The notes beneath the pieces were generated by a model. It searched no databases. It worked only from the letters and a program-made list of their open reading frames with translations, and was not told the origin of the DNA. This document shows positions 1 to 64,000 of a stretch of 64,000 nucleotides of DNA, piece by piece (positions within the stretch are counted from its first letter, which is position 1; each line of letters starts with the position of its first letter). The position numbers were made by a program, and so were the translations under genes. Origin of the DNA: Fundidesulfovibrio magnetotacticus (lineage in GTDB: Bacteria > Desulfobacterota > Desulfovibrionia > Desulfovibrionales > Desulfovibrionaceae); the NCBI RefSeq assembly GCF_013019105.1, contig NZ_BLTE01000005.1:124001-188000 (forward strand), written 5' to 3'.

Positions 1-1
1 C

Positions 2-157
2 CTGCTCACGGCGGCGGCGCGCCAGCAGCCGGAGCTGCGCGCCCTCCTGGGACTCCAGGACGGCCAGACACTGCACGGCGGGCTCATGCTGGGCTGGCCG
101 CGCCACGCCTACCGCCTCGTGCCGCCGCGCCGCGAGGCCCGCGTCGCCTGGGTCTAG
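2..157 (+). CDS. Nitroreductase family protein, C-terminal fragment
   Basis: Only the last 51 codons lie in the window; the gene begins upstream of base 1. The visible tail (LGLQDGQTLHGGLMLGWP, then a Tyr-Arg-Leu-Val-Pro-Pro-Arg stretch, ending in VAWV) matches the C-terminus of nitroreductase-fold flavoproteins, which typically end in G-x-P-x-x-x-Y-x-R-x-P-x-R and a short hydrophobic tail. Such proteins bind FMN and reduce nitro or other electron-poor compounds with NAD(P)H; in anaerobes they often carry an N-terminal ferredoxin domain, which cannot be checked here. The gene is convergent with the beta-lactamase-like gene that follows. Confidence 0.6.
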   Translation: MLTAAARQQPELRALLGLQDGQTLHGGLMLGWPRHAYRLVPPRREARVAWV

Positions 158-166
158 CGTTGCGGT

Positions 167-250
167 CTCACAATCCGCCCACACGGATTGGCAAGGCAAG
201 CACCCAAAACTATTGGTTTTGATTATGAACAACAGGTTCTTGTCTTTCAA
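167..250 (-). repeat. Dispersed AT-rich stem-loop element, copy A
   Basis: This 84-bp intergenic stretch between two convergent genes, read on the minus strand, aligns without gaps to 26561-26644: about 61 of the first 80 bases match by hand count. Shared blocks include ACAAGAACCTGTT and a terminal GGCGGATT/GACGGATT. It can form two small hairpins: CAAAAC-CAATA-GTTTTG, and AATCCG-N6-CGGATT near the end. Other copies are at 7021-7100 and 26481-26541. Confidence 0.6.
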
Positions 251-315
251 ATCGTGAAACCAGCCGCACCCTCATGACAGCCGGTCCGTCCGCCCCGCAG
301 CGGGCGCGACCGGCC

Positions 316-1521
316 TCAGCGGCCGTACACCGCCCGCACCAGCTCCCAGGGGAACTCCCCGTCCATGCCGTCGGGGGTGGTGTTGGTCAGGACCACCAGG
401 CTCAGGCCCGAGGCCCTGTCCACCAGGAAGAAGGCTCCGTACGCGCCGCTCCAGCGCCACGTCCCCCTGGCGCTCGGGCTCCCCGCCGCCGCCGGGTCCA
501 ACAGCACGGCCGCCCCGTACCCGAAGCCCCAGCCGGGGCCGGGGCCTCCCTGGCCCGGTTCCAGGCGGTTCTGCGTCATCGACCGGGCCGCCTTGGTCCC
601 CAGCGCCGCGCCGCCCGCGCGCACGACCTCCAAAAACGCCAGGTAGTCCGACGCCGTGCCGCACATCCCCGCCCCGCCAGAGGGGTACGCCCCCGGATCG
701 GTGATGCGCGAGGGCGCGAAGCGCGCGCCCGAGGCCCCGAACGCCACCACCTGCGGATCGTCCATGCGTCTGAGCACGCCCCCTTCCCGCACGTAGGGCA
801 CGGCCAGGCGCTCCGGGTCCGAGACCAGGAACCCCGTGTCCAGCATGTTGAGCGGTCCCGTGACCAGCCGGGCCGTCAATTCCGGCAGGGGCGCGCCACC
901 GGCCTGCTCCGCCACGGCCCCCAGCACGTCCACGGCCAGGGAATAACTCCACGCCCCGCCCGGCGCACCCGCCAGCGGGACCGACGCCAGACGCCGCAGA
1001 TTCTCCTCCAGGGTGATGCCCGGACGGTCCAGCCCGTCGGACACTCCGGCCCGGGCGTACGTTCCGCCCGGAGGCTGGAGGAAGCCGTACGTAAGCCCCG
1101 CCGTGTGCGTGAGCAACTGCCCAACCGTGATCACCGCGCCACCGCCGCCGGGAAGCTCCGGCGCAAACCAGGGAAGCCAGCGCGTCACCGGGTCCTCCAG
1201 GGAGAGCGCCCCGCGCTCCGCCAGGGCCAGGACCACGGCGCTCGTCACGGGCTTGCTCAACGAGGCCAGGCGGAACACCGCGTCCGGACGCATGGCGCGG
1301 CGCGCCTCCCGGTCCGACCAGCCCCAGGCCCCGGCATGGACCACCCGGCCGTGACGCGCCACCAGCACCACCGCCCCGACAAGGCGCTCCTCCTCCACGG
1401 CCCGGCGCAACACCGCGTCCACGCGCTCGCGGAGAGGGGCGGACAGGCCGGGCGTCGTGACGAGCAACCACGGCAGGAAGCAAAGAAGGAAAGACAGGAT
1501 GCGACGCGCACGCAGCGTCAT
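316..1521 (-). CDS. Serine hydrolase, beta-lactamase / class C PBP fold
   Basis: This is a 401-residue protein of the beta-lactamase family (Pfam PF00144), which includes class C beta-lactamases, DD-peptidases and EstB-type esterases. Seen: a hydrophobic N-terminal segment (residues ~8-28, ending L-S-A) that looks like a signal peptide; the SxxK motif S87-L-S-K90 supplying the nucleophile and general base; and a Y-S-L triad near residue 190 in place of the usual YxN. The ATG at 1521 is preferred over the in-frame ATG at 1704 because a GAGGAG ribosome site sits just upstream and the signal peptide starts there. Substrate unknown: peptidase, esterase and lactamase are all possible. A large hairpin array lies immediately upstream. 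Confidence 0.8.
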   Translation of the reverse strand: MTLRARRILSFLLCFLPWLLVTTPGLSAPLRERVDAVLRRAVEEERLVGAVVLVARHGRVVHAGAWGWSDREARRAMRPDAVFRLASLSKPVTSAVVLALAERGALSLEDPVTRWLPWFAPELPGGGGAVITVGQLLTHTAGLTYGFLQPPGGTYARAGVSDGLDRPGITLEENLRRLASVPLAGAPGGAWSYSLAVDVLGAVAEQAGGAPLPELTARLVTGPLNMLDTGFLVSDPERLAVPYVREGGVLRRMDDPQVVAFGASGARFAPSRITDPGAYPSGGAGMCGTASDYLAFLEVVRAGGAALGTKAARSMTQNRLEPGQGGPGPGWGFGYGAAVLLDPAAAGSPSARGTWRWSGAYGAFFLVDRASGLSLVVLTNTTPDGMDGEFPWELVRAVYGR

Positions 1522-1560
1522 GGCGCTTCTCCTCGCTGGGACGTTGAACGCCTCCGGCGG

Positions 1561-1735
1561 CTGGAGAGGGCGCTGCCCTCTCCAGACCTCACCCGCCAGG
1601 GCTCCGCCCTGGACCTGCTGGGGGGATGATCCCCCCAGACCCCGCAATTGCTTCGCGGGCTTCACCGGGTATGCCGTCGTGTCCCGGTGAAGCCCGCGAA
1701 GCAAAAAGGGATTCCATAAGGCCCTTGCCCTTTGG
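1561..1735. repeat. Array of back-to-back intergenic hairpins
   Basis: Four perfect inverted repeats stand in a row: 1561-1585 (11-bp arms, CTGGAGAGGGC), about 1596-1613 (CCAGGGC arms), 1618-1638 (CTGGGGGGAT around one base), and 1648-1704 (22-bp arms, 13-nt loop). A fifth, imperfect one (CCATAAGG / CCTTTGG) follows at about 1714-1735. The array lies between two minus-strand genes, after the MerR-like gene and before the beta-lactamase-like gene. No run of T follows the largest hairpin on either strand, so it is not a standard intrinsic terminator. It resembles REP/BIME-type modules. Confidence 0.7.
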
Positions 1736-1788
1736 GCGCCGGAGGCATCTTCTCGGATCGCCTTGCACTCTGCCAGAACTTGTCGGCA

Positions 1789-2394
1789 TCAAACTTTTAC
1801 GCCCTTGATCTTTTCGAGCAGATGCTTCTCCATCTGCCGCGAGTCTTTGCGCAGGCGCACCAGTTCGGCTTCGAGCACCTTGAACTTGGCAGCGTGGTTT
1901 TCGTTTTCCGCCCGCAGGGTCACGATTTCCCGTCGGGCCTCTTCCAGATCATCGCGCAGGGTTCGTGCGGCCGGGTCTTCCAGGGCAGGGGCCGTGGCGG
2001 CCGGGACACCCTGCGCGCCGAGCCAGGCCGACAGGCGCTGTCCCATGGCTTCGGCCATGGCCGTGCCGATGCGCAGGGCGAGTTGTTCCACGTCGGGCTG
2101 CTGGACTGGCGCGGGCCGCACGATGACGGCTTGCGCCTGCCTATCCGGGGAGTCCGTCGCGGCGAAACGCCGGGCCAGTTCGTCGCGGACCTCGGGAACT
2201 GCCAGTCCCGACCCGAGCAACTCCGCGATGGCGCGGAACACGTCCAGGGCTTCCGGCTCGAAGCGTCGTCCGCGACCTTGGCCCCGGCCGGGCAGGAAGT
2301 CGCCGAAGCGGTTCTTCCAGTAGTGCAGGGTGGACTCGGGCACGTCCAGGCTTTTGGCGATGGCGGCAATGGAATGGAGCGGCGTTTCGGGCAT
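1789..2394 (-). CDS. MerR-like HTH regulator with C-terminal coiled coil
   Basis: This 201-residue protein opens with a winged-helix MerR-type DNA-binding domain (residues ~5-70): an IAAIAKSLDVPESTLHYW recognition segment, then R-F-x-P-E-A-L-x-V-F-R-A-I. The middle is Ala/Pro-rich, and residues ~140-195 form a heptad-like Glu/Arg/Leu coiled coil, probably for dimerisation. There is no conserved Cys-based metal site, unlike metal-sensing MerR proteins, so the effector is unknown. It is transcribed divergently from the acyltransferase at 2560, and control of that gene or of itself is possible but unproven. Confidence 0.75.
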   Translation of the reverse strand: MPETPLHSIAAIAKSLDVPESTLHYWKNRFGDFLPGRGQGRGRRFEPEALDVFRAIAELLGSGLAVPEVRDELARRFAATDSPDRQAQAVIVRPAPVQQPDVEQLALRIGTAMAEAMGQRLSAWLGAQGVPAATAPALEDPAARTLRDDLEEARREIVTLRAENENHAAKFKVLEAELVRLRKDSRQMEKHLLEKIKGVKV

Positions 2395-2559
2395 GTGGTC
2401 CTCCGGCGATCCTTGGTGCGTAGGGCGCGGGAGCGCCTTTCGTCAACATCGCCGCCCGGGCTTGACCGGTTCGGCGCGAAGGGTCACGGAATCTCCACGG
2501 CTCCGCAACACGCCGGGGGTACCTGGGGTCAACCACCGCTCCAACCAGGAGGAGACCCC

Positions 2560-4383
2560 ATGGAACCCGGAACACCCGCACGCCGCGCCGATTTTCTCGC
2601 CCTTGACGGGGCGGTCAAGAACCCTTTCGCCCGCACGGTGCTCAAGGCTGTTGGCGGTCCTCTGCGCCGCGCTTTGGCCCTGGACCGCTTGGCCAAGGCC
2701 TACGAGTCCGTCCCCCGGGGCGGCACGCCCGTGGAGTTCCTGCGCGGCGTCATCGACGCTTTCGGCTTCCGCTACCGCGTGAGCGGGGAGGAACTGGCGC
2801 GCATTCCGTCAACTGGCCCCGTGGTGGTTGTGGCCAACCATCCCTTCGGCGGCATGGAGGGCGTGATCCTCACGGAAATGCTCGCGGGAGTGCGCCCGGA
2901 CGTGAAGGTGATGGCCAATTACCTGCTCGGTCGCATCGAGGAGTTGCGCGACCTGTTCATCCTGGTGGACCCTTTCGGTGCGTCGGGGGCCTGGGCGCGC
3001 AACGTCGCGCCCTTGCGCCAGAGCGTGGCCTGGCTGCGCGGCGGCGGCTGCCTGGGGGTGTTCCCGGCGGGCGAGGTGGCCCATTTCCGCATGGACGAGC
3101 GCCGCGTGGCCGATCCGGCCTGGAGCCCTTCCGTCGCGCGCATGGTGCGCGCCTGCGGAGCCACTGTGGTGCCCGTTCATTTCGCCGGGGCCAACGGCCC
3201 CATGTTCCATCTGGCGGGGTTGGTGCATCCGAGGCTTCGCACCATGCTGCTGGGCCGCGAGTTCGTGAACAAGGCCCGCAAGGAGGTGGAGGTGCGCATC
3301 GGCCGCCCGGTGCCGCCGCAGGCATTGGAAGGGCTCACCGACGAGCAGGCCGCCGGGCATCTGCGCCTGTGCGCCGAGGTGATGGGCCGCACGAGGCCGC
3401 GCGCGCTGCCCGCGCGCTTTCCCCTGCGGGGCGTGCGCCGCCAGGAGGCCCTGGCCCCGGCGCAGGACCCGGAGCTTATGGAGCGAGAGCTGGAGAGGCT
3501 CCCGGCTGAATGCCTGCTTCTGGAGTCCGGGGGAATGCGCGCCTACGAGGCGCGCGCCGCTCAGATTCCGCTGATCCTGCGCGAGATCGGACGCCTGCGC
3601 GAAATGACGTTCCGCAAGGTCGGCGAGGGCACGGGCAAATCCTGCGATCTGGACGGCTTCGACGGACACTATTCCCACGTTTTCCTCTGGAGCGTCTCCG
3701 CCCGCGAGGTGGTCGGGGCCTACCGTCTTGGCCGCTCGGACGAGATTCTTGCCACGCGGGGCCGGTCCGGTCTCTATGTGGACACGCTCTTCAAGCTCAA
3801 GCCCGGCTTCCTCACGCGGCTGGGGCCTGCCCTGGAGATGGGCCGCTCCTTCGTGCGCCCGGAACACCAGAAGAGCTACAACGCCCTGCTGCTGCTGTGG
3901 CGCGGCATCGGCACGGTGGTGGCGCGCGAGCCCCGCTACCGGACGCTCTTCGGCCCCGTGTCCATCACCAACGACTACCAGGCCGCTTCGCGCCAGCTCA
4001 TGGCGGACTTCTTCGAGGCGCGCGGCGGGGAGGGCTCGGGCCTCTCGCGGCTGGTGAAGCCGCGCACGCCCCTGCGCGGGGCGGCGTGGCTCAAGCGCGC
4101 GGCGCGCTCCCTGGTGGCCGACGTGGACCGCCTTTCGGAGCTTGTGAGCTCCATGGAAGCGGACCGCAAGGGCATCCCGGTGCTCCTGCGGCAGTACCTG
4201 AAGCTGGGGGGCAAGCTCCTGGCCTTCAACGTGGACCGTGAATTCAGCGACGCCCTGGACGGGCTGATCGTGGTGGACCTCCTGGAAACGGAGCGCCGCC
4301 AGCTGGAGCGCTACCTGGGGCGCGACGGCCTGGCTGGCTTCCTGGCGCACCACGGGGCCGAGGGGGGCCTTCGCAGCGCCTGA
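2560..4383 (+). CDS. Bifunctional acyltransferase, OlsF-like (PlsC-type + GNAT-type)
   Basis: This 607-residue protein has two fused acyltransferase modules. Residues ~60-290 form a lysophospholipid-acyltransferase (PlsC-like) domain with N-H94-P-F-G-G-M-E as catalytic box and F-P-A-G-E as the substrate-binding box. Residues ~310-520 resemble the OlsB/hemolysin GNAT-type N-acyltransferase (MTFRKVGEGTGKSCDLDGF region, then VVGAYRLGRSDEI). In Serratia OlsF this two-domain architecture makes ornithine lipids: the C-terminal domain N-acylates ornithine and the N-terminal domain adds the second acyl chain. The same role is inferred here. The ATG at 2560 is chosen for its AGGAGGAG site; upstream in-frame codons lie inside the MerR-like gene. 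A terminator follows at 4410. Confidence 0.75.
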   Translation: MEPGTPARRADFLALDGAVKNPFARTVLKAVGGPLRRALALDRLAKAYESVPRGGTPVEFLRGVIDAFGFRYRVSGEELARIPSTGPVVVVANHPFGGMEGVILTEMLAGVRPDVKVMANYLLGRIEELRDLFILVDPFGASGAWARNVAPLRQSVAWLRGGGCLGVFPAGEVAHFRMDERRVADPAWSPSVARMVRACGATVVPVHFAGANGPMFHLAGLVHPRLRTMLLGREFVNKARKEVEVRIGRPVPPQALEGLTDEQAAGHLRLCAEVMGRTRPRALPARFPLRGVRRQEALAPAQDPELMERELERLPAECLLLESGGMRAYEARAAQIPLILREIGRLREMTFRKVGEGTGKSCDLDGFDGHYSHVFLWSVSAREVVGAYRLGRSDEILATRGRSGLYVDTLFKLKPGFLTRLGPALEMGRSFVRPEHQKSYNALLLLWRGIGTVVAREPRYRTLFGPVSITNDYQAASRQLMADFFEARGGEGSGLSRLVKPRTPLRGAAWLKRAARSLVADVDRLSELVSSMEADRKGIPVLLRQYLKLGGKLLAFNVDREFSDALDGLIVVDLLETERRQLERYLGRDGLAGFLAHHGAEGGLRSA

Positions 4384-4409
4384 TTGACGAAATCGTCAAA
4401 CAAGCCCAC

Positions 4410-4447
4410 ACGGCCCCGGCGTTCGCGCGTCGGGGCCGTCTTTTTTT
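4410..4447 (+). terminator. Rho-independent terminator after the OlsF-like gene
   Basis: The 9-bp arms ACGGCCCCG / CGGGGCCGT (4410-4418 and 4431-4439) are followed by C and seven T residues, 26 bp after the stop codon of the acyltransferase gene. Confidence 0.9.
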
Positions 4448-4545
4448 GCGCTTTCACAAGGAGGCGGCAGGACGTCGGAGCGCCTTCCAACTCGTTGCAA
4501 TCACGATCTCTTTACGAAGGATTCCGAAAAGACGCCCGTCACGGT

Positions 4546-4620
4546 CAGTTCCGAAAAGCGCTTTTTCCGAAACTGGCCCGCGTCTTCGGGGTTGCCACCA
4601 TACATTATTGTAGTTAGTGT
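4546..4620 (+). promoter_or_regulatory. Possible promoter and imperfect palindrome upstream of the NifA-like gene
   Basis: An imperfect palindrome centred on GCGC spans 4546-4575 (CAGTTCCGAAAAGCGC against CAGTTTCGGAAAAAGCGC read from the other strand). A further TTCCGAAAAG copy lies about 30 bp upstream. Downstream, TTGCCA at 4592-4597 and TAGTGT at 4615-4620 are 17 bp apart, as in a weak sigma-70 promoter. Both calls rest on pattern alone. Confidence 0.3.
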
Positions 4621-4678
4621 TCGGCCGGACGGGACATTTGCCGTAAACCTCCCAACCGAGCCTCTTTCCAGGTCACCC

Positions 4679-6235
4679 ATGAAAAGCATCAGCCAGCTTG
4701 AACTAAAAGTTCTTTACGAAATTTCGCAAATCATCGGCCAGGCCCTGGACCTCGACCAGATCCTTGGCGACGTGCTGCGCATCCTCTCCGAAACCCTTGA
4801 GATGAAACGCGCCACCGTGACCCTCCTCGACGAGGAGACCTCGCTCCTGGCCATCCGCGCCTCCCACGGCCTCTCCGCCGAAGAGAAGAAGCGCGGCGTC
4901 TACAAGCTCGACGAAGGCGTCACCGGGCGCATCTTCCAGACCGGCAAGCCCTTCGTGGTCCCGGACATCGCCAAGGAACCCCTCTTCCTGGACCGCACCC
5001 GCTCGCGCGCCCTGGAGCGCGGCCGCATCGCCTTCCTGGGCGTGCCCATCATGCTCAAGGGCCTGGCCGTGGGCGCGCTCACCGTGGACCGCCTCTTCGG
5101 CGACGACGTCTCATACGACGAGGACGTGCGCCTGCTCTCCATCGTAACCGCGCTCATCGGCCAGTTCGTGCACCTGGGCAAGCAGGTGCGCGCCCGCGAG
5201 GAGCACCTGCGCCGCGAGAACCTGACGCTTCGCTTCAAGCTCTCCAAGACCTACCACCGCTTCTTCATCGTGGGCCAGAGCCAGCCCATGGTGCGCGTGC
5301 ACCAGATGATCGAGAAGGTGGCCCCCACCCGGGCCACGGTGCTCCTGCTGGGCGAGTCCGGCACGGGCAAGACCCTCACCGCGCGCATGATCCACGAGCT
5401 CTCCGACCGCGCCAAGTATCCCTTCATCAAGGTGAACTGCGCGGCCATCCCGGAAAACCTCCTGGAAAGCGAACTATTCGGCTACGAGAAGGGGGCCTTC
5501 ACCGGCGCGGTGGCCCCCAAACCCGGCCGCTTCGAGGAAGCCGACAAGGGCACCATCTTCCTGGACGAAATCGGGGAACTCTCGGCAGGAACCCAGGCCA
5601 AGCTCCTGCGCTTCCTCCAGGAGCGCGAGTTCGAACGCCTGGGCGGCGGCAAGACGCGAAAGGTGGACGTGCGCATCATCGCCGCCACCAACCGCGACCT
5701 GGCCGACGCCGCCGCCATGGGCGAATTCCGCGAGGACCTCTACTACCGCCTGAACGTCTTCCCCGTGCTGGTGCCCAGCCTGCGCGAGCGCCGCGAGGAC
5801 ATCCCGGCGCTTTTGAACCACTTCCTGGACAAGCTCTCGCGCGAGTACGGGCGCAGGCTCTCCTTCTCGCCCCGCGCCCTGGACGCCCTGGTGAAGTACG
5901 ACTGGCCCGGCAACGTGCGCGAGATGGAAAACCTCGTGGAGCGCCTCTCCATCATGGTGGAGGACGAGCGCATCGACCTGGCCGACATCCCGCCCTACTT
6001 CTTCGCCTCCGGCAAGCCCCAGGCCGCCCTGCCCGCCGAGGGCGCGGGCAGCCTCAAGGACATGGAAAAGCGCGAGGTGATGGCCGCCCTGGAGCGCCAC
6101 GGCTGGGTGCAGTCACGCGCGGCCCGGGAACTGGGGCTCACGCTGCGCCAGATGGGCTACCGCATCAAGAAGTTCGGCCTGGAGCGCCTGGTGGACGAAC
6201 GCCGGGGCCGCGAGCACGGCCTGGAAACCCACTGA
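4679..6235 (+). CDS. Sigma-54-dependent activator, NifA-like (GAF-AAA+-Fis HTH)
   Basis: This 518-residue enhancer-binding protein has an N-terminal GAF sensor (residues ~10-165). A central AAA+ domain follows with Walker A GESGTGKT (~225-232), the sigma-54 contact loop GAFTGA (~273-278) and Walker B G-T-I-F-L-D-E. The C-terminal Fis-type HTH ([20 protein letters not shown]) is close to that of NifA. It would hydrolyse ATP to open sigma-54 RNA polymerase complexes. The linker before the HTH lacks the Cys pair of oxygen-sensitive NifA proteins. No nif gene or clear sigma-54 promoter lies nearby, so the target is unknown. ATG 4679 starts where the GAF homology begins; an in-frame TTG at 4592 is less likely. 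Confidence 0.85.
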
Positions 6236-6346
6236 GGCCGCAAGGGGCCGACCCCAGCCCGGATCCCACAGCCCGGATCCCGCGGCCGGACCGGCGGCCG
6301 GACCCGCGCGGGGCCGCCGCGCCCGGGGCAGGAAACCAGACACCCC

Positions 6347-6793
6347 TCAGAAGGACTTGATCATCCAGGCCCCCAGGCCCAGGAGCACCACGCCCGCGAT
6401 GCGCGCCGGGCTCGCCGCGTGCTCGGGGAAGCCCAGCAGTCCGTGGTGGTCCAGGAGCACCGAGGCCACGAGCTGTCCGGCCAACATGAAGGCCGTCATG
6501 GTGGCCGCGCCCAGGCGCGGCCCCAGGTAGATGGTGGTGGCCACGAAGAAGGCCCCCAGCGCCCCGCCGATCCACAGCCAGGGCGGCGTGCGGGCCAGGT
6601 CGCCCGGGGAGGGCCACGTCAGGCGCTGGGCCAGGCACCAGCCCAGCAGGCAGAGCGTGCCCACCAGGAAGGAGACGAACGCCGCCTGGGCGGGATCGGA
6701 CAGGCGGCCGCGCAGGAGCACGTTCACCCCGGCCTGGACCGGAATGAGCGCCCCGGCGGCCACGGCCAGGACGAGAAGGGGGAGTTTTTCCAC
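6347..6793 (-). CDS. DMT-superfamily transporter, YdcZ (DUF606) type
   Basis: This 148-residue integral membrane protein has four or five hydrophobic segments. The opening PLLVLAVAAGALIPVQAGVN and the later TIYLGPRLGAATMTAFMLAG stretch are typical of the DUF606/YdcZ family of small drug/metabolite transporters. Substrate unknown. Translation is taken to begin at a GTG at 6793, because AGGAGG stands just upstream and the first membrane segment follows directly. The gene is convergent with the NifA-like gene and transcribed alone. Confidence 0.8.
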   Translation of the reverse strand: MEKLPLLVLAVAAGALIPVQAGVNVLLRGRLSDPAQAAFVSFLVGTLCLLGWCLAQRLTWPSPGDLARTPPWLWIGGALGAFFVATTIYLGPRLGAATMTAFMLAGQLVASVLLDHHGLLGFPEHAASPARIAGVVLLGLGAWMIKSF

Positions 6794-7112
6794 GGCGAAC
6801 CTCCTGGTTCTTGCCCCCGGGGAGCGCGGCCGGAGGGCTAACAAGACGCCGGGTCTTGCGCCGGGCGGCCCGCACGGCCTGTGGCGGCCACGCCACATGC
6901 CTCGCAGGCGCGCCTGGACGGACGTTCCGTTCCCGGACGCAGGCGGCCAGCCCGGGGCGCAGCCAGCAGAAAGACCGCCTTGCGGCCGTGCCTCAATGCC
7001 GAACGTCTCGTGCTGCGTCCTCAAAGGCCGCCCATGCGGACAGCCAAAGCAAGTGGCGAAAAGCATCGGTTTTCATTTTGAAAACATCTTCATGTTTTTC
7101 AAAACCGCCACA
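6794..7112. other. Intergenic region upstream of the YdcZ-type gene
   Basis: This 319-bp stretch between two minus-strand genes has no convincing coding sequence. The part next to the transporter is GC-rich. The distal part (7021-7100) is AT-rich and holds dispersed element copy B. Confidence 0.5.
7021..7100 (-). repeat. Dispersed AT-rich stem-loop element, copy B
   Basis: Read on the minus strand, this 80-bp stretch aligns with copies A and C with small indels. It has GAAAA...TTTTC where A has CAAAAC...GTTTTG, so the stem is kept although the outer pair changed. The terminal CCG-N6-CGG hairpin is also present (CCGCCCATGCGG on the + strand), and it ends in TTTGA like copy C. Confidence 0.5.
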
Positions 7113-7604
7113 CTAGTGCTTGCGGGGTTTCTTTTCGCGCTTCTCCTTGTCCTTGCCCTTGTCCTTGCCCTTGCCCGCGCCCTTCTCTCCTTCGTTCTCG
7201 TCGCACTGCTCCGGCGCGGAGACATCCGGCTCGGACCGCGTATCCTCCGCAGCGACCGGTTCGGCACAGGGCGCCTGCTCGCAGACGGAGGCCTCCCGAG
7301 GTTCCTGCCCGGCCTCGTCTTCAACGCAGGGGGACGGCTCCACCGCGCTGATGCGAAAATCCGGCAGGGGGGCGGCCTCTTCCGGCTCCCGCCATTTCAC
7401 GGAGAGATCGAGCCGCTGCCGCCCTTTTTTGACGGCGGCCTCAACTTCGAATTCCAAGGCGCTGCCCGGCTTGAGGGTCAAAAATTCCTCTCCCCTGTGC
7501 AGGCAGACGACGCCCGCGCGCAGTCCGGTCGCCAGTTCTTCGAGCAGCACGGCCAGGTCCGAGGGGGCCAGCGTTCCTTCCAGCGAGAGACTTTTCGTGC
7601 TCAT
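7113..7604 (-). CDS. Amphi-Trp domain protein with charged tail
   Basis: This 163-residue protein has residues ~1-72 matching the amphi-Trp domain (LEGTLAPSDLAVLLEELATG, then VKWREPEE). That small domain of unknown molecular role is common in sulfate reducers. A low-complexity Glu/Pro/Cys-rich linker follows, with a basic tail of repeated KGKDKGKDKEK type. The tail could bind nucleic acid or polyanions, but this is only suggested by charge. It lies 52 bp downstream of the small gene at 7657 on the same strand, so the two may be cotranscribed. Confidence 0.65.
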   Translation of the reverse strand: MSTKSLSLEGTLAPSDLAVLLEELATGLRAGVVCLHRGEEFLTLKPGSALEFEVEAAVKKGRQRLDLSVKWREPEEAAPLPDFRISAVEPSPCVEDEAGQEPREASVCEQAPCAEPVAAEDTRSEPDVSAPEQCDENEGEKGAGKGKDKGKDKEKREKKPRKH

Positions 7605-7656
7605 GAGGGCTCCGGGTGGATGCGCCGCTCGGGGCGGCGGCTAGACGGTTGAAAGC

Positions 7657-7959
7657 TTAGTCGGCCGATTGCGGGCCTTGGTCCGGGCAGGGCGGCCACG
7701 GTGCGTCGTCCGCGCCCGAGACGCCCGAACCGCGCGCCTCGATGCGCGGCTTGTCCCGAGCCTCGCGGCGCAGTTCCTCCATTTTTCGCTCGACCTTCTT
7801 CACGAACTTGTCCAGGGCCTTGTTCACGGCCGTATCCACGTCGAGGCGCTTGTCCATTCCCCTGGCTTCCGCCTTCAGGGCCTCGATGCGTTCAGCCAGG
7901 TCGGCGTGGACGTTGAAGATCATGCGTTTGATCTCGCGATCACACTTGAAAATGGACAT
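7657..7959 (-). CDS. Small helical protein, possible ribbon-helix-helix regulator
   Basis: This 100-residue protein begins MSIFKCDREIKRMIFNVHAD, where a short beta-strand-like segment precedes two amphipathic helices (LAERIEALKAEARGMDKR and DVDTAVNKALDKFVKKVERK). The layout recalls ribbon-helix-helix DNA-binding proteins. No family is recognised with certainty. The C-terminus is Pro/Asp-rich and probably disordered. CGTAC motifs immediately upstream (7962-7992) could be a self-operator. Probably cotranscribed with the amphi-Trp gene. Confidence 0.55.
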   Translation of the reverse strand: MSIFKCDREIKRMIFNVHADLAERIEALKAEARGMDKRLDVDTAVNKALDKFVKKVERKMEELRREARDKPRIEARGSGVSGADDAPWPPCPDQGPQSAD

Positions 7960-7960
7960 T

Positions 7961-7992
7961 CCGTACCCTCAAATCCGTACAGATTTTGTACG
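7961..7992. promoter_or_regulatory. CGTAC inverted/direct repeats between divergent genes
   Basis: CGTAC occurs at 7962-7966 and 7976-7980, and its complement GTACG at 7988-7992. The last two form an inverted repeat with a 7-bp AT-rich centre (AGATTTT). The site sits directly upstream of the start at 7959, as an autoregulatory operator might. Function not shown. Confidence 0.4.
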
Positions 7993-8084
7993 CATATCGT
8001 CCAAACCCACAGGGCCGTCAACCACCTTCGGAGGCTTCTTGACGCGCACGCCCCGCCCGGGCATTCCAGCCCTCGGAGGACGCC

Positions 8085-8315
8085 ATGAAAGAAAACCTCG
8101 ACCTCGTCTTCAAGGGACTACTGCTGGCCCTTCTGGCGGCGTTCGTGTGGGTATGGTCCGAGACGCGCTCCGTGGGCCGCTACGCCTACTTCCGCGACGG
8201 AGATCTGGAATTCGTGCTCGATACGTCCACGGGCATGCTCTATCAGGGCGGCTACGCCATGAACCACCTCACCGGCCAGGAAGGGCCCGTGCGCAAGGAC
8301 CCCATGCGCCCCTGA
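8085..8315 (+). CDS. Small single-pass membrane protein
   Basis: This 76-residue protein has one N-terminal membrane segment (residues ~8-25, LVFKGLLLALLAAFVWVW) and a short soluble domain (GRYAYFRDGDLEFVLDTSTGMLYQ). That domain looks like a small beta-structured extracytoplasmic module. A CGGAGGA ribosome site precedes the ATG. No family recognised. It is divergent from the minus-strand pair at 7113-7959, and a GC-rich hairpin terminator follows. Confidence 0.65.
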   Translation: MKENLDLVFKGLLLALLAAFVWVWSETRSVGRYAYFRDGDLEFVLDTSTGMLYQGGYAMNHLTGQEGPVRKDPMRP

Positions 8316-8449
8316 CGGCGGGTTGGGCGCACTGAACCCGACGGTCTTACGGCCCCGCACCGCGAGGGGGAACGACGCGGGCCCGGCCGACTGGCCCGGA
8401 GGCCCGAACCGGCCGCCCAGCCCCGGCTTCCGAAGCACGCGGCAACGGC

Positions 8450-8481
8450 GCGCGGCCCGGACTCCAGAGCCCGGGCCGCGC
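8450..8481. terminator. GC-rich hairpin between convergent genes
   Basis: Perfect 11-bp arms GCGCGGCCCGG / CCGGGCCGCGC (8450-8460 and 8471-8481) surround a 10-nt loop. It lies between the small membrane protein and the convergent M16 protease gene, and could end transcription in both directions despite lacking a T-run. Confidence 0.45.
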
Positions 8482-8528
8482 GGCGCGCCATCCGGCGCCG
8501 GACCCTCCGGCCCGGCTCCGCGTCGCGG

Positions 8529-11441
8529 CTACATGGCCCGGGTGATCTCCAGAGCGCCCACGGCCTCCGAGGCCCCACGCAGGGCCTCCTCTCCGCCCAG
8601 CACCACCACCGGCGCGCCGTCCATGGCCCTGGTCATCACGCGGCCCGCCTCGCGCAGGTGGTCCAGCGTGGTCTCCATCACCTCGCGGCGCACCCGGGCG
8701 CGGGTCTCCTCGCCGTCGCGCGCCCAGTGGCGCGCCATGGCCACGTGGCCCTGGGCGTCGGGGAGCAGCACGGCGTCGAAATCCCCCACGGCCCCGATCA
8801 CGGCGCGCTCCAGCTCTTCGGGGCCGATGTCGAGCTTCGCCAGGAAGTCGCCCGCCTCCGCGAAGGCCTCCAGCGTTTTGGCGATGTTGGGGTCGCGGTA
8901 GGAGACCATGGAGAGCGTGCCGGACCAGCGGTCGAAGGAGCTGAAGGCCCCGTAGGCCCCGCCGCGCACGCGCACGCGCTCCCAGAGGTAGGCGTTGCGA
9001 AGGTAGCGGCAGGCCACGAGCATGGAGCCGTGGAAGTCGTAGTCCCCGGGGGCGAGCAGGCGGCCCTGGGCCACGTAGTTCACCTGCACCGGCGCGGCCA
9101 GGCCCTCGCGGGCGGGCAGCTCCAGGGCGGGCCACGCCGCCTGCGTGGCGGGGGCGCCCTGGGGCAGGTCCGCCAGGAGGGCCATCAGGCGCGGCCGGAA
9201 GCCCTCGAAGGCCTTGGCGTCCAGGGTGACGTTGGCCTCCAGGCCCGCGCGGGTGAGCACGCACTCGCGCAGCCGGTGCAGCCCGGCGTTGAGGACGGGC
9301 CAGTGTTCGTCGAAGGCCTCGGCCCAGCGGCGAAGGCCCTGGATGGCCTTGAGCCCCGCGAGGCGCTCCTCGGCCAGGGCCGCCCGGTGGAAACGCGCCT
9401 TGAGGCGGCGCGAGGCGTAGACGTGCCCCGAAGGCGCGAGCCTGCGTTCCGAGCGGGCCTTGGCCTCCAGGAGCATCTCGCGGAAGCGGGCCTTGTCGTC
9501 GAAATTGGCCTGGAGGAGGGCGTCGGAGAGGATGCCCAGGAAGTCGCCCGCGCGCTCCGGCGTGGCCTTGCCCGCCACGATCAGCCGCGCCGAGGCCGCC
9601 CCGGGGCCGCCCGCCCGGACGGAGGACAGGGCCACCTCGCGCCCCAGGCCGCCGGTCTTGCGCGCCGCCCGGTTGAGGAAGCGGGCGAAGTCCTCCTTGC
9701 GGGTGCCCATCTCCAGGAGCGCGCGCCCGAAGAGGGGCGTGAGCGGCAGAAGCTCCGGGTCCACGCCGGAGAGGTCGAAGCCCAGCTCCAGGTAGACCAC
9801 GCCGTTGGTGGGCAGGTCGTGGAAGAAGACGCCTGGTTCGGGCCAGTCGCCGGGGATGCGCTTGTTCTCGCGGGGCAGGTCGGCCAGGTGCAGCTTGGGG
9901 ATGCGGGCCAGGTCCTCCGGGGCGTCGGGCGTCTCCTGGAAGTGGGCGATGCGCCGGGCCAGATCCCGGGCCTGCTCCATGCCCTCGGGCGTGAGGGCGG
10001 CCAGCGCCGCGTCCAGGCGCGCGCGCTCCTCGTCCAGGAGGCGGCGCTCCATGCCGGGGTCGGGCAGCAGGAGCACGTGGACCCGGTGGGGATTGTTCAG
10101 CAAGTGTTCGTCCAGCAGGCTTTCCAGGAGGCCTTCGCCCTTGGCAAGGCTGGCCTTGAGGGCGTCCAGGGGCGCCTGGAAGCGGATCGGGGCCAGGGGG
10201 TCGCCGTCGTGCAGCCAGGTGACGAGCGCGCGCAGCATGAGCGAGAGCCCGCGCGGGAAGGACCCCGTGTTGTTCTCGCGCAGCCTGAACTCGATGGTGT
10301 TCAGGGCCGCCTCAACGTCGTCGGGATCGATGCCCTTGGCGCGGATGTCCTTGAGGGTGTCCAGCACGAGCTGCTGGGCCTCCTCCAGGCGGGCGGGCTC
10401 CACGCCCTTGAGGCCGATGGAGAAGGTCATCTGGCGCAGTTCGGTCTCCAGACCGCCTCCCGCCAGGTCCTCGCCCAGGCCCGAAGCGATGAGCGCCCGG
10501 CGCAGGGGCGAGCCCGGCAGGCCGATGAGCACGTGCTCCAGCACCGCCAGGGCAAGGGTGCGCTCCACGTCGGAGGCCTCCGGGAGGAGCCAGTTGACGG
10601 TGAAGTAGGCCTTGGGTTCGCGGCCCTCCTCGGCGGGGGCGCAGGCGTAGCGTTCCTCCACGCGGCGGGGCGCGTCGAAGGGCTTCTGGAGGGCCACGGC
10701 CGAATCGGGTTCGATGGGCTGGAAGTCCTTCAGGTATTCTTCAAGGATGAGCAGGCGGCGTTCGGGGTCGTCGTCGCCGTAGAAGTAGAAGCGCGCGTTG
10801 GAGGGATGGTAGTATTTGGCGTGGAAGTCCTTGAACTGGCTGTAGGTGAGCCGGGGGATCACGGCGGGATCGCCGCCGGAATCGACGCCGTAGGTCGTCC
10901 CGGGGAAGAGCGCCCGCTGGGAGTGCTCGCCCAGGAGGCTCTCGGGCGAGGAGTAGGCCCCCTTCATCTCGTTGTAGACCACTCCCTTGAAGACGAATCC
11001 GCCCTCGTGGGGGTGGAAGTGCCAGCCCTCCTGCCCGAAGACCTCCTCGGGGATGCGCGGGTGGAAGACGGCGTCCAGGTAGACGTCCACGAGGTTGTAA
11101 AAGTCGGCCAGGTTGGCGCTGGCCACGGGGTAGCAGGTCTTGTCGGGGTAGGTGAAGGCGTTCAGGAACGTCTGGAGCGAGCTTTTGAGCAGCTCCACGA
11201 AGGGTTCCTTCACGGGATACCTGCGCGAGCCGCAGAGCACGGAGTGCTCCAGAATGTGGGGCAGGCCCGTGGAGTCGGTCGGCGGCGTACGCAGCGTGAC
11301 GCCGAAGACCTTGTTCTCGTCGGCGCAGGAGATCGAGAGCAGTTCGGCCCCGGTGGGACCGTGGCGGTAGAGGCGGGCCGTGAGGGCGTATTCCTCGACG
11401 GCGGTTTCCGAGACGAGCGTGAAACCGTGGGTGGCGGTCAT
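8529..11441 (-). CDS. M16C metalloprotease, presequence protease (PreP/Cym1) type
   Basis: This 970-residue zinc peptidase carries the inverted zinc motif H62-I-L-E65-H66, followed by S-V-L-C-G-S-R-R-Y-P-V-K-E-P-F. That combination and the length identify the M16C group of PreP, Cym1 and falcilysin. Two M16 halves enclose a chamber that degrades short unstructured peptides. Bacterial members are usually cytosolic and no signal peptide is seen. The ATG at 11441 follows a GAAGGGAG ribosome site; an upstream in-frame ATG (11645) gives an unrelated extension into the intergenic region. The gene is divergent from the VWA-OmpA gene. Confidence 0.9.
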   Translation of the reverse strand: MTATHGFTLVSETAVEEYALTARLYRHGPTGAELLSISCADENKVFGVTLRTPPTDSTGLPHILEHSVLCGSRRYPVKEPFVELLKSSLQTFLNAFTYPDKTCYPVASANLADFYNLVDVYLDAVFHPRIPEEVFGQEGWHFHPHEGGFVFKGVVYNEMKGAYSSPESLLGEHSQRALFPGTTYGVDSGGDPAVIPRLTYSQFKDFHAKYYHPSNARFYFYGDDDPERRLLILEEYLKDFQPIEPDSAVALQKPFDAPRRVEERYACAPAEEGREPKAYFTVNWLLPEASDVERTLALAVLEHVLIGLPGSPLRRALIASGLGEDLAGGGLETELRQMTFSIGLKGVEPARLEEAQQLVLDTLKDIRAKGIDPDDVEAALNTIEFRLRENNTGSFPRGLSLMLRALVTWLHDGDPLAPIRFQAPLDALKASLAKGEGLLESLLDEHLLNNPHRVHVLLLPDPGMERRLLDEERARLDAALAALTPEGMEQARDLARRIAHFQETPDAPEDLARIPKLHLADLPRENKRIPGDWPEPGVFFHDLPTNGVVYLELGFDLSGVDPELLPLTPLFGRALLEMGTRKEDFARFLNRAARKTGGLGREVALSSVRAGGPGAASARLIVAGKATPERAGDFLGILSDALLQANFDDKARFREMLLEAKARSERRLAPSGHVYASRRLKARFHRAALAEERLAGLKAIQGLRRWAEAFDEHWPVLNAGLHRLRECVLTRAGLEANVTLDAKAFEGFRPRLMALLADLPQGAPATQAAWPALELPAREGLAAPVQVNYVAQGRLLAPGDYDFHGSMLVACRYLRNAYLWERVRVRGGAYGAFSSFDRWSGTLSMVSYRDPNIAKTLEAFAEAGDFLAKLDIGPEELERAVIGAVGDFDAVLLPDAQGHVAMARHWARDGEETRARVRREVMETTLDHLREAGRVMTRAMDGAPVVVLGGEEALRGASEAVGALEITRAM

Positions 11442-11745
11442 GCGGGACTCCCTTCGATGGCGATGCCCCCTCCTACCCCAGCGGGGGGCATTCGCCAAGC
11501 CTCGAGAAGCCCCGTTACGGCCCTCCCCGGGCGAACTTCGCCCAAACCCTTGCAAAGACGGCCATAATGACCTATGGATCGGGCCGTAGGCGAAAACGCT
11601 TGCCCAGCAGGCGTTTTTGCGGCTATTGAAACGTGAGGAAAACACGCGTTTACGGAGGCGGGCTCCGAAAAGCGCGTGCCCATTGGCTCAGAGGGTGGCT
11701 CTCTCTAAAGAACCAATTAATTTGATTCGGAAGGAGGACTTAGGC
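11442..11745. other. Divergent intergenic region with palindromes
   Basis: These 304 bp separate two divergent genes and contain no gene. A perfect inverted repeat GGGCGAA-C-TTCGCCC lies at 11529-11543. A second, AAAACGC / GCGTTTT about 11 bp apart, lies near 11593-11618. Both could be regulatory. Confidence 0.4.
11550..11578 (+). promoter_or_regulatory. Candidate sigma-70 promoter for the VWA-OmpA gene
   Basis: TTGCAA (11550-11555) and TATGGA (11573-11578) are separated by exactly 17 bp. This would give a 5' untranslated region of about 160 nt. Pattern evidence only. Confidence 0.35.
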
Positions 11746-12777
11746 ATGAGAAAAATGCGCATCATCGTGGCCATGCTCATCATGGCCCTGGTCGCCACGG
11801 CCATGCCGGCCGCGGCCAAGAAGATGGTTCCCAAGGTCGACAACTTCATCCTGTTCGTGGACCATTCCAGCTCCATGGCCTTCTCCTACAAGGGGCAGCG
11901 CTATGTGCAGTTCGGCGGCGTCTCCAAGATCCAGATGGCCAAGTCCACCGCCGTGGAACTCAACAAGATGATCCCCGCCCTGTCCTACAAGGCCGGCGTC
12001 TACACCTTCGCCCCCTACAAGCAGTACGCTGGCATGGCTCCTTACGACAAGGCCGCCGTGGACAAGGGCATCGCCCCCATCAGCACCGACTACGACACCT
12101 ACGGCCGCATGACCCCCATGGGCATTGGCCTGCAGGACCTCGACAAGGTCGTGGGCGGCCTCTCCGGCAAGACCGCCGTCATCATCTTCTCTGACGGCGA
12201 CTCCAACCGCGGCATCGACCCCGTTGCCGTGGCCAAGCAGATGCAGGCCAAGTACGGCGACAAGATCTGCTTCAGCGTGGTGAGCTTCGCCGACAACAAG
12301 AACGGCGAGCGCATCAACAAGGAAATCGCTGCCCTGTCCAAGTGCGGCTGCTTCGCCCTGGGTGAAGAGCTGCTCCGCAACCAGGCCGCCCGCGAAACCT
12401 TCCTGAAGTGCGCCCTGTACGACTTCATCGACGACGAAGTGGTGATCTTCCGCTCCATCTACTTCGACTTCGACAAGTACAACATCAAGAAGGAATTCAT
12501 CCCCGTTCTTGACGAAGGCGTCGCCATCATCAAGTCCAAGCCGAACCTGGCCGTCATCCTGGAAGGCCACACCGACTCCATCGGCACCGAGAAGTACAAC
12601 ATGGGCCTCTCGATCCGCCGCGCCAACTCCGTGAAGGCCTACTTCGTGAAGAAGGGCATCGACGCCGGCCGCATCACCGCCGTGGGCTTCGGCAAGATGA
12701 ACCCCCGCTACGACAACAAGACCGCCGAAGGCCGCAAGATGAACCGCCGCGTGGAGATCAAGTTCAAGTCGAACTAG
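11746..12777 (+). CDS. VWA-domain OmpA-family envelope protein
   Basis: This 343-residue exported protein has a signal peptide (residues 1-25, ending A-A-A). A von Willebrand factor A domain follows with a complete metal-ion adhesion site: D39-H-S-S-S, a later T-P-M-G, and S-D-G-D. The C-terminal OmpA domain (~235-343; YFDFDKYNIKKEF, then LEGHTDSIGTEKYN and a final NRRVEIKF) binds peptidoglycan. It likely anchors a ligand-binding VWA module in the periplasm or outer membrane. The AAGGAGG site fixes the ATG at 11746. Nearly uniform codon choice suggests high expression, and a strong terminator follows. Confidence 0.85.
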   Translation: MRKMRIIVAMLIMALVATAMPAAAKKMVPKVDNFILFVDHSSSMAFSYKGQRYVQFGGVSKIQMAKSTAVELNKMIPALSYKAGVYTFAPYKQYAGMAPYDKAAVDKGIAPISTDYDTYGRMTPMGIGLQDLDKVVGGLSGKTAVIIFSDGDSNRGIDPVAVAKQMQAKYGDKICFSVVSFADNKNGERINKEIAALSKCGCFALGEELLRNQAARETFLKCALYDFIDDEVVIFRSIYFDFDKYNIKKEFIPVLDEGVAIIKSKPNLAVILEGHTDSIGTEKYNMGLSIRRANSVKAYFVKKGIDAGRITAVGFGKMNPRYDNKTAEGRKMNRRVEIKFKSN

Positions 12778-12808
12778 TCCCCAAACGGTAGTCTCGGACG
12801 ACCACCCG

Positions 12809-12841
12809 GGGCGGGGCCGAAAGGCCCCGCCCTTCCTTTTT
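12809..12841 (+). terminator. Terminator after the VWA-OmpA gene
   Basis: A GGGCGGGGCC / GGCCCCGCCC stem with a GAAA tetraloop (12809-12832) is followed by TTCCTTTTT, about 30 bp after the stop codon. Confidence 0.85.
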
Positions 12842-12925
12842 GACGCCCCCCCCACAACGAAGGTGTCTGAGCCCGACGAGAACGCACGTACCGCCTCCCT
12901 TGCGTACACCTTCCTTTTTGACGCC
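12831..12925 (+). repeat. 17-bp direct repeat flanking about 60 bp
   Basis: CCTTCCTTTTTGACGCC occurs exactly at 12831-12847, where it overlaps the terminator T-tract, and again at 12909-12925. The intervening sequence shows no gene. It may be a small duplication or the scar of an excised insertion. Confidence 0.6.
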
Positions 12926-13014
12926 AGCGCGGTTGCCCTCCGGCGCTTCATGCCGTATCAGGTTGCCCAGCCTGCCTGCGGGCAGGCCCACGACCGATTC
13001 CGGAGGTTCCCAGC

Positions 13015-13818
13015 ATGGTGAAAACCCTCATCCCCGCCTTGGCCCTCTGCCTCGCCCTTACCGGGTGCGGCCTCTTGGGCGACTCCAAACCCGAGCCCGC
13101 GCCCGTTGCGGAAGTGAAGCCCCAGCCCGACCCGCCGCCGCCCCCGCCGCCGCCCCCGCCCCTTACCCACAAGGTCGGCAAGGGGGAAAGCGTCGCCAGC
13201 CTGGCCAAGAAGTACGGCGTCTCCGCCAAAGAACTCATGGAGACCAACAAACTGGCCAACGCCAAGGCGCTCAAGGCCGGCATGACCCTCACCATTCCCG
13301 GCAAGACCGCCGAGCCAGCCAAGCCCAAACCCGTGGCCGAAAAACCCGCGCCCCCGGAGAAGGAAGTCAAGGAACCCAAGGGTAAGGGCTCCAAGTCCGA
13401 TCCCTATGGCGTGGAATCGGCCCTCGCCCCCGAGAAGGGCAAGAAAAAACCCTCCAAGGTCGACGACGACGCCACCTACGAAAAGATCAAAGTCGAATTC
13501 CACGAGTACGCCCGCAAGTGGCTGGAGAAATCCGCCGCACTCTCCCAGTCCAACAAGGACCGCAAGGACGTGAAGATGGAAGACGGCCGCTATGTGGCCA
13601 GCTACTCCATCATCCTCGTCAACACCATGCAGACAGAAGTGAAGCGCGTGGAATACGACCACACGCCCTATGTGGGCCACATCACCTACCAGATCGAGGT
13701 TCACCGCTCCTTCGGCGCCACGCCCCAGGCGGCCGCCGGCGCCAAGGAGGACGAGGTGAAACAGGAATCCATGCGCGAGATCTTCAGCTACTCCGGACAG
13801 AAGCGCGCCTGGAGATGA
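13015..13818 (+). CDS. LysM-domain lipoprotein
   Basis: This 267-residue lipoprotein has a signal peptide ending in the lipobox L-T-G-C (Cys18). A run of ten prolines (residues ~40-49) is followed by one LysM domain (~51-98: HKVGKGESVASLAKKYGVS ... NTKL-type helix ... TLTIPG), which binds peptidoglycan N-acetylglucosamine. A Lys/Pro/Glu-rich linker leads to a C-terminal beta-rich domain (~150-267) that I do not recognise. The polyproline stretch could act as a rigid spacer across the periplasm. A GGAGG site precedes the ATG and a terminator follows. Role in envelope integrity is inferred. Confidence 0.8.
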   Translation: MVKTLIPALALCLALTGCGLLGDSKPEPAPVAEVKPQPDPPPPPPPPPPLTHKVGKGESVASLAKKYGVSAKELMETNKLANAKALKAGMTLTIPGKTAEPAKPKPVAEKPAPPEKEVKEPKGKGSKSDPYGVESALAPEKGKKKPSKVDDDATYEKIKVEFHEYARKWLEKSAALSQSNKDRKDVKMEDGRYVASYSIILVNTMQTEVKRVEYDHTPYVGHITYQIEVHRSFGATPQAAAGAKEDEVKQESMREIFSYSGQKRAWR

Positions 13819-13852
13819 CGCGCGGCCGACAGCCGCGACCGACGTGACTCAA

Positions 13853-13883
13853 GGTCCGTCCGGCACAGCCGGGCGGACCTTTT
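13853..13883 (+). terminator. Terminator after the LysM lipoprotein gene
   Basis: A GGTCCGTCCGG / CCGGGCGGACC stem with one G-T pair and a 5-nt loop is followed by TTTT and more pyrimidines. Confidence 0.8.
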
Positions 13884-14075
13884 CCTTTTGGGGGCACCGT
13901 ACAGGCCAGCGTCAAGGTTTGCGGAATAAAGTCTCAGCGGGCCAGGAGGCTGCGGATTCTTGCCTTGCGCTCAGCACCCATTAATGGATGGAACCGTGTC
14001 GCCGATCCGTCGGCAGATGGCAGCGGGATCGACCTCCCCGATGGCGAAAAACTGTTAGGCGCTCGTTTTGACGAG

Positions 14076-14136
14076 AGATTTTTGATTCTGGCTTGACACG
14101 AAGATTTTTGATGCAATTCTCTGGGAACAGTGTAAA
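14076..14136 (+). promoter_or_regulatory. Peroxiredoxin promoter with direct repeats
   Basis: TTGATG (14108-14113) and TGTAAA (14131-14136) are separated by 17 bp, a good sigma-70 match about 55 bp before the start codon. The 11-bp sequence AGATTTTTGAT occurs exactly at 14076-14086 and 14102-14112, 26 bp apart, with the second copy running into the -35 box. This is a plausible place for a repressor or activator to act. Confidence 0.5.
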
Positions 14137-14191
14137 GTCCACTGAGTTTCGGAATCATTCTTACATCACTGCCTGTCATCACGGAGGGTTC

Positions 14192-14836
14192 ATGTCGCAC
14201 CATCACCAACACCATCACGGCGAAGAAGGCTGCTGCCAGACCACTGCCCGCGTGGGCAAGCCCGTTGAAAACTTCACCCTGGAAACCTTCGACCCCGAAG
14301 AAGGCTTCTTCGGAGAAGTGAGCCTGGAGAAGATCCGCGAATCCAAAAAGTGGACCATCCTCTTCTTCTATCCGGCGGACTTCACCTTCGTCTGCCCCAC
14401 CGAACTGGCCGACCTGGCCAGCAAGCACGAGGCCCTCAAGGCTCTCGGCTGCGAGGTGGTGGCCATCTCCACGGACACCAAGTTCGCCCACATGGCCTGG
14501 CATGGCAGCGAGAAGCTCATGGCCGGAGTGCGCTACAAGATGGCCGCCGACCCCACGGGCAAGGTCTCCCGCTACTTCGGCGTCTACGACGAGGCCACCG
14601 GACTGGCCTTGCGCGGAACCTTCATCATCAACCCCGACGGCGTGCTCGTGGGCTCCGAGGTGAACTTCTACAACGTGGGCCGTAACGCCGAGGAACTCGG
14701 CCGCAAGATGGACGCCAACCTCTACTTGTCCACCCATCCCGGCGAGGCCTGCCCCGCACGCTGGTCCCCCGGCGCCAAGACGCTTACGCCCTCCGAGAAG
14801 CTGGTGGGCAAGGTCTACGAAGCACTCAACAGCTAG
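14192..14836 (+). CDS. 2-Cys peroxiredoxin (AhpC/Prx1 type) with His-rich N-terminus
   Basis: This 214-residue thiol peroxidase reduces hydrogen peroxide and organic peroxides. Its peroxidatic cysteine is C68 in F-T-F-V-C-P-T-E, and the resolving cysteine is in H-P-G-E-A-C-P-A-R-W near residue 187. The family is normally recycled by thioredoxin or AhpF-type reductases, and none is adjacent. Unusually, the first 14 residues are MSHHHQHHHGEEGC, followed by a second Cys: six histidines and a Cys pair that could bind a metal. The start is set by GGAGGG at the correct distance. In an anaerobe the likely job is oxidative defence. Confidence 0.9.
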   Translation: MSHHHQHHHGEEGCCQTTARVGKPVENFTLETFDPEEGFFGEVSLEKIRESKKWTILFFYPADFTFVCPTELADLASKHEALKALGCEVVAISTDTKFAHMAWHGSEKLMAGVRYKMAADPTGKVSRYFGVYDEATGLALRGTFIINPDGVLVGSEVNFYNVGRNAEELGRKMDANLYLSTHPGEACPARWSPGAKTLTPSEKLVGKVYEALNS

Positions 14837-14889
14837 ACACGTCACCTCACGAAGCGCGGGCGTCTCCCATCCGCCCGCTCCTCGCCGCT

Positions 14890-14924
14890 CCTCCCCGGGA
14901 CAGCGCCCCGGGGAGGGGCTTTCA
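14890..14924 (+). terminator. Probable terminator after the peroxiredoxin gene
   Basis: A 10-bp stem CCTCCCCGGG / CCCGGGGAGG (14890-14899, 14907-14916) is followed by GGCTTTCACC, a weak T-tract. Confidence 0.5.
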
Positions 14925-15050
14925 CCTCCTGCCCATACAGTGTCACGCACCCGCCTGCGGCAGTCCCCCGACCTGGCTCACGGCCTCAAGGCCTCCACCG
15001 TGCCCGGCTTGAACCGACCGACGTTCCCCGTCGAACGGTATTTTTGCTCC

Positions 15051-15079
15051 TTGACCAAGCTAGACGACCGGTCTATTAT
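15051..15079 (+). promoter_or_regulatory. TetR gene promoter with operator in the spacer
   Basis: TTGACC (15051-15056) and TATTAT (15074-15079) are 17 bp apart. The inverted repeat TAGAC-GACCG-GTCTA (15061-15075) fills the spacer and touches the -10 box. The ATG at 15087 is only 7 bp past the -10, so the transcript is probably leaderless. A near-identical site is at 15686-15700. Confidence 0.65.
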
Positions 15080-15086
15080 CGTCGCC

Positions 15087-15665
15087 ATGCAAAAGGACGC
15101 ACGCCGCGCCATCTTGGAAGCCGCCGCGCCGCTCATTCACCGGCAGGGCTTCAACAACACGGGTCTCAAAGAGATTCTGGACGCGGCCCGCGTTCCAAAG
15201 GGCTCGTTCTACTTCTACTTCAAGTCCAAGGAAGACTTCGGCATCGCTCTGGTGGACCACATTGCCCAGGGTCTGAAAGAAGACGCGCTCGCCTTCCTAG
15301 AGGCCAACCCACGGCCGCCGCTGGAACAGCTTCGGCTCTTCATGGAACACCGGCGCGACCAGAGGATTCAGGCAGACTGCGAGGCCGGATGCCCCATCGG
15401 CAACCTGGCCTTGGAGATGAGCGACCTCTCCCCGGCCATGCGCGGGCGCATCCGGCAGGCGTTGGACGGCGTCACGCGCTTCTACGCAACGTTTCTGCGC
15501 CAGGCCCAGGAGCGCGGGGAACTCGATCCGGCCCTGGACGCGGACGCCACGGCCGCCTTCATCCTGGACGCAATGGAGGGAGCGCTCCTGCGCATGAAGG
15601 TGGAAAAGAGCGCCGAACCACTGGACCGCTGCAGGGCTTTCGTTTTCTCGAAACTTCTGGCGTGA
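15087..15665 (+). CDS. TetR/AcrR-family transcriptional repressor
   Basis: This 192-residue regulator has an N-terminal HTH (residues ~5-50: ILEAAAPLIHRQGFNNTGLK ... VPKGSFYFYFKSKEDF). Its ligand-binding domain carries the C-P-I-G-N-L-A-L-E-M-S-D motif, which places it near the NemR/AcuR/YxaF group; those proteins respond to reactive electrophiles or small organic acids. No Shine-Dalgarno sequence precedes the ATG, consistent with a leaderless message. The same 15-bp operator stands in its own promoter and before the AhpD-like gene. It probably represses both, with derepression by an oxidant or electrophile (inference). Confidence 0.85.
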   Translation: MQKDARRAILEAAAPLIHRQGFNNTGLKEILDAARVPKGSFYFYFKSKEDFGIALVDHIAQGLKEDALAFLEANPRPPLEQLRLFMEHRRDQRIQADCEAGCPIGNLALEMSDLSPAMRGRIRQALDGVTRFYATFLRQAQERGELDPALDADATAAFILDAMEGALLRMKVEKSAEPLDRCRAFVFSKLLA

Positions 15666-15685
15666 TGATTTATTGGATCAACAAC

Positions 15686-15700
15686 TAGCCGACCGGTCTA
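15686..15700 (+). promoter_or_regulatory. Second TetR operator, before the AhpD-like gene
   Basis: TAGCCGACCGGTCTA differs from the site at 15061-15075 in one base. It is framed by CTAG on both sides (ACTAG...CTAGT), which lengthens the symmetry. It lies 24 bp upstream of the AhpD-like start codon, overlapping where a promoter would be. Confidence 0.6.
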
Positions 15701-15723
15701 CTAGTGCCGGTCCAGGAGGCTCC

Positions 15724-16239
15724 ATGTTCCTGCTCGAAACCGTCGATCCCGAAAAGGCCCAGGGCAAGGTGGCCGAGGCTTACTCCATTTTCAAGAACTT
15801 CGGGGCGCCAATCCCCCTGCGCCTGCTTTCCGCCAGCCCGGACCTGCAGGAACGCCAGACGGCCATGATCGGCTACTTCATGGGCCACCCCAGGCTCTCG
15901 CCCGGGCTTCTGGCCTCCATCCGATTCGCCATCGCATCCAAGACCGGCCACCTGGCCTGCGAGGCCCTGAACCGGGACATCCTCGGCCGCATGGGGGTCA
16001 ACGAGCAGGAGATCGCCGGGCTGCCCACCGGCGCGGCCGAAACGCCCCTGGAAGAGAGCGAAGAGGCGCTCTTCCGCTTCGTGCTGCGCTCCTTCGACGA
16101 CCCGGCCTCGGCCAACGCCCGGGACATCCAGGCCCTGCGCGCCCTGGGCTGGCAGGATGCGGACATCCTCGACGCCATGTTCCACGCGGCCGGGATGCTC
16201 GCCTCGTCGGTGCTCTTCAAGACCTTCGTGCGCGCCTAG
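15724..16239 (+). CDS. Carboxymuconolactone decarboxylase / AhpD-fold protein
   Basis: This 171-residue all-helical protein has the AhpD-like layout (residues ~50-100: R-L-S-P-G-L-L-A-S-I-R-F-A-I-A-S-K-T-G-H). AhpD enzymes use a C-x-x-C pair and a following His as a peroxidase-reducing active site. Here the region reads G-H-L-A-C-E-A-L-N-R-D, with one Cys only, so classical thiol-disulfide chemistry looks lost. The gene sits 58 bp after the TetR gene with an AGGAGG site and a matching operator, so it is probably the regulator's main target. Function not known. Confidence 0.75.
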   Translation: MFLLETVDPEKAQGKVAEAYSIFKNFGAPIPLRLLSASPDLQERQTAMIGYFMGHPRLSPGLLASIRFAIASKTGHLACEALNRDILGRMGVNEQEIAGLPTGAAETPLEESEEALFRFVLRSFDDPASANARDIQALRALGWQDADILDAMFHAAGMLASSVLFKTFVRA

Positions 16240-16255
16240 AACGTCACGGCCAACG

Positions 16256-16282
16256 CCCGCCGCGGCCATGGGGCGCGGCGGG
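16256..16282. terminator. Hairpin between convergent genes
   Basis: Perfect 9-bp arms CCCGCCGCG / CGCGGCGGG lie between the AhpD-like gene and the convergent flavoprotein gene. There is no T-run. Confidence 0.4.
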
Positions 16283-16323
16283 GCACGGCGGCCGGAAGCC
16301 CGCAGGGCGCGCCAGACGTTGCC

Positions 16324-17505
16324 TCAGCGCCAGGGTCCGTGACAGTCCAGAGGTTTGCACAGGCGGAACGAGCGCATGCCGTGCACCATCTCCTGGAGTT
16401 TCGTGCCGCCGCCGCCCAGGAAGAGCCTCACCGGCCCCAGGATGCCCAAGCGCGTGAGCCAGTAGAGCGCGGTGCGCAGGCGCTTGGACCAGACAAGCTC
16501 GGGGAAGATCTCCCGCTCCAGATCCGCCTGATAGGCCGCCCCGGGCTCACCCGCGCCGCGCAGACCGCCCAGGCAGGCCCGTGCGGCCATCTCGCCGGTG
16601 CGCAGGGCATAATGAATGCCCTCGCCGAAGAAGGGCTCCACCAGCCCCCCGGCGTCTCCGGCCAGGAGGGCGCGTCCCGCGAGGGGGCGCTCCAGCCAGT
16701 TGCCGTAGGGCAGCGGATGGCCCTTCACGTTCTGGCGCAAGGCCTGGGGCACGTTCAAAAAATCCAGGAAGTCCGTGAAGCAACGGCTGATCATCCCGGC
16801 CGGACGCCCTCGGTAGAGCCCGCAGATGCCCAGCACCACAACGTCGCGGTGCGGGAAGCTCCAGCAATAGCCCGCGTCGATGAATCCGGAGGCGATGGTC
16901 GGGAAATCGGCGGCGACGTCCTCGTGCAGGCCGGGGATTCCGGCCAGCGCGGACCGGTCCAGGTAGAGTTCCAGACCCATGCCCTGTTCCCGACCGAAGC
17001 GGGCCTCGTCGATGCCGCAGCAACGGCGTACCGTGCTGTTGGCCCCGTCCGCGCCCACGAGATGCCGCGCGGTCCAGGCCGAGCCGTCCGAAGCGCCGAC
17101 AACGCCCGAAACAGGGTCGGCCGAAACCACGCCCAGGCCCTGGAGCACCTCCGCACCGGCGGCCGCCGCCCGGTCCAGGCACCAGGCGTCGAAGACGCGC
17201 CGGTCCACGAAGTGGAAGGGATAGACGAGCTGCCCCTCGGAGAGCACGGTCTCCCGGTGGCGGATGCGGTAGCGCGAACTCTTGTGGTTGATCACGCCCA
17301 GGGCTTCCAACTGGGCCGCCGTGGTTCCGAAAACGCGCTCGATGGTCTTGAGCGTCTTCCACGTGAGCAGCCCCGCGCAAAGCTTGGGGCGCGGAAACCG
17401 GGCCTTGTCCAGCACGGCCACGCGCGCGCCGGCCCCGGCCAGCACGGTCGCCGCCGCCGCTCCGGCCGGTCCGCCTCCCGCGACGATCACGTCTCGATCC
17501 GCCAT
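16324..17505 (-). CDS. Geranylgeranyl reductase-family FAD oxidoreductase
   Basis: This 393-residue flavoprotein has the Rossmann dinucleotide motif at the N-terminus (VIVAGGGPAGAAAATVLA). A P-K-L-C-A-G-L segment with a conserved Cys follows, and G-D-A-G-G-L-V-E-P-F-F-G-E-G-I (~residue 285) contacts the FAD ribityl chain. This set is typical of the geranylgeranyl reductase group, which saturates isoprenoid double bonds in quinones or lipids, and of related halogenase-like enzymes. The substrate here may be menaquinone or another polyprenyl compound, but context gives no clue. A GGAGGGGGG site precedes the ATG. Divergent from the HAD gene. Confidence 0.8.
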   Translation of the reverse strand: MADRDVIVAGGGPAGAAAATVLAGAGARVAVLDKARFPRPKLCAGLLTWKTLKTIERVFGTTAAQLEALGVINHKSSRYRIRHRETVLSEGQLVYPFHFVDRRVFDAWCLDRAAAAGAEVLQGLGVVSADPVSGVVGASDGSAWTARHLVGADGANSTVRRCCGIDEARFGREQGMGLELYLDRSALAGIPGLHEDVAADFPTIASGFIDAGYCWSFPHRDVVVLGICGLYRGRPAGMISRCFTDFLDFLNVPQALRQNVKGHPLPYGNWLERPLAGRALLAGDAGGLVEPFFGEGIHYALRTGEMAARACLGGLRGAGEPGAAYQADLEREIFPELVWSKRLRTALYWLTRLGILGPVRLFLGGGGTKLQEMVHGMRSFRLCKPLDCHGPWR

Positions 17506-17592
17506 GTGCCCCCCTCCTGCCCAGGTCTAGCCCCCGGAACCCTTGCGCGCCGGGGGTCCACCTGATAACCCCTCCCAGTCCCGGAGGCAACG

Positions 17593-18261
17593 ATGCGCAC
17601 TCCAGCACGCCTCGCGGCCGTCGTCTTCGACTTCGACGGCACGCTGGCCCGCCCCGCCCTGGATTTCCCCCTCATGAAGCGCCGCGTGGGGCTTCTGGCC
17701 GAAGGCTTCCTGCCCGGCGTCCACGAGCCAGGCCCCCTGCCGGCGCTGGAGTGGATCGACGCCCTGGCCGCGCGCCTGGAGGCCCGCCGCGCCCGGGACT
17801 TCCGCGCCCAGGCCCTGGCCCTCATCGCGGACATGGAGCGCGAGGCCGCCGCGAGCACTTCCCTCTTCGATTTCGTGCGCCCGGCCCTGGACCGTCTGCG
17901 CGGGCGGGGCGTCGCTCTGGCCGTGGTCACGCGCAACAGCCGAGACTCCGTGAACACCGTGTTTCCGGACGCCGGCCGCTACCTCGGCGCGGTGCTGGCC
18001 CGCGAGGACGTGCGCGCCGTCAAACCCCACCCCGAACACGTGCTGGCCGCGCTGCGCGCCCTGGACCGAGCCCCCGGCGAGGCCCTCATGGTGGGCGACC
18101 ACCCCCAGGACGTGCAGGTCGCGCGCGCGGCAGGGACCCTCAGCGCCGCCGTGTCCAGCGGCGACACCGCGCCCGAGCGCCTGGCGCGGGCCGGGCCGGA
18201 CTTCCTGGAAGCCGACGCGGGGCTCCTCCTGGAGCGCCTGGAGAACCTGGGCTGGCTCTGA
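17593..18261 (+). CDS. HAD-superfamily hydrolase (phosphoglycolate phosphatase-like)
   Basis: This 222-residue phosphatase contains all four HAD motifs: D-F-D-G-T-L (nucleophile Asp, residues ~13-18), a V-V-T-R-N-S motif II, K-P-H-P motif III and G-D-H-P-Q-D-V motif IV. The large helical cap between motifs I and II places it in subclass IA, with Gph-type phosphatases. Substrate not determinable. GGAGG precedes the ATG. It ends 94 bp before the hybrid kinase gene. Confidence 0.85.
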   Translation: MRTPARLAAVVFDFDGTLARPALDFPLMKRRVGLLAEGFLPGVHEPGPLPALEWIDALAARLEARRARDFRAQALALIADMEREAAASTSLFDFVRPALDRLRGRGVALAVVTRNSRDSVNTVFPDAGRYLGAVLAREDVRAVKPHPEHVLAALRALDRAPGEALMVGDHPQDVQVARAAGTLSAAVSSGDTAPERLARAGPDFLEADAGLLLERLENLGWL

Positions 18262-18355
18262 GGCGGACGGCAATCCATTCGGCGCAAATTCAAACAGTTG
18301 ACTTTTGCGTCGCCCTGTCGTGTTGATGTAGAATGTTCATCCACAGGGGGAGGCC

Positions 18356-20896
18356 GTGACCTACCACTTCGCGGACCTGGTGGACGCCGCCGCGCTGAGC
18401 GAATTGCTCGAAAGCCTCAAGGACGCTTCGGGGCTGACGAGCATTGTGCTGGACGACCGGGGAGGCATCGTGGCCTCGGCAGGCTGGAACTCCCAGTGCA
18501 CCGCCGTGCACCACCCGGGGGCGCCCTCCATATCGCTCGTCTGCCGACGCGGCACGGCGGCCGGGGAGCTGCCTCACGGACCCTGCGCGGACGATTACAC
18601 GCTCTTCAAGTGCTTCATGGGCTATTGCGACGCCTCGGCCCCCATCCAGGTGGAAGGCGTTCCCATCGCCACCATCCACCTGGGCCAATTCTTCGTGGCC
18701 CCCCCCGACCTGGCGCGCCTGCGCGAGAGGGCCAGACGCCTCGACCTGCCCGTGGAACTCTGCCTGGAATTGGCCTCGCAAGCGCCCGTGATCCCCCTGG
18801 ACCGCGTGGGCCCCATCCTGGACTTCTACGCCAAGCTGGGCGCGACCCTGGCCGACCAGGGACTCAAACGCATGCGCCTCACCGCCGCCGAGGCGGCCCT
18901 GGCCTCGGAGCAGGGACGCTACCGCCGTTTCCTGGCCTCGGTGACCAACTACTCCTACACCGTTCGCATGGACAACGGCCGCATCGCCTCCGTGACCCAC
19001 AGCCCGGGGTGCGAATCCGTCACCGGCTGCTCCCCGAGGGACTTCGAGCACGATCCCCTGCTCTGGGCCCGCCTCGTGCACGAGAAAGACCGCCAGAAGG
19101 TGATCCGCTTCTTCGAGACCATCATGGCCGGGGACACCGCGCCCCCCCTGGAACACCGGATACGCCGCAAGAACGGCGAGACGCGCTGGATCCGCAACAC
19201 CCCCGTGGTGCTGCACGGCCCGGAAGGCGTGGAGTCCTTCGAGGGGCTCGTGCAGGACGTGACCGAGCGCAAGCTCATGGAGGCCGAACTCCAGGACGCC
19301 AGACGGCGCGCCGAGGAGGCCAGCCGCGCCAAGAGCGACTTCCTGGCCAACATGAGCCACGAAATCCGCACCCCCATGAACGCCATCCTGGGCCTGACCC
19401 AGCTCGCCTTGCGCCGCGTTCCCGAAGGCGAAACGCGCGGCCTCCTGGAAGGCGTGGTCGAGGCCGGGGCCTCGCTCCTGGCCATTCTGGGCGACATTCT
19501 GGACTTCTCCAAGATCGAGGCCGGGCGCATGGAACTTTGCCTGGAAGACTTCAACCCTTCCGAACTGCTGGCTCGCGCGGCCCAGGCCATCTCCCCCCAG
19601 GCGCGGCGCAAGGACCTGGACCTCTGCCTGGAGCTCTCCCCGGAGTTGCCCGGCCTGGTGCGAGCCGACCCCCTGCGTCTGCGCCAGGTGGCGGACAACC
19701 TCCTGAACAACGCCGTGAAGTTCACGTCCCGGGGCCACGTGCGCCTGCGCGCCTGGCCCGAGGACAGCAGGGGAATTCTCTGCTTCGAGGTGTCGGACAC
19801 GGGCATCGGCATCCCTCCCGGCAAGCTGGAGGCCATCTTCGAGACCTTCACCCAGGCGGACTCCAGCACCACGCGTCGCTTCGGCGGCACGGGCCTGGGC
19901 CTGGCCATCTGCCGCAAGCTCCTGGACATGATGGGCGGCAGCATCCGCGCCGGGGGTGAGCCCGGCCGAGGGGCCGTGTTCCTCGTTCGCGTACCTGTGG
20001 CAGAGGCCCGGGGCAGCGCCGCCATCCCTGCTCCGGCCGCCTGCCCCGACCCCCAAACGCCCCCTGGCGAACCCGCCAGGCCCGGCCTGCGCCTGCTGCT
20101 GGCCGAGGACGAGCGCACCAACCGCATCTTCGCCCGCACCTTCCTGGAAGAGGAGGGCCACAGCGTGATCGAGGCCCACAACGGCGCCCAGGCCCTGGAA
20201 CTCCTGGCGCAAGGGGGCTTCGACCTGGTGCTCATGGACGTCTCCATGCCCGTGATGGACGGCCTGGAAGCCACGCGCGTGATCCGCTCGGGACGCGCGC
20301 CCGGCGCGCCTGCCGACCTGCCCGTGGTGGGGCTCACGGCCCATGCCGTGAAGGGTGACCGAGAACGCTTCCTTGCGGCGGGCATGGACGCCTGCCTCGT
20401 GAAGCCACTGGACCTGGAGGAACTGCGCGGCGTGCTGGACGCCTACCGCGCGGACCGGCCGGAAGCCCGGCCCAAGGAGCAAGAGGCCCAGGCCGAGCGC
20501 ACGCCCGAGCACGTCCCCCCCCGCGCCGCGCACGGGGACGCGCTCAACCGTTCCTGGCTGGCACGCTTGTTCAGGGGCAAGGAGCGCACCCTGGCCACGC
20601 TTCTGGACATCTTCCTGCGCGATGCCCCAGGGCGCACAGCCAGGCTGCGTCAGGCATGGGGGGCGGGCAACGCCCAGGAGGTGGCCGAAGAGGCCCATTC
20701 CATCAAAGGGTCGGCGGCCGTGGTGGGGGCGGTGCGGCTCAAGGCCGCGGCCGAGGAGCTGGAGCTTGCCGCCCGGTCAGGCAGGCTCGGACCGGCCCGG
20801 GAGCTGCTGGAGGCGCTGGAGACGGAGTGCCGGGCCGTGCTTGAAGCCATCGAGGCTGGGGTGCCCGAGGCCCGCGCCGCCGAGAGCGAAACCTGA
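18356..20896 (+). CDS. Hybrid sensor histidine kinase: PocR-PAS-HisKA-HATPase-REC-Hpt
   Basis: This 846-residue phosphorelay protein has no membrane segment. Residues ~5-165 match the PocR sensory domain ([20 protein letters not shown], with Cys-rich loops); PocR domains are thought to bind small organic ligands. A PAS domain (~205-315) follows, then HisKA with H335 in [12 protein letters not shown], and HATPase with G-T-G-L-G-L-A-I. A receiver domain carries acceptor D628 (L-V-L-M-D-V-S-M-P), and an Hpt domain has H781 in H-S-I-K-G-S-A. All phosphorelay residues are present, so phosphate would leave through the Hpt to an unlinked response regulator. The start is GTG after GGGGGAGG. Confidence 0.9.
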
Positions 20897-21009
20897 GCGT
20901 CCCGAGGGGAGGGCCGCGCCGGTTCTGAGCACCCGCCGGGCAGTTCCGGCGTCCACCCTGGCGTCCACCGGGGCGCTCAGGGCTGATGCGCCTTCCCTGG
21001 CCCCGGGGT

Positions 21010-23391
21010 CTAGTCCTTCATGCCCCTGATGAGTTCTTCCAGGCTGGCGGCCTGCCGGTCTACGTCTTCCAGGGCGCTGGAGGCCTCCTCCATGCCCCGC
21101 GCCGTGCTGGAGGAGATGTCCTCGATCTCGGCCACGGCGCGGCTGGCCTGGGCGCTGGCCCCCGCCTGCCCCCCGGCGGCCTCGGCGATGGCCTTGGCCT
21201 GGTTCGCCGCGCCCTGCACGATGGCCACGATGCGCTCCAGCGACGCCCCCGAGGACTGGGCCAGGCGCGTGGACTCCACGATCTCGCGGGCCGCCTGCTC
21301 GGTGGCCTTGAGGGTCTGGGCCGCACCGCCCCGGATGGAGTCCAGGGTGGCGCCCACTTCGTGGGTGGCCTGCATGGTCTTTTCGGCCAGCTTGCGCACC
21401 TCGTCGGCCACCACGGCGAAGCCGCGCCCGGCGTCTCCGGCGCGTGCGGCCTCGATGGCGGCGTTGAGGGCCAGCAGGTTGGTCTGGTCGGCTATGTCTC
21501 CGATCACCTGGAGCACCTTGCCCACGTTGTCGGCCTGCACGCCCAGTTCGCGCATCTTCTCCTGAAGGTCCAGCACCTGGGCCTGGGCAGCGGCGATGGC
21601 CTGCACGGCGGTCTGCACGAGGCCCGCGCCCTCCTGGGCCGCGCCCTTGGCGTCCTCGGCGCTTAGGGCGGCTTCGCCCGCCAGGTCGGCCATGTGGTGG
21701 GCCGAGTCGGTCATGGCCGAGACCGCGCCCACGGTTTCGGTGGCGCGCGCGTTCTGGTGTGTCGCGCCTTCGGCGGCCTGGGCGATGCGCTCGGCCAGGC
21801 GGCGCATGGCCTGGTTCAGTTCCCGGGCGATGTCCTGGGAGGACTCCACGGCCAGGGCCAGTGCGTCGTTGCGTTTCTGCAGTTCGGATTCGTGGCGCTT
21901 GATGTCCGTGATGTCGGAGAGCACGCCCACCACGCCGAGGACGTTGCCGTCCAGGTCGTGCAGCAGGTCCGAGTCCACGAGGGCCACGCGGTGGTTGCCC
22001 TTGCGCGTGACGAACTCGATCTCCGCCTTGTAGACGCAGACGTTGTTCTTCAGGCATTTGCTCATCACGGTTTCTTTGGTAGCGTCGTTGCGAACCAACT
22101 CGGCCACGGTGAGGCCCAGCCAGTCCTCCGGCTCGCCCTGCACCTCGATGAAGTCGAGCAGTTCGCGGTTGGTGAAGGTGACCCGGGCCTCGTTGTCCGC
22201 GACCAGGAGCGGCACCTTGAAGGATCTCTGGAGCCCCTGAGCGTAGCCCAGGCGACCGCGTTGCTCCTTGACCATCACGGCCAGGTCGTTCTCCAGTTCG
22301 GCCAGCTCCCCGGTGGCGCGGCCCTGGGGCCTGGCGTCCAGGTCGCCCTGGGCCACGCGGCGGGCGAAGGCGCGGATGGCGTCCAGCTGGCGCACGATGC
22401 CGCGCGAGATGAACGTGACCAGAAGCCCCGCCACGGCCAGGGCCGAAAGAGAAAGGCCCAGGGCCCGCAGCTTGCGCGACTGGTAGTCGGCGATGCGCTT
22501 TTCGAGCAGCGCGTCCAACTCGGCGGAGCACACGGTCCACAGCCGGATGCTCTCGGCCATGGCCCGCTCGCCCAGGGCGCGGATCTCGGCGGGCTTGGCG
22601 GGTTTGCCCTCCGAAAGGGCCTCCAGGGCCTGGGCCAGGGCCGAAGCGGCCTCGGAATAGGCCTTGAGGCGCGCGGGCACGGCGCGTTGGAGCGAATCGC
22701 TGCGGCCGTAGAAGTTCTCGTCCTCCTTGAGCGCCGTGTTCAGGCTGGCCTCGATGCGCTCCTGGTCTGCCTCGCGCAGCATGGCCGCCTGCACGGCCAG
22801 GAGCTTGCGCTCGGCCAGCCCCAACTCGGGAAGCGCAGCCAGCTCAGCCCCCTGGCGCACGGCCCTGGCGGTGCGGTCCAGGGTCTGGGGCAGGGCCAGA
22901 AGCACGGCGTCCATGACGTAGTAGCTGTCCAGGTCCGGGTCGAGGATCAGGTTGGAGATGTCTCCCGCGTGGGCGATCATCACGCGCACGTCGGCCGTCA
23001 GGGCGTCCAGGGCCTCGGGTGCGGGCGTGTTGCCGCGCAGGGCGCGCCAGGCGGACTCCACCCTGGGCGGGGCCTGCTTTTCGCGGCCCCGCTTGGCCAG
23101 CTCCGCCGGGGTGAAGAGCAGGGCTTCGCCGTGCAGGGACATGGCCTTGCCCAGGTCCGCGAAGGCCTGGTCCACGGCGGCCGGTCTCGTCCCCCCGTCG
23201 GGCAGGCTTTCCAGCAGGCGGATCATGGGGCGCAGCACGGCGTTGCCCTTGATTTCCATGCTGGCGAAGTCGATGTCCTTGTCGAGACCGCGAACGGTGA
23301 AGAAGGTGAGCAGGGCTATGGGCAAGGCGAACATCAGGCTGCTTCCGGCCAGCTTGACCGAAATGCGCGCTGCGGAGAAGGGGTACGGCAT
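21010..23391 (-). CDS. Methyl-accepting chemotaxis protein with PAS domain
   Basis: This 793-residue chemoreceptor begins with a membrane segment (~10-30). A long helical periplasmic region (~35-340) follows, then a second membrane segment ([20 protein letters not shown]), HAMP, a cytoplasmic PAS domain (~415-525), and the MCP signalling domain with the hairpin tip [21 protein letters not shown]. It controls CheA activity. The PAS domain suggests a second, internal input such as redox state or a bound cofactor. The ATG at 23391 begins just before the first membrane segment. Divergent from the YgjP gene; an inverted repeat TTGACA-ATGC-TGTCAA (23420-23435) lies between them. Confidence 0.9.
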
Positions 23392-23484
23392 GGGGGTACT
23401 CCGGGTGGGGCAAGAATCATTGACAATGCTGTCAATTGGCTGTTTCAGCATACGGCAAGCCCCTTTTGACAGCAAGTCCAACAT

Positions 23485-24243
23485 ATGATCAGGAATCCCT
23501 CCGTGAACGCCTCCAGGACAATCCCGCCTTCCGGGCTTCCGCCCCTGCCGGACTACCGCGTGCGCGTCTCGGCCCGGGCCAGGCAGGTGCGTCTGGTGGT
23601 CACCCCGCGCGACGGGCTGGTGGTGAGCGTGCCCGTGGGATTCGACGCCGCACTCGTGCCGGAGATCGTTGCGCAGCGGCTGGAGTGGGTGACGCGCACT
23701 CTCGAGCGGGTGGCGCTCCAGCGCGCGGAGGCCCTGCTGCCCCCGGCCGGGGTGTCGCTTCGCGCCGTGGGGCGCGAGCTGACCGTGCGCTACCGCCCGG
23801 GACCGGACGGGAGCGGCTCGGTGCGGGTGCGCGCCGCTGGGCCTGTCAGCCTGGAGGTTTCGGGCGCGCTTGCCGACCGCGAACTGGTGGCCCGCGCGCT
23901 CAGGACCTGGCTCAAACGCGAGGCCGCCCGGGAGCTACCCCCGCGCCTGGACGCCCTCTCGGCCCGCCTGGACCTGCCCCACGCCGGGTGCGTGGTGCGC
24001 CTGCAGCGCTCCCGCTGGGGCAGCTGCTCGGCCAGGGGGACCATCTCGCTCAACGCCCGGCTCCTCTTCCTGCCACCGGAACTCTCCGACTACGTGCTGG
24101 CCCACGAACTGGCCCACACCCTGCACCTGGACCACTCCCCCGCCTACTGGCGCGCCCTGGAGGAGCGCCTGCCCGGCGCGCGCGGGCTCGACCGCCAACT
24201 GCGCCACGCCGGACGCTTCGTGCCCGCCTGGTCGCGCCCCTGA
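23485..24243 (+). CDS. YgjP/WLM-type metal-dependent hydrolase (DUF45)
   Basis: This 252-residue protein of the DUF45/YgjP family of gluzincin-fold peptidases has Q-R-S-R-W-G-S-C-S followed by the zinc motif H-E-L-A-H (~residue 210) and a downstream H-x-x-x-Y-W (HSPAYW) third ligand region. It is likely a cytosolic metallopeptidase whose substrate is unknown. The ATG at 23485 lacks a clear ribosome site; an in-frame GTG at 23503 follows AGGA and may be the true start. It lies 69 bp upstream of glgB. Confidence 0.8.
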
Positions 24244-24312
24244 GGCCGCCCCCTTTCCCTCCCCGTCCATTTGGCCTATGATCGGGCGATCGCCAGACAC
24301 CCAGGAGCCCCC

Positions 24313-26226
24313 ATGACCCCCAACGTCCTCCACGGCGTGAGCCTGCTGACCGACCACGACATCTACCTCTTCAAGGAGGGCACCCACTTCCGCCTTTACG
24401 AGAAGCTGGGCTCCCACACCATGACCGTGGACGGCATGGAGGGCACGCTCTTCGCCGTGTGGGCCCCCAACGCCCGCAAGGTCTCCGTGATCGGCGACTT
24501 CAACGGCTGGGACCGCAAGGCCCATCCCATGAGCGCCCGCCTGGACGGCTCCGGCATCTGGGAATGCTTCGCGCCCGGCGTGGGCCAGGGCACGGTGTAC
24601 AAATACCACATCACCTCGCGCCATCACGGCCGCCACCTGGAAAAGGGCGACCCCTTCGCCTTCGCCTGGGAGGTGCCGCCGCGCTCGGCCTCGGTGGTCT
24701 GGAAGCTCGACCACCAGTGGAAGGACGCCGCCTGGATGGCCGGAAGGGCCGACGCCAGCTCCCTGGACGCGCCCATGTCCGTCTACGAGATGCACCTGGG
24801 CTCCTGGAAGCGCCATCCCGACACCTGGGACTCCCTCTCCTACCAGGAGATGGCCCGCCAGCTTCCGGGCTACCTCACGGACATGGGCTTCACCCACGTG
24901 GAGTTCCTGCCCGTGATGGAGCACCCCTTCTACGCCTCCTGGGGCTACCAGACCCTGGGCTACTTCGCCCCCAGCAGCCGCTACGGCACGCCCCAGGACT
25001 TCATGGACCTGGTGGACGCCCTCCACGCGGCGGGCATCGGCGTGATCCTGGACTGGGTGCCCTCCCACTTCCCCACCGACGGCCACGGCCTGGCCCTCTT
25101 CGACGGCACGCACCTCTACGAGCACGAGGACCCGCGCCAGGGCTACCACCCCGACTGGAAGAGCGGCATCTTCAACTACGGCCGCCACGAGGTGCGCGCC
25201 TTCGTGATCTCCTCAGCCCTCTTCTGGCTCGACCGCTACCACGCCGACGGCCTGCGCGTGGACGCAGTGGCCTCCATGCTCTACCTCGACTACTCCCGCA
25301 AGGAGGGCGAGTGGGTGCCCAACTGCTTCGGCGGCAAGGAGAACCTGGAGGCCATCGACCTCTTGCGCCGCCTCAACGAGGCCGCCTACACGAGCTTCCC
25401 CGGCATCCAGACCATCGCGGAGGAATCCACCGACTGGCCCCTGGTCTCCCGCCCCCCCTACATCGGCGGCCTGGGCTTTGGCATGAAGTGGAACATGGGC
25501 TGGATGCACGACACCCTGAACTACTTCACCAAGGACCCGGTCTTCCGCAAATACCACCACGGCGCGCTCTCGTTCTCCATCTGGTACGCCTTCAACGAGA
25601 ACTTCGTGCTGCCGCTCTCCCACGACGAGGTGGTGCACGGGAAGGGCTCGCTGTTGCGCAAGATGCCTGGCGACGACTGGCAGAAATTCGCGGGCCTGCG
25701 CCTGCTCTTCGGCTACATGTGGACGCACCCGGGCAAGAAGCTCCTCTTCCAGGGCGGCGAGGTGGCCCAGTGGAGCGAGTGGAACCACGACGCCCAGGTG
25801 GACTGGGCGCTCCTGGGTGATCCCGCCCACGCCGGAATGCGCGACTGGATCAGGGACCTGAACGCCCTCTACCGGGAATGCCCGGCCCTGCACCAGACCG
25901 ACTTCCACCACAAGGGCTTCGAATGGGTGGACTTCCACGACGCCGAGGCCAGCGTGCTGTCCTTCCTGCGCTTCGGCAAGGACCCCTCCGAGATGCTCCT
26001 GGCCTGCTTCAACTTCACGCCCATCCCCCGCGAGGGCTACCGCGTGGGCGTGCCCCGGGGCGGGGTCTGGCGCGAGGTGCTCAACTCCGACTCGCGGCAC
26101 TACTTCGGCTCCGGCATGGGCAACGCCGGGGCCGTGACGGCCCAGGACGAGGAGAGCCACGCCCGGACGCACACGCTCACCCTCACCCTGCCGCCCCTTG
26201 GCGTGGTGGTCTTCCGTCCGGAGTAG
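24313..26226 (+). CDS. glgB: 1,4-alpha-glucan branching enzyme
   Basis: This 637-residue GH13 enzyme forms alpha-1,6 branches in glycogen. An N-terminal CBM48 domain (~30-120: F-A-V-W-A-P-N-A-R-K-V-S-V-I-G-D-F-N-G-W) precedes the catalytic barrel. Catalytic regions are visible: D-G-L-R-V-D-A-V (nucleophile Asp), I-A-E-E-S-T (acid/base Glu) and L-S-H-D-E-V (transition-state Asp). Length and motifs are those of a complete enzyme without the extra N-terminal domain of E. coli GlgB. AGGAG precedes the ATG. No other glg gene is adjacent; malQ lies 15 kb away on the same strand. A terminator follows. Confidence 0.95.
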   Translation: MTPNVLHGVSLLTDHDIYLFKEGTHFRLYEKLGSHTMTVDGMEGTLFAVWAPNARKVSVIGDFNGWDRKAHPMSARLDGSGIWECFAPGVGQGTVYKYHITSRHHGRHLEKGDPFAFAWEVPPRSASVVWKLDHQWKDAAWMAGRADASSLDAPMSVYEMHLGSWKRHPDTWDSLSYQEMARQLPGYLTDMGFTHVEFLPVMEHPFYASWGYQTLGYFAPSSRYGTPQDFMDLVDALHAAGIGVILDWVPSHFPTDGHGLALFDGTHLYEHEDPRQGYHPDWKSGIFNYGRHEVRAFVISSALFWLDRYHADGLRVDAVASMLYLDYSRKEGEWVPNCFGGKENLEAIDLLRRLNEAAYTSFPGIQTIAEESTDWPLVSRPPYIGGLGFGMKWNMGWMHDTLNYFTKDPVFRKYHHGALSFSIWYAFNENFVLPLSHDEVVHGKGSLLRKMPGDDWQKFAGLRLLFGYMWTHPGKKLLFQGGEVAQWSEWNHDAQVDWALLGDPAHAGMRDWIRDLNALYRECPALHQTDFHHKGFEWVDFHDAEASVLSFLRFGKDPSEMLLACFNFTPIPREGYRVGVPRGGVWREVLNSDSRHYFGSGMGNAGAVTAQDEESHARTHTLTLTLPPLGVVVFRPE

Positions 26227-26338
26227 GATGCGACAGGCGTCCGCCCTGCCCCACCGGGCCGCTGGCCGCACGAACCGGGAGGCGGCCCGCGTCGCCGACA
26301 CCGGGGCCGGTCACCTGATCGACCGGAAACGCACGCAA

Positions 26339-26378
26339 AACCGGCCCGGGGCTCCAAAGCCGCCGGGCCGGTTCTTTT
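26339..26378 (+). terminator. Terminator after glgB
   Basis: The 11-bp arms AACCGGCCCGG / CCGGGCCGGTT (26339-26349, 26363-26373) are followed by CTTTT. Confidence 0.85.
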
Positions 26379-26480
26379 GCGTGGCGAGCCCCGCCCCTCG
26401 TGGGGGGGGGCCGTGCGGGCGCGGTATCACTCCGTGCGGGATGACCGCGCCACGCGAAGACCCCGCCCGAGTCGCTTCCT

Positions 26481-26541
26481 CACGCTTTGTCCGCACGGAT
26501 GTTCAAAGCAAACGGCCAAAATCCTTTCATTGCTCAACATC
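26481..26541 (-). repeat. Dispersed stem-loop element, copy D (divergent)
   Basis: Read on the minus strand, this shorter copy resembles copy B (GATGTT...ATGAAA...TTTTGG...TTGCTTT...ATCCG-GCGG order) with several indels. It points away from copy C, so C and D form an imperfect inverted pair about 20 bp apart. The terminal hairpin is reduced to CCG-CA-CGG. Confidence 0.35.
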
Positions 26542-26560
26542 GCGCCTCTCGTGTGGCATG

Positions 26561-26644
26561 TCGAGAAACAAGAACCTGTTTTTCAAAATTCAAATCAATG
26601 GTTTTGTCTGCTTGTCTCGACAACCCGCATGGACGGATTTGAGT
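26561..26644 (+). repeat. Dispersed AT-rich stem-loop element, copy C
   Basis: This copy aligns ungapped with copy A (about 76% identity over 80 bp). It keeps ACAAGAACCTGTT, a CAAATC/GTTTTG hairpin and the terminal CCG-N6-CGG hairpin, and ends at the 3' border of the convergent lipoprotein gene. Confidence 0.6.
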
Positions 26645-26651
26645 CCCACCA

Positions 26652-27119
26652 TCAGTTGTTGATGCGCCAGGTGCCGTCCGCCTGACGGCAGGCCGTGCCG
26701 CGCACGGTCTCCTTGCGGCCGTCGATGATCACGGTCTGGGTGTATTCGCGGCAGGGCGCGCCCTGGTCGTAGTAGGTGCGCACGGGCTGCATGGTGGACT
26801 CGCGCCCGGTGTTGGGGTTGCGCCAGGTGGTGGCGCGGTAGTCGCGGTTGTTCTCCAGGGCGCTCGCGGCCTGGCGGCGGTCGTAGTCGTCCCAGACGCT
26901 GCCCAGGTAGCCGCCCACCGCGCCGCCGATGATGGCCCCGGCCAGGGTGCCCATCACGCGTCCGGCCGGGTCGTTGCCGCCGATGGCCCCGCCCGCGATG
27001 GCCCCGCCCGCCGCGCCCGCCACGATGCCCACGTCGCGCTTGCGGATGGTCTGGTCGTCGGCGCAGGCAGAAAGGGCCAGCACCGTCAAAAGAGTCAGGG
27101 CGATTGCACGATATGTCAT
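26652..27119 (-). CDS. Glycine-zipper lipoprotein (17 kDa surface antigen-like)
   Basis: This 155-residue lipoprotein has a short signal peptide with lipobox L-S-A-C (Cys ~19). Two glycine-zipper segments follow (~32-70: VAGAAGGAIAGGAIGG and GTLAGAIIGGAVGGYLG), which pack as membrane-associated helices. A C-terminal beta-rich domain (~80-155) has the R-x-Y-x-Q-x-x-x-C-R-E-Y and G-T-A-C-R-x-x-D-G-x-W signatures of the Rickettsia 17 kDa antigen/COG4520 family. Probably an outer-membrane lipoprotein of structural role. GAGGAGAAAATC before the ATG supports the start at 27119. Confidence 0.8.
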   Translation of the reverse strand: MTYRAIALTLLTVLALSACADDQTIRKRDVGIVAGAAGGAIAGGAIGGNDPAGRVMGTLAGAIIGGAVGGYLGSVWDDYDRRQAASALENNRDYRATTWRNPNTGRESTMQPVRTYYDQGAPCREYTQTVIIDGRKETVRGTACRQADGTWRINN

Positions 27120-27277
27120 GATTTTCTCCTCATGGCGCGAGTGGCGTGTTCCGCGCCCGGTTGTCCTTTCCCCGGCGCACCAGACGCGGCGCGCCTTGCC
27201 GGGTTCGTCCCCGCCGGGGCGGGAACACGGTTGCACAAACCCTGCCGGTCAGGGCCGCGTCGGTCCGGCCTTGCCGC

Positions 27278-28156
27278 TCAGGCCAGCACGCGCACGGCCC
27301 GCTTCTCCAGGAAGAGCGCCGGATTGTAGGAGAGCTTGGCCTTGCGCAGGCCCTCGTCTCCCAGATCCTGCTCGCGGTTCACGTGGGTGAAGCCCTGGCC
27401 CTGGTGCTCCAGGAACATCTGGTTCACGGCCTGGTAGACGCCCTTGAAGCCGTTGCTCCCCTTCTCGAAATGGATCACCAGCATGGAGTCGTCCAGGGCC
27501 TCGGCCACGGTGTAGGCGATCATGCGCCCCTCCACGCGGACGGCCCCGCCCAGCAGGTTGGGCAGGCGGTCCCAGTCCTTCACCACCCGGGCGATGGCCC
27601 GGTTCTCGGCGGCCAGGGTGGCGTCGCACTCGGCCTCGCGCCAGACGCACCACTCCATCTGCATCTGGAGCACCTCCTCGATGCAGTCGGCCGTGAGGGG
27701 ATGGTATTCGTAGGCGTAGTTCTTGGTGAACTGGTTGAGAAGGTTCTTCTTTTTATGGAAGCGGTTGCCCGAGAGGGCCGAGAGTTCCGAGACCAGATAG
27801 ACGTAGTCCCAGTGCTCGCGGGCCTCGCTCACCTCCACGCGCCCGGGAAGGGCCTCGCTCCAGATGTCGGCCAGGCGCGCGGGCACGCGGATGAACGAAC
27901 CGCCCCCGTTCAGGGTGGGGCAGCGCGACCAGTCCACGGTCTCCCACGGCCCCACGGGCGCCCAGTACACGGTCTCGGGCCTGGTCTGGCGCAGCCAGAC
28001 GTGGGAGTCCCCGAAGCTCCACTCCAGGCCGTACTCCTCGCACCAGCCCCAGAGGTTGGCGAAGGAGTAGTCCGAGACCTTCTGGGGGCAGCGCGCCAGG
28101 CGCGCCAGGTATTCGTCGCGCCCGCCCAGCGCAAGGGGTTCAAAGGCTCTTTTCAC
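27278..28156 (-). CDS. DUF2156 / phosphatidylglycerol lysyltransferase-like acyltransferase
   Basis: This 292-residue protein has the GNAT-like DUF2156 fold, the same fold as the catalytic C-terminal domain of MprF lysyltransferases (K-x-K-N-L-L-N-Q-F region; later H-F-E-K-G-S-N-G-F-K-G-V-Y-Q-A-V-N; final R-K-A-K-L-S-Y-N-P-A). It has no membrane domain, so it is not a full MprF. The acyl or aminoacyl substrate is unknown. The GTG start at 28156 overlaps the end of the upstream MATE gene by 17 bp, so the two are almost certainly translationally coupled. Confidence 0.75.
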   Translation of the reverse strand: MKRAFEPLALGGRDEYLARLARCPQKVSDYSFANLWGWCEEYGLEWSFGDSHVWLRQTRPETVYWAPVGPWETVDWSRCPTLNGGGSFIRVPARLADIWSEALPGRVEVSEAREHWDYVYLVSELSALSGNRFHKKKNLLNQFTKNYAYEYHPLTADCIEEVLQMQMEWCVWREAECDATLAAENRAIARVVKDWDRLPNLLGGAVRVEGRMIAYTVAEALDDSMLVIHFEKGSNGFKGVYQAVNQMFLEHQGQGFTHVNREQDLGDEGLRKAKLSYNPALFLEKRAVRVLA

Positions 28157-29519
28157 GCTCCGTCCTTGGCTTGATCATGGAAAAACGCGCCCAGTCCCTG
28201 AAGCGGTACACCGCCAGCAGGGCCAGGGCCTGGAACACCTGGGAGACCAGCATGGAGAGCCACACGCCCTCCGCCGTGCCCCACGCCCGCCATCCCAGCC
28301 ACCACGCCACGGGCAGGCGCACGCCCCAGATGGACGCCCCGAACACGATGAGATTGTACACCGTGGCCCCGGCCCCGGTCAAAGCGCCCGCCAGGATCAT
28401 CCCGGTGCAGGTGAAGGGCACGGCCAGCAGGTTGTAAACCAGGTAGAGACGCGCCTCGGCCGCCACGCCCGCGTCCGGGGCGAAGACCGCCGAGATGGAG
28501 GGCAGGAAGGGCCACAGGCACAGGGCCATGAGGCTCATGGCCGCCACCCCCAGCCCCAGCACCCTAAAGCCCATGCGCCGGGCCTCGGCCGGGTTGCCCT
28601 GGCCCAGGGCGTGCCCCACGAGGATGGAGGCCGACATGTTGAAGGCGAAGGCGGGCAGGAAGATGCCGGACTCCACGCGCGAACCCGCCGCGAAGGCCGC
28701 CAGGGCCTCCACGCCCCCCGAGGGCAGCCCGCCCGCGATGGCCAGGAGCACCGTGTACCCCGAATGCCACACCACCTGCATGAGCCCCGAAGGCCAGGCC
28801 ACGCGGAAGACGTAGCGCCAGGCCACCCGCGTCCAGCGCCAGGGCGCGAGCATCGACCGCGAGAGGATGCCCGCGCGGCGCAGCCACACCAGGTTGCAGC
28901 ACAGCCCCAGGGTCATGGAGCCCACCGTGGCCCAGGCCACTCCGGCAACGCCCAGGGCGGGCAGGCCCCACAGGCCCAGGCCCAGACCGTAGTCCAGCAC
29001 GGCGTTGACCGCGCACCCCACGCCCACCGCCAGAAGCGGGGCCATGACGATCTTGTGGGAGCGCAACACCGCGTTGGACACCAGGAAAAGGTAGTTCACC
29101 GGCAGGAGCCAAAGGAAGATGCCCAGGATCTCCCGCGTGGGGGCCAGCATCTCCCCCGGCACGTTGAGGAGCTTCAGGAACGGACCCTCAAGGCCGAAGC
29201 CCGCCGCGAACACCGCCACGCCCAGGCCCAGGCCCGAGAAGAGGCACAGCCCCGCGTAGCGTGCCGCGCGCAGCGCCCGCCCCGCCCCCAGGGACTGCGT
29301 GAGCGCCGCCACCGAGCCGTTGGACACCGCGATGGCCACCGTGAGGAAAAGAAACATCGCCTGGCTCACCAGGCCCATGGCCGCCTGGGCCTCGCGCCCG
29401 ATGCGCGCGCACACGGCCACGTCCGCCACCCCGATAAGGAACTGGAAGACCATCATCAGGAGTTGCGGCCAGGTGAGCGCCCAGATGGAGCGGTAGGGCC
29501 TTGCGAGATCGACGTTCAC
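28140..29519 (-). CDS. MATE-family multidrug efflux transporter
   Basis: This 459-residue inner-membrane protein has about twelve hydrophobic segments and internal two-fold MatE repeats (first: WPQLLMMVFQFLIGVADVAV; second around residue 235: VFRVAWPSGLMQVVWHSGYT). MATE proteins export cationic drugs or metabolites using a sodium or proton gradient. It overlaps the DUF2156 gene by 17 bp, which suggests a shared role, perhaps modification and export of the same small molecule (inference). Divergent from the ModE-like gene. Confidence 0.9.
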   Translation of the reverse strand: MNVDLARPYRSIWALTWPQLLMMVFQFLIGVADVAVCARIGREAQAAMGLVSQAMFLFLTVAIAVSNGSVAALTQSLGAGRALRAARYAGLCLFSGLGLGVAVFAAGFGLEGPFLKLLNVPGEMLAPTREILGIFLWLLPVNYLFLVSNAVLRSHKIVMAPLLAVGVGCAVNAVLDYGLGLGLWGLPALGVAGVAWATVGSMTLGLCCNLVWLRRAGILSRSMLAPWRWTRVAWRYVFRVAWPSGLMQVVWHSGYTVLLAIAGGLPSGGVEALAAFAAGSRVESGIFLPAFAFNMSASILVGHALGQGNPAEARRMGFRVLGLGVAAMSLMALCLWPFLPSISAVFAPDAGVAAEARLYLVYNLLAVPFTCTGMILAGALTGAGATVYNLIVFGASIWGVRLPVAWWLGWRAWGTAEGVWLSMLVSQVFQALALLAVYRFRDWARFSMIKPRTEREKSL

Positions 29520-29583
29520 GGTCGAGCGGGGGTACGCCGCGCCGCGAAATCGGTCAACAGGGATTGCCCGGGGCCTTCAATTC

Positions 29584-29609
29584 TGTTAGCTGAAGCACAC
29601 ATATGTTAG
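29584..29609 (+). promoter_or_regulatory. TGTTAG direct repeats before the ModE-like gene
   Basis: TGTTAG occurs at 29584-29589 and 29604-29609, exactly 20 bp (about two helical turns) apart, in the AT-rich part of the divergent MATE/ModE intergenic region. This spacing suits a dimeric regulator, possibly the ModE-like protein itself. Unproven. Confidence 0.35.
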
Positions 29610-29633
29610 AAACGGCATAGAAGGGGACTGCTC

Positions 29634-30011
29634 ATGGACAAGGTGAATCCCACGCTGCGCCTGCACCTCTGGCTGGAAACCCCGGGGGGGATGCTCCTTG
29701 GCCTGGGGCGCGCGGAGCTGCTGCTGCGCATCCACGAGACGGGCTCGCTCAACCAGGCGGCCAAGGCCATGGGCATGTCCTACCGGGCGGCCTGGGGGCG
29801 GCTCAAGGCCACGGAGGAGATCGTGGGCGGAGGCCTGGTGGAGAAGACGCGCGGCCAGCGCGGCTTCGCCCTCTCGGAGTTGGGCCGCGAGCTGGCCCTG
29901 GCCTTCCAGCGCTGGCACGCCGACGTGGAGGCCTACGCCCTGAAACGCGCGGAGGAGACCTTCCCCTGGCCGGTCAAGCCCTTCTCGGAGGTGGATCATG
30001 CTCATGGATAG
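29634..30011 (+). CDS. ModE-family winged-helix regulator (DNA-binding domain only)
   Basis: This 125-residue protein matches the N-terminal domain of ModE/LysR-like regulators: L-L-L-R-I-H-E-T-G-S-L-N-Q-A-A-K-A-M-G-M-S-Y-R-A-A-W-G-R-L-K, then G-G-x-L-V-E-K-x-x-G-x-x-G-F. It lacks the molybdate-binding MOP domains of E. coli ModE, so metal sensing, if any, must come from a partner. It overlaps the FmdE-fusion gene by 14 bp, a strong link to molybdenum/molybdopterin metabolism. Likely autoregulated through the upstream repeats (inference). Confidence 0.85.
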   Translation: MDKVNPTLRLHLWLETPGGMLLGLGRAELLLRIHETGSLNQAAKAMGMSYRAAWGRLKATEEIVGGGLVEKTRGQRGFALSELGRELALAFQRWHADVEAYALKRAEETFPWPVKPFSEVDHAHG

Positions 30012-31623
30012 GACGTACTGCGGGCTTTCGCGCGAGGACTACCTCCAGCGCATCGTGGATTTCCACAATTACGCCGCGCCCGGGGTGGTCGTGGGCGGCA
30101 TGATGGTGGACGCCGCGCGCCGCCACCTGCCCGAAGGCACGCTCTTCGAGGCCCTCTGCGAGACCGGGGCCTGCCTGCCCGACGCCGTGCAGCTCTTCAC
30201 CCCCTGCACCCTGGGCAACGGCTGGCTGCGCGTGAAGGACCTGGGACGCTACGCCCTGACCCTCTACGACAAATACACCGGCAAAGGCTTCCGCGCCCAC
30301 CTGGACCCCGCCGCCTTCGCCTCCTGGCCGGAAATCGCGGGCTGGTTCCTCAAGACCAAGCCCAAGAAGGACCAGGACTCCGACCGGCTCCGGGAAGATA
30401 TCTTCGAGGCGGGCGAGTCCCTGCTCACCCTGCGCGAGGCCCAGGTGACCCCCGAATTCCTGGGCAAGCGCCCCAAGGGCGCCATCGCCGTGTGCCCGCG
30501 CTGCGCCGAGGCCTACCCGGCCATGCACGGCCCGGTCTGCCTGGGCTGCGCCGGGCAGTCCCCCCTGGCCAGGACCAAGGCCCGGCCGCGCCTCACCCCC
30601 GTGCCCGTGGAGCAGGCCGTGGGCCGCCAGGCCCTGCACGACATGACCCTGGTGGAGCCCGGACGCTCCAAGGGCGCGGCCTTCGTCAAGGGCCAGACCC
30701 TGGACGCGGGCGACCTCTGCCGCCTTCAGCGCATGGGGCGCTTCCACGTCTACGTGCAGGACGCCGCCTCCGGCGACGAGGCCTTCGTGCACGAGGACGA
30801 CGCCGCCACCGCCCTGGCCGGGGCCGTGTGCGACTCCTCCGGCATCGAGCCCGCCGGAGCCCCCCGCGAAGGCAAGATCACCCTGCTGGCCTCCCGCGAC
30901 GGCCTCCTCCACATCGACGTGGAACGTCTGGCCGCCCTGAACTCCCTGGCCGACGTGGCCCTCTCCCTGCGCCACGACGCAAGCCTCGTGAAAGCCGGAG
31001 AGCCCGTGGGCGGCGTGCGCGCCATCCCCCTCTACATCGACCGCGAACTCCTGGAAGACGCCCTGGGCCTGGCCGCCGGGGAACCCCTGGCCAGCGTGCG
31101 CCCCCTGCGCAAGGCGCGCGCCGGGGCGCTCATCACCGGCACCGAGGTGTTCACCGGGCTCATCGAGGACAAGTTCGCCCCCGTGCTGGCCGCCAAACTG
31201 GCCCCCCTGGGTTCCCAACTGGCCGAGACCCGCTTCGCCCCCGACGACGCCGCATCCATCGCCCGGGGCGTGCGCGAGCTGCTCGACGCGGGGTGCGATT
31301 TCCTCTTCACCACCGCGGGCATGAGCGTGGACCCCGGCGACGTGACCCTCCAGGGCCTGCTGGACGCCGGGCTCGAAGACCACATCTTCGGCATGCCCGT
31401 GCTCCCCGGCAACATGACCCTGGTGGGGCGCATCGGCCACGTCCCCGTCATGGGCGTCCCGGCCTGCGCGCTCTTCCACAAGACCACCAGCCTGGACCTC
31501 CTGCTCCCCCGGGTGCTGGCGGGCGTGCCCGTCACGCGCGCGCTCCTGGCGCGCATGGGGCACGGCGGCTTCTGCATGGACTGCAAGCGCTGCACCTTCC
31601 CCCACTGCCCCTTCGGCAAGTAG
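29998..31623 (+). CDS. FmdE-molybdopterin-binding domain fusion protein
   Basis: This 541-residue protein has four parts. Residues ~1-140 form an FmdE domain, named after a gene in methanogen formylmethanofuran dehydrogenase operons. Residues ~165-185 form a zinc-ribbon-like C-P-R-C...C-L-G-C pair. A middle linker domain follows. Residues ~370-515 form a MoaB/MoeA-type molybdopterin-binding domain (G-A-L-I-T-G-T-E-V-F, then F-T-T-A-G-M-S-V-D-P-G-D). The tail is Cys-rich (C-M-D-C-K-R-C-T-F-P-H-C). It may insert or sort Mo/W cofactor for enzymes such as formate dehydrogenase. It overlaps the ModE-like gene and has its own GGAGG site. Confidence 0.8.
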   Translation: MLMDRTYCGLSREDYLQRIVDFHNYAAPGVVVGGMMVDAARRHLPEGTLFEALCETGACLPDAVQLFTPCTLGNGWLRVKDLGRYALTLYDKYTGKGFRAHLDPAAFASWPEIAGWFLKTKPKKDQDSDRLREDIFEAGESLLTLREAQVTPEFLGKRPKGAIAVCPRCAEAYPAMHGPVCLGCAGQSPLARTKARPRLTPVPVEQAVGRQALHDMTLVEPGRSKGAAFVKGQTLDAGDLCRLQRMGRFHVYVQDAASGDEAFVHEDDAATALAGAVCDSSGIEPAGAPREGKITLLASRDGLLHIDVERLAALNSLADVALSLRHDASLVKAGEPVGGVRAIPLYIDRELLEDALGLAAGEPLASVRPLRKARAGALITGTEVFTGLIEDKFAPVLAAKLAPLGSQLAETRFAPDDAASIARGVRELLDAGCDFLFTTAGMSVDPGDVTLQGLLDAGLEDHIFGMPVLPGNMTLVGRIGHVPVMGVPACALFHKTTSLDLLLPRVLAGVPVTRALLARMGHGGFCMDCKRCTFPHCPFGK

Positions 31624-31799
31624 CGGACGGACAACGCGCGGCGGCGGACGCGGGCGGGACGCCGGACCGGAGGCGGCGTTGCGCGCGCGAGGACAGGCGC
31701 GAACAGCCGGTCCTTCCCCGCACGTCAACGGGATGCGAACGGCACGCGCCGGGGCAGTTTCGTGTTTCCACCCGGACGGGTATGGGATAACCTCGGGCC

Positions 31800-31883
31800 A
31801 TGAACAAGTCGTTCCCCCTGCGCCTCTGCGCGGGATACCTCCTGGGGTCGGTGCTCCTGGCCATCTACGGCGGCCGGGTCTGA
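31800..31883 (+). other. 27-codon upstream reading frame ending at an in-frame TGA
   Basis: ATG at 31800 opens a frame MNKSFPLRLCAGYLLGSVLL followed by seven more residues, ending at TGA 31881-31883. The same frame continues through CCC TTC directly into the ATG (31890) of the SpoIIE phosphatase. The 27 residues form a membrane helix that would be a natural first segment of that protein. So the TGA may be a nonsense change (TGG to TGA gives V-W-P-F-M), a selenocysteine codon, a read error, or a true upstream ORF. Confidence 0.5.
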
Positions 31884-31889
31884 CCCTTC

Positions 31890-33347
31890 ATGGACTCGCT
31901 GCCCCCCGTGCACCTGGGGGCCATCGTCCTCGCCGCGTCCGCCGTGGTCCTGCTGGCCAGGGTCCCCCTGGAGAAGGCCCTGGTGGAAGGAGCGGACATC
32001 TTCGGCCAGCCGCGCAGCCAGTTCCTGCTGGACCTCGCCCTGGGCCTCGCCGCCGGGGGGCTGGCCGGGCTCTTCAACACCCTGGCCCTGGGCTTTCCTC
32101 CCTTCAGCGGCTTCAAGCTCTTCGTGGGCATGGGCGCGCTGGCCTTCCTGCTGGCCCTGGATTCTGCCATCACCCGCCAGCGCCTGATCATCGACCGCGC
32201 CTGCACCAAGAACTGGCGCACCCCGCCCGAGTCCGTGCACCCCATGGCCCGCAAGCTGGCCCTGGTGGCCGTGAGCTCCGCCGTCTTCGTGGCCGCGCTC
32301 ATCACCCTCATCCTGGCCAACGGCGTGGACTGGCTGGCCATGCACGCCGCCGATCCGGCCGCCCTGGCCCAGGCCAAACGCTCGGTGACCCTGGAAGTGG
32401 TGTACGTCACGGGCGTGCTGGTGGCGGGCGTGGGCTTTCTGATCGTGCGCTACGCCGAGAACCTGCGCAGGCTCCTGGCCGAGCAGACCGGCGTGCTGGA
32501 ATCCGTGAGCAAGGGCGACCTCTCCCGGCGCATCCCCGTGGCCACGGCCGACGAATTCGGGGTGATCGCCGCGCGCACCAACGCCATGATCGAAGGCCTC
32601 AAACACCGCACGGAACTCATGAACGCCCTGGAGCAGGCCAAGGCCGTGCAACGCAGCCTCCTGCCCGGGCAGATCCCCGTGCGCGAGGGCCTGGACATGG
32701 CCGCCACGGCCTCCTACTCCGGCCAGACCGGCGGCGACTACTACGACTTCCTCGAACTGGCGGGCGACTCCCTGGCCGTGGTGGTGGCCGACGTCTCGGG
32801 CCACGGAGTGGACTCGGCCCTGCTCATGGCCTCGGCCCGGGGCTTTCTGCGCCAGGGCGCGCTGTGCCTCTCCGACACTTCGCGCATCGTCACCACCCTC
32901 AACCGCCACCTCTCCCGCGACGTGGCGGGCAGCGGCCACTTCATCACGCTCTTCATGCTGGTCATCGACCCACGCGCCAAGACCGTGGAATGGGTCCGCG
33001 CCGGGCACGACCCCGCCATCCTCTACGACCCCGCCCAGGACGCCTTCTCCGAACTAGCCGGGCGCGGCCTGCCCCTGGCCGTGGACCAGGAGAGCGCCTA
33101 CCTCCCCGGACGCCTCAAGCAGTGGCCCGCCGGACAGATCGCCGTGCTGGGCACCGACGGCCTCTGGGAGGGATTCGCCCCCGACGGCTCCATGTACGGG
33201 AAGGACCGCCTGCGCCAGGTGGTGCGCGACAACGCCCAGGCCACGGCCCAGGAGATCCTCGACGCCGTGGTGGCCGACTGGAAGGACTTCCTGGGCGCGG
33301 CGCCGCCCCAGGACGACCTCACCCTGGCCGTGATCCGTTTTCTCTAA
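31890..33347 (+). CDS. Membrane PP2C-type (SpoIIE) phosphatase with HAMP domain
   Basis: This 485-residue protein has three or four membrane segments (~8-25, 45-65, 72-90, 128-148, 175-190). A HAMP linker (~190-245: L-E-S-V-S-K-G-D-L-S-R-R-I-P-V) leads to a SpoIIE/RsbU phosphatase domain (~260-485) with metal-binding G-G-D-Y-Y-D-F, V-A-D-V-S-G-H-G and G-T-D-G-L-W-E. Such enzymes dephosphorylate anti-sigma-factor antagonists (RsbV type) and link an envelope signal to gene expression. No RsbV/RsbW gene is adjacent. The ATG at 31890 has no good ribosome site, and the frame extends upstream across a TGA. It is 21 bp before the next gene. Confidence 0.85.
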   Translation: MDSLPPVHLGAIVLAASAVVLLARVPLEKALVEGADIFGQPRSQFLLDLALGLAAGGLAGLFNTLALGFPPFSGFKLFVGMGALAFLLALDSAITRQRLIIDRACTKNWRTPPESVHPMARKLALVAVSSAVFVAALITLILANGVDWLAMHAADPAALAQAKRSVTLEVVYVTGVLVAGVGFLIVRYAENLRRLLAEQTGVLESVSKGDLSRRIPVATADEFGVIAARTNAMIEGLKHRTELMNALEQAKAVQRSLLPGQIPVREGLDMAATASYSGQTGGDYYDFLELAGDSLAVVVADVSGHGVDSALLMASARGFLRQGALCLSDTSRIVTTLNRHLSRDVAGSGHFITLFMLVIDPRAKTVEWVRAGHDPAILYDPAQDAFSELAGRGLPLAVDQESAYLPGRLKQWPAGQIAVLGTDGLWEGFAPDGSMYGKDRLRQVVRDNAQATAQEILDAVVADWKDFLGAAPPQDDLTLAVIRFL

Positions 33348-33368
33348 ACCCCATCCGACGAGGCCTCC

Positions 33369-34451
33369 GTGAAGCGTGAGATTCCCCAGCTGCACTTCAT
33401 CCGCGCCGCCGCCATGGTCGGCATCTTCGTCCACCACCTCTTCCAGGGCATCGGCCCTCTGCGCGACGCCTACGCGGGCACCATCCTGGGCCACTTCTTC
33501 GTGGATCTGGCCCTGGGCGTGGCCGTGTTCAACGTGATGACCAGCTTCCTCCTGGCCCTGCCCTACGTGGGCGAGAACCCCGCGCCCATCCCCCGCCTGC
33601 GCGACTTCGTTCCCAAGCGCCTGGCCAGGCTCTGCCCCCACTACTACCTGGCCGTGCTCCTGGTGGTGCTGGGCAACGCCGTGGTCTACCGCATCACCTC
33701 CCCCGGCGACTGGCTGCCCCCGGCCCTCTGGCACCTGCTCTTCCTGGACCCGCTGCGCACCCAGTCCTTCATGTCCAACACGGCGGCCTACTGGTGGCTG
33801 GGCCTGCTCTTCCAGTTCACCCTGGCCTGGCCGCTGATCCTCACGGTCACGCGGCGCTACGGCCTGGAGCGCGTCACGGTGGCGGCCACCCTCGCGCTGT
33901 GGACGCTCACGGAGTTCGTCAAGCTCTGGGGCAAGGCCTCGCCCGACGGCCTGGGCGGCACGCTGGCCTTCCTCTCCTCGTTCAACCTGCCCTCGCGCCT
34001 GCCCGAGTTCCTCATGGGCATGTGGATGGCCCAGCTCTGGAAGCAGGACCCCGACCGCCCCTTCCTGGCCGACGCCAAACTGGGCGGCCTGATCTTCAGC
34101 GCCTGCGCCTACTGCCTCGCCGCCCCCTGGGTCGGACTGCCCACGCCCTGGTTCGCGGGCATCGCCTGGACCCTGGCCCTCTTCCTGGCCCTCTTCTCGC
34201 TGCCCCAGGCCGCCCGCTGGGGCGAAAGGCCCGGCGTGCTCTGGCTCTCGGGGGCCTCCTACGCCATCTACCTGGTCCATCAGCCGGTGCTCAGCTACCT
34301 GGACGTGGCCGCGGCCTCCTTCGCGCCGTGGTGGAAGTTCATCGTGCTCGGCCTGCTGGGCTGGATCCTCTCGGTCAAGGAGGCCCGCTGGCTCGACGAG
34401 GCGGCGGCCTGGGTCTCCGCCAGGCTCCCCGACGCAAAGAAGAAGAAATAG
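33369..34451 (+). CDS. Acyltransferase-3 family (OafA/YrhL-type) membrane protein
   Basis: This 360-residue integral membrane protein has about ten hydrophobic segments. It shows the family opening L-H-F-I-R-A-A-A-M-V-G-I-F-V-H-H, whose His is catalytic in O-acyltransferases, and a later P-K-R-L-A-R-L-C-P-H-Y-Y arginine motif. Members transfer acetyl or other acyl groups to cell-surface sugars. The start is GTG. It lies 21 bp after the phosphatase gene and 9 bp before the serine dehydratase gene, so it is probably in the same transcript, though the functions look unrelated. The Lys-rich tail KKKK is cytoplasmic. Confidence 0.85.
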   Translation: MKREIPQLHFIRAAAMVGIFVHHLFQGIGPLRDAYAGTILGHFFVDLALGVAVFNVMTSFLLALPYVGENPAPIPRLRDFVPKRLARLCPHYYLAVLLVVLGNAVVYRITSPGDWLPPALWHLLFLDPLRTQSFMSNTAAYWWLGLLFQFTLAWPLILTVTRRYGLERVTVAATLALWTLTEFVKLWGKASPDGLGGTLAFLSSFNLPSRLPEFLMGMWMAQLWKQDPDRPFLADAKLGGLIFSACAYCLAAPWVGLPTPWFAGIAWTLALFLALFSLPQAARWGERPGVLWLSGASYAIYLVHQPVLSYLDVAAASFAPWWKFIVLGLLGWILSVKEARWLDEAAAWVSARLPDAKKKK

Positions 34452-34460
34452 AGGTTTCCC

Positions 34461-35864
34461 ATGCCCCTGCGCCCCCTGCCCGGCGACGCCCGGCCCATGT
34501 GCCCCGTCACCACGTCCGTGTTCGAGCTTCTGAAGGTCGGCCCGGGGCCGTCGAGTTCCCACACCATCGGCCCCATGACCGCCGCCGCGGACTTCATGGA
34601 GCAGGCCGCACGCCTACCGGCCGACCGGCTGGCCCTGGCGCGCGGCCTGAAGGTGACGCTCCAGGGTTCCCTGGCCGCCACCGGGCGCGGCCACGGAACC
34701 CTGCGCGCCGTGCTGGCCGGGCTTTTGGGCAACCGCCCCGAGACCTGCCCGCCGGACATCCTGGACGCCATGGCCGCCTTCGCGGCCGGAGAGCTGAAAC
34801 TCGGGGCCATCACGCTGCCCGTCTCCGAGGACTGCGTGGTCTTCGACCTGCTCACCCTGCCCAAGCACCACCCGAACACCCTGGTGTTCCGGCTCCTGGA
34901 CGCGGACGGCAACGCCCTGCTGGAGCGCGAGGCCTGGTCCGTGGGCGGCGGCTTCGTGGAGTGGGAGGGCGACACGCCCCCCGAGCGACAGGCCCCGCCC
35001 CACCCCTACGAAACCATGGCCGACCTGCGCGCCCTGGCCGCCTCCACGGGGCTTTCGCTCCCCGAGATCCTCCTGGCCAACGAGGCGGCGCTCACCGGGC
35101 GCACGCCCCAGGAGATCGCTTCGGGCCTGGAGCGCATCATGCGCGCCATGGAGGACGCCGTGGAGCGCGGCCTGGAGGCCTCGGGCGTGCTGCCCGGCCC
35201 CCTGGGCCTGCACCGCAAGGCCAAGGCCCTCTTCGAGCGCTACCGCCAGGACCCCCAGCAGCAGGACCGCCCCATCCTGGCCCTGTGCGCCTGCGCCTTC
35301 GCCGCCGCCGAGGAGAACGCCTCGGGCCACACCATCGTCACGGCCCCCACGGCGGGGGCCTCGGGCGTGCTGCCCGCCGTGCTCTACGTCACCAAGAACC
35401 TGCGGCCCACGGCGGGCGTGTTCCGCAAGGACCAGCGCGAGGCCCTGCTGGCCGCCGCCCTGGTGGGCATGCTGGCCAAACACAACGCCTCCGTGAGCGG
35501 GGCCGAGGTGGGCTGCCAGGGCGAGGTGGGCGTGGCCTCGGCCATGGCCGCCGCCTACCTGGCCCAGGTGCACGGCCACTCGCCCGCCGTGGTGGAGAAC
35601 GCCGCCGAGACGGCCCTGGAGCACCACCTGGGCCTCACCTGCGACCCGGTGCAGGGCTACGTGCAGATCCCCTGCATCGAGCGCAACGCCATGGGCGCGG
35701 TGAAGGCCTACGCCGCCTACCAGATCGCCGCCGCCGAGACCCCGGGCCACCACATGGTGGGCCTGGACCAGGCCATGCGCGCCATGGCCGAGACCGGGCG
35801 CGACATGTGCGCCAAATACAAGGAGACCGCCCAGGGCGGACTGGCCGCCAGCGTGCGCTGCTAG
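34461..35864 (+). CDS. sdaA: L-serine dehydratase (iron-sulfur, single-chain)
   Basis: This 467-residue enzyme converts L-serine to pyruvate and ammonia using an oxygen-sensitive [4Fe-4S] cluster. The N-terminal beta domain starts C-P-V-T-T-S-V-F-E-L-L-K-V-G-P-G-P-S-S-S-H-T. The C-terminal alpha domain has T-A-P-T-A-G-A-S-G-V-L-P, then cluster cysteines in C-D-P-V-x-G-Y-V-Q-I-P-C-I-E-R-N and a third near the C-terminus (D-M-C-A-K-Y-K-E-T). This is the one-chain form found in E. coli SdaA. It is translated 9 bp after the acyltransferase gene. Confidence 0.95.
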   Translation: MPLRPLPGDARPMCPVTTSVFELLKVGPGPSSSHTIGPMTAAADFMEQAARLPADRLALARGLKVTLQGSLAATGRGHGTLRAVLAGLLGNRPETCPPDILDAMAAFAAGELKLGAITLPVSEDCVVFDLLTLPKHHPNTLVFRLLDADGNALLEREAWSVGGGFVEWEGDTPPERQAPPHPYETMADLRALAASTGLSLPEILLANEAALTGRTPQEIASGLERIMRAMEDAVERGLEASGVLPGPLGLHRKAKALFERYRQDPQQQDRPILALCACAFAAAEENASGHTIVTAPTAGASGVLPAVLYVTKNLRPTAGVFRKDQREALLAAALVGMLAKHNASVSGAEVGCQGEVGVASAMAAAYLAQVHGHSPAVVENAAETALEHHLGLTCDPVQGYVQIPCIERNAMGAVKAYAAYQIAAAETPGHHMVGLDQAMRAMAETGRDMCAKYKETAQGGLAASVRC

Positions 35865-35995
35865 AAGCGTTGCAAGGGGGCTTCTTGAAACGCGTGTGAG
35901 GATGGGACGCGCTCACGCAAGCGCCGTCCGGCGGAGGGCTCCTGGGCGGCGTCATGCCGCTGGGCCAGCCGTTTCCCCAGGGCGGGAGGGGAACC

Positions 35996-36907
35996 ATGCG
36001 CATCCACGGAATAGACTTCACCAGCACCCCGGCCCGGGCCAAGCCCCTGGTCTGCGCCGACGCGTGCCTGGAGGGCGGCGTGCTCGCGGTGGAGTCCCTG
36101 ACCGTGTTCGAGGGGCCGGGCGATCGGGCCTTCGAGGCACTGGCCGCGCACCTGCTCTCCGGGGGGACTGCCGTGGCCGGGTTCGATTTCCCCTTCTCCC
36201 TCTCGCGCAAGGTCCTCGTCGGCCCGCACCCCCTCTTCCCGGACATGTCCTGGCCCGCGCCCTGGGAGCCCTTCGCGCGCAGGCTCGCGGACCTCTCACG
36301 GGAGGACTTCGCGGCCCTCCTGGAGGCCTACAAGGCCCCCCGGCCCAAGGGCGACAAGCAGCACAAACGCCTGGCCGACGAGGCCGCCCGCGCCCAAAGC
36401 CCCCAGACGCTCCACTACACCCCCGTGGCCCGCATGTTCCACGCCGGGGCCGCCCTCTTCCTGAAGCACGGCTTCGACGTGGCCCCACAGCGCCGCACGG
36501 ACTGCCCCCTCACCGCCGTGGAGGCCTACCCGGGCCTCTTCGTGCGCGAGATGGCAGGCAAGGCCCCCTACAAGGCCGAGGCTGCCGACCGCGCCAACAA
36601 CAGGCCCGAACCCGCCCGGGCACGCCACGAGGCCCGCGCGCGCATCCTCGACGCCCTGGAGGGTCCGGCCTGCCGCGCCCGCTACGGCCTGCGGACGGTC
36701 CTGGCCCCGCGCGTGCGCGAACGCGCCCTGGAGGACGCCACCGGCGACACCCTGGACTCCGCGCTCTGCGCCCTCCAGGCCGCCTGGGCCTGGGAGCGCC
36801 GTTCCCAGGGCTGGGGCATGCCCGGCCCCGAACGGGTGGACCCCGCCATGCTGGCCTTCGAGGGCTGGATCGCCGATCCGGCCTGCATCGCCCCGGCCCG
36901 GCCCTGA
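35996..36907 (+). CDS. DUF429 domain-containing protein
   Basis: This 303-residue protein has the RNase H-like DUF429 fold features. An opening strand I-H-G-I-D-F-T with an acidic residue is followed by A-V-A-G-F-D-F-P-F-S, and near the C-terminus D-A-x-x-x-D-T-L-D-S-A-L-C-A. These acidic residues would bind metal in a nuclease-like site. The biochemical role is not known. The ATG at 35996 follows GGGAGGGG; an upstream in-frame ATG (35954) is less likely. Confidence 0.7.
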   Translation: MRIHGIDFTSTPARAKPLVCADACLEGGVLAVESLTVFEGPGDRAFEALAAHLLSGGTAVAGFDFPFSLSRKVLVGPHPLFPDMSWPAPWEPFARRLADLSREDFAALLEAYKAPRPKGDKQHKRLADEAARAQSPQTLHYTPVARMFHAGAALFLKHGFDVAPQRRTDCPLTAVEAYPGLFVREMAGKAPYKAEAADRANNRPEPARARHEARARILDALEGPACRARYGLRTVLAPRVRERALEDATGDTLDSALCALQAAWAWERRSQGWGMPGPERVDPAMLAFEGWIADPACIAPARP

Positions 36908-36928
36908 CGCCCGGGCGTGGCGCGCCGC

Positions 36929-36956
36929 TTTACATTCACCCCGCCGGGCGTATACT
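36929..36956 (+). promoter_or_regulatory. Sigma-70-type promoter for the binding-protein/kinase operon
   Basis: TTTACA (36929-36934) and TATACT (36951-36956) are separated by 16 bp. They lie about 45 bp upstream of the start codon, in an AT-richer pocket of GC-rich sequence. Confidence 0.65.
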
Positions 36957-37001
36957 CAATAAAGCATCAGGTATTCCGCCATCGCAGCACAAGGAGCAGC
37001 C

Positions 37002-38042
37002 ATGTCTCCCAACGGGCGGTCCTCCACCGTCCCGGCGCTCGTACTGGCCGGACTTCTTCTGTGCCTCGCCGCACCCTCACCGGCCCAGACGCCCAGGGCG
37101 GAGACGCCTTTGCGCGTCTTCGTGGTGCAAAGCTACAACCAGGAATACGTCTGGACCCGGACCATCAACGAGGGCCTGCGCGAAGCCCTGCGCGGGCTCG
37201 ACGTGGTCATCGAATTCTTCTACCTGGACGCCAAGCGCAAGCCCGACCCCGACAACCTCCGGCGTGTGGCCCGGGAAGCCCTGGCCCGCATCGAGGCGCG
37301 GCGGCCCCAGGTGGTGGTGGCCGTGGACGACCCTGCCCAGGCCTACCTGGTGGAGCCCTTCCTGAAGGGCCGCGCCTCGCCGCAGGTGATCTTCTGCGGG
37401 GTCAACGCGCCCCTGGCGCTCTACGGCTACCCGGCGGCCAACGTCTCCGGCGTGCGGGAGCGCTGGCACTTCCGCGAGGGCTTCGCCTTCCTGCGCCAGC
37501 TCTTCCCGGACGTCGGCTCCGTGGCCCTGCTCCTGGACGAATCCGAATCGGCGGGTTTCGTCCTGGACGACCTGCGCGAGGACCAGCGCCTTAACGGCCC
37601 CTTCGCCGTGCGCCTGGCCGCCGTGGAACAGGTGGCGACCTTCCAGGCCTGGAGACGCAAGGTGTTGGAACTCCAGGAGCGCGCCGACGCCCTTGCCCTG
37701 GGCCTCTACCACTCGCTCGTGGACGAGGAGACGGGCCTGGTGGTCCCGCCTGAGCAGGTGGCCGCCTGGAACGACACGGTTGTGCGCAAGCCCACCCTGG
37801 GCTTCACCGACTTCTCCCGCGACCACGGACACCTGGCGGGCGTGCTGGAATCCGGGCACGAGCAGGGTTTCCTGGCCGGCGGCATGGTGCGGGAGATCCT
37901 CACGACCAGGGTGGCCGCCGGAACGCTCCCCGTGCGCATCAACGACCAGGGCATCGTCTTCCTGAACCTGCGCACCGCCGAGCGGCTGGGCCTGAAAATC
38001 CCCTACGAATTCATCGAGGCTGGCGAGGTGGTGGTGCGATGA
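37002..38042 (+). CDS. ABC-type periplasmic binding protein, sensor accessory
   Basis: This 346-residue exported protein has a signal peptide (~1-28, ending S-P-A-Q). Its two-lobed substrate-binding fold resembles the TrpX/BMP-like family (V-F-V-V-Q-S-Y-N-Q-E-Y-V-W-T; V-V-V-A-V-D-D-P-A; V-I-F-C-G-V-N-A). No permease or ATPase gene is near. Its stop overlaps the start of the histidine kinase gene (ATGA), so it probably delivers a ligand signal to that kinase rather than transporting. AAGGAG precedes the ATG. Confidence 0.8.
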   Translation: MSPNGRSSTVPALVLAGLLLCLAAPSPAQTPRAETPLRVFVVQSYNQEYVWTRTINEGLREALRGLDVVIEFFYLDAKRKPDPDNLRRVAREALARIEARRPQVVVAVDDPAQAYLVEPFLKGRASPQVIFCGVNAPLALYGYPAANVSGVRERWHFREGFAFLRQLFPDVGSVALLLDESESAGFVLDDLREDQRLNGPFAVRLAAVEQVATFQAWRRKVLELQERADALALGLYHSLVDEETGLVVPPEQVAAWNDTVVRKPTLGFTDFSRDHGHLAGVLESGHEQGFLAGGMVREILTTRVAAGTLPVRINDQGIVFLNLRTAERLGLKIPYEFIEAGEVVVR

Positions 38043-40177
38043 AGGGGCTGCGTGGCGCGCTCACCCGCCGCCTTGCCTCGGACCGCCAGTTCCTGGCCGT
38101 CCTGCTTGCCGTGTTCGCCGGGGCCGTGGTCAGCACAGCCCTGGCCTACTCCCACACGCGCAAGACGGTGGAAGCGCTGGCCCGCACCCAGTTTCTCCAG
38201 AGCCTGGACTTCTTGGACCACGAAGTGGACGTGCAGGTGCGCGGAATGATCTTCCAGACCCGCCTGGTGAGCCAGGAGCCCGTGCTCCTGCTGGCCCTGG
38301 AAGAAAGCTACCTGGGCGGCTCGGCCCGGGCGGCCGCCCGGCGCAAACTGGAAAGCCTGGTGGAGGACGGCGTTTTCGAACGCTTCTACCTGATGAACAT
38401 GAAAGGCGCGATCGTCCTGGCCTCCAACCCCGCCCTGGCCGGGACCCTGGACGTGTCCGACCGGCGCTACTACCGCGAAGCACGCGAGGGCCGCCCCGCC
38501 CTGGAGACGGTGGAGACCTCCCGGGTGACCGCACGGCCCATTCTTGTCGCCTCGCAACCCGTGCGCGCGGCCGACGGCTCCGTGCGCGGCGTCGTGGTGG
38601 CCATCCGGGACACCGCCGCCTTCGCCCGGGACATCCTGGCCCTGCCGCATCTGGGGGGGCTCGGCGTCGGCTTCATCCTTGGCAAGCACGGCAGCGTGCT
38701 GGCCGCACCGCCTCAGGGCGATCAGCCAACCTTCCAGCCGGACCCCTTCGTCCCCCTGATCGTCCACGGGGCGGACTCGAACCAATTGGTGCGTTTCGAT
38801 CGACAGGGCGTCACGCGCATCTGCCTGGCCAAGATCAACCGCATCACGGGCTGGATCCTGGCCGTGGAAGCCGACGATGCCCTGGTGCTCTCCCCGGTGA
38901 ACCACCTGGCCGCCGTGAACGTGGGCGTGGCCCTGGGCACGCTTGCCCTGGTTGCGCTTGCCCTCGGGGCGCTGCGCAAAGTGCTGGCCAACCTGCGCCG
39001 CTCCGAGGAGCGTTTCTCCATGCTCTTTCGCCTCTCGCCCGAGGCAGCGCTGCTCCTGGACGCCAACGACCTCTCCGTGCTCGCCGTCAACGAGGCCTAC
39101 ACCCGCCTCACGGGCTACGCGCCCTCCGAGGTGCTGGGGCGCTCCATTCCCCAGATCCAACCGGAGATCGACCGCGCCCGGCTGGATGCCTTCCACGCCG
39201 ACGTGCTGCGCGGGGGACGCGTCGTGGACCGCGAGTTCGAGGGACGCCGCAACGACGGGCAAACCTTCAGGGTCTCCGTCTCCGGCCAGATCATCGAGAG
39301 CGAGTCCGGCCTGTGGCTCATGATTCTCCTGCACGACGTCACCCAGGCCCGCAAAATCCAGGAGATGATGATCCAGACCGAAAAGATGCTCTCCGTGGGC
39401 GGCATCGCGGCGGGCATCGCCCACGAGATCAACAACCCTCTGGGCATCGTGGTCCAGGCCTCCCAGAACCTCGTGCAGCGCACCCGCCCGGACCACCCGA
39501 AGAACATTGAGGCCGCCCGCGAGGTGGGCGTGGACATGGGCCTCGTGGCCCGCTACTTCCAGGCCCGCCAGCTTGACGTGTTCGTCCAGGACATCCAGGG
39601 CGCCGCCTTGCGCGCCGCGAGCATCATCCGCCACATGCTGGACTTCAGCCGCAGCAGCGAGTCGCGCCGCAAACCCTGCGACCTGGCCGCCATCCTGGAA
39701 AAGGCCCTCTCCCTGGCCGCCAACGACTACGACCTCAAGAAAAGCTACGACTTCAAGCGCATCACCATAGACAGGGACTTTGAACCCAACCTCCCCTCCG
39801 TGCCCTGCACCGAAACCGAGATAGAGCAGGTGTTCCTGAACATCCTGCGCAACGCCGCCCAGGCCATGGCCGAAGCCCCGCCCCGCCCGGAAGGGCCGCG
39901 CATTGGCCTGCGCCTGCGAGCCTTGTCCGGCCGCGTCCAGGCCGTTTTCGAGGACAACGGCCCGGGCATGAGCCCCGAAGCGCGCCGCCGCGCCTTTGAG
40001 CCCTTCTACACCACCAAGGCCCCGGGCGTGGGCACGGGGCTCGGCCTCTCGGTCTCCTACTTCATCGTGGTCAAGGGCCACGGAGGGCGCATGACCCTGG
40101 ACTCCGCGCAAGGCCGGGGCGCGCGCTTCACCCTGGAGCTGCCCCTGGGCGACGCCCCCCTGGACCCCGCCGCCTGA
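38039..40177 (+). CDS. Membrane sensor histidine kinase (Cache-PAS-HisKA-HATPase)
   Basis: This 712-residue protein has a first membrane segment (~18-38) and a periplasmic double-Cache-like domain (~40-295; the R-R-Y-Y-R-E-A stretch is typical). A second membrane segment (~298-320) is followed by PAS (~330-450), HisKA with phospho-acceptor H462 in G-I-A-H-E-I-N-N-P-L-G, and HATPase with D-N-G-P-G-M and G-T-G-L-G-L-S-V. It overlaps the binding-protein gene by 4 bp, suggesting joint sensing. No response regulator gene follows, so its partner is encoded elsewhere. Confidence 0.9.
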   Translation: MKGLRGALTRRLASDRQFLAVLLAVFAGAVVSTALAYSHTRKTVEALARTQFLQSLDFLDHEVDVQVRGMIFQTRLVSQEPVLLLALEESYLGGSARAAARRKLESLVEDGVFERFYLMNMKGAIVLASNPALAGTLDVSDRRYYREAREGRPALETVETSRVTARPILVASQPVRAADGSVRGVVVAIRDTAAFARDILALPHLGGLGVGFILGKHGSVLAAPPQGDQPTFQPDPFVPLIVHGADSNQLVRFDRQGVTRICLAKINRITGWILAVEADDALVLSPVNHLAAVNVGVALGTLALVALALGALRKVLANLRRSEERFSMLFRLSPEAALLLDANDLSVLAVNEAYTRLTGYAPSEVLGRSIPQIQPEIDRARLDAFHADVLRGGRVVDREFEGRRNDGQTFRVSVSGQIIESESGLWLMILLHDVTQARKIQEMMIQTEKMLSVGGIAAGIAHEINNPLGIVVQASQNLVQRTRPDHPKNIEAAREVGVDMGLVARYFQARQLDVFVQDIQGAALRAASIIRHMLDFSRSSESRRKPCDLAAILEKALSLAANDYDLKKSYDFKRITIDRDFEPNLPSVPCTETEIEQVFLNILRNAAQAMAEAPPRPEGPRIGLRLRALSGRVQAVFEDNGPGMSPEARRRAFEPFYTTKAPGVGTGLGLSVSYFIVVKGHGGRMTLDSAQGRGARFTLELPLGDAPLDPAA

Positions 40178-40191
40178 CCCGCACCCCGCTG

Positions 40192-40220
40192 TTGACGCAC
40201 GGGCCTTCCCCGTCCACAAT
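40192..40220 (+). promoter_or_regulatory. Candidate promoter for the YkgJ-malQ transcript
   Basis: TTGACG (40192-40197) and CACAAT (40215-40220) are separated by 17 bp, about 60 bp before the YkgJ start codon. Confidence 0.5.
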
Positions 40221-40281
40221 GCGCGCGCCGGTCCGCATGGCCCGGCAGCGTGCTCACCCGAACCCAAAGGCGTCGCCCCGC

Positions 40282-41211
40282 ATGGCATCCAAGCATTTCC
40301 AGTGCACCCGCTGCGGCCGCTGCTGCCGCGCCAGCATCCCCCTGGGCCTGGCGGAGGCCCTGGACCACGACGAGTCCTTCCTCCTGGCTCTGGTCTTCTC
40401 CATGGAGACCTGGAACCTGGACGACTTCGCCGCCAACCGCCCGGTCCTGCCCATCACCCACGAGGATCTCTTCACCACCCTGGCCTTCCGCAAGGACAAG
40501 CTGGCCATGGACGCCAGCCGCGATCTGGTGTTCCGCGTGGGACGCGCACCCTCGGGCACGCAACGCCTGGCCACCTTCGTCACCGTGGGGGCCGCCGCCC
40601 TGGGCGACTTCCATGCGGGCCAGGCCCGCTGCCCCTCCCTGGCCCCGGACGACACCTGCTCCATCTACGATCGCCGCCCCCTGGGCTGCCGCGTCTTCCC
40701 CCTGGACCCCCTCTTCCCGGAAATGCTCCAGCACGTGCCCCTTGCGGGCCTGGAGACGCGCCTGCCCTGCGACTTCTCCCCCCAGGCCCCCGAAATCTGG
40801 CGCGAAGGCAGCCTGACCGATCCCGAAGCGCTGGCCCTGCTCGCCAGACGCCAGGAGACCATCCGGCGCGACTCCCTCTTCCTGCCCTACTACCGCGTGG
40901 CCGCCGAGGCCTTCCGGCCCATGCCCACGCTCCCCGAGATCCTCAAGAGCCTCGGGGGCAACGGACGCCTGGACCTGCCCTTCGCGCCCGCCCTGGTCTA
41001 TCTCACGGCCGCCGGGGCCATCAGCCCCGAGCGCGCCGAGCGCTGCCTGGAACGCCAGACCGCACTGGCCCGCAAGGCCGTGGAACAGGCGCTGGCCCGC
41101 AAGGACAAGGCAGAGCGCGCACGCACCGCCGTGCTGCGCAACTGCCTGTCCCTCATGGAAAGCTTCACGGGCCGCATCGCCCAGGCCGCCGACACCGCCC
41201 CCAAGGGCTGA
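40282..41211 (+). CDS. YkgJ-family cysteine-cluster protein
   Basis: This 309-residue protein begins with C-T-R-C-G-R-C-C and later has C-P-S-L...C-S-I-Y-D-R-R-P-L-G-C-R-V-F-P, the cysteine pattern of the YkgJ/CxxCxxCC family thought to bind zinc or an iron-sulfur cluster. The C-terminal half is helical and charged, with no known domain. Molecular function unknown. It is followed after 18 bp by malQ, so the two are probably cotranscribed. Confidence 0.75.
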   Translation: MASKHFQCTRCGRCCRASIPLGLAEALDHDESFLLALVFSMETWNLDDFAANRPVLPITHEDLFTTLAFRKDKLAMDASRDLVFRVGRAPSGTQRLATFVTVGAAALGDFHAGQARCPSLAPDDTCSIYDRRPLGCRVFPLDPLFPEMLQHVPLAGLETRLPCDFSPQAPEIWREGSLTDPEALALLARRQETIRRDSLFLPYYRVAAEAFRPMPTLPEILKSLGGNGRLDLPFAPALVYLTAAGAISPERAERCLERQTALARKAVEQALARKDKAERARTAVLRNCLSLMESFTGRIAQAADTAPKG

Positions 41212-41229
41212 ACTCACCGGGAGAACGCC

Positions 41230-42753
41230 ATGCACAGACGCGGCGCGGGAATCCTTCTGCATGTCACGAGCCTGCCCTCGCCCTACGGCGTCGGCGACAT
41301 GGGACCGGGCACCCTGGATTTCCTCGATTTCCTCGTGGAGGCCGGACAGTCCGTCTGGCAGATCCTGCCCCTCACCCCAACCTCCAGCTTCATCGGGGAT
41401 TCGCCCTATTCGTCGGACTCGGCCTTCGCGGGCAACCCCCTGCTCCTGAGCCCTGAGCTCCTCGTGAGGGACGGCTGGCTCGACCGGGACGACCTGGGCA
41501 GCATGCCCCGCCACGATCCAGCCCGGGCCGACTTCCCCCAGGCCGCGGCCTTCAAGGAACGCCTGCTCGACCTGGCCTTCGAGCGCGCCGCCGCCTCCCT
41601 GGAGCGGCGCCCGGAGTTCGCCCGCTTCCGCGCCGAACAGGCCTCCTGGCTGGACGACTACTGCCTCTTCAAGGCCCTCAAGCACGCCCTGGGAGGCCTC
41701 TCCTGGACACGCTGGCCCGCCCCCCTGCGCGACCGCGACCCCGAAGCCCTGGCCGGACGCCGCCAGGCCCTGGACCGGCGGGTGCTCAAGGAAGCCTTCG
41801 TCCAGCACCTCTTCCACGACCAATGGAGCGCCCTCAAGGCCGAGGCCGCCCGGCGCGACATCCTCGTGGTGGGCGACGCGCCCATCTACGTCACCCAGGA
41901 CAGCGCCGACGTCTGGGCCAACCCGGAACTCTTCAAGCTCGGCCCGGACCGCGAACCCCTCTTCGTGGCGGGCGTGCCCCCCGACTACTTCTCCGAGACC
42001 GGCCAGCGCTGGGGCAACCCCGTCTACGACTGGGACGCCCACCTGGCCTCGGGTTTCGCCTGGTGGATCAAACGCCTCGCCCACAACTTCCGCCTCTTCG
42101 ACTTCGTGCGCCTGGACCATTTCCGGGGCTTCGCGGGCTACTGGGAAATTCCCGCCGAGGAGAAGACCGCCGTCAAGGGCCGCTGGGTCGATGCCCCGGG
42201 CCAGGCCTTTTTCAAGTCCCTGCTGGCCCACTTCCCCGTGCTGCCCATCCTGGCCGAGGACCTGGGCGTGATCACCCCCGACGTGCGCGAACTGCGCGAC
42301 GCCATGGGCTTCCCCGGCATGAAGGTGCTCCAGTTCGCCTTCGGCCCCGACGTGGGCGAAAACCGGGACGCTCCCCACCACCACGTGGAGAACTGCGTGG
42401 CCTACACCGGCACCCACGACAACAACACCGCCCGGGGCTGGTTCCTGCACGACGCCGGAGAGATCGGGAGGCAGTCGCTGCAGGAGTACGTCGGGCGCTC
42501 CCTGGCCCCCGCCGAGGCCCCCTGGGAGCTCCTGCGCCTGGCCTCCATGAGCGTGGCCCGCCTGTCCGTGGCCCCTCTCCAGGACGCCCTGGGCCTGGAC
42601 GCCTCCGCGCGCATGAACACCCCCTCGGTGGCCAGGGGCAACTGGGCCTGGCGCGTCACCACGGAGCAGTTCTCCCCCGCGCTGGCCCAGCGGCTGGCCG
42701 GGCTGGCCGCTCTCCACGGGCGCTCGCGCCGTGCGGCCCCACGGCAGGGCTAG
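41230..42753 (+). CDS. malQ: 4-alpha-glucanotransferase (amylomaltase)
   Basis: This 507-residue GH77 enzyme transfers alpha-1,4-glucan segments between maltodextrins. The N-terminus (R-G-A-G-I-L-L-H-V-T-S-L-P-S-P-Y-G-V-G-D-M-G) is diagnostic. Catalytic residues are in F-V-R-L-D-H-F-R-G-F (nucleophile Asp), I-L-A-E-D-L-G (acid/base Glu) and T-H-D-N-N-T. The length matches bacterial amylomaltases without the E. coli N-terminal extension. With glgB it supports a glycogen-type storage pathway. The next gene starts 6 bp after its stop. Confidence 0.95.
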   Translation: MHRRGAGILLHVTSLPSPYGVGDMGPGTLDFLDFLVEAGQSVWQILPLTPTSSFIGDSPYSSDSAFAGNPLLLSPELLVRDGWLDRDDLGSMPRHDPARADFPQAAAFKERLLDLAFERAAASLERRPEFARFRAEQASWLDDYCLFKALKHALGGLSWTRWPAPLRDRDPEALAGRRQALDRRVLKEAFVQHLFHDQWSALKAEAARRDILVVGDAPIYVTQDSADVWANPELFKLGPDREPLFVAGVPPDYFSETGQRWGNPVYDWDAHLASGFAWWIKRLAHNFRLFDFVRLDHFRGFAGYWEIPAEEKTAVKGRWVDAPGQAFFKSLLAHFPVLPILAEDLGVITPDVRELRDAMGFPGMKVLQFAFGPDVGENRDAPHHHVENCVAYTGTHDNNTARGWFLHDAGEIGRQSLQEYVGRSLAPAEAPWELLRLASMSVARLSVAPLQDALGLDASARMNTPSVARGNWAWRVTTEQFSPALAQRLAGLAALHGRSRRAAPRQG

Positions 42754-42759
42754 CCCCGC

Positions 42760-44322
42760 GTGTCCCCCGGCAAAGCACGCCTTCTGACCCTGGCGGCCCT
42801 GGTCCTGGTGGTCTCCGCGGGCGTCCTGGCCGCCCTGGAGTACGACAAGCTGCGCCGCGAGTTCTCCGAGCAGGTCACCCTCTCCGAGAGCCGCGCCGTG
42901 CGCGACGCCCTGGGAATGTTCCTGGCCCCGCCCCTGGCGGCGCTCCAGGCCACGGGCAAGCTCCTGGCCCAGTCGGGCGGGGGCCGCACGCCCGCCGAGG
43001 CCCTGCTCGTGACGCGCACGGCCCTTGCCGACGAACCGGGCCTGGCCTGCGCCGTCCTCACCGACGCCTCTGGCGTGCTGGCCATGGCCTGCCGCGACGG
43101 CCAGGATGCCCTGACCTTCCTGCGCCCGGCCACCGGCCTGGCAGGAGGCGTGTGGGAGCGCACGCGCCCGGGCGGCGCGGCCATCCCCGCCGCGTCGGCA
43201 GCGGACATGAAGGCCCTGGGCGATCTCCTGGCCGAGGCAGCCTCGACCCAGGCCCCCGGGCATCCCGCATGGCCCGCCTGGACCTGGGCCCACCGCCTGC
43301 CCGGGCTGCCCGGCCACGCCCTTTCGGCCTTGGTCCCGGCCGGGGCCGGCGGCGACGCGTCCCTGCTGGCCTTCAGCTTCTCGCTGGATTCTCTGCGCGC
43401 CGCTCTGGACCAGGCCCTGCCTGAAGGGGCGCGCGCCCTGCTCTTCACCTCCGGCGGGCAGGCCCTGCGCGCCTCCCTGGGCACGGGCGCGACCGGACCG
43501 GACGGCGAGGCCCTCTTCGCAGGACCGGAAGCCCTGGACGATCCCCTTCTGCAATCGGCCCTGACCGCCTGGATCGCGGCGGGTAAACCCTCCGGCGAGG
43601 CCTTCGCCTTCACGCGCGACGGCGAGGAGTGGTGGGCCGCCGTGAACGCCCTGCGCGACGACGATGTGCGCACCCTGGCGGGAATGGCCCTGCCCCGCCG
43701 GGCGCTCTTCGAGCTGCTCTTCCGAGGCAACCGCGCGCCCCTCTACGCCGGGGCGGGGCTGGCCATGGCCGTGCTCCTTCTGGCATCCCTGGCCGTGGCC
43801 GCGCGGGGCCGCAAGCGGCGCGCCCAGGCCTTTTTCGAGGCCGAGGCAGAGGTGGAAGCCCTCCTGGCAGCCGGGGAGTCCGAAACCCTTGAGTTCAAGT
43901 CCACCCTGCGCTTCAATCTCGCGGCGGGGCGCCCCGGCAAGGAGATCGAAATGGCCTCCATGAAGGCCATCACGGCCTTCATGAATTCCTCGGGAGGGGT
44001 GCTCGCCGTGGGCGTGGACGACCAGGGCGAACCCCTGGGCCTGGAACCGGACGGCTTCGAGAACGAGGACCACCTCCTGCGCCATTTCACCTCGCTCTTC
44101 GCCCAGCACGTGGGCATTGAGTTCCTGGGGCTGGCGGCTTTCGGCATGCGCTCCTGCCGGGGCAGGCGCATCCTCCTGGTGCGCTGCGCGCCTTCGCGCG
44201 AGCCCGTGATCCTTAAGGGCGGCAAGGAGGAGGAATTCTACCTGCGCGCCGGTCCCTCCAGCCGCAAGCTCTCCCTTTCAGACGTGCTGCGCCACGTGGC
44301 GAAGGGCCGCAGGGAGCTCTGA
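42760..44322 (+). CDS. Membrane sensor fused to AlbA_2 (Schlafen) domain
   Basis: This 520-residue protein has a first membrane segment (~7-25), a periplasmic region of about 300 residues that looks Cache-like (A-C-A-V-L-T-D-A-S-G-V-L-A-M-A), and a second membrane segment (~328-352). A cytoplasmic AlbA_2 domain follows (~368-518: E-S-E-T-L-E-F-K-S-T-L, then I-T-A-F-M-N-S-S-G-G-V-L-A-V-G-V-D-D, and I-L-V-R-C-A-P-S). AlbA_2 is usually a soluble putative DNA/RNA-binding or nuclease-related module. Joining it to a transmembrane sensor suggests a one-component device acting from the membrane. The start is GTG, 6 bp after malQ. Target unknown. Confidence 0.75.
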   Translation: MSPGKARLLTLAALVLVVSAGVLAALEYDKLRREFSEQVTLSESRAVRDALGMFLAPPLAALQATGKLLAQSGGGRTPAEALLVTRTALADEPGLACAVLTDASGVLAMACRDGQDALTFLRPATGLAGGVWERTRPGGAAIPAASAADMKALGDLLAEAASTQAPGHPAWPAWTWAHRLPGLPGHALSALVPAGAGGDASLLAFSFSLDSLRAALDQALPEGARALLFTSGGQALRASLGTGATGPDGEALFAGPEALDDPLLQSALTAWIAAGKPSGEAFAFTRDGEEWWAAVNALRDDDVRTLAGMALPRRALFELLFRGNRAPLYAGAGLAMAVLLLASLAVAARGRKRRAQAFFEAEAEVEALLAAGESETLEFKSTLRFNLAAGRPGKEIEMASMKAITAFMNSSGGVLAVGVDDQGEPLGLEPDGFENEDHLLRHFTSLFAQHVGIEFLGLAAFGMRSCRGRRILLVRCAPSREPVILKGGKEEEFYLRAGPSSRKLSLSDVLRHVAKGRREL

Positions 44323-44439
44323 TGCGCCGACCCCGGGCCCCCGCGCGCCGTCGCTTTCCCCGCCGGACGGCCCCCGGCAAATGGACAGGGCGGCCCGCCT
44401 GCGATACCTAGCGAGGAACACCCGGAGGCGCCGCGCCCA

Positions 44440-45705
44440 ATGCCCCTTGCCGAGTCTGCCCCCACGCTCTACGTGGACACTTTTTTCGCACGCCAGCCCG
44501 TGTTCCGGGCGGACACCTCCGTGTTCGGCTACGAACTGCTCTACCGCAGCGGCAGCGAGGACGACACCGGAGACTATTCCGACGAGGACGCGGCCTCCCT
44601 GCTGGTGCTCTCCTCGGCGCTGGCCTCGCCCGCTGGGGCGGGCAAGCCCGACCGCAAGGCGATCGTGCATTTTTCGGAGCGCTCGCTCCTCACGGACCTG
44701 CACGCAGCCCTGCCGCCCGAGAGCACCGCGCTGATCATCAAGCCGCGCCGCCACGCCGGGGAGGGCTATCTCCAGACCCTGCGCAAGGCCCGCTCGCGCG
44801 GGTTCACCCTGATGCTGGACTCCCTCGAACCGGACGCCTGCGACCCCGCCCTCCTGGAGCTGGCCCGGGTGGTCTGCCTGGACCTGGCCGGACAGACGCC
44901 CCAGCGGCTGGCCGACGCCGCGCGCGCCCTCAAGACGCCCGGACGCCAACTCCTGGCCCGTGGCGTGGAAGACGACCAGGGCCTGCGCCGGGCCAAGGAC
45001 CTGGGCTTCGACCTCTTCCAGGGCTTCTTCTTCGCCAGGCCCGTCATCGTGCCGGGCCGCAAGCTCCCGACGGGACGCCTGGCCCGCCTCTCCATCCACA
45101 AGACCCTGGGCAAGGGGGAGGACGCGCTGGAGGAGCTGGCCCGGGTCATCGAATCCGACGTGTCGGTGAGCTATCGCCTGCTCACGTTCATCAACTCCGC
45201 GTCCTTCTCGGCGCGCCAGAAGGTCAGCTCCATCCGCCACGCCCTGAATCTGTTGGGCTGGCGCAAGGTGCGCGGCTGGCTCCTGATGGTGGTGCTCTCC
45301 GAGCTTTTGCCCAAGGGCAAGCCCTCGGAGCTGCCCTACCTCTCCACCATCCGGGCGCGTTTCCTGGAGCGCGCCTCGTCCGGCCTGGCCCCCGGGGGAG
45401 TGACTCCGGACACGCTCTTCCTCATGGGCCTTTTTTCCCTGCTGGAGCCCATGCTGGACACCCCCATGCCGGAACTGGTGGACCAACTCCCCCTGGACGA
45501 CGCCGTGAAGGACGCCCTGAGCGGCAAGCACAACGGCTTCACCCCCTGGCTTCACCTGGCGCGCTGTTTCGAGACGGGCGACTGGTCCCGACTCGACGAA
45601 CTCACGACCCGGCTGTCCCTGGACCCCGTGAAAGTGGCCAGCTCCTACTGCGAGGCTTTGGTGTGGGCCAAAGCCCTGGAGGAGCAGGCCTCCGAAACCC
45701 CCTAA
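44440..45705 (+). CDS. EAL-HDOD (YuxH-like) signalling protein
   Basis: This 421-residue protein has an N-terminal EAL-like domain (~10-200; F-A-R-Q-P-V-F and V-F-G-Y-E-L-L-Y-R) and a C-terminal HDOD domain (~205-400; I-E-S-D-V-S-V-S-Y-R-L-L-T-F-I-N-S-A). The EAL signature reads E-L-L, and most metal ligands are not evident, so c-di-GMP hydrolysis is unlikely; binding or protein contacts are more probable. YuxH-type proteins of this layout act in two-component and motility circuits. It begins 117 bp after the AlbA_2 gene. Confidence 0.85.
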   Translation: MPLAESAPTLYVDTFFARQPVFRADTSVFGYELLYRSGSEDDTGDYSDEDAASLLVLSSALASPAGAGKPDRKAIVHFSERSLLTDLHAALPPESTALIIKPRRHAGEGYLQTLRKARSRGFTLMLDSLEPDACDPALLELARVVCLDLAGQTPQRLADAARALKTPGRQLLARGVEDDQGLRRAKDLGFDLFQGFFFARPVIVPGRKLPTGRLARLSIHKTLGKGEDALEELARVIESDVSVSYRLLTFINSASFSARQKVSSIRHALNLLGWRKVRGWLLMVVLSELLPKGKPSELPYLSTIRARFLERASSGLAPGGVTPDTLFLMGLFSLLEPMLDTPMPELVDQLPLDDAVKDALSGKHNGFTPWLHLARCFETGDWSRLDELTTRLSLDPVKVASSYCEALVWAKALEEQASETP

Positions 45706-45720
45706 CCCCCCGGAGGCATC

Positions 45721-46071
45721 ATGCGAAAGTTCGTCGTACCGCTTCTCCTGGTCCTGGCCCTGGCCGGTCAGGCCCTGGCCGCGGAGAAGCGCATCGTGTT
45801 CATCAACTCGGTCAACCAGCAGATAAAGGGCATCTTCCTGGCCCCCGCTGGCTCCGGCCAGTGGGGCCCCAACCTCCTGGACAAGTGGAAGCTCAAGAAC
45901 GGCCGCAAGGTGGACATCGCCGTGCCCCACGACAGGGGCAACTGCCAGTGGGACCTCAAGTACGTGGTCCGCGACAAGCTGGCCTACACCGTCAAGGACA
46001 TCGACATCTGCAAGGCCGTGGAAATCGAACTGTTCCTGGACAAGGGACAGGCCTGGGCCAACATCAAATAG
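45721..46071 (+). CDS. Small periplasmic protein of unknown function
   Basis: This 116-residue protein has a clear signal peptide (~1-21, cleaved after A-L-A-A). The remaining domain (~95 residues) is beta-rich with two cysteines that could pair (in N-C-Q-W-D and D-I-C-K). It resembles small extracytoplasmic beta-sandwich proteins, but I recognise no family. A GGAGG site precedes the ATG. It is 15 bp after the EAL-HDOD gene and 9 bp before a Cys-rich lipoprotein gene, forming a tight cluster. Confidence 0.7.
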   Translation: MRKFVVPLLLVLALAGQALAAEKRIVFINSVNQQIKGIFLAPAGSGQWGPNLLDKWKLKNGRKVDIAVPHDRGNCQWDLKYVVRDKLAYTVKDIDICKAVEIELFLDKGQAWANIK

Positions 46072-46080
46072 GAGATCACC

Positions 46081-46410
46081 ATGCGCGCGATCCTCGTTTC
46101 GCTTCTCGCCGCGGCGTCCCTGATCCTCTTGGCCGGCTGCAAAAACCCTCCCAAGATGTCCCTGGACGAGTTCCAGGAGTTCTGCAACGACGAGTTCGGC
46201 TATGCCGAGGACTGCGACTCGGGCCCCATCTGCTCCGGCTACGCCCAGGCGGTCTCCCGCCAGTTCCAGGGCGTCAAGGACTGCGTGGCCGCATGCAACG
46301 CCCAGGACAAGGCCTATTGGATGGAAAACGTCATGACCGACTGCGCCGCCGTGGTGGGCAACGCCACCGACTGGTGCGACCAGTACTGCCGCCGCAAGTA
46401 CCAGCAATAA
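46081..46410 (+). CDS. Small Cys-rich lipoprotein
   Basis: This 109-residue lipoprotein has lipobox L-A-G-C (Cys20). The mature part has eight further cysteines in a regular pattern (F-C-N-D-E, D-C-D-S-G-P-I-C, D-C-V-A-A-C, D-C-A-A, W-C-D-Q-Y-C). Their even number suggests a disulfide-stabilised helical fold. No family recognised. Closely linked to the preceding periplasmic protein gene. Confidence 0.7.
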   Translation: MRAILVSLLAAASLILLAGCKNPPKMSLDEFQEFCNDEFGYAEDCDSGPICSGYAQAVSRQFQGVKDCVAACNAQDKAYWMENVMTDCAAVVGNATDWCDQYCRRKYQQ

Positions 46411-46478
46411 GCGACGCCGCGTTCCGGGGTAGGTCCGTACCCGCCCGCCCCGGAACACCCCGCCTTTCCGGAGCCTTC

Positions 46479-47654
46479 ATGACACAGCCCGCCCAGAGCC
46501 TCACGGCCTCCTTCCGGCGCTCCATGCGCGACTTCGACCCCCTCCTCTGGAACGCCCTGACGCAGGACGCCCCGCCCTTTATGCGCCACGAATGGCTGGA
46601 CCTCCTGGAGCGCAGCGGGGCCGTGAGCCTCCAGAACGGCTGGATGCCCCTGCACTGCGCCGTCTCGGCGGGCGACGCCCTGGTGGCGGCCGCGCCCCTC
46701 TATCTCAAGGGGCACGGACTGGGCGAATTCGTCTACGACCAGCTCTGGGCCGGACTGGCCGCGCGCGTGAACCAGCCCTATTACCCCAAGCTGCTGGCGG
46801 CCAGCCCCTTCACCCCCGTGGCGGGCTACCGCTTCCTCTCCCTGCCCGGCATGGAGCGCAACGGCCTGATACGGGGCATGCTCGGGGCCATGGAACGCCT
46901 GGCCCGGGAGAACGGCTTCACGGGCGTGCACGCCCTCTTCCTGGACGACGCCTTCGCGGACGTCCTGGAAGCCCAGGGTCTGCCCCTCTGGGAACACCAG
47001 GGCTTCCTCTGGGAAAACGAGAACTACCGCGACTTCCAGGACTTCCTGGAACGCTTCCGGGCCGGCCAGCGCAAGAACATCCGGCGCGAGCGCCAGCGCC
47101 TGCTCGATTCCGGCGTGCGCGTGGAGATCGTGCCCGCCGGACAGGCCCCGGCCCCCTGGTTTCGCCTCATGCACCGCTATTACGACGCCACCAACGACAA
47201 ATTCGGGGAGTTCGGCTGCAAATACCTGCCCCAGGCCTTCTTCGATGGTCTGGCGGACCCCGCGCTGCACGATTTCCTGGTCTTCTCGGCGGCCTTTCTC
47301 CCGGGCGACCCCGAGCCCGTCGGTCTGGCCCTGCTGGCCCACGGCGGCGGCGGGCTCTACGGCCGCTACTGGGGAGCGCGCGAGGAGGTCCCTTTCCTGC
47401 ACTTCGAGCTGTGCTACTACGCCCCCATCGAATGGGCCATCGAACGCGGCCTCGCCTTCTTCGACCCCGGCATGGGCGGCGAACACAAGCCGCGCAGGGG
47501 CTTCGCCTCGCGCATCACCCGCAGCGCCCACCGCTTCCTGGACCCCGTGATGGCCGGACTCTTCGAGGTCAACATCGCCCAGGTGAACCGCCTCACTCGC
47601 GAGTACGCCGACGACCTGGCCTCCATGGCCCGGTTCAAGGAGCGCCCGAGGTGA
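46479..47654 (+). CDS. DUF482 GNAT-type acyltransferase (peptidogalycan-like)
   Basis: This 391-residue protein belongs to the DUF482/COG3146 family, related to FemAB aminoacyltransferases. Seen: a P-F-M-R-H-E-W-L-D-L-L-E opening, N-I-R-R-E-R in the middle, and G-R-Y-W-G-A followed by F-D-P-G-M-G-G-E-H-K-P-R-R-G-F, the family signature. Substrate uncertain; a cell-envelope role is often proposed. Its stop overlaps the GTG start of the TPR gene, so they are probably coupled. A GTTCCGGGG/CCCCGGAAC hairpin (46421-46456) lies just upstream. Confidence 0.8.
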   Translation: MTQPAQSLTASFRRSMRDFDPLLWNALTQDAPPFMRHEWLDLLERSGAVSLQNGWMPLHCAVSAGDALVAAAPLYLKGHGLGEFVYDQLWAGLAARVNQPYYPKLLAASPFTPVAGYRFLSLPGMERNGLIRGMLGAMERLARENGFTGVHALFLDDAFADVLEAQGLPLWEHQGFLWENENYRDFQDFLERFRAGQRKNIRRERQRLLDSGVRVEIVPAGQAPAPWFRLMHRYYDATNDKFGEFGCKYLPQAFFDGLADPALHDFLVFSAAFLPGDPEPVGLALLAHGGGGLYGRYWGAREEVPFLHFELCYYAPIEWAIERGLAFFDPGMGGEHKPRRGFASRITRSAHRFLDPVMAGLFEVNIAQVNRLTREYADDLASMARFKERPR

Positions 47655-48541
47655 GGCGAGCGCTGGCCCTCTGCCTGGCCCTGGCCCTGCTGGCGGTCCC
47701 TTGCGCCGCGCACGCCCAGACCCGGGACATCCTCGTGCCGCTCTTCGACTCCCAGGAGTGGCAGGCCCGGGGCGACCTGGAGGCCGCGCGCAAGGCCGCC
47801 TCCGAGGCGCTCGCCCAGGACCCCGGCAGCGGTTTCGCCCAGGTGCGCCTGGCCCAGATCGACGCGGCCTCCGGCAACCTGGCCCAGGCCCTGCAGACCC
47901 TTGATGCGCTGCTGGCGCGCGAACCCGGCAACCTGCTGGCCCGCAACTGGCAGGGCTTCGTCCTGCTGGCCATGGAACGTCCCCTGGCCGCCGGAGCGGC
48001 CTTCCGCGAAACACTGGCGAAAGACCCGGCCAACGGCTGGGGACTCCTGGGCCGGGCCAGCGCCCTGCTGGCCCAGGGCCAGGACCGCGAGGCCCAGCCC
48101 CTGCTGGCCAAGGCCCAGGAGACCGCGCTGTCCCTGGAAGACTCCCAGCTCCACGCGGCCCTGGGACAGACCTTCCTGGGCCTGGGCCTGCCTGCCAACG
48201 CGCGCATGGAACTTGAACTGGCCCTGGAGCTTTCCCCCCGTTCCGTCACGTCCCTGGAGTTGGCGGGCAAGGCCTACATGGCCCTGGGACAGGAGCATCT
48301 GGCCCTCAATGCCTGGCGACAGGCTCTGGGACTGGACCCGGCCAACGCCGCGTGCCGCGCCCTGCTGGTGCAGGCCCTCGGACGCCAGGCGGCCCGCCTG
48401 GAGGCGCGGGGCAATGCCCCTGAGGCCCGTCAGGCCTGGCTGGCCGTGCTCGGCTACGACCCTGCCAACGCCCAGGCCCGTGATCGCCTTCGCGCCAAAG
48501 CCTCGGCCGTCCTCCCTGGCGTAGCTCCATCCGCCCCTTGA
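47651..48541 (+). CDS. Exported tetratricopeptide-repeat protein
   Basis: This 296-residue protein has an N-terminal signal peptide (~1-22, ending A-H-A-Q) followed by six or seven TPR-like helical hairpins (L-x-x-A-L-x-x-L-D-A-L-L-A-x-x-P-G-N type repeats). TPRs mediate protein contacts in the periplasm. The GTG at 47651 overlaps the preceding stop (GTGA) and has AAGGAG upstream. No enzymatic domain. It closes a + strand series beginning at the EAL-HDOD gene. Confidence 0.75.
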   Translation: MRRALALCLALALLAVPCAAHAQTRDILVPLFDSQEWQARGDLEAARKAASEALAQDPGSGFAQVRLAQIDAASGNLAQALQTLDALLAREPGNLLARNWQGFVLLAMERPLAAGAAFRETLAKDPANGWGLLGRASALLAQGQDREAQPLLAKAQETALSLEDSQLHAALGQTFLGLGLPANARMELELALELSPRSVTSLELAGKAYMALGQEHLALNAWRQALGLDPANAACRALLVQALGRQAARLEARGNAPEARQAWLAVLGYDPANAQARDRLRAKASAVLPGVAPSAP

Positions 48542-48583
48542 CCCTGTTCGGCAGTGCCTCCTCCACGTTTCACAGAATTGTTC

Positions 48584-48611
48584 TTGATACTCTCTTTTTT
48601 TTCTGTACAAT
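48584..48611 (+). promoter_or_regulatory. Sigma-70-type promoter for the chemoreceptor gene
   Basis: TTGATA (48584-48589) and TACAAT (48606-48611) are separated by a 16-bp T-rich spacer, in a markedly AT-rich pocket about 125 bp before the ATG. Confidence 0.65.
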
Positions 48612-48735
48612 AGATTCTCCATGAAAGATGTCGAATAGAAGCCTCACGGCTTTCACGAAGCATTCCTCGCAAACTCTACCCACCCGCGCCGCCTAGCAGT
48701 CTCCGGGGGCCAGCGCGCCAGCCCGGAGGTGTCGC

Positions 48736-50517
48736 ATGAAATTGTCCAAGAAGCTCTCCGCCTCATTCGCTCTGATCCTGCTGCTCACGGCCGGGCTGGG
48801 AGGGTACTCCATCTACGCCATGGCGGACCTCGCCCAGGACACCCGGGACATCACCGGCAACTGGCTTCCCAGCATCCAGGCCCTGGCTGGCATCGAGGGG
48901 AACATCAACATGTTCCGCCGCATCGAGATGGGCCACGCCCTCACGGAGGACCAAGCCCAGATGCGCGCCTACGAGAAGCGCCTGGACGACACCCTGGCCA
49001 AACTCAACAAAGCCCTCGCAGACTACGAAAAGCTCATCAGCAGCCCGGAAGAGCGCGGCGTGTTCACTCGCTTCCAGGCCGACCTGAAGAACTACATGGG
49101 CCTGCACGACAAACTGATCGAGTTCTCCAAACGCAACCAGACCCGCGAGGCGCAGGCCATCATCGCTGGGGACTCCTCCAAAGTGATGGCCGTCCTCGAG
49201 GAGCACCTGCACCAGCTGGAGCTTATCAACGCCAAGGGGGCCGACGACGCGCGGAAGGAAACCGAGGCAACCTACAGCCTGGGCCGCTCCATCGTCATCA
49301 CGCTCCTGGCCCTGGCCGTCCTCCTGGGCTGCGTCGTGGCCGTGGCGCTCATCCGCAACGTGCTCTCCCAGCTCGGGGAGGACCCGGGCTACCTGCAAAG
49401 CGTCTCGACCGAGGTGGCCGCAGGCAACCTGGACGTGCGCTTCAAGCCCGTGCGGGGCCAGGGAGGCGTCTACGGCGTGCTCGTAAAGATGGTGGACACC
49501 CTCAAGGCCAAGATCGCCGAGGCCGACGCCAAGAGCGCCGAAGCGGCCCGGGAGTCCCAGGCCGCCAGGGAGGCCACTGCCCTGGCCGAAGAGGCCACCC
49601 GCAAGGCCGAACGCGCCAAGGCCGAGGGCATGCTTCAGGCGGCCACCCAGCTTGAGGGCGTGGTGGAAGTTGTCACCAGCGCCTCCGAGGAGCTTTCGGC
49701 CCAGATCGAACAGTCCAGCCGGGGCTCCGAGGAACAGTCGCACCGCGTGGGCGAGACGGCCACTGCCATGGAGGAGATGAACGCCACCGTCCTGGAAGTT
49801 GCCCGCAACGCCTCCCAGGCCGCCGAAACCTCCACCCGGGCCCGCGACAGGGCCGAGTCCGGGGCCAAGGTGGTGGGACGCGTCATCACTTTCATCGGGC
49901 AAGTGAAGCAAAACGCCGACCAGTCCCGCGAGGACATGGGATCGTTGGGACGCCAGGCAGAGGGCATCGGGCAGATCCTGGGCGTGATCTCCGACATCGC
50001 GGATCAGACCAACCTGCTGGCCCTCAACGCCGCCATCGAGGCCGCCCGCGCGGGCGAGGCCGGGCGCGGATTCGCCGTGGTGGCCGACGAGGTGCGCAAG
50101 CTGGCGGAAAAGACCATGACCGCCACCAAGGACGTGGGCGACGCCATCCGCGACATCCAGCAGGGCGCAAAGAAAAACCAGGACAACACCGAGCAGGCCG
50201 TGCACGCCATCGAGGAGGCCACGGGCCTGGCGGCCCAGTCCGGCGAGGCCCTGGCCGAGATCGTCCGGCTGGTGGAGCTGGCGGCGGACCAGGTGCGCTC
50301 CATCGCCACGGCATCGGAACAGCAGTCTGCGGCCAGCGAGGAGATCAACCGCTCCATCGAGGACGTGAACCGCATCTCCACCGAGACGGCCGACGCCATG
50401 CGCCAGTCGGCCCAGGCAGTGGGCGAACTGGCCAACCAGAGCCTCGTGCTCAAGAACCTCATCGAGAACATGAAGGGCGAGGGCGGCGGCCACGGCGGGC
50501 GACGCGCCCTGGCCTGA
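48736..50517 (+). CDS. Methyl-accepting chemotaxis protein, four-helix-bundle sensor
   Basis: This 593-residue chemoreceptor has a first membrane segment (~10-30). A periplasmic four-helix-bundle domain (~32-190) follows, of the short type seen in many MCPs, then a second membrane segment (~192-212), HAMP and a long cytoplasmic signalling hairpin with tip [20 protein letters not shown]. It has no C-terminal pentapeptide for CheR/CheB docking. It is convergent with another MCP at 50695 and shares much of the signalling region with it. GGAGG precedes the ATG. Confidence 0.9.
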
Positions 50518-50628
50518 CGGGCGCACGCCCTGGCGGCGCGCGGCAGGCAACGACAACGCGACCGGGGGCGGCCGTTGCGCCAGTATACGGCTCTCGCCAA
50601 CCCCGTCCGCGAGGGTTGTCATCAAGCA

Positions 50629-50661
50629 AAGGCCGGGAGACGAGCAACGTCTCCCGGCCTC
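50629..50661. terminator. Bidirectional hairpin between two chemoreceptor genes
   Basis: Perfect 12-bp arms GGCCGGGAGACG / CGTCTCCCGGCC (50631-50642, 50648-50659) with a 5-nt loop lie between convergent stop codons. TCTCTGCTT follows on the + strand and TTTGCTTG on the minus strand. Confidence 0.7.
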
Positions 50662-50694
50662 TCTGCTTGCCGTAAAATCCGGGGTCGCGCGGCG

Positions 50695-52809
50695 CTAGCT
50701 GGCCCGCAGCTCCCCGATGAGTCCGCGCAACGTCCTGGACTGGGCCGCCAGACCGGACACGGCCTGGGCCGAGTGGTCCATGGCCTGGGCGGTCTCCATG
50801 GAGATGCGGTTCACGTCTTCGAGGGAACGGTTGATCTCCTCGCTGGAGGCCGATTGCTCTTCCGAGGCCGTGGCGATGGAGCTGACCTGCATCGAGGCCT
50901 CGTCCACCAGGGACACGATGGCCTCCAGGGCCTTGCCGGAAAGGTCGGCCTGCGCCGTGGCGCTCTCGATGCGCGCAACGGCGCTTTCCACGTTGCGGAT
51001 GGTGTCCGCCGCGCCCTGCTGGATGCCGCCGACGGAACTTGCCACTTCCTTGGTGGCCTGCATGGTCTTCTCGGCCAGCTTGCGCACCTCGTCGGCGACC
51101 ACCGCGAAGCCCCTGCCCGCCTCGCCCGCGCGGGCGGCTTCGATGGCGGCGTTGAGTGCCAGGAGGTTGGTCTGGTCGGCGATGTCGGAGATCACGGAGA
51201 GGATGCGCCCCACGTCGCGGGCGCTCCCCTCCAGCTCGCCCATGGCGCGCTTGAGTTCCAGGGACTGGTCCCTGGCCTGGGTGATCCCGACCATGGCCTC
51301 GCGCACCACCTTCGCGCCGTTCAGGGCCTCCTGGCGGGCCTTGTCCGAAGTGGCGGCGGCTGCCGAGGCGCTGCGCGCCACCTCCAGCACCGTGGCGTTC
51401 ATCTGTTCCATGGCCGTGGCCGTCTCGGCCATGCGGGCGGACTGCAGCGAGGCCCCGCCGCTGGCCTGCTCCACCTCCGAGGCCAGCTGCTCCGACGACG
51501 TGGTGACGGCCAGCACCACGCCCTCCAGCTTGTCGGCGGCCATGGCCATGCCCTCGCTCTTGGCGCGTTCGGCCCTGGCAGTGGCCTCCTGCGCCTCCAG
51601 GGCCGCCTCGCGGGCGTGCTCCGCCTCGCGGGAGGCCTCCTGCATGGCCTTCTCGGCCTTGTCGATCATGGCCCGGATGGTCTCCAGCATGGACCCCAAC
51701 GCGCGACGCAGGGCGGCCACCTCGTCGCCGCCCTTGGCATCAATGGACACGCCGAGGTCCCCAGAGGCCACGTGCTGGGCGAAGTCCACAGCCCCCAGGA
51801 GCGGGCCGGTGATGCTGCGGAACACCAACCACCCCAGCAGCAGGCTCACCAGGGCCACGCCCAGGGCCGCTCCCAGGTTCAGGAAGAAGGCGCCGCGGGC
51901 CTTTTCGAGAACGCCCGTGCAGCGCTCCGTCAAACTGGACGACCAGGCGTCCTCCACGGCCTTGAGCGCGTCGATGCGCACCGTGGAGGCTTTGAACCAC
52001 GCCTGGGGGTCGCCCTCCAGGGCGGGCTTGGCCTGGTTGGCGAAGGCCTTGGCCCGGAAGGCATCCACCTCCTTGGCTGGCCCTTCAGTACGCGAGGCGA
52101 GGAGGCTGGTCGCCTGGTCGCCGCCCAGGGTGGCGAAGGAGCCCAGGTGGGCATCCTGCACGCCCAAGCGCGAGAGCCAGTCCTTGTAGAGTTCGGGGGT
52201 GAAGCGACCGGCGGAGAAGGCTCCGTTGAGCAGGGCGCGTTCCTGCCCGGCGGCCTCCTTGCCGCGCAGAAGCTCCACGTAGGCGGCCGCGGGGCGCGTC
52301 ATGCCGCTGCCTGCGGCCAGGGTGAGTATGACCGAGCAGCCGCCCAGGACCTTGTCGATGGACTGGGTATAGGACCCGATGGCCTCGCGGGCTTCCAGGC
52401 GTTTGGCGTCCACGCTGGCGCGCTGGCCGTCCAGCCCCGAGAGCACGGGTTCCAGGGCCGCCAGGGCCTTGGCCATGGACGGTTGCTTCGCGGCCTCGGC
52501 AGAACGGGTCAGCGTATCCCGGAGTTGCGACACGGCGGCATTCGAGGCTCCGCGCTGGGCGTTGAGCTCAGGCCCGAAGCGTTCGCCCTTGCTGGCCAGG
52601 AAGCCGGATGACAGGCCCCGCTCCTTCTGGAGTTCGTGCGCCAACCCGCCCAGGCGCACCATCACGTCCACCGCCTCCATCATGACGGAGGCGCTCTTCC
52701 AGCCCTCGTATTTGTCCAGGCTGGCTATGCCAGAATAGATGAAAAAGGCGGTCAGAGGGAGAACAAGCAGAAGCCCGAGTTTGTAACGAATCTTCAGATT
52801 GGCGAACAT
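50695..52809 (-). CDS. Methyl-accepting chemotaxis protein with NIT sensor domain
   Basis: This 704-residue chemoreceptor has a first membrane segment (~10-30). Its periplasmic NIT domain (nitrate/nitrite-sensing, ~45-290) contains the hallmark [14 protein letters not shown] second membrane segment (~300-322) is followed by HAMP and an MCP signalling hairpin ([20 protein letters not shown]). NIT domains are proposed to detect nitrate or nitrite, which inhibit many sulfate reducers, so an avoidance role is plausible (inference). The ATG at 52809 is chosen because the membrane segment starts there; GGGTGTGGGG lies upstream. Confidence 0.9.
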
Positions 52810-53322
52810 CCCCACACCCTTCCTGTACTTTATCCCCGGGCCGAAACAACACGGCCCCCACTGCGGAGTTGGTAGACCACAATCCGCCGTCTGACAATGG
52901 GGCTTCGGCCGTAGAGGACTCTGCTGCCGAAACTGTATTTTTGCCATTATTGCCCGGATTTGGTGACCGTTTGATCAACATTTTCACTCAGTCTAGCTGT
53001 CTGATCCGGCACTTCCGACCTCCTGAACTCCCCTGCACCGCATGATCGGCCTTCCTTTGCGGGAAGGGGCATCGCGAGAGCGAGAGACGTCCGGCGTTCG
53101 GAATCCTGCGAAACGGCGAGGCATCCATCTCCGAGAGGGACTCCCAGCCAGAACCCAGACAGCTTGCATGAACTGCCAACACTCCGAATTTGCATCTAAA
53201 ATTCATGGATGCCACTCGAAAGGAAGTCCAGTCCAGCGTTGCGGGACGCATCCGCTACGTCACAAAAAACGCCGGCCCGGAAATCCGGGCCGGCGCGCCG
53301 TGCGTTCAGGCTTCGGAAGGCC
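52810..53322. other. Intergenic region between the NIT chemoreceptor and the ech operon
   Basis: These 513 bp contain no supported gene. The left part, AT-rich around 52930-53000, probably holds the promoter of the minus-strand chemoreceptor, but I see no clear -35/-10 or sigma-28 match. Distant arms GGCATCCAT / ATGGATGCC lie at 53120-53128 and 53205-53213. The ech terminator is at the right edge. Confidence 0.45.
53262..53294 (-). terminator. Rho-independent terminator of the ech operon
   Basis: Read on the minus strand, a 10-bp stem GCCGGCCCGG / CCGGGCCGGC with a 4-nt loop is followed by G and six T. It lies 29 bp after the echF stop codon. Confidence 0.9.
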
Positions 53323-53697
53323 TTATTCGGCCTTGGCCTTGGCTTTCTTCTCCTTGGGCTCCTTGGGCTTGCCCTTGTAGATGAGCAGGTCCTTGGCGCC
53401 CGCGGGGGGCTTGGTGGCCGGGGCCATGGTCATGCACTGGGTGGGGCAGGCCTCCACGCAGTTGGAGCAGTACACGCAGGCGAAGGTGTCGCAGGTCCAG
53501 ACGCGGCCCTTGATGTCCACCTCGATGCACTGGCTGGGGCACTTCTTGGCGCAGGTGCCGCAGAAGATGCACTCGTCCACGTTGATGTCCAGCGTGCCCC
53601 TGAAGCTCGGGAAGGTCTCCCGCTTGGTGAAGGGGTAGAGCCGGGTGGAGCTTTTCCCCAGCAGGTTCTGAAGGACGTTCTTGGTCATCTCCAACAT
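53323..53697 (-). CDS. echF: Ech hydrogenase ferredoxin-like subunit EchF
   Basis: This 124-residue polyferredoxin subunit is homologous to NuoI. Two [4Fe-4S] motifs are complete: C43-x2-C46-x2-C49-x3-C53 and C74-x2-C77-x2-C80-x3-C84, each with the following proline. It would carry electrons between soluble ferredoxin and the EchC proximal cluster on the cytoplasmic side. The C-terminal 25 residues are a Lys/Glu-rich tail (K-P-K-E-P-K-E-K-K-A-K-A-K-A-E). Last gene of the operon, 15 bp after echE. Confidence 0.92.
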   Translation of the reverse strand: MLEMTKNVLQNLLGKSSTRLYPFTKRETFPSFRGTLDINVDECIFCGTCAKKCPSQCIEVDIKGRVWTCDTFACVYCSNCVEACPTQCMTMAPATKPPAGAKDLLIYKGKPKEPKEKKAKAKAE

Positions 53698-53712
53698 GAT
53701 GCGGCTCCTCTC

Positions 53713-54786
53713 TTAGCGCTCCGTGCAAGAGATGCACGGGTCGATGGACAGCACGATGACGGGCACGTCCGACAGTTCGCAACCGGGCAGCATGGCCAGC
53801 AGCGGCGGGATGTTGGCGAAGGTTGGAGTGCGGATGCGCACGCGCTCCAGGTTCTTCGTACCGTTGCCCTTGATGTAGTAGTAGAGTTCGCCGCGGGGCT
53901 GCTCCACGCGGTGCCACACCTCGCCCTCGGGCTTGCCCTTCACCTTGCAGGCCAGCTCGCCCTCGGGGAGTTTGGCCAGGGCCTGGCGCACCAGGTCGCA
54001 GGCGGCGTAGACTTCGCGGAAGCGCACCTTGGAGCGGGCGTAGGAGTCGCCGTCGTATTCCACCACGGGCTCGAAATCGAGCTGTCCGTAGGCGGCGTAG
54101 CCGGTCTGGCGGGCGTCCTGGGCCCAGCCGGAGGCGCGCAGGCAGGGGCCGACCGCGCCCAGCTGGTGGGCCTGCTCCTTGGTGAGCACGCCCTTGCCGC
54201 AGCAGCGGCGCTTCACGGTGTAGTCGTCGAGCAGGGTCTTTTCCAGGGCCCGGACTTCCTTCTCGATGAGGTCGATCTCAGAGAGGATCCAGGTCTTCTG
54301 GTCGTTGGTGATGTCGCGGCGCACGCCGCCCACGATGTTGGTGGAGATCACCACGCGGTTGCCGGCGGTGGCTTCCATGATGTCCATGGAGCGCTCGCGG
54401 ATGCGCCACAGCTGCATGAAGAGCGACTCGAAGCCGAAGCCGTCGGCGAAGAGGCCCAGCCAGAGCAGGTGGGAGTGGATGCGGTGCACCTCGCCCCACA
54501 TCACGCGCAGGAAGTGGGCGCGCTGGGGCACTTCGAGGTTCATGAGCTTTTCGACGGCCTCGCAGTAGTTGAGCGAGTGGATGCACGAGCAGATGCCGCA
54601 CACGCGCTCAACGATGTTGACCATCTGGTTGTAGTCGCGGATTTCGGTGAGCTTTTCCAGGCCGCGGTGCACGTAGCCCAGGTTGGGCAGGGCCTCGACG
54701 ACGGTTTCCTCTTCCACCACCAGCTTCAGGTGGATGGGCTCGGGCAGCACCGGGTGCTGAGGACCGAACGGCAGGATGGTGCGCAT
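53713..54786 (-). CDS. echE: Ech [NiFe]-hydrogenase large subunit EchE
   Basis: This 357-residue catalytic subunit is homologous to NuoD. Both nickel-iron ligand pairs are present: C63-G-I-C66 followed by S-C-I-H70 near the N-terminus, and D-P-C351-I-S-C354 at the C-terminus. It is therefore a real group 4 hydrogenase and not a complex I subunit that has lost the metal site. The protein ends three residues after the last ligand Cys (T-E-R), so there is no long C-terminal extension for maturation-protease cleavage, as is also known for some Ech enzymes. The start codon lies 3 bp after echD. Confidence 0.95.
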   Translation of the reverse strand: MRTILPFGPQHPVLPEPIHLKLVVEEETVVEALPNLGYVHRGLEKLTEIRDYNQMVNIVERVCGICSCIHSLNYCEAVEKLMNLEVPQRAHFLRVMWGEVHRIHSHLLWLGLFADGFGFESLFMQLWRIRERSMDIMEATAGNRVVISTNIVGGVRRDITNDQKTWILSEIDLIEKEVRALEKTLLDDYTVKRRCCGKGVLTKEQAHQLGAVGPCLRASGWAQDARQTGYAAYGQLDFEPVVEYDGDSYARSKVRFREVYAACDLVRQALAKLPEGELACKVKGKPEGEVWHRVEQPRGELYYYIKGNGTKNLERVRIRTPTFANIPPLLAMLPGCELSDVPVIVLSIDPCISCTER

Positions 54787-54789
54787 GGT

Positions 54790-55176
54790 CTAGGCCTCCT
54801 CTTTGCCCTTTTCTTTCTTGACATAGGTGAAGGTGCAGAAGGGGCTCTTCACCACCTCGGGCTCCAGGTAGAGGGTGCATCCGAAGTCGATGAGGATGTT
54901 CTGGAAGTTCACCCCGAACTGGTCCTTGATCTCGTTTTCGTAGAGCAGGGCGGGGAAGTACACGCCCGAGATCGAGGGCACGGGCTCCAGCCTGGGCACG
55001 GTGAGGCGCAGGTGGGAGAGTTCGAGGTCCTTGTCGAAGTGGTAGAGCAGGTCGAAGGCGTCGTCCTTCTTGAGCTCCACCACGGACACGCCCACGAGGC
55101 GCAGGCCCTCGTCGAAGCGCTTCTGGCATTCGGGGATCAGGGTGTCCACCGAGACGGCCTGTTCATTGGCAAACAT
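54790..55176 (-). CDS. echD: Ech hydrogenase subunit EchD (NuoC-like)
   Basis: This 128-residue soluble subunit is related to the 30 kDa NuoC protein of complex I (F-D-L-L-Y-H-F-D-K-D-L-E-L-S-H-L-R-L and the later E-N-E-I-K-D-Q-F-G-V). It carries no cofactor and bridges the catalytic module. The ATG at 55176 is chosen because GAGGTATC precedes it; an in-frame ATG at 55242 would overlap echC. It ends E-K-G-K-E-E-A. Confidence 0.9.
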   Translation of the reverse strand: MFANEQAVSVDTLIPECQKRFDEGLRLVGVSVVELKKDDAFDLLYHFDKDLELSHLRLTVPRLEPVPSISGVYFPALLYENEIKDQFGVNFQNILIDFGCTLYLEPEVVKSPFCTFTYVKKEKGKEEA

Positions 55177-55198
55177 GTGAGATACCTCGCTTCGGTGG

Positions 55199-55648
55199 TT
55201 AACCGGCGGCTTCCAGCAGCGCCTTGACCTTTTCCAGGGCAAGCACCACGCCGTCGATGATGGCCTCGGGCTTGGGCGGGCAGCCCCGGACGTACACGTC
55301 CACGGGGATGACTTTGTCCACGCCGCCCACCACGTTGTAGGCCTCGCGGAACACGCCGCCGGAGAGCCCGCACGCGCCCATGGCGATGACGGCCTTGGGC
55401 GAGGGCATCTGGTCGTAGATGTTTTTGAGCACGTGCTTGTTGCGGTGGTTCACCGTGCCGGTGACCAGCAGCACGTCGGCGTGCTTGGGATCGCCGATGT
55501 TGATGATGCCGAAGCGCTCCACGTCGTAGATGGGCGTGAGGCAGGCCAGCACCTCGATGTCGCAGCCGTTGCAGGACCCGCAGTCGAAGTGCACGATCCA
55601 GGGGGACTTGAGCCTTCCCTTGTTGATCCAGTCTTTGAGCATGCCCAT
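55199..55648 (-). CDS. echC: Ech hydrogenase small subunit EchC (NuoB-like)
   Basis: This 149-residue subunit holds the proximal [4Fe-4S] cluster. Ligands are visible in G-S-C26-N-G-C29-D, G-A-C93-G-L-S-G-G and V-R-G-C123-P-P-K-P. It passes electrons from EchF to the nickel-iron site in EchE. Complete for this family. It sits 15 bp after echB and 22 bp before echD. Confidence 0.95.
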   Translation of the reverse strand: MGMLKDWINKGRLKSPWIVHFDCGSCNGCDIEVLACLTPIYDVERFGIINIGDPKHADVLLVTGTVNHRNKHVLKNIYDQMPSPKAVIAMGACGLSGGVFREAYNVVGGVDKVIPVDVYVRGCPPKPEAIIDGVVLALEKVKALLEAAG

Positions 55649-55663
55649 GATTTCCTCCCGGGG

Positions 55664-56512
55664 TTAGCCGGCGTACAGCCAGAGCAGGTTGAGCACCGAC
55701 AGGGCCAGACCCCAGCCCCAGACCGTCTTGAGCATCCACTTGTAGTTCATGCGGGCGGTCACGTTGTCGATGAGAAGCTCGGCGAAGTAGGTCACGGCCA
55801 GCAGGATGACGCATCCCCAGAAGCTGGTGGTCCAGAACAGGGCGCACAGCCCCAGGACGAAGATCACGTCGTACCAGTGGGCGATCTCGATCATGGCCAG
55901 CTGCGGCCCGGAATACTCCGTGAGCACGCCGCGCACGATTTCCTGGTGCGCGTGGTGGCAGGCGGAGATGTCGAAGGGCGATTTGCGCAGCTTGATGGTC
56001 AGGGCGTAGCCCAGCACGATGAACATCAGCGGCAGCTGATAGAGCAGCGGCTTGGAGAGCCCGAAGGCGTCGGACACCTTGAAGCTGCCCGTGACCATTG
56101 CGATGGCCACGAACACCAGGATGATCAGGGGTTCATAGGTGAGCATGGTCACCAGTTCGCGCTGCGCGCCGATCTGGGCGTAGGGCGAATGGGTGGAAAG
56201 CGCGCCCATGACGAAGAACACCGCGCCGATGGTCATCACGAAGAAGATGAGCAGCAGGTCGGAGCCCATGAAGAACAGGAACACCGTCAGGGCGGAGCTG
56301 ATGAGGTAGACCCACACGGAGAGGATCTGCCAGGGGTTCATGGTCATGGGCGATTTGCCCAGGAGCTTGAACACGTCGTAGAAGGGCTGGAGGATCGGGG
56401 GGCCGTAGCGCGACTGGAGCCGGGCGGTGATCTTGCGGTCCAGGCCGGCGATGAGGCCGCCCACGATCGGGGCCAGGATCACGGCGACGGTGGCGAGCAG
56501 GAGCTTACCCAT
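55664..56512 (-). CDS. echB: Ech hydrogenase membrane subunit EchB (NuoH-like)
   Basis: This 282-residue membrane protein has about eight hydrophobic segments and the NuoH signature (D-R-K-I-T-A-R-L-Q-S-R-Y-G-P-P-I-L-Q-P-F-Y-D-V-F-K-L). The cytoplasmic acidic loop F-D-I-S-A-C-H-H-A-H-Q-E-I corresponds to the quinone/ion-coupling loop. It connects the hydrogenase arm to the ion-translocating subunit. Its ATG overlaps the echA stop by one base (TAATG). Confidence 0.95.
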   Translation of the reverse strand: MGKLLLATVAVILAPIVGGLIAGLDRKITARLQSRYGPPILQPFYDVFKLLGKSPMTMNPWQILSVWVYLISSALTVFLFFMGSDLLLIFFVMTIGAVFFVMGALSTHSPYAQIGAQRELVTMLTYEPLIILVFVAIAMVTGSFKVSDAFGLSKPLLYQLPLMFIVLGYALTIKLRKSPFDISACHHAHQEIVRGVLTEYSGPQLAMIEIAHWYDVIFVLGLCALFWTTSFWGCVILLAVTYFAELLIDNVTARMNYKWMLKTVWGWGLALSVLNLLWLYAG

Positions 56513-58464
56513 TAGATGACCCCTCCCAGCAAGAGGCCCAGCATCACCGCGAGGAGGACGCAGGCCACCATGTTGATGGGCCCGGACAGGCGCTCCTCGC
56601 CGAACAGCCAGGTCAGGTAGAAGTTTCCGGCCGAGTAACCCACGGAGGCGCCGCCGGTGCTCGTGAAGGCGTTGTCGTCAGCCTTGGTCTGGGCGCCGCA
56701 GAGGTAGGGGCCCACGTAGCTGGCGGGGTCGGCCTTCCGGGCGGCCTTCCAGGCGAAGTAGAAGCCCACGCCCAGGATCAGGAACAGGGGGTAGATGTAG
56801 AACACGCCCTGGGCGCTCACGAAGTTGAAGGCGTCCAGCACGTAGCCGGCGGCCTTGTGGGAGCTTCTCACCGCGGGTTCGATGAGCCCGCCGTAGAGGA
56901 AGGGCACGAAGAGCGAGAGCAGCACCGCGCCCCAGGCCAGCAGCACCAGAGGAGCGCGCACCACGGAAGCCTGCGGTTCGGGGGCCACGCCCTTGGGGTA
57001 CGGGGTGGAGAGCAGGATGCCTGCCCAACGCGCCCAGAACATCACGGTGAGGCCCGAACCCAGGGCCAGCATGATGGTCACGGGCATGTAGCGCATGGCG
57101 GCCGCGCTTTCGATGGCCATCCACTTGCCCAGCAGCACGCCGAAGGGGGGCAGCAGCATGGTGAGCACGCCCACCAGGGCCACGATGGTGGTCTTGGGCA
57201 TGACCATGTAGAGCCCGCGCATGTCTTCGATGTCGCGCGAGCCGATCTTCTGCTCGATGGTTCCCACGCAGAGGAACATGAGGGCCTTGCTCACGGCGTG
57301 GAAGATGATGATCACGATGGCGGCGGTGATGGCCTGCGGGTTGTTGATGCCCGCGCAGGCGATGATCAGGCCCAGGTTGGCGATGGTGGAGTAGGCCAGC
57401 ACCTTCTTGCCGTTGGACTGTCCCACGGCCAGGGCCGAGGCCGTCAGGAAGGTGAAGGCGCCGAACATGGCCAGCATGCCCGAGAGCATGGTGCCCGCGT
57501 AGGCGGGGGCCAGGCGCAGCACCAGGTAGACGCCGGCCTTGACCATGGTGGAGGAGTGCAGCAGGGCCGAGACGGGCGTGGGGGCGACCATGGCGCCGCA
57601 CAGCCAGCTCTGGAAGGGCACCTGGGCGCTCTTGGTGATGCCCGCGTAGCACAGCATGAACATCGGGATCAGCGCGGCGGCTCCGGCGGCGGAGAAGCCG
57701 GGCTTGAGAAGCTCGGAGAGGTACAGGGGGTTGCCGGCCTTCTGCATGAAGATCAGGGCGAAGACGAAGGCCACGCCGCCGGTCATGTTCATCCACAGGG
57801 CGCGGGTGGCGTTCTTCACGCTGGTCTCGTCGCCGTCGTGGGCGATGAGCATGAAGGAGCAGAAGGTGGTCACTTCCCAGAAGAAGTAGAGCCAGAGGAG
57901 GTTGTTGGCCAGCACGAGCCCGTTCATGGCCCCCAGGAAGGCCACCAGGAAGAAGAAGAACCTGGGCTGCTTGGTCTTGGGCAGGTGCAGATGCTCCTCA
58001 TGCTCGGGCATGTAGCCAAGGGCGTACACGCAGATGAGCGAGCCCACGATGGAGATCACCAGCACCATGATCAGCGACAGCTTGTCGGCGAACATGGCCG
58101 GCGCGGCCGCGGGGGCCGAGTGGTCCATCATGAAGAATTCGAGGTAGACGAGGCCGATGATCTGGGCCGCGGTCAGAAGAGACACCAGAGGGCTCTTGAG
58201 CTTGGTCATGGCCATGACCAGGATGACCACGAGCAGGGCGAAGTCCAAAAGCATGATCAGCCCGTCGAGCCCCACGCCTATCAGGCTTTTGGGGGAGAAC
58301 TCGAACGAGCCCTGCCCGACCATGGCCAGGGATGCCGCGGCAAGGATCACCGCGGAACCGATCACGATCAGGCTTCTGGAGCCCTTGTCCCGAAGCAGCA
58401 ACAGGGCGATTGCTGCCAGGAACGGGAGCACCACGGTCGTGAAAACCAAGATGTCCATATTCAC
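56512..58464 (-). CDS. echA: Ech hydrogenase membrane subunit EchA (NuoL-like ion translocator)
   Basis: This 650-residue membrane protein has about 15-16 hydrophobic segments and belongs to the NuoL/Mrp antiporter-like family. It includes the K-S-A-Q-V-P-F-Q-S-W-L motif with conserved Lys and the following P-T-P-V-S-A-L-L-H-S-S-T-M-V-K-A-G. It pumps protons or sodium driven by ferredoxin oxidation and hydrogen formation, or runs in reverse to make reduced ferredoxin. First gene of the operon. Confidence 0.95.
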   Translation of the reverse strand: MNMDILVFTTVVLPFLAAIALLLLRDKGSRSLIVIGSAVILAAASLAMVGQGSFEFSPKSLIGVGLDGLIMLLDFALLVVILVMAMTKLKSPLVSLLTAAQIIGLVYLEFFMMDHSAPAAAPAMFADKLSLIMVLVISIVGSLICVYALGYMPEHEEHLHLPKTKQPRFFFFLVAFLGAMNGLVLANNLLWLYFFWEVTTFCSFMLIAHDGDETSVKNATRALWMNMTGGVAFVFALIFMQKAGNPLYLSELLKPGFSAAGAAALIPMFMLCYAGITKSAQVPFQSWLCGAMVAPTPVSALLHSSTMVKAGVYLVLRLAPAYAGTMLSGMLAMFGAFTFLTASALAVGQSNGKKVLAYSTIANLGLIIACAGINNPQAITAAIVIIIFHAVSKALMFLCVGTIEQKIGSRDIEDMRGLYMVMPKTTIVALVGVLTMLLPPFGVLLGKWMAIESAAAMRYMPVTIMLALGSGLTVMFWARWAGILLSTPYPKGVAPEPQASVVRAPLVLLAWGAVLLSLFVPFLYGGLIEPAVRSSHKAAGYVLDAFNFVSAQGVFYIYPLFLILGVGFYFAWKAARKADPASYVGPYLCGAQTKADDNAFTSTGGASVGYSAGNFYLTWLFGEERLSGPINMVACVLLAVMLGLLLGGVI

Positions 58465-58914
58465 CTCACGTTAGGTTGTGTCGAGTCAATTGCCTCTCCT
58501 CGAGCTCATCTGTCTGGAGCGGACACACCTCCCTTGTGCGTGTTGAAAGTACACCGGCCCCCCCGGCCGGCAGGCAGTGAAATCTTTGTCTCAGAGCTTA
58601 ACTGGCAGTCTTAAGGAATTGAAATTCCTTGGTCAAGCGGCGTCGAAAAACGCACGAGCCCGCCCCGGGCCAGAATCCACGCCCATCCAGCCCCTGGGCC
58701 CCTTCATGAGCGGTCGTTTTCTTTCGGTGAACGGTATGATCCAGCCGGTCAACGGGCGGACCAAAACGGCGATACTGCGGAAAACCACCGAAAAACCCTT
58801 GGCTACCAGCAAGATAGGAATTGCCCCCCCCTTTGCCTGCCGTTGCAAAATGCGCTATGAGCCCCTACCGGCCCATGCCGGATTCCGCCCCGGCACGGTC
58901 CGGCGGGAGGCGTG
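58465..58914. other. Divergent intergenic region, ech operon / PilZ-like gene
   Basis: These 450 bp have no supported gene. The ech promoter must lie here, but no convincing -35/-10 pair or sigma-54 site stands out. The notable element is the palindrome at 58613-58630. A C-rich tract precedes the PilZ-like gene. Confidence 0.45.
58613..58630. promoter_or_regulatory. Perfect 18-bp palindrome upstream of the ech operon
   Basis: AAGGAATT-GA-AATTCCTT is a perfect inverted repeat with 8-bp arms, about 150 bp upstream of echA. It is AT-rich within GC-rich surroundings, as expected for an operator. No T-run follows, so a terminator is unlikely. The regulator is unknown. Confidence 0.5.
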
Positions 58915-59502
58915 ATGGACGACAACGACTACCGGGTTACCTTCCGCATCGAGGTGGACGAGACCATCGTTCTGGAGCTGGCCGTATGGTTGCGCCGCGC
59001 CAACCAGTTGGGACGCGTCCACCTGCGCGACCTGGGCGACCCCAAGATGGCCCAGGGACGCCCGCCCTTCCCCCGCATCGAGGACATCTCCTCCACGGGC
59101 ATGTGCCTGTCGTTCAAGTCGTCGCAACTGGTGGAGGTTGAGAAGTTCGCGGGCGTGGCCGTGCTGGTCTACTTCAAGCTCGTGGACCCCACCGACATGA
59201 TGGGCGACCCCCTGAGCTTCATGGCGGGCTTCGAGGTGAAACACGCCCAGCACCACGGCGACCGCACCTTCCTGGGCCTCAAGCTGCGCTGGGACGGCGT
59301 GCCCGACCAGAACGACAAGGCCCTCTATTTCGCCGACGCCGCCAAGTACGGCATCGCCGACCTCACCAAATGGTGCGACGAGATGAACCGCAAGGTCTGC
59401 GGCATGGAGCACATGCCCCCCCAGGGCCTGCGGCTCGACAGGCTCCTGCGCGAAGTGGAGGCCGCCCGCAAGCCCCTGGGCCAGGCCTGCCCCACGCGCT
59501 GA
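58915..59502 (+). CDS. PilZ-like domain protein
   Basis: This 195-residue protein has, after an N-terminal segment rich in charged residues, the sequence I-E-D-I-S-S-T-G-M-C-L-S-F (~residues 55-67), which resembles the D/N-x-S-x-x-G motif of PilZ c-di-GMP receptors. The upstream R-x-x-x-R half is not obvious, so c-di-GMP binding is uncertain. It is convergent with motA. Since YcgR-type PilZ proteins brake the flagellar motor by touching MotA, a link is plausible. The ATG at 58915 follows GGGAGG; a GTG at 58912 is also possible. Confidence 0.65.
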   Translation: MDDNDYRVTFRIEVDETIVLELAVWLRRANQLGRVHLRDLGDPKMAQGRPPFPRIEDISSTGMCLSFKSSQLVEVEKFAGVAVLVYFKLVDPTDMMGDPLSFMAGFEVKHAQHHGDRTFLGLKLRWDGVPDQNDKALYFADAAKYGIADLTKWCDEMNRKVCGMEHMPPQGLRLDRLLREVEAARKPLGQACPTR

Positions 59503-59514
59503 CCCCGCCGTCTC

Positions 59515-59560
59515 GAAACGCCAAGACCCCGGAACCTGGGTTCCGGGGTCTTGGCGTTTC
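59515..59560. terminator. Perfect 22-bp-arm hairpin between PilZ-like gene and motA
   Basis: Arms at 59515-59536 and 59539-59560 are perfectly complementary (GAAACGCCAAGACC... paired with ...GGTCTTGGCGTTTC) around a two-base centre, 46 bp in total. It starts 12 bp after the PilZ-like stop and ends 22 bp before the motA stop, so it can terminate both transcripts. Confidence 0.8.
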
Positions 59561-59582
59561 CGGGGCAAGGGGGCGCGGGCCG

Positions 59583-60434
59583 CTAGCCCTTCTTCATGCC
59601 CTCTTCCAGCTCTTCCATGGAAGGCTGCACGTTGGAGGGGATGGCCCGGCGGGCATACTCCACGGCCAGGATGGGGGCCAGCCCTATGGAATAGCCCATG
59701 AGCGCGCTCTTCACCACCTTGAGCCGTGCGGCCTTGGCCTCGGCCTGGTGTTCCAGGTTGGTGGCCATGGGGCCGATGAAGCCGTAGCACATGAGCACGC
59801 CCAGGAACGTGCCCACCAGGGCCGCGCCGATGTGGTTGCCCAGCACTTCGGGGGGCTGGTTGATGTCGCCCATGGTGATGACGATGCCCAGCACCGCGGC
59901 CACGATGCCCAGGCCCGGCAGGGCGTCGGCGATCTTGGTGACGGCGCTGCCCGCCAGGGTGTCGTGGTGTTTGCGGGTGGAGATGTCGGTGTCCATGATC
60001 GCTTCGTAGTGGTGCTGCTCGATGTTGCCCGCGATGACGATCTTCAGGTTGTCGCAGATGAAGTTGAGCACGGTCTTGTTCTTGGAGACGTTGCCGAAGC
60101 GGCGGAACACGTCGGAATCGGTCGGGCGGTTCACGTGGGCGTCCAGGGCCACCGCGCCGGAGCGCCGGGCCATCTGGAAGAGTTCGTACATGAGCGAGAG
60201 CAGCTCCATGTAGAAGTCCTTGGAGTCCTCCTTGGCCGTGAACACCTGGGGCAGGTGCTTGAACACGTCCTTTACCACGCTCATGGGCGAGGCGATGAGG
60301 AAGGAACCCAGGGCCGCCCCGCCGATGGTCAGGAACTCGTAGGGCTGAAAAAGCACGAAGAGCTTGCCGTGGGAGAGCACGTAGCCCCCGATCACGGAAC
60401 CCAGCACGACGACGAAACCGATGATGGCGTTCAT
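59583..60434 (-). CDS. motA: Flagellar motor stator protein MotA
   Basis: This 283-residue protein has four membrane segments (two near the N-terminus, two at ~165-185 and ~200-225) and the family hallmarks: G-L-G-I-V-A-A-V-L-G-I-V-I-T-M in segment three and L-V-G-T-F-L-G-V-L-M-C-Y-G in segment four. It forms the stator ion channel with MotB and drives flagellar rotation. No motB follows: the next gene downstream is the convergent PilZ-like gene. The partner must be encoded elsewhere. Confidence 0.9.
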   Translation of the reverse strand: MNAIIGFVVVLGSVIGGYVLSHGKLFVLFQPYEFLTIGGAALGSFLIASPMSVVKDVFKHLPQVFTAKEDSKDFYMELLSLMYELFQMARRSGAVALDAHVNRPTDSDVFRRFGNVSKNKTVLNFICDNLKIVIAGNIEQHHYEAIMDTDISTRKHHDTLAGSAVTKIADALPGLGIVAAVLGIVITMGDINQPPEVLGNHIGAALVGTFLGVLMCYGFIGPMATNLEHQAEAKAARLKVVKSALMGYSIGLAPILAVEYARRAIPSNVQPSMEELEEGMKKG

Positions 60435-60715
60435 AAGCCCCGCCCCTCCAGGCGAGTGGTGCGTGACGGCGCGAGGCCACGTTGCCCGGCGGGAGGTGTC
60501 CGCCGGACGGCCGTCAGGGACAAATCGGCCGGTTTCCTACATCCCTGGAAGACGGATCAAAGTCAAGCGCGCGTGTCCTGGCGCGGATTCGTCGAGGCGA
60601 CCGCCCAGGCGGCGCTGGCACGCCCCGAAGCCGCGAGCGGGAGCCGACTCGGCGCCGCCCTGCCCTGCCTGGGCAAAAAAAATCATGCTTTTTTCGATTT
60701 CCCCCTCTTCCCTGG

Positions 60716-60744
60716 TTGGCTTTTCGGATTATTGTCCGTATCAC
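60716..60744 (+). promoter_or_regulatory. groES promoter
   Basis: TTGGCT (60716-60721) and TATCAC (60739-60744) are 17 bp apart, just upstream of the CIRCE operator, so HrcA bound there would block transcription start. Confidence 0.55.
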
Positions 60745-60754
60745 GCTTCCGGCG

Positions 60755-60781
60755 TTAGCACTCACCACCGGCGAGTGCTAG
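60755..60781 (+). promoter_or_regulatory. CIRCE operator (HrcA-binding site)
   Basis: TTAGCACTC-N9-GAGTGCTAG spans 60755-60781 and matches the CIRCE consensus at all but the last base. It lies between the promoter and the groES start codon. HrcA represses chaperonin genes through this site and releases it on heat stress. Confidence 0.95.
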
Positions 60782-60827
60782 CACGCCGAATCCAGCACAA
60801 ACCATCTCGTTGAAGGAGCATACCCAC

Positions 60828-61118
<291 letters not shown>

Positions 61119-61161
61119 TTTTCCCCCTCAACCCACATTTCCCTCAAGGAGAGACACACAC

Positions 61162-62802
<1,641 letters not shown>

Positions 62803-63127
62803 GCCCACGCCTGGAACAAGCCAACCAACGCTGAATGACGAGGCCCCGGACCGCAAGGTTCGGGGCCTTTTTGCATCGCCCCCCGCGTGCCATCACGGGC
62901 TGCGCATGCGGGGTGACCACTGTGTTGTCCGGATCAATTGCGGGACGGTTGCATTCGCAAACTACCGAAACGTTTGTCGCGAGACGGCGAACAGCTTTGT
63001 CTGATCATCAGTTCGTCATCCCGGCGTGGCGCACCGATGACTCCGCGAAGATTTCACGCAACTCTGAAGCCTTGTGCCCCCTCCAGCATGACGCGCTCCA
63101 CCGACCACTTCACCACACCGACTGTCT
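62803..63127. other. Region after groL, changing to AT-rich DNA
   Basis: These 325 bp hold the groL terminator and then non-coding sequence whose GC content falls clearly from about 62920 onward. No gene with a ribosome site and recognisable product is seen. Confidence 0.45.
62841..62872 (+). terminator. Terminator after groL
   Basis: An AGGCCCCGgaCC / GGttCGGGGCCT stem with a GCAA loop is followed by five T in all (62868-62872), about 40 bp after the stop codon. Confidence 0.9.
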
Positions 63128-63427
63128 TCATTTGTTTGGATAGAGCCACGCATTCAAAAGACCAAAAAAGAAGAACACTCCAGCAAGAATTCGTTGATGA
63201 TAATGAGCCGCAACAACAAACAACGCAAAACAACCACTCACAACGACGAACCACACCGCGCGCTTGAAAAACATCGGGTATTTGACGGCAATGCCAGCCA
63301 TGCCAAAGTATGCGACACCGCTCAACAGCTTAAAAACCACGAACACCACGAAAGATATAATCGCCAGCGAAAGGCACAGCCCGACAAGAAAAAGCGGGTT
63401 GTCCGTCAAGGAAATCGTAATATTCAC
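63128..63427 (-). CDS. Small membrane protein in AT-rich island
   Basis: This 99-residue protein has two or three hydrophobic segments (~12-40 and ~55-75, then ~80-95) and few charged residues. No family recognised. GTG start at 63427 with GGGAG seven bases upstream. Its base composition is far lower in GC than every other gene in the window, which points to recent acquisition or relaxed constraint. No partner gene is visible. Confidence 0.6.
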   Translation of the reverse strand: MNITISLTDNPLFLVGLCLSLAIISFVVFVVFKLLSGVAYFGMAGIAVKYPMFFKRAVWFVVVSGCFALFVVAAHYHQRILAGVFFFFGLLNAWLYPNK

Positions 63428-63791
63428 AACAATTCTCCCATTACACGTTCAACAAATCACTGCATTGAAACGCCTACTAACCACACGCCATGACAACTGA
63501 GCCATTCCCCACATCCTGAGGAGAGCATCGCCTGCAAGCCGCGTTCGCGATTCGACACATTGGCCGCCAAACGCGTCTTCCAGGCCGGACGCTTTCAATC
63601 ACACCGTCTCCGCCCCGAACCCACCGGGAAAACCACTCCCCGACAACCTTCACACGTCCCAAACCGCGTTCGGTCGCGACTCCGCGACAAACAGTGCGGA
63701 GGCCGTAACGTCCACTCTGATGCCGAACGTAGGAAGTTGCAGAATCAGAGCAGTGCGATGGATATCAGCTGAAGACGCCGAATCCCCGCCC
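63428..63791. other. AT-rich non-coding stretch near the right end
   Basis: These 364 bp lie between two minus-strand genes. Short open frames occur but none has a ribosome site and a plausible protein. I find no repeat or structural RNA. Confidence 0.4.
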
Positions 63792-64000
63792 CTACCCGGG
63801 ATACCTGGGCTCGCCCTCCTGCTCCTCAAGAAAGCGCTCCACGCCCACGGCCTTCATCCGGCCGTTCTTGGCCAGCCACGCCGCGCGCAGCTTTTCCATG
63901 CCCGCGAACTGCGCCGCGCAGGGGTAGTCGGCGCACTGGAAACAGAAGTCCACGCCGCGTTCCTTCACGCAGTCCCTGGCCAGGCAGTTGGAGAGCGGGC
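63792..64000 (-). CDS. DUF3795-like protein, C-terminal fragment
   Basis: The last 68 codons of a gene that continues past the window's right edge. The pattern N-C-L-A-R-D-C-V-K-E-R-G-V-D-F-C, then Q-C-A-D-Y-P-C, is that of DUF3795 proteins, small cysteine-rich (probably zinc-binding) proteins common in anaerobes. The sequence F-A-G-M-E-K-L-R-A-A-W-L-A-K-N-G follows as a helix. Function unknown. Confidence 0.7.
   Translation of the reverse strand, partial: PLSNCLARDCVKERGVDFCFQCADYPCAAQFAGMEKLRAAWLAKNGRMKAVGVERFLEEQEGEPRYPG

Follow-up and report, generated by a model that had tools for sequence, protein, structure and literature searches.

The 64,000-nucleotide stretch of Fundidesulfovibrio magnetotacticus DNA analysed here (the window) encodes a receptor in which a double Cache (dCache) sensor, held between two transmembrane helices, is joined to a single AlbA_2/Schlafen domain. 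We read this protein, with a probability of about 0.5, as a one-component receptor whose dCache sensor controls an output that acts on nucleic acids, probably an endoribonuclease. Cache receptors are known to signal through kinase, chemotaxis and second-messenger modules, and the Schlafen domain is known chiefly from antiviral tRNA nucleases. Among the extracellular sensors of prokaryotes, Cache domains have been described as the largest superfamily (PMC4822843), and literature searches, from whose scope most subscription papers fell, gave no paper joining Schlafen or AlbA_2 domains with Cache sensors; a known sensor superfamily and a known output class were not found described in this combination. 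Through a conserved Cache-Schlafen family, a small molecule outside the cell would gain a direct path to the cleavage of RNA and the control of translation. If this is true, nutrient sensing (of amino acids in most relatives) would be tied to translation without a kinase, a second messenger or a transcription factor.

The receptor gene and its distribution

The gene begins with a GTG codon at position 42760 and its stop codon ends at 44322, giving 520 codons on the + strand, and it starts 6 bp after the stop codon of malQ; an earlier note made from the sequence alone had placed the open reading frame at exactly this position. Its features are as follows.

42760..44322, + strand: whole gene for the TM-dCache-TM-AlbA_2 receptor, 520 aa, GTG start (codon model, conservation, dN/dS)
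42781..42837, + strand: transmembrane helix 1, residues 8-26 (hydropathy; long helix 3-71 in the AlphaFold2 model)
42838..43719, + strand: predicted periplasmic dCache sensor, residues 27-320 (fold match; a homolog above the Pfam dCache_1 cut-off)
43747..43803, + strand: transmembrane helix 2, residues 330-348 (hydropathy; helix 326-356 in the model)
43804..43875, + strand: short predicted cytoplasmic linker, residues 349-372 (positively charged start; no HAMP match)
43876..44271, + strand: AlbA_2/Schlafen domain, residues 373-504 (PF04326; fold match to the SAMD9 tRNase domain and SLFNs)
43876..43878, + strand: codon of E373, equivalent to SLFN13 E205 (HMM alignment and conservation)
43891..43893, + strand: codon of E378, equivalent to SLFN13 E210 (HMM alignment and conservation)
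44020..44022, + strand: codon of D421, equivalent to SLFN13 D248 (HMM alignment and conservation)

The codon model predicts the gene as coding, and a full-length ortholog with 46-52% identity is present in each of six genus mates, so that the gene occurs in 7/7 genus genomes examined. In the two ortholog pairs that are closest to each other, the dN/dS of the AlbA_2 part and of the dCache part lies between 0.06 and 0.22, and the gene is under purifying selection; conservation and dN/dS together rule out a chance reading frame. No NCBIfam model matches the protein, and a promoter and terminator scan gave no signal above chance. It is the only AlbA_2 gene that was found in the genome.

A single-protein search of genome contigs returned no match, and a profile search succeeded. 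Of the 53 loci that this profile detected in named genomes, about 30 have the TM-dCache-TM-AlbA_2 layout, which was found in Pseudodesulfovibrio, Desulfocapsa, Desulfobacterium, Desulfobulbaceae and Geobacteraceae, in Chromatiaceae and other Gammaproteobacteria, and in one Bacteroidetes MAG. In searches that covered 247 genomes from the order and 297 from the phylum, full-length members came from at least seven families. The architecture that had been singled out in one protein recurs, then, across Desulfobacterota, Gammaproteobacteria and a Bacteroidetes MAG, and it marks a conserved family and not a freak fusion.

Membrane topology and the periplasmic sensor

Hydropathy predicts the two-helix membrane anchor that had been proposed, the segments at residues 8-26 and 330-348 being the only hydrophobic ones in the protein. 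The sequence RGRKRR follows the second helix, and the AlbA_2 domain is therefore predicted to be cytoplasmic. For the region between the helices, about 300 residues which the earlier note had called periplasmic and Cache-like, an AlphaFold2 model of the full receptor (25 homologs as input; mean pLDDT 85.7) gives a double Cache fold at residues 27-320. This fold matches the sensor of the kinase soHK1S-Z6 (3lic) with Z 17.8 over 246 residues and PctA (5t65) with Z 17.2 over 231 residues, and many amino-acid chemoreceptors match it with similar Z values. The window receptor has no match of its own to the Pfam Cache models, including dCache_1, while a homolog from a Geobacteraceae MAG (L042) scores 54.5 against the dCache_1 cut-off of 45, with other homologs matching below the cut-off. 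Judged by its modelled fold, the periplasmic part is a true dCache domain and more than 'Cache-like'.

The full dCache_1AA amino-acid motif we take to be Y121, R126, W128, Y129, Y144 and D173 in PctA numbering. R126, Y129 and D173 have been discussed for PctA (PMC10104139). When L042 is aligned to PctA all six residues match, and with Y/F allowed 11 of the 25 aligned full-length members have the complete motif, as do all nine profile-collected Desulfobacterota members that do not belong to the window genome's own family (L109-L117). Most members of the receptor family outside Desulfovibrionaceae share the PctA-type binding residues, whereas the motif is absent from the Fundidesulfovibrio members, the window receptor included, and from the Pseudodesulfovibrio members, so that it predicts no ligand for the window receptor. 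The relatives that carry the motif would be a simple test bed, combining a predicted ligand with a predicted enzymatic output.

The AlbA_2 domain and its acidic triad

The proposed identity of the C-terminal region was borne out by the profile: residues 373-504 match PF04326 (SLFN_AlbA_2) with E=1.3e-15 and 58.4 bits, above the curated cut-off of 25.3. Modelled alone, the domain reaches a pLDDT of 94.8. Its best PDB match is the bacterial AlbA_2 protein DIP2311 (3lmm; Z 13.7), and it also matches the SAMD9 DNA-binding domain with DNA (7ksp; Z 12.9), the SAMD9 tRNase domain (Z 12.3) and SLFN5, SLFN11, SLFN13 and SLFN14 (Z about 9-10). A profile of the AlbA_2 subfamily detects the SLFN13 structure 5yd0 at 5e-10, aligning E373, E378 and D421 to E205, E210 and D248, a numbering in which the 26 residues outside the construct 14-353 are taken to be an N-terminal tag. 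The RNase activity of SLFN13 needs these three residues (PMC5862951) and SAMD9L function requires the equivalent acidic site (PMC11221667). Every one of the 25 full-length members in the alignment keeps the triad unchanged. The first scan patterns included LEFK, with a possible selection bias, and a second, profile-collected set served as control; there the triad is kept in 32 of 32 proteins, which answers this worry. The triad nevertheless falls within the general AlbA_2 sequence signature, and part of its conservation is a signature of the fold.

Four basic residues (K380, R384, K402 and R496) are likewise invariant in the aligned members, and it is the full acidic triad coupled with these residues that makes metal-dependent RNA cleavage or processing the most likely output. 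The earlier note had envisaged a one-component receptor acting through a nucleic-acid-binding or nuclease-type module; layout, fold and intact triad agree with this, and the activity itself is a prediction.

The same domain might instead bind DNA. In that case the protein would be a membrane-bound one-component transcription regulator of ToxR/CadC-like layout, controlling promoters through AlbA_2 and retaining its acidic residues for structural reasons, an alternative that we consider rather unlikely. The SAMD9 AlbA_2 domain does bind DNA (7ksp; PMC11221667), and the invariant basic residues would suit such a role, but a Pfam scan of the receptor matched no HTH model or other transcription-factor domain, and the three acids are strictly kept while D420, adjoining D421, varies freely across the aligned members, a pattern that looks catalytic and not structural. 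Less likely again is a non-enzymatic signalling adaptor, whose AlbA_2 domain would bind a protein partner, a nucleotide or RNA without cleaving it. AlbA-type folds often bind nucleic acid only, and two subfamily relatives of other architecture (L053 and L075) have N at the position of D421; the retention of the triad throughout the separately collected set argues against an adaptor, as does the dN/dS of the AlbA_2 part, which is below that of the sensor in both close ortholog pairs.

If the receptor does control RNA cleavage, as we prefer, the periplasmic dCache domain (27-320) would sense a small molecule, and the second transmembrane helix and the 24-residue linker, which lacks a HAMP domain, would relay the sensor change to one cytoplasmic AlbA_2 domain. 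The state of the receptor would then control metal-dependent cleavage or processing of RNA (tRNA or rRNA) by that domain. Each receptor chain has one AlbA_2 domain and not the two-lobed Schlafen box in one chain, and with a single lobe per chain a two-lobe box must arise by dimerisation: a membrane-tethered dimer would pair two AlbA_2 domains in place of the two lobes of the eukaryotic Schlafen box, and control may be exerted through dimer geometry. That the nuclease site can lie on just one AlbA_2 domain is indicated by the title of a PDB entry, 'rSAMD9 tRNase domain'. More tentatively, the family could represent a class of ligand-gated membrane ribonucleases, in which a small molecule outside directly switches a Schlafen-type tRNA/rRNA nuclease inside.

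Comparison with known receptors and Schlafen proteins

Like the dCache_1 chemoreceptors and kinases PctA, PctB, Mlp24 and soHK1S-Z6 (Z 15-18), the window receptor has a periplasmic double Cache domain between two transmembrane helices; dCache_1 proteins have an MCP, kinase, GGDEF or HD-GYP output, however, whereas here there is one AlbA_2 domain and no HAMP. On the output side, SAMD9 and SAMD9L likewise have one AlbA_2 domain, which matches in fold (Z 12-13) and contains an E/E/D site, but they are large, cytosolic animal proteins in which the first two acids are spaced by 12 residues instead of 5. The 5-residue E-E spacing is found in SLFN13, SLFN11 and SLFN14, along with the C-lobe fold and the E205/E210/D248 triad, although these are soluble proteins that unite both lobes in a single chain, in most cases extended by C-terminal regions, and they have no membrane sensor. 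A Schlafen-fold RNase with a membrane anchor on one subunit is known in PUCH of C. elegans (TOFU-1/TOFU-2/SLFL-3 or -4), which differs in being a trimer whose anchor is a C-terminal transmembrane helix for mitochondrial localisation, with no ligand sensor. DIP2311, for its part, is a chain of about 580 residues of which the N-terminal part alone matches, and no dCache match was seen in it.

Modular exchange of sensor and output

With the same profile as in the genome searches, other receptors in the order were matched by the sensor half only, at E<1e-20, among them one in the window genome, a hybrid histidine kinase. The sensor-sharing receptors that were scanned comprise hybrid histidine kinases, a GGDEF protein and an HD-GYP protein, with dCache_1 above the cut-off in all. 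In Flammeovirga aprica (L064:5551-6483) a response-regulator receiver domain carries an AlbA_2 domain of this subfamily, and the gene adjoins one for a hybrid histidine kinase. As the sensor is swapped among outputs and AlbA_2 is carried on a receiver domain, AlbA_2 would hold the output position in the window receptor. A REC-AlbA_2 protein also has the layout of a response regulator, which counts in favour of the transcription regulator considered above.

The subfamily occurs in several further settings. A protein from a Cloacimonadota MAG (L061:3898-5853) combines it with HATPase_c_2 and a weak, sub-threshold GNAT match, and in Patescibacteria (L062, L063, L066-L075) it occurs in proteins some 330-360 aa long, together with two transmembrane helices at the N-terminus and a bPH_2 domain (a Pfam match in both that were scanned, L062 and L073). 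The premise that AlbA_2 is normally found in soluble proteins was accordingly too strong, many AlbA_2 proteins being membrane-anchored, the present receptor family and the bPH_2-AlbA_2 proteins of Patescibacteria among them. In two proteins from genomes in the window genome's family (L026:8575-9801 and L027:8306-9493), the same AlbA_2 subfamily is preceded by about 240 uncharacterised residues, in which no sensor domain is predicted. The F. aprica protein and its adjoining kinase make up a two-component system with an AlbA_2 output.

In a Myxococcales MAG (L077) the subfamily is found on a restriction-type helicase, within a type I restriction-like protein, and Schlafen-family RNases have been linked to BREX and other defence loci (PMC12839542). 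Both observations would fit an anti-phage or stress-suicide effector, in which envelope disturbance leads to tRNA cleavage and growth arrest as in bacterial Schlafen defence systems. We regard this as improbable, given that PADLOC found no match for the receptor, its malQ and EAL-HDOD neighbours or four relatives, that all the genus mates have the gene, among housekeeping neighbours that are conserved in part, and that Cache sensors of this type sense small molecules. The BREX-linked Schlafen defence proteins also differ in architecture, being fused to a minimal histidine-kinase-type ATPase and a wHTH and encoded in defence loci.

Genomic neighbourhood

In the Pseudodesulfovibrio-type genomes the receptor gene (X) occupies the order phoH-ybeY-X-argF in 12/12 cases and in most lies within a few bases of ybeY or overlaps it. 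The ybeY product is an endoribonuclease, and the phoH-ybeY setting favours a role of the receptor in RNA metabolism. Elsewhere the neighbours vary (in five Gammaproteobacteria the gene is flanked by two squalene/phytoene-synthase genes), which weakens any assignment to a single pathway, the link to RNA processing resting on one clade. No neighbour is conserved across lineages as an obvious regulatory target, a point against the DNA-binding alternative.

Coregulation with glucan metabolism, which the earlier note had suggested from the position of malQ, is not supported by the neighbourhoods in the six genus mates, none of which has a malQ match in the 7-10 kb around the ortholog; among the genus genomes compared, the adjacency is confined to the window genome. 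Upstream of the ortholog there are pilT-like ATPase genes in four genus mates and unrelated genes, apparently for cobalamin synthesis, in two. Downstream lies a cluster common to 7/7 genus genomes, made up of a gene for a small, apparently secreted protein, a FemAB-like gene and a TPR gene, and an EAL-HDOD gene follows the receptor gene in five of the seven. In the window the EAL-HDOD protein (44440-45705) matches the EAL model by its C-terminal end only, and the small protein of the cluster (45721-46071) has no Pfam or NCBIfam match. Further upstream (37002-40177), the gene for an ABC-type substrate-binding protein overlaps that for a dCache-PAS histidine kinase, and the two are likely to form a sensory pair.
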